Origin: a virus
Strand: one strand, 5' to 3'
Length of the DNA stretch: 24,412 nt
IMG/VR virus record: IMGVR_UViG_3300024346_008907
Coordinates: 1-24,412 of that record
Below are positions 1-24,412 of this stretch, one piece after another. The position numbers were made by a program, and so were the translations under genes. The notes beneath the pieces are model-generated. The model did not search any database, was not told where the DNA came from, and was given only the letters and a program-made list of their open reading frames with translations. Every line of letters begins with the position of its first letter. Within the stretch, counting starts at the first letter, position 1.

Positions 1-1
1 A

Positions 2-889
2 ACACCGGGCGATGACCATAACATTTATATTGACACAGACTCGGTATTCTTTTCAGCAGTTCCTTTGATGAACAAACGATACCCCGATTGGAAAACAAAA
101 GACCAAGATACTATTGCAAGTTATGTAGATGCAATTGCAGGTGATGTTCAAGATTATCTTAATAACTTTTACGATATACTTTCGGTAAAGGTATTTAATG
201 TTCCTGCTGACAAACACCGATTGGAAATTAAAAAAGAGTTTGTTGCAAAAGCAGGATTGTGGGTAGCGAAGAAAAGATATGCACAATGGATTATTATGAA
301 CAATGGTGTTCCAATGGATAAGTTGGATGTAAAAGGATTGGATGTAAAAAGGTCATCGTTTCCAAAAGCATTCCAAGAGTGTATGGGAACTGTTCTTATA
401 GATATTTTGAGAGGTAAGAGTGAAGAAGAAATATCAGACTTTGTATTGGCGTTTAAAAAGTCAATGGTTGGTCTTGAAATTAAAAACATCGCTAAAAACT
501 CGGCAGTAAAAGAATTAACCAAATATATGCCAAAAGGAAAAAGACAATTATTTCATTTTGAGAAAGGTGCACCTGCTCACGTTAAGGCTGCAATCTCATA
601 CAATGATTGTTTGAAACATTTTGATGCACCGTTCAAGTATAACCCAATGACCAATGGTGATAAAGTAAAATGGGTATATCTCAAAAATAACCCACTTGGT
701 TTAGATGCAATTGCATTTACAGGATACCAAGACCCACCTGAAATTGAAAACTTTATCAACACTTATATTGACCACAATAAAATCTTTGAACGAGAGTTGA
801 GTGGTAAATTACAAGATTTCTATGATGCAATCGGGTGGGGTCAAGTTATATCAGAACAGAGAACAGCAGAAAAGTTTTTTAGTTTCTAG
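2..889 (+). CDS. 43: DNA polymerase, family B (T4 gp43-like), C-terminal part, 5' end cut by window
   Basis: Replicative DNA polymerase of the phage. The open frame runs in from the window edge, so the N-terminal exonuclease domain and much of the palm are missing. At bases 26-43 the frame reads YIDTDS, the motif C of family B polymerases, whose two aspartates bind the catalytic metals. About 65 codons further on, KKRYA and then KGLDVKRSS match the thumb-proximal KKRY region of T4-like polymerases. The protein ends in EKFFSF, which resembles the short C-terminal clamp-binding peptide of T4/RB69 gp43 (inference). A TTG at base 65 could be mistaken for a start, but it lies downstream of motif C and is internal. 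The sliding clamp and clamp loader genes follow within 7 kb. Family call very secure. Confidence 0.93.
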   Translation, partial: TPGDDHNIYIDTDSVFFSAVPLMNKRYPDWKTKDQDTIASYVDAIAGDVQDYLNNFYDILSVKVFNVPADKHRLEIKKEFVAKAGLWVAKKRYAQWIIMNNGVPMDKLDVKGLDVKRSSFPKAFQECMGTVLIDILRGKSEEEISDFVLAFKKSMVGLEIKNIAKNSAVKELTKYMPKGKRQLFHFEKGAPAHVKAAISYNDCLKHFDAPFKYNPMTNGDKVKWVYLKNNPLGLDAIAFTGYQDPPEIENFINTYIDHNKIFERELSGKLQDFYDAIGWGQVISEQRTAEKFFSF

Positions 890-957
890 TTTTTTCTTTT
901 ATTTCCTTATATTTATACATAAATAGTATCTAATGATATAAACTTTAAGGAAAAAAT

Positions 958-1533
958 ATGGGAGATAAAAGAAAAAAATATAATAATAGTTGGGAAAACC
1001 TTAAAAAAGGTCCAAAAGTAAAAAGTGAAACTGCAGAAAAAAATGCACTTTATAAAACTTGTCCAAACTGTGGAACTGATTTTAGAGTATATCCATCAAC
1101 TTATGAGAAATCAAAGTTTTGCTGCCAAGAATGTAAAAACGAAGGTCAATCAAAAGGTTTAACTGCTCCTATGAGGCAAGGAACAGGTATGAGTAAAACA
1201 CGAAAAACCTTATCAGGTAAATATGATAGGTATAGAAATCGTGATGGGGAGTTAGATTTTACAAGACAAGAGTTTTATGAATGGATGGAAAGTAGTTCTT
1301 GTTATTATTGTGGGAGTGATGAGACACAAACTCTTGGATTGGACAGAATAGATAATAGTAAAGGTCATAATAAAGATAATGTAGTTGTTGCTTGTGAGTT
1401 ATGTAATACAACCAAAGGACATAGATTTTCGGTAGAACAAATGAAACAAATAGGAAAACTCATAGAAACCTTTGATATGAAGGGTTGGAGGGTTATGAGT
1501 GAAAAGTCAATAAATAAAATGAAAGGTTTATGA
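958..1533 (+). CDS. HNH endonuclease with N-terminal zinc finger
   Basis: 191-aa nuclease of the HNH superfamily. Residues 35-59 hold a zinc-finger-like set (CPNC then CCQEC). The HNH core lies at about 115-152: CYYC, then LDRIDNS, then a GHNKDNV segment, then CELCN. This form, with DR instead of DH in the first strand, is common in phage homing-type HNH enzymes. The start is ATG 958, preceded at 947-951 by AAGGA, an unusually clear ribosome binding site for this window. Its stop overlaps the next gene by ATGA, so nuclease and methyltransferase are probably co-translated. Position directly behind the polymerase gene is typical of free-standing homing endonucleases. A restriction-like partnership with the methyltransferase is the alternative. 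Target site unknown. Confidence 0.87.
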   Translation: MGDKRKKYNNSWENLKKGPKVKSETAEKNALYKTCPNCGTDFRVYPSTYEKSKFCCQECKNEGQSKGLTAPMRQGTGMSKTRKTLSGKYDRYRNRDGELDFTRQEFYEWMESSSCYYCGSDETQTLGLDRIDNSKGHNKDNVVVACELCNTTKGHRFSVEQMKQIGKLIETFDMKGWRVMSEKSINKMKGL

Positions 1534-2918
1534 GATTATTATTAGGAGATTGTTTAGATAAACTCAAAGAGTTAGATGATAATAGTATAGATAGTATTGT
1601 TACAGACCCTCCTTATGGTTTATCGGCTGCCCCAAATAGTGGTAAAAGTTCCAAAGGTGGATTTATGGGTAAGAAGTGGGATTATGATGTTCCTTCACAA
1701 GAAATATGGGAAGAATGTTATAGGGTTCTAAAACCAGGTGGTCATCTACTTTCATTCGCTGGTTCAAGAACTTATCACAGAATGGCGGTAAGAGTAGAAG
1801 ATGCTGGATTTGAGATTAGAGACCAAATAATGTGGATATATGGTTCAGGCTTTCCAAAATCTATGAATATAGGAATACAAGTTGATAAAAAACTTGGTAA
1901 TCAAAGAGAAGTAGTTGGTGAAAAAGTAAGGGGTGATGTTGAAAAGGCAAAGGAAAACGGTGCTGGTTACTTAGCTGACCCTGCAAATAGAAATAATACC
2001 AAACAATTTGGATATGGAACGCAAACTATAACAAAAGGTAATAGTGAATGGGAAGGTTGGGGAACTGCTCTTAAACCTGCTCACGAACCTATTGTAATGG
2101 CAAGAAAACCATTGAGTGAAAAAACAGTTGTAGATAATGTTTTAGAGTGGGGAACAGGTGGAATAAACATAGATGATAGTAGGATAGGATTTAGTGAAGA
2201 TGATGACCCAAGAAACTGGCATAGTAATAGAAAAACTACAACATTTGAGAATACTGAAAACATTTATGAGTTGGGTATTAAAAATGTATCATCACAACAA
2301 AATCAACAAGGTAGATTTCCTGCAAACATTATCTTTGATGAAGAAGCTGGTAAAATCCTTGATGAACAAAGTGGTATTTCTAAATCCACAGGTGGTAGAA
2401 GTGGAAACAAAGAAGGAGTTGGTCAAAATGGAATATATGGTCAATATAAAGGAGAAGTAAGAGATGAAAATCCTGGTCTTGGTGATACAGGTGGAGCATC
2501 TCGTTTCTTTTATTGTCCAAAAACTTCTAAAACAGATAGAAACGAAGGATTAGACCATTTAGACGATAAACTTACACAAGGTATCAGAGCCAATGCAGGC
2601 CCTGCTCTTGTTGGTGATGATGAAAGTGGTAGAACTACTGCTAAGAATAACCACCCAACTGTTAAACCAACAGACCTAATGTTATATCTTATTCGTATGG
2701 TTACCCCAAAAGGAGGAACAACTCTTGACCCATTTATGGGTAGTGGTTCAACAGGTAAGGCAGCCGTTAGAGGTGGTTTTGATTTTGTTGGTATTGAAAG
2801 AGAAGAAGAATATATGGAGATTGCTCAAGCAAGAATCCAATACGAACAAGACAATCCTTACAAGGAAGAAACAGGTGAAAGGATTGAAGTAAATAAAAAC
2901 TCACAAAAGTTTTGGTAA
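1530..2918 (+). CDS. DNA methyltransferase, beta class (probable N6-adenine or N4-cytosine)
   Basis: 462-aa SAM-dependent DNA methyltransferase. Catalytic motif IV is DPPYG at residues 26-30. The SAM-binding motif I, DPFMGSGST, is near the C terminus at about 400-408, followed by a GIEREEEY segment. The order motif IV, long central region, motif I defines the beta class. A YGSGFPKSMN segment near residue 110 is frequent in phage methyltransferases of this type. The large middle part, about 120-380, presumably carries target recognition. DPPY is more usual for N6-adenine enzymes, but N4-cytosine activity cannot be excluded. ATG 1530 lies inside the HNH stop region (ATGA), implying translational coupling. 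It may protect phage DNA from host restriction or from the partner nuclease. Confidence 0.9.
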   Translation: MRLLLGDCLDKLKELDDNSIDSIVTDPPYGLSAAPNSGKSSKGGFMGKKWDYDVPSQEIWEECYRVLKPGGHLLSFAGSRTYHRMAVRVEDAGFEIRDQIMWIYGSGFPKSMNIGIQVDKKLGNQREVVGEKVRGDVEKAKENGAGYLADPANRNNTKQFGYGTQTITKGNSEWEGWGTALKPAHEPIVMARKPLSEKTVVDNVLEWGTGGINIDDSRIGFSEDDDPRNWHSNRKTTTFENTENIYELGIKNVSSQQNQQGRFPANIIFDEEAGKILDEQSGISKSTGGRSGNKEGVGQNGIYGQYKGEVRDENPGLGDTGGASRFFYCPKTSKTDRNEGLDHLDDKLTQGIRANAGPALVGDDESGRTTAKNNHPTVKPTDLMLYLIRMVTPKGGTTLDPFMGSGSTGKAAVRGGFDFVGIEREEEYMEIAQARIQYEQDNPYKEETGERIEVNKNSQKFW

Positions 2919-2942
2919 ATCCAAAAATAATTCGTATATTTG
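2910..2942 (+). promoter_or_regulatory. Bacteroidota-type promoter for the 89-aa gene, -33 box inside an inverted repeat
   Basis: TTTG at 2911-2914, 20-base spacer, then TATATTTG at 2935-2942, a match to the Bacteroidota TTTG/TAnnTTTG promoter. An inverted repeat TTTTGG-TAAAT-CCAAAA (2910-2926) covers the -33 box and encloses the methyltransferase stop codon in its loop. The next ATG starts only four bases after the -7 element, so the transcript should be leaderless or nearly so. Confidence 0.78.
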
Positions 2943-2946
2943 TTAT

Positions 2947-3216
2947 ATGATAAATGTAAAAGAAATTTTAGAACGAGCCAAAGAATTTAATTCTATAATT
3001 CCAGTCGGGTGGAATGATGATATTCATGGATATGATTCTGCACTACTTGGAATAGATGCTGCAGGTAGATTAGTATATTCCAAAGAAAAAATGGTTGAAT
3101 ATTGGATGAAGGTTAGTGGTATGGACTCATCAGAATCTTGGCAATTTTTGGAGTATAATACATTCAATGCATATATGGGAGTAATGACTCCAATTTATAT
3201 AAATCAGTTTAACTGA
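2947..3216 (+). CDS. Conserved small phage protein of unknown function, 89 aa
   Basis: 89-aa soluble protein with no transmembrane segment, signal peptide or catalytic motif that I can see. The pattern DSALLGIDAAGRLVYS, followed by KMVEYWMKVSGM and EFLEYNTF-like residues (here FLEYNTFNAYMG), resembles a small protein family that I recall as widespread in tailed phages and functionally uncharacterised. That resemblance is from memory of the pattern, not from a search. It has its own Bacteroidota-type promoter immediately upstream, and the ATG at 2947 lies four bases after the -7 element, so no ribosome binding site can fit. Its stop codon lies inside the 19-base palindrome that precedes groEL. 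Confidence 0.8.
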   Translation: MINVKEILERAKEFNSIIPVGWNDDIHGYDSALLGIDAAGRLVYSKEKMVEYWMKVSGMDSSESWQFLEYNTFNAYMGVMTPIYINQFN

Positions 3217-3247
3217 CAATTTGTCAGTTATATCATTTCGGTATAAT
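3211..3247 (+). promoter_or_regulatory. 19-base palindrome and weak promoter upstream of groEL
   Basis: A near-perfect palindrome, AACTGACAATTTGTCAGTT (3211-3229, 9-base arms around one central T), overlaps the stop of the 89-aa gene. A TTTG inside it (3220-3223) is followed 18 bases later by TATAATAT at 3242, a weak match to the Bacteroidota -7 box that also resembles a sigma70 -10 box. No U tract follows, so an operator over the groEL promoter fits better than a terminator. It is unlike the CIRCE element of bacterial groEL genes. The promoter call itself is tentative. Confidence 0.45.
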
Positions 3248-3267
3248 ATATGAACTACAAACAATAA

Positions 3268-4926
<1,659 letters not shown>

Positions 4927-4942
4927 TAAAATCACAAAAAGA

Positions 4943-4974
4943 TTTTGACTACACACAAAAATATCGTATCTTTG
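4943..4974 (+). promoter_or_regulatory. Bacteroidota-type promoter for the sliding-clamp operon
   Basis: TTTG at 4944-4947, 19-base spacer, TATCTTTG at 4967-4974 in the extended context CGTATCTTTGTA. The leader to the clamp ATG at 5013 is about 30 bases and A-rich. A weak 6-base inverted repeat AAAATC/GATTTT (4928-4946) just after groEL overlaps the -33 box. The promoter should serve 5013-9258, whose genes are separated by at most nine bases. Confidence 0.82.
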
Positions 4975-5012
4975 TATCAAGAAAAAAATAAAAGTTATAT
5001 TAAATCTAAATT

Positions 5013-5726
5013 ATGGAAAAACAACAATTAAATCGATTCGTATCAAAGTATAACCTTGCAGGTTTGGTAGAATCAGTAAAGTGGGAATCAAAAGATGGTT
5101 CTCTAAACACATCATTCATCTCTGATGATAAATCAGTTTTGGGTAATGTAACTATGAAAGAATTTGATGGTTCAGATGCTACCTTTGGTGTGTATGATAC
5201 TACCAAATTAACCAAGATGTTATCGGTATTGGGTGATTCGGTTGATTTTTCAATCAACGACATCGATGGTAAAGCAGTATCTTTGAAATTCAAAGATGGT
5301 TCAACCTCGGTAAATTATATGTTGGCTGACCTTTCGGTTATTCCAAATGTACCAGACCTTAAACAACTTCCTCCATTCAATGTAGAAATCAAATTGGATG
5401 CTAACTTTATTTCCAAGTTCATTCGTGCTAAAGGTGCTCTTGCAGATGAGAACAACTTTACATTTATTTGTAAAGATGGTAAAGGTCAGATTGTATTAGG
5501 ACATTCAAACATCAACACAAACCGAATCTCTATTGATGTAGATTGTACTTGTGATGGTGATGTAAATCCAATTTCTTTCTCAGCAACATACTTAAAAGAG
5601 ATTCTTGTTGCCAACAAAGAGGCAAACGATGCAACTCTTAAAATCTCATCACAAGGACTTTCTCATATTCACTTTGAGATTGATAAATACGAATCGAATT
5701 ACTATCTTGTAGAAATTCAATCCTAA
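5013..5726 (+). CDS. 45: Sliding clamp, DNA polymerase processivity factor (T4 gp45-like)
   Basis: 237 aa, close to the 228 aa of T4 gp45. The protein is rich in alternating beta-strand and short helical segments without catalytic motifs, as expected for a clamp that trimerises around DNA. Visible features are the N-terminal LNRFVSKYNLAGLVESVKW segment, a central KLTKMLSVLGDSVDF strand-helix element, and a C-terminal FEIDKYESNYYLVEIQ strand pair typical of phage clamps. It tethers the polymerase encoded at 2-889 and is loaded by the ATPase at 7872 and the probable gp62 at 15278. It is first in an operon behind a strong promoter. The call rests on size, fold-like pattern and context rather than on an active site. 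Confidence 0.85.
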   Translation: MEKQQLNRFVSKYNLAGLVESVKWESKDGSLNTSFISDDKSVLGNVTMKEFDGSDATFGVYDTTKLTKMLSVLGDSVDFSINDIDGKAVSLKFKDGSTSVNYMLADLSVIPNVPDLKQLPPFNVEIKLDANFISKFIRAKGALADENNFTFICKDGKGQIVLGHSNINTNRISIDVDCTCDGDVNPISFSATYLKEILVANKEANDATLKISSQGLSHIHFEIDKYESNYYLVEIQS

Positions 5727-5735
5727 TAAAAAGTA

Positions 5736-6407
5736 ATGAAGGAATATACAGCAGAGAAACTTCAAGAAAACTATACCAAGTTTATTGATTTCGTAAAAAA
5801 AGTATTCGCTGGGAATGAAGATAGATTGGAGAAATTACTCCATATGTATTCACCAAGTGAATTGGGTGAGGAGTTAATGTTTGCTCCTGCTAGTGGAAAA
5901 CTCCACTTTCACTCTGCGTATGTAGGTGGGTATATTGACCACGTATTGAATGTGTGTAGAAACTCTTTCAATATGAAAAAGTTATTTGCAGACCAAGGCG
6001 GTAGAATTAACTTTACTGATGAAGAATTGTTTTTCGCCGCCCTTCATCACGATTTGGGAAAACTTGGAGATGGAACAAATCCACACTATACACCTGAGCA
6101 ATCAGAATGGCATAGAAAAAACCAAAACTCTGTATTTAAAATAAATGCAGAACTACATTGGATGGATGTTACCGACCGTGCACTTTGGTTATTAAACCAA
6201 TATGGAATTAAGTATTCTCAAAATGAAATGCTTGGAATTAAACTTGCAGATGGTTTGTATAATGATGCAACAAAAAAATACTTTATCAATTACTCCGAAG
6301 GTGGTGAATTAAAAACCGAACTACCTTACCTAATTCATTGGGCAGACCATATGTCTTGTAGAGCAGAGGGTAGTGAATATAAAAATTGGTTAGAAGGGAA
6401 GAAATAA
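5736..6407 (+). CDS. HD-domain metal-dependent phosphohydrolase
   Basis: 223-aa protein of the HD superfamily. Metal ligands visible are His69 in GGYIDHVLNV, the HHD triad at 104-106 in ALHHDLGKLGDG, and an Asp in HWADHMS (201-207). HD enzymes hydrolyse phosphate esters, commonly of nucleotides. The exact substrate is not readable. The gene lies nine bases after the clamp gene and three bases before a predicted DNA glycosyltransferase. A role in the nucleotide pool, for example removing an unmodified dNTP, is plausible inference. An alternative is a cyclic nucleotide or alarmone hydrolase that counters host defence signalling. Family call secure, substrate open. Confidence 0.88.
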   Translation: MKEYTAEKLQENYTKFIDFVKKVFAGNEDRLEKLLHMYSPSELGEELMFAPASGKLHFHSAYVGGYIDHVLNVCRNSFNMKKLFADQGGRINFTDEELFFAALHHDLGKLGDGTNPHYTPEQSEWHRKNQNSVFKINAELHWMDVTDRALWLLNQYGIKYSQNEMLGIKLADGLYNDATKKYFINYSEGGELKTELPYLIHWADHMSCRAEGSEYKNWLEGKK

Positions 6408-6410
6408 TAA

Positions 6411-7652
6411 ATGAAAGTACATACAAGTAATAAAGAAAAAGTAGAGTCAATCCTAAAAAATACCAAAATAAGTGGTAAGTTTTGGGATTACACTTTGCAT
6501 TATGACATGGATGACACTTACCACAAGATGAATCCATTAAATCAAGACCATTACTTTGACTTACCCGAATTCAAATGGTCGGATTCTTTGAAAGACCGTT
6601 TTATCTTTGATGTTATGATTAACAATGAAGAAGAACGCGAGATATTCTTTAAGATGTTTGACCACAAACCAACAATTAATTCATATATTCATTATGAATT
6701 AGACCCGCATCCACTTGAAGATTATGAATATGAGTATTCTCATAAGATTCAACCAAAATATCCAATTTATGTAATTACCAAAGGTAGGTGGGAAAAGACC
6801 CTTACGATTGATACATTAGAAGATATGGGTGTTGATTTCAGTATATGTGTTGAACCATCTGAATATGACAATTATATTGCTAATCCAAAAATTGACCCAA
6901 AGAAAGTAATCAAATTACCCGAAAACTTTTCAGAGAGAAAACAAGGTGGTATTCCTGTTAGAAACTTTGTATGGCAACATTCAGTTGATAGAGGGTTTTC
7001 AAGACATTGGATTATTGATGATAATATTCTTGGTTTTTATCGTTGGAATGAAAATACACAAAAACGAATCAGAGATGGTGTATTTTTCCGAGTGATGGAA
7101 GATTTTAGTGATAGGTATGAGAATGTAGGTTTAACTTCTTGCCAATACGCTTCTTTTATTCCATCAATTGATTGTGGTAGAGAGGGGTTTATTGTTAATA
7201 CAAGAACTTACTCTTGTATCTTAATCAACACCGAACTACTTGATAAAAGATTAGAAGAAAGATGGCGTGGAACTTATAATGAAGATACAGATTTAACCCT
7301 ACGAGTATTATCCACAGGTGATTTATGTACAGTTAATTTCAATTCTTTATTGAGTGGTAAGCAAACCACGGGTAGTATGAAAGGTGGAAACACTACTACT
7401 ATTTATGAGTTTGACAAAGAATCTGATGCTGAAAACAAACGATTCACAGGTCTTAAAAAGAAGTTTGATGAACTCAAGGAAAATTGGGGAGACATCGTAA
7501 CTTATACCACAAGTAGGCATAAAGATGGAAGACCTCACCACCACATCGCATATACTAAATTATTTCATCAAGAATTAAAATTGAAGGAAGGTGTAAAGAT
7601 GGAACCAAAAGTAAATAACTATAATATGACATTAGTCAAAAAAACAAATTAA
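6411..7652 (+). CDS. TET-associated-type glycosyltransferase (TAGT), predicted DNA base glycosylation
   Basis: 413-aa protein matching the TAGT family pattern. The core starts at about residue 117 with PIYVITKGRW. A Val-Glu-Pro strand (VEPSEYDNY) follows, then RNFVW at 184-188, HWIIDDNILGF at 199-209 (the IDDN acts as the metal/nucleotide-binding acidic motif), and VNTRTYSCILIN near 262-273. RWRGTYNEDTDLTLRVL at 284-300 and SMKGGNTTTIYE at 322-333 complete it. As known, TAGT enzymes add sugars to oxidised pyrimidines, usually 5-hydroxymethylcytosine, in phage DNA. The first ~110 residues form a separate small domain that resembles a segment seen in other phage DNA-modification proteins (less certain). 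It sits inside the replisome operon. No TET or hydroxymethylase gene is in this window, so the modified base is inferred. Confidence 0.85.
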   Translation: MKVHTSNKEKVESILKNTKISGKFWDYTLHYDMDDTYHKMNPLNQDHYFDLPEFKWSDSLKDRFIFDVMINNEEEREIFFKMFDHKPTINSYIHYELDPHPLEDYEYEYSHKIQPKYPIYVITKGRWEKTLTIDTLEDMGVDFSICVEPSEYDNYIANPKIDPKKVIKLPENFSERKQGGIPVRNFVWQHSVDRGFSRHWIIDDNILGFYRWNENTQKRIRDGVFFRVMEDFSDRYENVGLTSCQYASFIPSIDCGREGFIVNTRTYSCILINTELLDKRLEERWRGTYNEDTDLTLRVLSTGDLCTVNFNSLLSGKQTTGSMKGGNTTTIYEFDKESDAENKRFTGLKKKFDELKENWGDIVTYTTSRHKDGRPHHHIAYTKLFHQELKLKEGVKMEPKVNNYNMTLVKKTN

Positions 7653-7653
7653 T

Positions 7654-7872
7654 ATGAGATTACAAGATATTTGTATAAAGTACCGAATTTCAGATGCATA
7701 TTTGAATTCAAAAGATGATGCTCTTTTAATTGCAGCATCTTCAATTCAAGATTTGATTTCTGAATTAAATCAAGGTGATAGGGGAATTGATGAAAACAAA
7801 AAACAATCCGTTATTACAAAAATGGAAAGAATGATTGAGTTCCTTAAAGATGTAAAAAATTCAGGTGTATAA
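7654..7872 (+). CDS. Unknown small protein between TAGT and clamp loader, 72 aa
   Basis: I do not recognise this 72-aa protein. It looks mostly alpha-helical, with a helix around ALLIAASSIQDLISELN (residues 25-41) and a second one, KMERMIEFLKDVK, near the C terminus. No cysteine cluster or membrane segment is visible. It begins one base after the TAGT stop and its own stop overlaps the clamp loader start as TAATG, so it is likely translated with the replisome genes. Helical character and position could fit a small replisome accessory protein, but nothing in the sequence proves this. Confidence 0.72.
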   Translation: MRLQDICIKYRISDAYLNSKDDALLIAASSIQDLISELNQGDRGIDENKKQSVITKMERMIEFLKDVKNSGV

Positions 7873-8819
7873 TGGCATTTTTTGAAGATAACACAAACGA
7901 AGAAGTAAATAATTCGCTTTGGGTGGAGAAATACCGACCAAAGGTATTAAAAGATTATGTGGGAAATGAACACCTCAAGACCAAAGTTGGTGATTATATT
8001 GAGAGTGGTGATGTTCCTCACCTATTATTTTTTGGTAAAGCAGGAACTGGTAAAACAACTCTTGCTAAATTAATAGTTAATTCAATCAGTTGTGATTATA
8101 TTATCATTAATGCATCTGATGAAAGGGGTATTGATATTATCAGAAATAAAGTAAAATCATTTGCATCAACAGTTGGATTTAAAGATAAAAAAATCATTAT
8201 ATTGGATGAGTTTGATTACATGACTCCCGATGCACAAGCAATGTTGAGAAACTTAATGGAAACTTTTTCTAAACATTGCAGATTTATCTTAACTTGTAAT
8301 TATGTAGAAAAAGTAATTGACCCAATTCAATCTCGTTGTCAAACTTTCCAAATTGTGCCACCTACTAAAAAGGATGTTGCTATTCAAATCTCACAAATTC
8401 TTACTAAAGAAGAAGTAAAATTTGAACCAAAAGATTTAGTTCCTATCATTGATTCATCATATCCTGATATTCGTAAAATTATAAACACTTGCCAATTAAA
8501 CTCATCTAAAGGAGTTCTAAAGGTAGATGTTGCAAATATTATAGATGGTGATATTAAAGTAAAATTGATTGATATTCTTAAATCAAAAGATGACAAGAGA
8601 AACAAATACATGAATGTAAGACAAGCAGTTGCAGATTCTCGTATTCAAGATTTTTCTGAAATGTATGGATACCTTTACGAGAAGATTGATGAATATGCTG
8701 GTGGTAATACCTCAAATGTAATTTTAACCATTTCAGAAGGTCAGTATAAAGATAGTATGGTTATTGACAAAGAAATAACCTTTATGGCAACAATGATTCA
8801 AATAATCGGTTTATTATAG
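7872..8819 (+). CDS. 44: Clamp loader ATPase large subunit (T4 gp44/RFC-like)
   Basis: 315-aa AAA+ protein of the replication factor C/gp44 family. It starts with the family hallmark SLWVEKYRPKVLKDYVG (residues 15-31). Walker A is FGKAGTGKTTLA at about 56-67, and the RFC-box ASDERGIDIIR follows at about 85-95. Walker B is IIILDEFDYM at about 113-122, with DEFD as in phage and archaeal loaders. Sensor 1 is FILTCNY and the SRC arginine finger is in QSRCQTF. It opens the sliding clamp and places it on primed DNA using ATP, together with a small gp62-like subunit. That partner is not adjacent here but is probably at 15278. Translation is coupled to the preceding gene by a one-base TAATG overlap. 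Confidence 0.95.
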   Translation: MAFFEDNTNEEVNNSLWVEKYRPKVLKDYVGNEHLKTKVGDYIESGDVPHLLFFGKAGTGKTTLAKLIVNSISCDYIIINASDERGIDIIRNKVKSFASTVGFKDKKIIILDEFDYMTPDAQAMLRNLMETFSKHCRFILTCNYVEKVIDPIQSRCQTFQIVPPTKKDVAIQISQILTKEEVKFEPKDLVPIIDSSYPDIRKIINTCQLNSSKGVLKVDVANIIDGDIKVKLIDILKSKDDKRNKYMNVRQAVADSRIQDFSEMYGYLYEKIDEYAGGNTSNVILTISEGQYKDSMVIDKEITFMATMIQIIGLL

Positions 8820-8825
8820 TATCTT

Positions 8826-8969
8826 ATGAATAACATATATAAAATGACACTTGATGAATATGTAAAAGATTTAATTGATAAATCTTATACTACAACTTTT
8901 TCATCAAATCCAAATATACAATTCACACAAACAACTACAAACGATAAATTAGAAAACGATGGAAATTAA
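8826..8969 (+). CDS. Possible 47-aa protein between clamp loader and GroES
   Basis: An open frame of 47 codons starts at ATG 8826, six bases after the clamp loader stop, and ends at TAA 8967-8969, overlapping the groES start by 11 bases. It begins MNNIYKMTLDEYVKDLI, an amphipathic-looking helix, followed by a Thr/Asn/Ser-rich low-complexity half. The arrangement fits the tightly packed operon and fills what would otherwise be the largest gap in it. I do not recognise a family. It could also be a spacer that merely lacks stops. Confidence 0.48.
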   Translation: MNNIYKMTLDEYVKDLIDKSYTTTFSSNPNIQFTQTTTNDKLENDGN

Positions 8970-9258
8970 TTTCAAACCATTGGGTGACCGTATTTTGGTT
9001 AAACCTGAAGAACAAGAACAAAAATCAAAGGGAGGGTTAATTCTCACAGATTCAGTCCAAAGAGGACAAAAAGTATATGGAACTGTTGTTGCAGTTGGAA
9101 CAGGTATTTTCTCACAAAGTGGGGAGAAAATTCCGGTAACTGTTCAAGTTGGGGATAGAGTACTTTATACTAAAAATGAGGCCTCGAATAAAATCACATT
9201 GGAAGGAGAAGATTTACTTCTATTCAATGAACACGAACTGATAGGATTTGTCAGATAG
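8959..9258 (+). CDS. groES: Co-chaperonin GroES, phage-encoded
   Basis: 99-aa GroES, the expected length (about 97 in E. coli). It begins with FKPLGDRILVKPEE. The mobile loop with KSKGGLILTDS (about 22-32) carries the hydrophobic triad that docks on GroEL. VVAVGTG, VQVGDRVLY and a C-terminal LLLFNEHELIGFV complete the beta-barrel pattern. It should cap the GroEL encoded at 3298. It is the last gene of the clamp operon and is separated from groEL by the replisome genes. A tyrosine or aromatic roof loop is not obvious in the VGTGIFSQSGEKI segment. Confidence 0.96.
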   Translation: MEINFKPLGDRILVKPEEQEQKSKGGLILTDSVQRGQKVYGTVVAVGTGIFSQSGEKIPVTVQVGDRVLYTKNEASNKITLEGEDLLLFNEHELIGFVR

Positions 9259-9293
9259 TGTAAACGGAATGTAAGGGGGTAGAGACTTTTACA

Positions 9294-9328
9294 TTAATCA
9301 AAATGTTATGTTTAATTTAATCAAAATG
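9294..9328 (+). repeat. 12-base direct repeat upstream of the TonB receptor gene
   Basis: TTAATCAAAATG occurs at 9294-9305 and again at 9317-9328, 23 bases apart start to start, in the 81-base gap between groES and the receptor gene. A weak promoter-like TATGTTTA lies between the copies at 9307-9314. About two helical turns between copies suggests possible regulator binding sites on one DNA face. An AT-rich coincidence is possible. Confidence 0.5.
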
Positions 9329-9339
9329 AAAATTTAATT

Positions 9340-12057
9340 ATGAAAAAACTATTATTAGTTGGTTTAATGATGTTATCATCATTTATGACTTTCGCACAGA
9401 TTAGTGGGAAAGTAGTTGATGTAGATAGCAAACAACCATTACCAGGTGCAACCATCCTCGTCAAAGGTACGAAAACGGGTGTTGTAACTGATTTTGATGG
9501 AAAGTTTACTATTGAAACAGCAACCGCAGGAAATACACTTGTAGTATCGTATCTTGGATACACATCACAAGATATTACTGCACAAAACGGAATTGTGGTT
9601 GGGTTAACTGCCCAAATAAACGCATTGGAAGAAATCGTTCTTACATCAGGAGTTATTGATGTTGCAAAAGTTCGTGAAACTCCAGTTGCAGTATCAACTA
9701 TTGGAGCAGCAGAAATTGCTTTAAAAATTGGTAACCAAGAATTCCCTGAAATTATGAACTCTACACCTGGTGTGTACGCAACCAAACAAGGTGGTGGATA
9801 TGGGGATTCTCGTATCAACCTTCGTGGTTTTGATATGCGTAACACATCTTTCCTTATTAACGGGCAACCTGTTAATGATATGGAAAGTGGTTGGGTGTAT
9901 TGGTCTAACTGGCAAGGTTTAACCGATGTTGCAAGTGGTATCCAAATCCAAAGAGGATTGGGTGCATCTCGTTTAGCAGTTCCATCAGTAGGTGGTACTG
10001 TTTCTATATTTACTAAAGCTGCCGAAAAAGAACAAGGTGGTTCATTATCTCAAACTATTGGTAACGATGGTTACTCTAAAACTGCATTCGTTTACAATAG
10101 TGGTAAAAATGATAAAGGATGGGCAACCTCTTTATTACTTTCTAAATGGAGTGGAGATGGTTACATCTATGGAACTCAAGGTGAAGGAACAACTTACTTT
10201 GCTGCAGTTGGTTATGCACCCGAAGGTTCTAAACACCAACTTAACCTTTCAGTATTAGGTGCAGGACAATGGCACCACCAAAGAACTTCATGGGTATCAA
10301 TCCGTGATTATCAAAACTTTGGTAAAGACCATAAAGAAGGTATTGATAGAAGATGGTCATCAGATGCTGGTTTCTTGAATGGTGAAGAATACAACATGAG
10401 AAGAAACTTCTACAACAAACCATTGGCAACTTTTAACTGGGATTACCAAATTAAAAGTAACTTGAAATTGAACACTTCTTTATACGCATCTGCGGGTAGA
10501 GGTGGTGGAACCGGTCCACGTGGTGGAAACTTCAGAGCAGCTGCCACTGATATGTTCCCATTTAATATCGATTTAACTACACATTACTTGGAAAACAATA
10601 GAGGTACTCGTGATGCAAATGGATTCATCAATTTTGATGCAGTTGTTGCTTCTAACCAAGCTACAACTTCTCCTTACACCGGTGCTATTAGTGGATTTGA
10701 TGGACAACTTATTGGTTCTAATGGATTCCGTAACGATGGTGTAAATCGTGCAGTTCTTGTTCGTAGAGCATCTATGAACTCTCATGACTGGGTTGGTGGT
10801 ATTTCTAACTTGGAAGGCCAATTTGGTAAATTCAGAACTTCAATTGGAGTTGATTTAAGACAATACAAAGGATATCACTATCGTGTATTGAATGACTTAT
10901 TAGGTTTGGATGGTTACTACTCTACTGGTAACAAGAACTCTGCTGGTCAAATCATCAATACAACTGTTGATGCATCTCCATTCTCTGATACAGGTATTAG
11001 AGGACCAAAAATTGATTACTATAATAATGGTATCGTAGGATGGCAAGGTGTTAATGGATTGGTAGAATATCAAGGAGACAAACTAACTGCAGTATTACAA
11101 GGAGGTAAATCGAATCAATCTTTCCAAAGAGAAGATTTCTTTGACCAACCTGAAAAACCAATCTCTGAAACTCACAACCAAGGTGGTGGGTATCTTAAAG
11201 GTGGTGCTAACTTAAATCTTGATACAAAATCAAACGTATTTTTTAATGCTGGTTTGATTTCAAGACAACCACAATTCGATGCAGTATTCCCTAACTTTGC
11301 TAACAATGTTAATCCAGATTTACAGAATGAAGAAATTCAATCAGTAGAATTAGGATATGGTTTTGTTGGTGATAAAGTTTCTTTCAATATAAACGCATAC
11401 TCTACCTCATGGGGTAATCGTTTCATCACCACATCATTATTTGGTGCACAAGGTGACCAAGGAACTGCTCAATTCAGAAACATTGATGTACAACACAATG
11501 GTGTTGAGTTTGAAGGTACTTATAGACCAACATCTCGTTTGATTCTTAAAGGTATGTTATCAGTTGGTGATTGGAGATATACAAAAGATTTCACATCAGA
11601 ATTATTTGATGCAAATCAACAATCAGTTGGAACTGGTACTCTTTACTTAAAAGATGCAAAAGTAGGTGATGCAGCACAATTAACTGCAAACTTATCTGCT
11701 GATTATCGTGTTGGTAAAACCAACTTTGATATCTCTTACAGATTTGTAGATGGATTGTATGCAGATTACGCAATCACTGATGCAGTATTTAAAGAACCAG
11801 GAAATGCTGGAGCTCTTAAATTACCATCTTACGGATTAGTAGATGGTGGTGTATCAACTCGTTTCAAATTATTTGGTAACGATGCATCATTAAGAGTAAA
11901 CATTAATAACTTATTTGATACTGTTTATATTGCAGAATCAGAAACTAACATCCATGCAACTGCAGGTTCACAGACTTGGAATGGGGTAGATGTTAATAAC
12001 TCTGTATGGTTCGGGTTTGGAAGAACTTGGAACACATCATTGAAATATAGATTTTAA
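9340..12057 (+). CDS. TonB-dependent outer-membrane receptor, Bacteroidota type
   Basis: 905-aa outer-membrane receptor. The N terminus, MKKLLLVGLMMLSSFMTFAQ, is a typical signal peptide with likely cleavage near Ala19/Gln20. A carboxypeptidase-regulatory-like domain follows (about 21-95) with the pattern GKVVDVDSKQPLPGATILVKG and TDFDGKFTI. The plug domain spans about 105-230, with PEIMNSTPGVYATKQGG, INLRGFDMRN and IQRGLGASRLAVPSVGGT. The remainder is barrel, ending in the aromatic C-terminal signature LKYRF. Such proteins import siderophores, vitamins or glycans using TonB energy, and the ligand cannot be read here. It lies alone between groES and a strong terminator. By eye it uses more AAC, TTC and TAC codons than its neighbours. 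A full-length copy in a phage replication region is very unusual. Confidence 0.95.
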   Translation: MKKLLLVGLMMLSSFMTFAQISGKVVDVDSKQPLPGATILVKGTKTGVVTDFDGKFTIETATAGNTLVVSYLGYTSQDITAQNGIVVGLTAQINALEEIVLTSGVIDVAKVRETPVAVSTIGAAEIALKIGNQEFPEIMNSTPGVYATKQGGGYGDSRINLRGFDMRNTSFLINGQPVNDMESGWVYWSNWQGLTDVASGIQIQRGLGASRLAVPSVGGTVSIFTKAAEKEQGGSLSQTIGNDGYSKTAFVYNSGKNDKGWATSLLLSKWSGDGYIYGTQGEGTTYFAAVGYAPEGSKHQLNLSVLGAGQWHHQRTSWVSIRDYQNFGKDHKEGIDRRWSSDAGFLNGEEYNMRRNFYNKPLATFNWDYQIKSNLKLNTSLYASAGRGGGTGPRGGNFRAAATDMFPFNIDLTTHYLENNRGTRDANGFINFDAVVASNQATTSPYTGAISGFDGQLIGSNGFRNDGVNRAVLVRRASMNSHDWVGGISNLEGQFGKFRTSIGVDLRQYKGYHYRVLNDLLGLDGYYSTGNKNSAGQIINTTVDASPFSDTGIRGPKIDYYNNGIVGWQGVNGLVEYQGDKLTAVLQGGKSNQSFQREDFFDQPEKPISETHNQGGGYLKGGANLNLDTKSNVFFNAGLISRQPQFDAVFPNFANNVNPDLQNEEIQSVELGYGFVGDKVSFNINAYSTSWGNRFITTSLFGAQGDQGTAQFRNIDVQHNGVEFEGTYRPTSRLILKGMLSVGDWRYTKDFTSELFDANQQSVGTGTLYLKDAKVGDAAQLTANLSADYRVGKTNFDISYRFVDGLYADYAITDAVFKEPGNAGALKLPSYGLVDGGVSTRFKLFGNDASLRVNINNLFDTVYIAESETNIHATAGSQTWNGVDVNNSVWFGFGRTWNTSLKYRF

Positions 12058-12071
12058 TAATATTTAATAGA

Positions 12072-12096
12072 GGGGGAGGATTTCCTCCCCTTTTTT
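12072..12096 (+). terminator. Strong intrinsic terminator after the TonB receptor gene
   Basis: Stem GGGGAGG (12073-12079) pairs perfectly with CCTCCCC (12084-12090) around an ATTT loop, followed by six T (12091-12096). It is the most GC-rich short stretch in the window. The next gene starts at 12100, only three bases later, and no promoter is visible between them. Confidence 0.9.
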
Positions 12097-12099
12097 ATT

Positions 12100-12816
12100 A
12101 TGGATATATCAAATAAAATCACAGTAGTAATTCCTTCATATAATGAGGAATTTTACATTTATAATACTTTATGGTATTTATCTCGCCAAGAGTTTAGTGG
12201 TAAGTTAAAAGTTATTATTGCTGATGGAAATTCTACCGATAGAACTTTAGAACGAATTTCAAAAGCATCAGAAGATTTTAAAAATCTTGATATACAAATT
12301 ATCGAAGGTGGTATGGTTGGTGTTGCTAGAAACAATGGGGCAAAACTCGTAACTACTCCTTATATTTTATTCATAGATGCAGATTCAATATTACTTCAAA
12401 AAGATATTCTAATTGAAACTTTAAAATATTCAGAAGATTATGGTATCATAACTTGCAAACAAAAATCAACTGTAAGTGGATTTAAATCTAAACTAACTTG
12501 GGATATATTTAATTTTGTTAGAAAAATAATGCCTGAAACATTTTGTACCGGCTGTTATTTTTTTATACATACTGATAAATTTAGATTGTTAGGTGGGTTT
12601 GATGAAACTTTAAATAATTCAGAAGATTTTTGGTTAAGTAGAAAAGTACCTAAAAAATATTTTAAAATTTTAGATAGATATATTGGTCAAGATGCCCGTA
12701 GGTTTAAAAAAATGGGTTATTTAAATTTTTTAAAAATAGTTATTTTAAATTATTGGTATAGAAACGATATCCGATGGTTTAAAAAAGATGTTGGATATTG
12801 GGAACCTTATGAATAA
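12100..12816 (+). CDS. Glycosyltransferase family 2
   Basis: 238-aa GT-A fold glycosyltransferase. The N terminus reads ITVVIPSYNEE (7-17), with ADGNSTDRT at 41-49. The metal-binding motif DADS is at 93-96, and the acceptor-side ED motif is in NNSEDFWLSRK (172-182). These are the standard GT2 marks, and no membrane helices are evident. It transfers a sugar from a nucleotide donor; acceptor unknown. Its stop overlaps the start of an LpxH-like phosphoesterase by eight bases, so the two are probably made together, which hints at an envelope lipid or LPS substrate. The start at 12100 has no ribosome binding site and follows the receptor terminator by three bases. Very AT-rich codon use. Confidence 0.9.
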   Translation: MDISNKITVVIPSYNEEFYIYNTLWYLSRQEFSGKLKVIIADGNSTDRTLERISKASEDFKNLDIQIIEGGMVGVARNNGAKLVTTPYILFIDADSILLQKDILIETLKYSEDYGIITCKQKSTVSGFKSKLTWDIFNFVRKIMPETFCTGCYFFIHTDKFRLLGGFDETLNNSEDFWLSRKVPKKYFKILDRYIGQDARRFKKMGYLNFLKIVILNYWYRNDIRWFKKDVGYWEPYE

Positions 12817-13498
12817 AACACTTTTCATTTCAGACGTACATTTAGGTTCAAGGGGGTCAAATCCAACTGAACTATACAAGCTTTTAAATAAAGAACAACC
12901 GGAACAAATTTTTATTGTAGGTGATTTTATTGACGGATGGTTATTAAAGAAACGATTTTATTGGACAAAGGAATGTACTGATGTTATTCGTAAAATACTT
13001 GCCTACTCAAATAAAGGAACACAAGTAATTTATATCACAGGAAATCATGATGATTTTCTTCGTTCTTATTCTCCTTATGACTTTGGTAATATTAAAATTG
13101 TAGATGAGTGGGAGTGGAATGGATATCTAATAACACATGGTGATTTATACGATGGTATTGTGCAACTTAAATGGTTGGGTATTATTGGGTCTTACGGATA
13201 TGAACTTGCATTAATTATAGATAAAACCTTAAAAAGATTTGGATACAAGAAATCTTTTTCTAAAATGGTAAAGGATAAAGTAAAGTCTGCAGTAAAATTT
13301 ATTACTGATTTTGAAAAACAATTAGCTTATCAAGCACATTCTCGTGGATTGAAAGGTGTAATTTGTGGTCATATTCATAAACCCGAAAATAAACAAATTC
13401 AAATAAAAAATAAATCAATACACTATTTAAATTGCGGTGATTGGATAGAAAATAATTCATATATAAGTTACGATAAAAAGTTTAAGTTACATGTCTAA
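12809..13498 (+). CDS. Calcineurin-like phosphoesterase, LpxH-like (UDP-2,3-diacylglucosamine diphosphatase type)
   Basis: 229 aa from the chosen start. Metallophosphoesterase motifs appear in order: SDVHLG (8-13), GDFIDG (38-43), GNHDD (78-82), THGD (109-112) and GHIH in the C-terminal third. The sequence around SDVHLGSRG, the GDFIDGW segment, the KVKSAVKFITDFE stretch and the NCGDWIE ending resemble bacterial proteins annotated as LpxH-type. Those proteins cleave UDP-2,3-diacylglucosamine in lipid A synthesis. I chose ATG 12809 (MNKTLF) over ATG 12788 because it gives the usual N terminus and an eight-base overlap with the upstream gene, like other junctions here. Another phosphoester substrate is possible. 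Confidence 0.86.
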   Translation: MNKTLFISDVHLGSRGSNPTELYKLLNKEQPEQIFIVGDFIDGWLLKKRFYWTKECTDVIRKILAYSNKGTQVIYITGNHDDFLRSYSPYDFGNIKIVDEWEWNGYLITHGDLYDGIVQLKWLGIIGSYGYELALIIDKTLKRFGYKKSFSKMVKDKVKSAVKFITDFEKQLAYQAHSRGLKGVICGHIHKPENKQIQIKNKSIHYLNCGDWIENNSYISYDKKFKLHV

Positions 13499-14045
13499 AA
13501 TAATAAATCTGTTTGGAGGGCCTGGTATTGGTAAATCATCAATAGCTTCGGGTCTAACTTACAAACTTAAAAAGAAACACATCAATTGTGATAATCCTTA
13601 TGAGTTTCCTAAAGCACTTGCTTGGGATGAGAACCATTCTGCGATTCAAGACCAATTGTATGTACTTGCAAATCAACATAGAGGGATTGTAAAGAGTTTT
13701 GGTAAAGTTGATTACATTGTATTGGATTCACCTATAATTCTTTCTCTCGTGTATCGTAGTGTGTATCAAGGAACCTCTTATCCAGCCACTTTATATAATT
13801 CAGAACACTTTGATAAGTTAGTATTAGATATTCATAATCAGTACGATTCAATTAACATTTTATTGGAACGTAGTGATGATGGAGTTCATAATGATAAAGA
13901 ACGATATCAAAGTTTAGAAGAATCTAAAAAATTGGATAGAGAAATTGAGAATACTCTAATAAAACACAACATTCCTTACCATAAAGTTAAAGTTGGTAAG
14001 AATACAGTTAATAAAATCATCAAACTTTTGGATATTACAAAATAA
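13491..14045 (+). CDS. P-loop kinase-like NTPase, AAA_28/NadR-like
   Basis: 184-aa P-loop protein. Walker A is GGPGIGKSS at 9-17, and a Walker-B-like strand is VDYIVLDSP at about 73-81. Later basic and charged segments (LLERSDDGVHNDKERYQ) could form a lid. The overall plan resembles small kinases of the AAA_28/NadR nucleoside-kinase group. Substrate is not evident: a nucleoside, nucleotide, nicotinamide riboside or modified base in DNA are all possible. Its start overlaps the phosphoesterase stop by eight bases. The -33 box of the next promoter lies in its last codons. Confidence 0.75.
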   Translation: MSKIINLFGGPGIGKSSIASGLTYKLKKKHINCDNPYEFPKALAWDENHSAIQDQLYVLANQHRGIVKSFGKVDYIVLDSPIILSLVYRSVYQGTSYPATLYNSEHFDKLVLDIHNQYDSINILLERSDDGVHNDKERYQSLEESKKLDREIENTLIKHNIPYHKVKVGKNTVNKIIKLLDITK

Positions 14046-14058
14046 ATAACTATCTTTG
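14026..14058 (+). promoter_or_regulatory. Bacteroidota-type promoter for the SGNH-to-gp62 operon
   Basis: TTTG at 14027-14030, 20-base spacer, TATCTTTG at 14051-14058 followed by TA. The ATG at 14063 begins four bases after the -7 box, so the message is predicted to be leaderless, exactly as for the 89-aa gene. TTTTG/CAAAA (14026-14042, loop of seven) forms a weak dyad over the -33 box. Confidence 0.75.
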
Positions 14059-14062
14059 TACT

Positions 14063-14761
14063 ATGAAAAATAAATTGTATATATTTGGATGTAGTTATAG
14101 TTCTTGTTTTGAAATGGCAGGTATTAACAAAGAATATCATATTTACAAAAATGGCTGGCCGAAAAGTTGGTCAGAAATTTTAAGTGAAAAATTAAATACA
14201 ACTTTAGTAAATAAAGCTAAAGGTGGATTTGGAAATGATGCAATTTTTGATGAATTTTGTATACAGTCTGATAAGATTAAAAAAAATGATATTGTAATAA
14301 TAGGATGGAGTTATTTAAATAGATTTAGAGTACCTACTTTTTTAAATGAAGTTACTGATTCGAGTGAACTTTCTACTATATGGGATAACATATCAATACA
14401 TTCTACTACCCCCAATTTTTCTAAAAAAACAATTGAAGAAATTTCTTTAAGTAGAAATTCTATATTATACGAAATTGAAATTCATAATAGGGAAAATTTA
14501 ATAAGGGAGTATTCAAAGTCAAAAGGATTTAAAGTTTATTTTTGGAATGCATCACATCCATTTGAAAATGAAAATGGTTATTTATTACAAAATATAGAAA
14601 GGAAGACCCCCCATGATACCTTCATTCAATTTGTATTACGACTTGGTGGTAGTCGAATCATGGAAGAAACTAATGGAATGATTAATGATAATCATTTAGG
14701 AGAAATGGGTCATGTCATCCAAGCAAACTTGTTCTACAATGAAATAAAATTAAATTTATAA
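14063..14761 (+). CDS. SGNH/GDSL hydrolase-like protein
   Basis: 232 aa. GCSYS at 9-13 fits the block I nucleophile serine of SGNH hydrolases. KAKGGFGNDAI (51-61) fits the block II glycine and block III asparagine region. VIIGWS near 78-83 is a core strand. DNHLGEMGH near 209-217 fits the C-terminal Asp/His block V. Such enzymes remove acyl groups from sugars, lipids or peptidoglycan; the substrate is unknown. There is no signal peptide, so it should act in the cytoplasm or on the virion. It heads an operon whose promoter leaves no leader. Similar SGNH-like proteins occur in other large phages near glycan genes. Spacing of the blocks is loose, so catalytic competence is not assured. Confidence 0.68.
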   Translation: MKNKLYIFGCSYSSCFEMAGINKEYHIYKNGWPKSWSEILSEKLNTTLVNKAKGGFGNDAIFDEFCIQSDKIKKNDIVIIGWSYLNRFRVPTFLNEVTDSSELSTIWDNISIHSTTPNFSKKTIEEISLSRNSILYEIEIHNRENLIREYSKSKGFKVYFWNASHPFENENGYLLQNIERKTPHDTFIQFVLRLGGSRIMEETNGMINDNHLGEMGHVIQANLFYNEIKLNL

Positions 14762-14774
14762 AAAAAATAAAATT

Positions 14775-15008
14775 ATGGCACAAATTAACCCAACTCAACA
14801 ACCCAAAATCGATTTATCCAAAGCAACTGAACTTAAATGTCAAGATTGTGGTGGAACTGTATTTATACCCGGAACAAAGTTTCTTAAATTATCTAAATTG
14901 GTAACGGGAACACCTCAAGATGCAATCATACCCGTAGAACTATACTTATGTGGCGATTGTGGAGAAATCAACCAAGAGTTATTACCAAATGAATTAAAAT
15001 CAAACTAA
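14775..15008 (+). CDS. Small zinc-ribbon protein, 77 aa
   Basis: 77-aa protein with two CxxC knuckles: Cys22/Cys25 in KCQDCGG and Cys59/Cys62 in LCGDCGE. These are positioned for a single zinc ribbon with a 33-residue insert. The N terminus is Gln/Pro-rich and likely flexible. It lies 13 bases after the SGNH gene in an A-rich gap. Zinc ribbons of this kind bind nucleic acid or protein partners. Function not known; real-gene status is supported by the motif and operon packing. Confidence 0.82.
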   Translation: MAQINPTQQPKIDLSKATELKCQDCGGTVFIPGTKFLKLSKLVTGTPQDAIIPVELYLCGDCGEINQELLPNELKSN

Positions 15009-15012
15009 TAAG

Positions 15013-15285
15013 ATGACTATAAAAGACTATAAAACCTTTTTAAATTCCTTACCGGAGGAATTCGATGATTTCCAAATAACTCACAGAGATTATACCGACA
15101 TTACCGATGACATACTTAATGCACAGGAGGTTGGTGTTTATTCAGTGCACATTGACGAGTCTTCTAAATTATGTTGTAATATGCATAAAGAATCATATGA
15201 AATGTATGATGGATTCATACAAATGAAAATGATAGAAACCACTTGTGAATGTGGTGAGAATCCTAAATGTGAATGTAATGGCTAA
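15013..15285 (+). CDS. Unknown acidic protein with C-terminal cysteine cluster, 90 aa
   Basis: I do not recognise this 90-aa protein. The first half is acidic (FLNSLPEEFDDF and DYTDITDDI). Cysteines are at 54 and 55 (KLCCNMH) and in a terminal group at 78, 80, 86 and 88 (TCECGENPKCECNG), which could bind a metal. It starts four bases after the zinc-ribbon gene and its last eight bases overlap the start of the gp62-like gene, so it is presumably co-translated with that subunit. Confidence 0.72.
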   Translation: MTIKDYKTFLNSLPEEFDDFQITHRDYTDITDDILNAQEVGVYSVHIDESSKLCCNMHKESYEMYDGFIQMKMIETTCECGENPKCECNG

Positions 15286-15727
15286 AACATTATTTGACCA
15301 CATAAAAGCAATAACAACAGAGCAAAACCCAAAGTATTGGGATACATTAGATGAATCGGATAAGAAAACTTGGTCGAACTACATGGTTCATAGATTTCTT
15401 TCGATGAATCCTGATTGGATTGAGGTTCTTTCAGAGATTCAACCATATACTCAAACATTAGAACCAAAACAACTTTACCTTGCTTTAATTGGATTGCTAC
15501 CTAAAGGAAAATATTACTTAAAGTATATTAAAGGTAAAAAAGAAGATAGTTATGAATCTTGGTTAGTAGATTTAATCAAACAAGATTTCCAATGTACATC
15601 AAATCAAGCAGAGGAGTATCTTGAAATTTTATATTCAACCCGAGAGGGTAGGGAGAATATAAAATATATTTGTCAAAAATATGGTATAGACTCAAAACAA
15701 ATAACTAAATTAAAATTAAAAGTATAA
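15278..15727 (+). CDS. 62: Probable clamp loader small subunit (T4 gp62-like)
   Basis: 149 aa from the chosen start. Several features recall phage gp62 proteins: an N-terminal LFDHIKAIT, a YMVHRFLSMNPDW segment where the family has a (I/V)NRFLSM-like pattern, LIGLLPKGKYYLKYIKG (family: PKGKRYGKW-like), and a helical C-terminal part ending KYGIDSKQITKLKLK. gp62 is the non-ATPase partner of gp44 in the loader. T4 gp62 has 187 aa, so this one is short. I chose ATG 15278 (MAKTLF) over ATG 15245, since it yields the family-like N terminus and the eight-base overlap seen elsewhere. It is separated from the gp44-like gene by about 6.4 kb. The assignment is by pattern memory and moderate. Confidence 0.65.
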   Translation: MAKTLFDHIKAITTEQNPKYWDTLDESDKKTWSNYMVHRFLSMNPDWIEVLSEIQPYTQTLEPKQLYLALIGLLPKGKYYLKYIKGKKEDSYESWLVDLIKQDFQCTSNQAEEYLEILYSTREGRENIKYICQKYGIDSKQITKLKLKV

Positions 15728-15752
15728 AAGTTTGGATTTTCCAAACTTTTTT
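15726..15752 (+). terminator. Hairpin terminator that contains the next promoter's -33 box
   Basis: Perfect 10-base stem AAAAGTTTGG (15726-15735) and CCAAACTTTT (15741-15750) with an ATTTT loop and further T residues. It starts on the last bases of the gp62-like stop codon. TTTG at 15731-15734, inside the left arm, is the -33 box of the following promoter. Only about six T follow the last C, so efficiency is uncertain. Confidence 0.68.
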
Positions 15753-15762
15753 CGTATCTTTG
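15731..15762 (+). promoter_or_regulatory. Bacteroidota-type promoter for the Cas4/RecB-like nuclease
   Basis: TTTG at 15731-15734, 20-base spacer, TATCTTTG at 15755-15762 in the context TTCGTATCTTTGTA. The leader to ATG 15781 is only about a dozen bases. The -33 box lies within a hairpin. TTTGG-N5-CCAAA has the same position relative to the -7 box as in the 2910 promoter. Confidence 0.82.
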
Positions 15763-15780
15763 TAGTATAAAGATAAAGTT

Positions 15781-16638
15781 ATGGCTAGAGTAAGTTACTC
15801 ACAATACGGAATGTACACAAGTTGTCAAGAACAGTTTAAGTTAAACTATATTGATAAACTCGGTACAAGTTCTGCTAACATTCACACAATTTTTGGTTCT
15901 GCAATGCACGAAACTATCCAGCATTTCTTGGAGGTTATGTATAGTATAACTAAAAAACAAGCACTTCAATTAAATCTTGAAGGTATGTTGAAGGATAAGT
16001 TGGTAGAACATTTTAAATCTGAAAAAGAAAAGATGGGTGGTGAACTACCTTGTACTCAAGAAGAACTTGGTGAGTTTTATGAGGATGGTCTTTTGATTTT
16101 ACAATATTTCAGAAACAAATTAGACAAGTTATATTCTAAAAGTGGATTTCGTTTGGTGGCAATTGAGATGCCACTTAATGCAGAAATAAAACCAGGTGTT
16201 CATTTCATCGGTTTCATTGATATTGTATTAGAAGACCTATCCGATAATACAATCATTATCATTGACTTAAAAACCTCAACCAAGGGTTGGTCTCAATATC
16301 AGAAAAATGATAAGGTTAAAACTTCACAAATGTTATTATACAAGAAGTTTTATTCTGAAAAGTATAATTTACCCCTTGACCAAATTCAAGTGGAATATCA
16401 GATTCTTAAAAGAAAAATCTTTGAGGGTGCCGATTTTCCAATTCCAAGAATTTCTAAATTTGTTCCTGCAAATGGTAAACCTTCTGTAAACAAAGCATGG
16501 GATGGGTTTTTGGAATTCGTTAATTCTGTATATGGTGAAGGTGGTGAAGTTATTCAAGAAAATTTTCCACCAAACAAAGGTAAAGCATGTGATTGGTGTG
16601 AGTTCAAAACAAGAAAACTTTGTTCAATTTGGAAATAA
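15781..16638 (+). CDS. PD-(D/E)XK nuclease, Cas4/RecB-like, with Fe-S cysteines
   Basis: 285-aa nuclease. The fold motifs are GSAMHE (39-44, His43), GFIDIVLED (144-152, Asp147) and the catalytic IDLKTS (161-166, Asp162 and Lys164), followed by a Gln-containing QMLLYKK helix (QxxxY) at about 183-189. One cysteine near the N terminus (Cys15 in YTSCQEQFK) and three near the end (Cys270, Cys273, Cys281) form the four-cysteine arrangement of Fe-S-bearing Cas4/AddB-type nucleases. It likely degrades or processes DNA ends in phage recombination or host DNA breakdown. There is no CRISPR array or other cas gene here, so a CRISPR role is not implied. It has its own promoter. Confidence 0.9.
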   Translation: MARVSYSQYGMYTSCQEQFKLNYIDKLGTSSANIHTIFGSAMHETIQHFLEVMYSITKKQALQLNLEGMLKDKLVEHFKSEKEKMGGELPCTQEELGEFYEDGLLILQYFRNKLDKLYSKSGFRLVAIEMPLNAEIKPGVHFIGFIDIVLEDLSDNTIIIIDLKTSTKGWSQYQKNDKVKTSQMLLYKKFYSEKYNLPLDQIQVEYQILKRKIFEGADFPIPRISKFVPANGKPSVNKAWDGFLEFVNSVYGEGGEVIQENFPPNKGKACDWCEFKTRKLCSIWK

Positions 16639-16662
16639 TTTTTCCTTTTTTATAAATTTATA

Positions 16663-16688
16663 TATATTTATATAAAATAACAAAGGAG
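16663..16688 (+). promoter_or_regulatory. AT-rich promoter-like stretch and strong Shine-Dalgarno for the RHH gene
   Basis: TATATTTATA begins at 16663 and the same ten bases occur at 908, upstream of the HNH gene. AAAGGAG (16682-16688), with a four-base spacing to ATG 16693, is the clearest ribosome binding site in the window. The HNH gene also has an SD-like AAGGA. A proper -33 TTTG is lacking, so this may be a second promoter class or simple AT richness. Confidence 0.4.
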
Positions 16689-16692
16689 AGTT

Positions 16693-16896
16693 ATGGCAAA
16701 TAAAACCGAAACAAGATTAACAACAGTAAAAATCGTAAAAGATGTTTACTCAAAATTTAAAAGAATTTCGTTTGATTCTAATATCACACTACAAAAATTA
16801 GTAAATCGTTCAGTAAACAAATATATTGAAGATGAAAATTTTAGAGACGAAATTAACAATTACACCGAATTACAAACAAGTGGTTCACAATTTTAA
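16693..16896 (+). CDS. Ribbon-helix-helix-like DNA-binding protein, 67 aa
   Basis: 67-aa protein with the plan of Arc/MetJ-type regulators. A short strand (RLTTVKIVKDVY, residues 8-19) is followed by a helix (SKFKRISFDSN), a turn, and a second helix (LQKLVNRSVNKYIED, about 33-47). Such proteins dimerise through the strand and bind operator DNA. It is the first gene of the glycosyltransferase and sugar operon, ten bases before the first GT4, so autoregulation of that operon is a reasonable inference. Candidate operators are the dyads found at the phage promoters. Its strong Shine-Dalgarno is unlike those of its neighbours. Confidence 0.72.
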   Translation: MANKTETRLTTVKIVKDVYSKFKRISFDSNITLQKLVNRSVNKYIEDENFRDEINNYTELQTSGSQF

Positions 16897-16906
16897 ATCA
16901 AAATAA

Positions 16907-18298
16907 ATGACGGAAGTAAAAAAGAAAAAGAAGATTCTTTTATTATCAGATGATTTAAGGATGTCATCTGGTATTGCAACAATGTCCAAAGAATTAGTAT
17001 TTGGTACATTAGAACATTATGATTGGGTACAATTAGGAGCTGCAGTTGACCATCCAGAGAAGGGTAAGGAAATTGACCTCGGTGAAGATGCTCGTAAAAT
17101 TAGTGGTATCGAAGATGCTTCTCTTAAAATCATTCCATGGAGTGGTTACGGGGATGCAAATATTCTTCGTGAACTAATTATGAGGCATCAACCCGATGCA
17201 ATCTTACACTTTACTGACCCAAGATATTGGAGATGGTTGTATGAGATGGAAGCAGAGTTAAGACAAAATGTTCCAATTCTTTTTTACCACATTTGGGATG
17301 ACTTACCCGACCCAAAATACAATAGAGATTATTATGAATCATGTGATTGGTTGGGCTGCATCTCAAAACAAACCTATGGTATCGTTAATCGTGTTGGTAA
17401 GATTGAATCAGAAACAATTAAACCATTAGAAGATTGGCAAGTTTCTTATGTACCACATGGTATTAATGCAAATCTATATAAACCAACTGAAGTACCCGAA
17501 GATTTTAGAAAACAAATTCTTGGTGATAAGGATTATAAGTTTGTCCTTTTTTGGATGAACCGAAACATTAAGAGAAAACAGCCATCAGATGTAATTTGGG
17601 CATTCTCTAAATTTGTAGATGGATTACCACAAGAAGATAAGGATAAGGTTTGTTTGGTAATGCACACTGCACCAATAGACCAAAATGGTACTGATTTATT
17701 CAAAGTTGCAGAAACACTTGCACCTGGTTGTGATATTAAGTTCTCTGACCAACGAATCACACAAGAACAATTAAACCTATTATATAACATTTCAGATGTT
17801 ACAATCAACATTGCTGGTAATGAAGGATTTGGTTTAGTTACTGCAGAATCAGTTATGGCAGGAACACCGACAATTGTAAATGTTACAGGTGGATTACAAG
17901 ACCAATGTGGATTTAAGGTAGATGGCAAATATCTAACTGCAGATGATTATATTGAAATAGGTTCTCTACATGATTGGAGAAAGTGGGAAGATAAAGTAAC
18001 ACATGGTGAATGGGTTAAACCGGTTTGGTCAAGAGTTCAAACTATGGTAGGTTCAGTTCCAACTCCTTATATCATTGACGATAAAGTTGATATTTACGAA
18101 GTAACTGATGCAATTCGTTATTGGTATGATATTCCACGTGAAGAAAGAATAAAACGAGCATTAGTTGGTAGACAAGAATTTTTGGGTGAAATGGGATTGA
18201 GTAGAGAAAACATGTGTAAAACACTTGTCGATGGAATCGAAACCACTTTCAAAAATTGGAAACCGAAGAAAAAGTTTAATGTTTATAAAATCAGATAA
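16907..18298 (+). CDS. Glycosyltransferase family 4-like (GT-B fold)
   Basis: 463-aa GT-B glycosyltransferase. The N-terminal Rossmann-like start is KKILLLSDDLRMSSGIATM (8-26), with the small-residue loop typical of GT4. YHIWDDLPDPKYN and CISKQTYGIV mark the acceptor half, and SYVPHGINANLYKP the domain hinge. The donor-binding motif NEGFGLVTAESVMAGTP at about 303-320 has the E-x7-E pattern. Retaining transfer from a nucleotide sugar is expected; donor and acceptor are unknown. It follows the RHH gene and its stop overlaps the next start as TAATG. A second, distinct GT4 lies at 18569. Confidence 0.92.
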   Translation: MTEVKKKKKILLLSDDLRMSSGIATMSKELVFGTLEHYDWVQLGAAVDHPEKGKEIDLGEDARKISGIEDASLKIIPWSGYGDANILRELIMRHQPDAILHFTDPRYWRWLYEMEAELRQNVPILFYHIWDDLPDPKYNRDYYESCDWLGCISKQTYGIVNRVGKIESETIKPLEDWQVSYVPHGINANLYKPTEVPEDFRKQILGDKDYKFVLFWMNRNIKRKQPSDVIWAFSKFVDGLPQEDKDKVCLVMHTAPIDQNGTDLFKVAETLAPGCDIKFSDQRITQEQLNLLYNISDVTINIAGNEGFGLVTAESVMAGTPTIVNVTGGLQDQCGFKVDGKYLTADDYIEIGSLHDWRKWEDKVTHGEWVKPVWSRVQTMVGSVPTPYIIDDKVDIYEVTDAIRYWYDIPREERIKRALVGRQEFLGEMGLSRENMCKTLVDGIETTFKNWKPKKKFNVYKIR

Positions 18299-18576
18299 TG
18301 AGTAAACCAATTTTCATCGTTCGCTTTCCTGGTTATTGGACAATGAGTCAAGTTGAAGTATCTCGTGAAGCGATATACAAAATGAAAGATTTAAACGAAG
18401 ATTATCATGTAATGGTTTTACAGGATAATGAAGTAGAATCTATTAGATTTGAATGTTATAATTCACCACACGAACCAGAAAAATTGGAAAATATAACTAA
18501 ACTTACTCAAATATCAATTGAGAGATGTTTAAGACAAGAAGAAGAACGAAGAATTAAAGAATTAGAAAATGAATAA
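18298..18576 (+). CDS. Unknown protein between two GT4 genes, 92 aa
   Basis: I do not recognise this 92-aa protein. It begins KPIFIVRFPGYWTMSQVEVSR, continues with a strand containing YHVMVLQDN, and ends in a long charged helix (QEEERRIKELENE) that could be a coiled coil. It overlaps the upstream gene by one base and the downstream GT4 by eight bases, so it is certainly placed for co-translation. A small alpha/beta protein serving the glycosyltransferases or merely carried with them is equally possible. Confidence 0.75.
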   Translation: MSKPIFIVRFPGYWTMSQVEVSREAIYKMKDLNEDYHVMVLQDNEVESIRFECYNSPHEPEKLENITKLTQISIERCLRQEEERRIKELENE

Positions 18577-19828
18577 ACCACTATTAGTATTTCAAGCACC
18601 TATCGCTACTCGTTCGGGGTATGGCGACCATAGTAGAGACATCCTTAAATCTCTTTTTGATTTGGATAAGTATGATGTCAAAATTGTACCAACGAGATGG
18701 GGGAATACTCCACAAGACCAAATTGACCCTCAAACAGAATTTGGTCAAAAGATATTACAAAATATTGTAACTAAATTAGATAGGCAACCTGATATTTACA
18801 TACAAGTTTCAGTTGCAAATGAATTTAGAAAACTTGGTAAATACAACATCGGTATTACTGCTGGAGTTGAAACTACCGTTGCACCAAAAGAATTTTTAGA
18901 TGGTGGTAATCAAATGGATTTGATTATTACTCCTTCTGAATTTACCAAAGATGTGTTGGTTAAAACATCTTATTCTCAAGTTGATAAGAATACTCAACAA
19001 GTTTTAGGTGAAATCAGATTACAAAAACCAGTTGAGGTTTTATTTGAAGGAGTTGACACTACAATTTTTAGTTCAAAGTCGTCAACTTCGGTATTGGATT
19101 CAGTTGATACTGATTTTAATTTTTTATCAGTAGGACATTGGTTAGGTGGTGATTTAGGACAAGATAGAAAAGATATGGGAATGGTTGTTAAAACATTCTG
19201 TACTGTATTTAAGGGTTTACCAAAAGGAAAACAACCTGGTTTAATTTTAAAAACATCGGGTGCAGGATTCTCGGTAGGTGAGAGAGAAACTATGGCTCAG
19301 AAAATTAAAGACCTTACATCGGAGTTTGGTGATTCATGTCCTCCAATACATTTAGTGTGGGGTGATTTATCAGAATCGGAACTAAATTCACTATACAACG
19401 ATGCTAAAATAAAAGCAATGGTTTCATTTACCAAAGGTGAAGGATATGGCAGACCTTTGGCAGAATTCGCAACAACAGGTAAACCAATCTTGGTTTCTAA
19501 TTGGTCGGGTCATTTAGATTTCTTACCAAAAGAAAATGCAGTTTTACTTGAAGGAGAGCTTAAAGAAGTTCATCCAAGTGCTGCAAATCAATTCTTATTA
19601 AAAGAATCAAAATGGTTTACCGTTGATTATAGTAAGGCTGCTCAAAAAATGTTTGATGTTCATAAAAATTATAATACTTATTTAGAAAAGTCAAAAGGAT
19701 TGAAGACAAACATTCAAAAGAACTTTACATTAGATAAGATGACTCAAAAGTTGGATGAAATTTTATCCAAGTATGTTAAGGTTCAACAAAAGATTGAGTT
19801 GAAATTGCCTCAAATCAAAAAACTATAA
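18569..19828 (+). CDS. Glycosyltransferase family 4-like, second copy (GT-B fold)
   Basis: 419-aa GT-B glycosyltransferase. The start KPLLVFQAPIATRSGYGDHSRDI (3-25) has the glycine-rich N-terminal loop. IGITAGVETT and LIITPSEFTKDVL lie in the acceptor domain, and VLFEGVDTTIFS is the domain hinge. NFLSVGHWLGG opens the donor domain, and KGEGYGRPLAEFATTGKP at about 288-305 is the donor-binding E-x7-E site. It differs clearly from the GT4 at 16907, so the two are not a recent duplication. Stop and next start share TAATG. Donor and acceptor unknown. Confidence 0.92.
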   Translation: MNKPLLVFQAPIATRSGYGDHSRDILKSLFDLDKYDVKIVPTRWGNTPQDQIDPQTEFGQKILQNIVTKLDRQPDIYIQVSVANEFRKLGKYNIGITAGVETTVAPKEFLDGGNQMDLIITPSEFTKDVLVKTSYSQVDKNTQQVLGEIRLQKPVEVLFEGVDTTIFSSKSSTSVLDSVDTDFNFLSVGHWLGGDLGQDRKDMGMVVKTFCTVFKGLPKGKQPGLILKTSGAGFSVGERETMAQKIKDLTSEFGDSCPPIHLVWGDLSESELNSLYNDAKIKAMVSFTKGEGYGRPLAEFATTGKPILVSNWSGHLDFLPKENAVLLEGELKEVHPSAANQFLLKESKWFTVDYSKAAQKMFDVHKNYNTYLEKSKGLKTNIQKNFTLDKMTQKLDEILSKYVKVQQKIELKLPQIKKL

Positions 19829-20352
19829 TGAGTTATACAAGACAATATAAATCATTTCTAAAACCTGAAAAGAGAATTTCTCGTAGTCAGATAAAACCAA
19901 GAAATATTTATCGTATAACCACTTACACAGGTGGTGACCCGGTAACTAAAAGTGGTGAAGATGCAAGATATGTTTTTGTAATTGGTATAGTTGATGGTAA
20001 AGCTCATTGCATTAAATTAAATGAAATAAAACCATTAGATTTTACCAATTTCATAAATAAATTACGAGATAAAAGAATACCAATTGGCTCAGACCAAATG
20101 TTAATGTTGTTGTTAAAAAAGTTTTCAGTAGATGGAAAATCTTTATTTGAATCTTATATAAAAAACGATTCAAAAATTTACTCATCAAAGTTGGGTAATT
20201 ATAGAACATATCTACTTGAAAGTATTCAAAATGTATATGAAATCAGATTTGAAGAAGATTTCTTACGAGAACTATTTAAAGAAGGTTCTACACAATCAAC
20301 AAGACAAGAAGTAATAACAAATGAAATAAATGAAGATATAGATAATGAATAG
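19828..20352 (+). CDS. Unknown phage protein, 174 aa
   Basis: 174-aa protein without recognised enzyme motif. The N terminus is basic (SYTRQYKSFLKPEKRISRSQIKP). A beta-rich middle reads RYVFVIGIVDGKAHCIKLNEI. A helical part (FINKLRDKRI, LMLLLKKF) follows, and the C terminus is acidic (TNEINEDIDNE). The strand with VDGKAHCIKLNEI recalls small beta-barrel proteins conserved in large T4-like phages, but the function is not known to me. It overlaps its neighbours by one and eight bases, inside the sugar operon. Confidence 0.78.
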   Translation: MSYTRQYKSFLKPEKRISRSQIKPRNIYRITTYTGGDPVTKSGEDARYVFVIGIVDGKAHCIKLNEIKPLDFTNFINKLRDKRIPIGSDQMLMLLLKKFSVDGKSLFESYIKNDSKIYSSKLGNYRTYLLESIQNVYEIRFEEDFLRELFKEGSTQSTRQEVITNEINEDIDNE

Positions 20353-21343
20353 AGTATTAATTACAGGAGTAGCAGGACTACTTGGTTCACGATTAGCAGA
20401 TTGGTTAATTGAAAATAAAGAAGATGTTATAGTTTGTGGTATTGATGATTTGAGTGGTGGGTATAAAGAAAATATACATCCTCAAGTTCTCTTTTATCAA
20501 ATGAATCTTACCGAACACCCAATTGAAGAAGTTTTTGAAACTTTTAAACCTGATTATGTATTTCACTTTGCTGCTTATGCTGCCGAAGGCCTTTCTCCAT
20601 TCATCAGAGAATATAATTATGTAAATAACTTGCAAGCAACTGCTGCAATAGTAAATAATTGTATTAAACATGATGTTAAACGATTGGTATTCACATCTAC
20701 TCTTGCAGTTTATGGACATGGTTATGGTGGTATTTTCGATGAAGCTCAAATTCCAAAACCAATTGACCCATACGGTGTTGCAAAGTATGGATGTGAGATG
20801 GATATTCAAATTGCAGGTGAACAGCATGGATTAGATTGGTGTATTATCAGACCACATAATGTTTATGGAGTAAAACAAAACATTTGGGATAAGTACCGAA
20901 ATGTCTTGGGGATTTGGATGTTCCAACATTTAAACGGACAACCAATGACAATCTTTGGTGACGGTGAACAAACTCGTGCATTCTCATTCATTGATGATTC
21001 ATTAGAACCACTTTGGAATGCAGCAATAAGACCTGAAGCATCCAAGGAGATTATTAACTTGGGAGGCATTGAAGAAATTTCAATCAAATATGCATCAGAA
21101 GTTTTAAGAGAAGTTATTGGTGAAGGTGAAGTTATTCATTTAGAAGGAAGACATGAAGTAAAACATTCTATTCCAACCTTCCAAAAATCAGTAGATATAT
21201 TAGATTTTAAACATCAAACAAACTTGAAAGAAGGTTTAACACAAATGTGGGAGTGGGCACAAAAACAACCGATGCGAGAAAGATTTGTGTGGCCAGAATA
21301 TGAATTAGAAAAGGGTATTTATTCTTTTTGGAAAAATAAATAA
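20345..21343 (+). CDS. NAD-dependent sugar-nucleotide epimerase (extended SDR, GalE-like)
   Basis: 332-aa extended short-chain dehydrogenase/reductase. The NAD-binding loop is TGVAGLLGSR (7-16), and HFAAYAAEG fits the conserved AA strand. The catalytic region reads FTSTLAVYGHG (about 114-124), with YGVAKYGCE (about 143-151) giving the Tyr-x3-Lys pair. RPHNVYG and a FGDGEQTRAFSFIDD stretch are typical of UDP-glucose 4-epimerases and related dTDP/GDP-sugar enzymes. It interconverts or modifies a nucleotide sugar that the surrounding glycosyltransferases may use. Exact substrate is uncertain. The start overlaps the 174-aa gene by eight bases, and the stop is followed directly by the next ATG. 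Confidence 0.92.
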   Translation: MNRVLITGVAGLLGSRLADWLIENKEDVIVCGIDDLSGGYKENIHPQVLFYQMNLTEHPIEEVFETFKPDYVFHFAAYAAEGLSPFIREYNYVNNLQATAAIVNNCIKHDVKRLVFTSTLAVYGHGYGGIFDEAQIPKPIDPYGVAKYGCEMDIQIAGEQHGLDWCIIRPHNVYGVKQNIWDKYRNVLGIWMFQHLNGQPMTIFGDGEQTRAFSFIDDSLEPLWNAAIRPEASKEIINLGGIEEISIKYASEVLREVIGEGEVIHLEGRHEVKHSIPTFQKSVDILDFKHQTNLKEGLTQMWEWAQKQPMRERFVWPEYELEKGIYSFWKNK

Positions 21344-21967
21344 ATGAAAACAATATCATTTGCAGTTACGGTTTGTAATGAAATTTTAGAGTTAACCAAA
21401 CTACTTAATTTTTTACAAAATACTATTAGAGAAGAAGATGAAATCGTAATTCAATACGATGAACAATCGGTTACTCAAGATGTTTTAGAGTATCTTGATA
21501 TTATGAAAAAAATGCATGGTTATACTATTGTAGGATTTCCTCTTAATAAAGACTTTGCAACTTATAAAAATAACCTAACCAAACATTGTACAAAAGATTA
21601 TATTTTTCAATTGGATGCCGATGAAATTCCACATGAAAATTTGGTAAGGTGGTTATCTGACGTATTGGATGATAATCCGGTAGATGTGATATTTGTTCCC
21701 CGAGTAAATACAGTTGAAGGTTTAACACAAGAACATATTCAGAAATGGAGATGGAGTGTTAATGAAAAAGGTTGGGTTAATTTTCCTGATTATCAACTTC
21801 GTATCTATCGAAGAACCGATGATGTTATGTGGATGAAACCTGTACATGAAACTATTACAGGTTATAACACTTTCTCTAACTTCCCTGCAGAAGAAGAATG
21901 GTCTTTATATCATCCAAAAGATATAGATAGACAAACTCGTCAGAATGAATTTTACGAAACTATATAA
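21344..21967 (+). CDS. Glycosyltransferase family 2, second copy
   Basis: 207-aa GT-A glycosyltransferase. It begins ISFAVTVCNEILELTKLL (4-21), has NKDFATYKNNL and the DADE metal site at 91-94, and later DYQLRIYRRTDDVMWMKPVHE, a C-terminal motif pattern of small GT2 proteins that modify LPS-type acceptors. There is no membrane helix. It is the last gene of the RHH-to-GT2 operon and is followed by a promoter at 21972. Acceptor unknown. Confidence 0.9.
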   Translation: MKTISFAVTVCNEILELTKLLNFLQNTIREEDEIVIQYDEQSVTQDVLEYLDIMKKMHGYTIVGFPLNKDFATYKNNLTKHCTKDYIFQLDADEIPHENLVRWLSDVLDDNPVDVIFVPRVNTVEGLTQEHIQKWRWSVNEKGWVNFPDYQLRIYRRTDDVMWMKPVHETITGYNTFSNFPAEEEWSLYHPKDIDRQTRQNEFYETI

Positions 21968-22003
21968 TATATTTGTAAAATATAAAAATAATTTGTATCT
22001 TTG
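21968..22003 (+). promoter_or_regulatory. Bacteroidota-type promoter (possibly tandem) for the UDP-sugar dehydrogenase operon
   Basis: TTTG at 21972-21975, 20-base spacer, TATCTTTG at 21996-22003 followed by TA. The -33 box is also the end of a TATATTTG (21968-21975), so a second, upstream promoter may overlap. ATATTT-GTA-AAATAT (21969-21983) is a dyad over the -33 box. The leader to ATG 22018 is about ten bases. Confidence 0.78.
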
Positions 22004-22017
22004 TAAAAAATAAAAAT

Positions 22018-22836
22018 ATGATATTAGGAATAGTAGGACAAGGTTTTGTTGGTAATGCAGTTTACCAAAAATTCAAAAATTATTATGAGGTAAAAACATT
22101 TGATTTAGATTCTTCTAAAGCAAATTCAACATTTGAAGAGGTTTCTGAATGTGATTATGTATTTGTTTGTTTACCAACTCCAATGAATTCGGATGGTTCA
22201 TGTAATACCGATATAGTAGAGGGTGTTATTAAACAACTCGATGAGATTGGTAAAACAAAAGGTATTGTAGTTAAATCAACAATCCCACCAGGAACAACTG
22301 AAAAGTGGAATGAAAAATATAACACTAATGTTATATTCAATCCAGAATTTCTTACCGAAAGAAATGCAGTTTCGGATTATGAAAATCAGAATAGAATTAT
22401 TTTAGGTGGTCCAAGACCAACCTCAACTGAATTGAAACAAGTATTTTCAAAAGTATTTCCAAAAGCACATATTATTAAAACCAATTCAACCTATGCTGAG
22501 ATGGTTAAATATACAACCAACACTTTTCTTTCAGTTAAAGTTTCTTTTGCAAACGAGATTTATCAGTTATGTGAAAAGGTTGGTGCAGATTACGATAAAG
22601 TAATTGAATATGCAACGATGGATGAGCGATTGGGAGAATCTCATTGGGGAGTTCCTGGCCACGATGGTGATTTTGGATTTGGTGGACATTGTTTCCCTAA
22701 AGACCTCTCTGCATTATTACATCTTACAAAAGAATTGGGTACAACTAATAATGTTTTAGAAGCAACTCAAAAAACTAATAATGAACTTCGTAAAAACCGT
22801 GATTGGGAAAGTATGAAGGGTAGAGCAGTAGTATGA
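22018..22836 (+). CDS. UDP-glucose/GDP-mannose dehydrogenase family, short form lacking the C-terminal domain
   Basis: 272-aa dehydrogenase. The NAD site is GIVGQGFVGNAV (4-15), followed by VCLPTPMNSDG and VVKSTIPPGTT. The central linker is AEMVKYTTNTFLSVKVSFANE, with the catalytic Lys/Asn region. The nucleophilic cysteine, Cys225, lies in GFGGHCFPKD. Family members usually have about 390-440 residues. Here the protein stops soon after the active-site cysteine, so the C-terminal UDP-binding Rossmann domain is missing. The frame is intact and the stop overlaps the next start (ATGA), which argues for a natural short form rather than a broken gene. It would oxidise a UDP- or GDP-sugar to the uronic acid if active. 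Confidence 0.88.
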   Translation: MILGIVGQGFVGNAVYQKFKNYYEVKTFDLDSSKANSTFEEVSECDYVFVCLPTPMNSDGSCNTDIVEGVIKQLDEIGKTKGIVVKSTIPPGTTEKWNEKYNTNVIFNPEFLTERNAVSDYENQNRIILGGPRPTSTELKQVFSKVFPKAHIIKTNSTYAEMVKYTTNTFLSVKVSFANEIYQLCEKVGADYDKVIEYATMDERLGESHWGVPGHDGDFGFGGHCFPKDLSALLHLTKELGTTNNVLEATQKTNNELRKNRDWESMKGRAVV

Positions 22837-23720
22837 AAATAACTTTTATATATGCATATGAAGGTGAAGAATGGTCAACACCAATGGCTATTGCAAAAGA
22901 ATTCGAATCACGAAATTGGGAAGTTGAATTCGTTTCCATAGGTTCTAATAGATTACAAAATTGGAATGATAAAGAACTTTCGAAATGGATTGAATCAAGA
23001 CCAAAAACTGATATAGTTCTTTTCATGGATTGGGGTAGATTTGACTCACCTTTACTTTATAAAAAATTAGTAGATGCATTTTGGATACAAGAAAGTGGAG
23101 ATGACCCTCAAAACTTTGAAAGAAATTATCCAAAATCATCTCGTTTTCATTTAACTCTTACACCTGATATGGACTCAATGGTTGAATATCAAAAAAGAGG
23201 AATAAATGCAGATTTTTGGACACACTTTGCAGACACACGAGTTCAGTATCCACTTCAGTTAGAACCTGAATATGTTGCAGTAACTACTCGTGGGGTTGGT
23301 AGTTCTGAATTTTTAGATACACTTACTCAACATGGTGGTGGTACTATTGGAAACAAAAATAATTTAGGTCCAAAAGAACATACTGAATTTTTAAATAAAG
23401 GTAAAATGGTTATTCAGAATTCAAGGTGGGGTGAAATTACTCGAAGAATTTTTGAAGGAATGGCATGTGGAAAACTCGTTCTATGTGATAGATTAAGCGA
23501 ATCAAAAAAAATACATGAACTATTTAAAGAAGGTGAAGAAATTGTATTCTACGATGATATAGTGGATTGTATTAATAAAATAAATTACTATCATCAGAAT
23601 GAAGATGAACGAGAGCGTATAGCTGAAAACGGATACAAAAAAGTATATACACATCATACTCAAAAACAAAGAGTTGATTATATTATAAAAAAATGGAACG
23701 AATTTAAAAATCATAAATAA
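22833..23720 (+). CDS. Glycosyltransferase, CgeB/Glyco_trans_1_2-like (GT-B)
   Basis: 295-aa GT-B protein. The C-terminal half carries the donor-side pattern of the Glyco_trans_1_2 group. RIFEGMACGKLVLCDRL lies at about 204-220, then KIHELFKEGEEIVFYDD, then ERERIAENGYKKVYTHHTQKQR. The N-terminal half, starting KITFIYAYEGEEWSTPMAIA, is more divergent. The sugar donor is unknown. Start overlaps the dehydrogenase stop as ATGA, and its stop overlaps the methyltransferase start as TAATG, so all three are coupled. Confidence 0.87.
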   Translation: MKITFIYAYEGEEWSTPMAIAKEFESRNWEVEFVSIGSNRLQNWNDKELSKWIESRPKTDIVLFMDWGRFDSPLLYKKLVDAFWIQESGDDPQNFERNYPKSSRFHLTLTPDMDSMVEYQKRGINADFWTHFADTRVQYPLQLEPEYVAVTTRGVGSSEFLDTLTQHGGGTIGNKNNLGPKEHTEFLNKGKMVIQNSRWGEITRRIFEGMACGKLVLCDRLSESKKIHELFKEGEEIVFYDDIVDCINKINYYHQNEDERERIAENGYKKVYTHHTQKQRVDYIIKKWNEFKNHK

Positions 23721-24283
23721 TGACATTTTCTGAATTTTACGAAGCATCGAAATTTAAAAGTGATAAAGGAACAACACACGACTATATCAACGGATTTTAT
23801 TCTGATGAATTTACACCTAAACGAAACGATAGATTATCAATATTAGAAATAGGAGTGCATAGAGGTCCTTCTATAAAGTTATTGAAGGATTGGTTTATAA
23901 ATTCTAATATAACCGGCATCGACCCATTTGGGGATGGATTGCCCGAAACCATGGCAGATGATATTAGAAAAATGGTAGATGCAACGATTATACAAGCCGA
24001 TGCATATACATCCGAAGTTTTGAATATGTTCAGAGATGATAGTATAGATTATTTAATAGATGATGGACCTCACACATTAGATTCTCAATTATTTTCAATA
24101 CAATTTTGGTTTCCAAAGGTAAAAACAGGTGGAACTATGATTATAGAAGATATCCAAAATTTTGATATAGATAAAAACAAAATAGATGATTTGTGTAACG
24201 AGTTAAATTTAAATTATCAACTTATTGATTTGAGACAAAATAAAAAAAGAAAAGATGACGTTCTTTTGATATTCAGAAAATAA
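23720..24283 (+). CDS. SAM-dependent methyltransferase, class I small-molecule or sugar type
   Basis: 187-aa class I methyltransferase. The opening SDKGTTHDYINGFY is common in methyltransferases of polysaccharide clusters. SAM motif I is ILEIGVHRGPS (41-51), with GIDPFGDG after strand 2, LIDDGPHTLDS as motif IV-like (about 113-123) and GGTMIIEDIQ as post-motif (137-146). Its place between two glycosyltransferases suggests O-methylation of a sugar, which is an inference. A protein or small-molecule target is possible. It lacks DNA methyltransferase motifs such as DPPY. Confidence 0.87.
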   Translation: MTFSEFYEASKFKSDKGTTHDYINGFYSDEFTPKRNDRLSILEIGVHRGPSIKLLKDWFINSNITGIDPFGDGLPETMADDIRKMVDATIIQADAYTSEVLNMFRDDSIDYLIDDGPHTLDSQLFSIQFWFPKVKTGGTMIIEDIQNFDIDKNKIDDLCNELNLNYQLIDLRQNKKRKDDVLLIFRK

Positions 24284-24412
24284 TGAGTAAATATACAGCA
24301 GTAATACCAACCATGTTGAAATCTCCAAGATTAAAAAAATTGGCAGAAGATTTACAAAACTCCGAATATGTGAGTGAGGTTATTATTATAGATAATTCCG
24401 GTAATCTTGAAC
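24283..24412 (+). CDS. Glycosyltransferase-like protein (GT-A), start only, cut by window end
   Basis: An open frame starts at ATG 24283, sharing TAATG with the methyltransferase stop, and runs off the window. The 43 visible residues read SKYTAVIPTMLKSPRLKKL, then SEYVSEVIIIDNSGN, the beginning of a GT-A Rossmann-like fold: a beta strand with PT, a helix, and a second strand with IDNS. This would be at least the sixth glycosyltransferase in the cluster, not counting the TAGT. Catalytic motifs lie beyond the window. Confidence 0.75.
   Translation, partial: MSKYTAVIPTMLKSPRLKKLAEDLQNSEYVSEVIIIDNSGNLE

Follow-up and report, generated by a model that had tools for sequence, protein, structure and literature searches.

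A TonB-dependent receptor gene of T4-like phages and its apparent exchange with bacterial chromosomes

Aquatic Bacteroidota take up nutrients mainly through TonB-dependent receptors (TBDRs), which are also common receptors of phages. The porin Lc of prophage PA-2 replaces OmpC, which is the phage's own receptor. Lc and NmpC resemble the protein described here in being phage-borne outer-membrane proteins thought to replace a receptor, but they are porins of temperate phages, whereas the present protein is a TBDR of a T4-like phage. The lipoprotein Llp of phage T5 is likewise a phage protein that acts at a TBDR, and its complex with FhuA (8a60) is among the PDB matches of the model described below. 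Llp, however, is a small blocker and not a receptor. The closest described case is a TBDR named 'SusC', known in the marine megaphage Mar_Mega_1 and in LR745206 and proposed there to be an uptake gene (PMC9723777). The Mar_Mega_1 report is the only one on phage-carried TBDRs that was found in the open literature, and no paper on TBDRs as receptors of flavobacterial phages was found there.

The gene analyzed here is, like 'SusC', a TBDR gene on a phage genome. The similarity of the proteins is limited, however: LR745206 matches over just 20% of the length at 34% identity, and the 'SusC' of an uncultured marine phage (A0A8D9FQQ5), the sole full-length viral TBDR among the BFVD matches listed, is 13% identical in a structural alignment. 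Unlike 'SusC', the present gene belongs to an ortholog group found again and again in T4-like phages and exchanged with their hosts. As far as the open literature tells, an ortholog group of this kind appears to be new, as do the other receptor types of the relatives and the mosaic chromosomal allele.

The window, that is, the whole stretch of 24,412 nucleotides that was analyzed, contains an uninterrupted open reading frame that starts with ATG and encodes a complete TBDR. According to PHROGs and Pfam, the surrounding replication block comprises DNA polymerase B, a sliding clamp, a clamp loader, an exonuclease, groEL and groES, the last of which ends 81 bp upstream of the receptor gene. The features are:

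2..889, + strand: DNA polymerase B, 3' part (context; phrog_262)
3298..4926, + strand: groEL (context; PF00118, phrog_5725)
7872..8819, + strand: clamp loader (context; phrog_168)
8959..9258, + strand: groES (context; PF00166)
9268..9295, + strand: hairpin in the leader of the TBDR gene, downstream of groES (stem kept in the window and in contig L001 through changed bases)
9340..12057, + strand: TonB-dependent receptor, 905 residues (open reading frame, Pfam, model, PDB matches)
9340..9396, + strand: signal peptide, residues 1-19, MKKLLLVGLMMLSSFMTFA (sequence; helix at the N-terminus of the model)
9400..9615, + strand: CarboxypepD-regulatory-like N-terminal domain (Pfam PF13715, residues 21-100)
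9619..9660, + strand: probable TonB box and linker, LEEIVLTSGV... (sequence and alignment; conservation among phages 0.74)
9670..10014, + strand: plug domain (Pfam PF07715; phage-bacterium identity 0.90)
10015..12054, + strand: β-barrel, 22 strands in our reading of the model, with a C-terminal F at its end (Pfam, model, PDB matches)
12069..12094, + strand: intrinsic terminator with an 11-bp stem and a T-run (sequence downstream of the TBDR gene)

The sequence-only reading had placed a full-length receptor with a signal peptide, a CarboxypepD-regulatory domain, a plug and a barrel end between groES and a strong terminator of a T4-like replisome region. The setting is borne out by PF00166, the PHROGs assignments and the terminator, and the architecture by Pfam, the predicted structure and its PDB matches. 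The matches to CarbopepD_reg_2 (residues 21-100, E 5e-20), Plug (111-219, E 4e-12) and the TonB_dep_Rec β-barrel (356-858, E 5e-12) all exceed the gathering cut-offs. In the AlphaFold2 model (pLDDT 81.7, pTM 0.76), a helix at the N-terminus is followed by a small β domain, the plug and a barrel, which has 22 strands in our reading of the DSSP string of the model. Its PDB matches are the full-length TBDRs PqqU (9c4o, target TM 0.79), FhuA (about 0.76) and FecA (about 0.8), the overall range being about 0.73-0.81. The plug and the 22-stranded barrel that define a TBDR are thus found by Pfam, the model and the PDB matches, with the strands read from DSSP, and inspection of the sequence and alignments adds the signal peptide, the probable TonB box and the C-terminal aromatic residue. 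Judging from its sequence, the protein keeps every element required of a transporter. PqqU, FhuA, FecA and OprC match similarly, and the fold therefore does not point to any one ligand. Membership in the SusC/RagA family was considered and rejected: model TIGR04056 scores 85.8 bits against a cut-off of 368, in the N-terminal part only, and no SusD partner adjoins the gene, whose neighbors are groES and a glycosyltransferase-like ORF.

The nearest matches of the clamp loader in phage records are less than 47% identical and the top one is itself metagenomic, so this phage group is without a close cultured relative in the collection searched. At 6411-7652 there is a TET-associated glycosyltransferase domain (PF20691), with an HNH nuclease and a DNA methylase upstream; the domain suggests that the DNA of this phage may be hypermodified. 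At 16907-24283, glycosyltransferase-like genes, a nucleotide-sugar epimerase and more sugar-related ORFs form a run whose order is largely kept in related phages.

Every phage record used here is a metagenome assembly, and a host-type gene could have entered such a record by chimeric assembly or bacterial contamination. This explanation is hardly credible and was rejected. The independent contig L001 (sample 3300009059), near-identical to the window with a few base differences in the leader, runs from an HD-phosphohydrolase gene to GT16907 and covers both junctions at which a chimera would have to be joined (9259-9340 and 12057-12100). A scan of IMG/VR found 141 contigs that encode relatives of the TBDR, and the best 80 of the 141, which are 64-100% identical, were kept. 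Genes of the window's block surround the receptor gene in about 50 of these 80 loci, with differing exact neighbors. It follows groES and precedes a kinase or glycosyltransferase in the window, L004 and L013, lies between the clamp and kinase genes in L028 and L041, comes after the clamp loader in L017, and is found between orf15245 and the exonuclease in L037 and L076. Record G008 (252,603 bases) carries the TBDR gene on one contig with T4-type capsid protein gp23, portal and terminase genes, and its DNA polymerase is 74% identical to that of the window's group. Record G037 (113 kb) combines the TBDR with gp23 and a polymerase at 57%. Because most of the 44 records are fragments, gp23 was found in only two of them and terminase in one. 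The same ortholog is also present in other phage lineages, on contigs with polA-type polymerases nearby (L057, L064) and near ribonucleotide reductases or thymidylate synthase (L030, L065), a tail fiber (L059) or a helicase (L052). These findings show that the TBDR is a genuine, maintained gene in a group of T4-like phages, whose hosts we infer to be Bacteroidota.

Among the clamp-loader loci of at least 9 kb, which were fetched by similarity to the clamp loader and not to the receptor, 14 of 36 contain the window-type TBDR, making it an accessory gene of this phage group. In two relatives that lack it, the replication block encodes a different outer-membrane receptor: a 37%-identical TBDR, which is a different PF00593 receptor, in L166 (1644-4187), and an Oar-type barrel protein of 1091 residues (PF25183) in L167 (4974-8249). 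When whole records were searched for plug domains, three more (G050, G053, G055) proved to have a TBDR at their far end, and G008 to have a second one. By NCBIfam the G050 receptor is TIGR01782-like and the second G008 receptor is B12/hemin (BtuB/hemin)-like, both scoring below the curated cut-offs, which brings the other receptors of the relatives to four types. The BtuB/hemin-like protein (658 residues; L244, 5052-10220) lies between two ORFs, at least one of which has an apparent signal peptide. ORFs with apparent signal peptides also cluster near the TIGR01782-like receptor at the contig end (L245).

The gene probably forms a strongly expressed unit of its own. In most related phages a short hairpin of differing sequence lies at the same distance from the TBDR start codon. 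These hairpins often precede GGTTA and an AT-rich leader; a possible promoter motif, GGTTA...TTTAATTT, occurs upstream of many phage TBDR genes, but is too inconsistent to be claimed as a common element. The earlier observation that the gene has more C-ending codons than its neighbors holds: their share at F/Y/H/N/D codons is 0.43, the maximum of the window. Of the two origins proposed for it, high expression fits and foreign composition was rejected. GC3 (0.21) equals that of the neighbors, and over the phage TBDRs the C-ending share is 0.43 against 0.25 in neighboring genes, with GC3 at 0.23 and 0.22. The bias is the highest of the locus in 48 of 51 syntenic loci. The major capsid gene exceeds it in both records that hold one (gp23 0.56 and 0.55 in G008 and G037; TBDRs 0.43 and 0.47). 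Because GC3 is that of the neighbors and the bias resembles that of gp23, the codons point to a probable expression-type bias, which together with the leader hairpin and terminator fits such a unit.

Nei-Gojobori estimates of dN/dS, which are limited by saturation, are about 0.04-0.27 for the closest phage pairs, with a median of 0.19 over 1286 pairs, and show purifying selection on the phage copies. The predicted extracellular loops are about as conserved as the strands, both among phages (0.76 and 0.77) and between phages and bacteria (0.68 and 0.70). With the plug at 0.90 between phages and bacteria and only four consistently phage-specific columns, the alignment does not suggest a decoy whose surface has been changed.

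The gene has a chromosomal counterpart. Relatives of the TBDR are encoded in 280 bacterial stretches, from which 80 loci were kept; in 33 of the 80 a pgi-type gene (glucose-6-phosphate isomerase, by our reading of the sequence) lies about 200 bp upstream. In each of ten bacterial genomes checked, with 19-57 candidate receptors scored, a single TBDR matched at E 1e-60. By these sequence comparisons the phage protein is orthologous to a TBDR that Flavobacteriia and further Bacteroidota/Balneolota encode on their chromosomes. The pgi-linked TBDR of Flavobacteriia shares its architecture, loops and plug and up to 78% of its residues. It is chromosomal and single-copy, whereas the phage genes have their own leader, a location in the replication block and a more uniform signal peptide (0.62 among phage copies, 0.30 among the variable bacterial ones). 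The bacterial neighbors (pgi, a DUF3108-like gene and others) point to no substrate. In the family to which the genome of L137 belongs, 138 of 199 genomes have a relative, and the phage-type version is a minority type, because only 8 reach at least 53% identity over the full length while most full-length relatives are at 39-48%. Versions 62-71% identical to the phage type occur in Cytophagales and Balneolota, from which we infer a probably wide horizontal spread.

It had been suggested that the gene might be a recently captured host gene, and a tree with host receptors had been proposed as a check. In the tree of 161 sequences that was built, phage and bacterial TBDRs interleave, and well-supported branches force at least 14 changes of label. 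A clade of 26 rows is nonetheless all viral (SH-aLRT 100). Trees of the barrel and of the N-terminal part are both interleaved, the latter being poorly resolved. Recombination occurs inside the gene and any one tree is therefore only approximate. Among phage pairs the barrel mostly follows the core genes (core 89.7%, barrel 87.4%). A simple recent capture was rejected in view of the deep all-viral clades; the gene has diversified within phages and moved repeatedly between phages and chromosomes. Locus L144, the pgi locus of a 385-kb chromosomal contig, combines a bacterial N-terminus with a barrel that most resembles those of the phage clade to which the window belongs, a mosaic signal reached in none of 5000 permutations for each of nine parent pairs. 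The pgi gene of L144 reads as two ORFs, and the contig may therefore contain sequencing errors. Taken at sequence level, the data show exchange of the TBDR between phages and host chromosomes. The interleaved tree and the L144 mosaic would also suit a gene that persists mainly by recombining with host alleles and is of little benefit to the phage. This is unlikely, however, given the purifying selection, a codon bias above that of the neighbors, the separate leader and terminator, and an identity that mostly tracks the core genes.

Exchange also affects the barrel separately. In host pairs with near-identical flanks the barrel is either kept or very different. The Flavobacteriales MAG loci L128 and L130 have flanks 95.7% identical over 11 ORFs and barrels 70.8% identical, the whole barrel having been replaced in a chromosome. 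In L085, L137, L152 and L144 the flanks are mostly 90-94% and the region from the signal peptide to the plug 91-97% identical, with barrels at 71-80%. Phages swap barrels as well (L005/L013, core 93% and barrel 73%; L017/L027, 92.7% and 78.5%). The swapping in hosts hints at surface-directed selection on the receptor, and it bears on the main rival of an uptake role, receptor replacement or superinfection exclusion. Here the phage would flood the cell surface with its own receptor allele, thereby displacing, titrating or masking the resident version used by competing phages or by itself. Wholesale replacement of the host barrel between kept flanks is what would be expected of a surface target under attack; the swapping of alleles by phages, the different receptor types of relatives and the precedent of Lc agree with it. 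This explanation nevertheless remains a tentative one: the phage loops are no different from the bacterial loops, resident outer-membrane receptors are stable, which would make replacement slow on the time scale of lytic infection, and no gene for lysogeny was seen in the window.

The chances appear to be about even that the receptor encoded by the phage is functional, is made in large amounts and keeps up the uptake of its ligand in the infected cell. The gene would be transcribed from its own leader, strongly translated, and the product exported by the Sec and BAM machineries to the outer membrane of the host. Powered by the TonB of the host, it would keep importing a ligand, probably a small one, while the phage replicates. 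The phage would benefit from the sustained uptake, the gene being an auxiliary metabolic gene at the nutrient gate, and by carrying one of several receptor types each phage lineage could match the limiting nutrient of its host. In keeping with such a gene, it is of host type, lies in a real phage genome and is maintained by selection. The conservation of the loops and the variety of receptor types favor transport, and the 141 viral contigs with relatives, the roughly 50 of the 80 kept loci that share the block, the gene set of G008, dN/dS, the codon bias and the presence of one copy per genome are also in its favor. Against it, many close phages carry no TBDR in the sequence at hand (window type in 14 of 36), and the surface-directed selection suggested by barrel swapping among hosts is not predicted by uptake alone. 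An intact and probably strongly expressed barrel would also allow the receptor to reach neighboring cells, for example on outer-membrane vesicles, or to make receptor-less cells infectable, thus enlarging the pool of hosts. Such display is very unlikely, as nothing identifies this TBDR as an entry receptor and shed receptors would trap virions too.

Beyond uptake by the infected cell, it is conceivable, if speculative, that lytic phages are reservoirs and vectors of receptor alleles, which express their own version, swap host barrels by recombination and alter the phages and nutrients that a bacterium accepts. A TBDR carried, selected and exchanged by T4-like phages connects the way in which viruses reprogram nutrient uptake with the evolution of the bacterial surface. 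It offers a concrete gene with which to ask whether phages feed or guard the cells they infect and whether they drive the turnover of receptor alleles. Viruses may both feed infected cells through this TBDR and help to reshuffle a bacterial surface protein.
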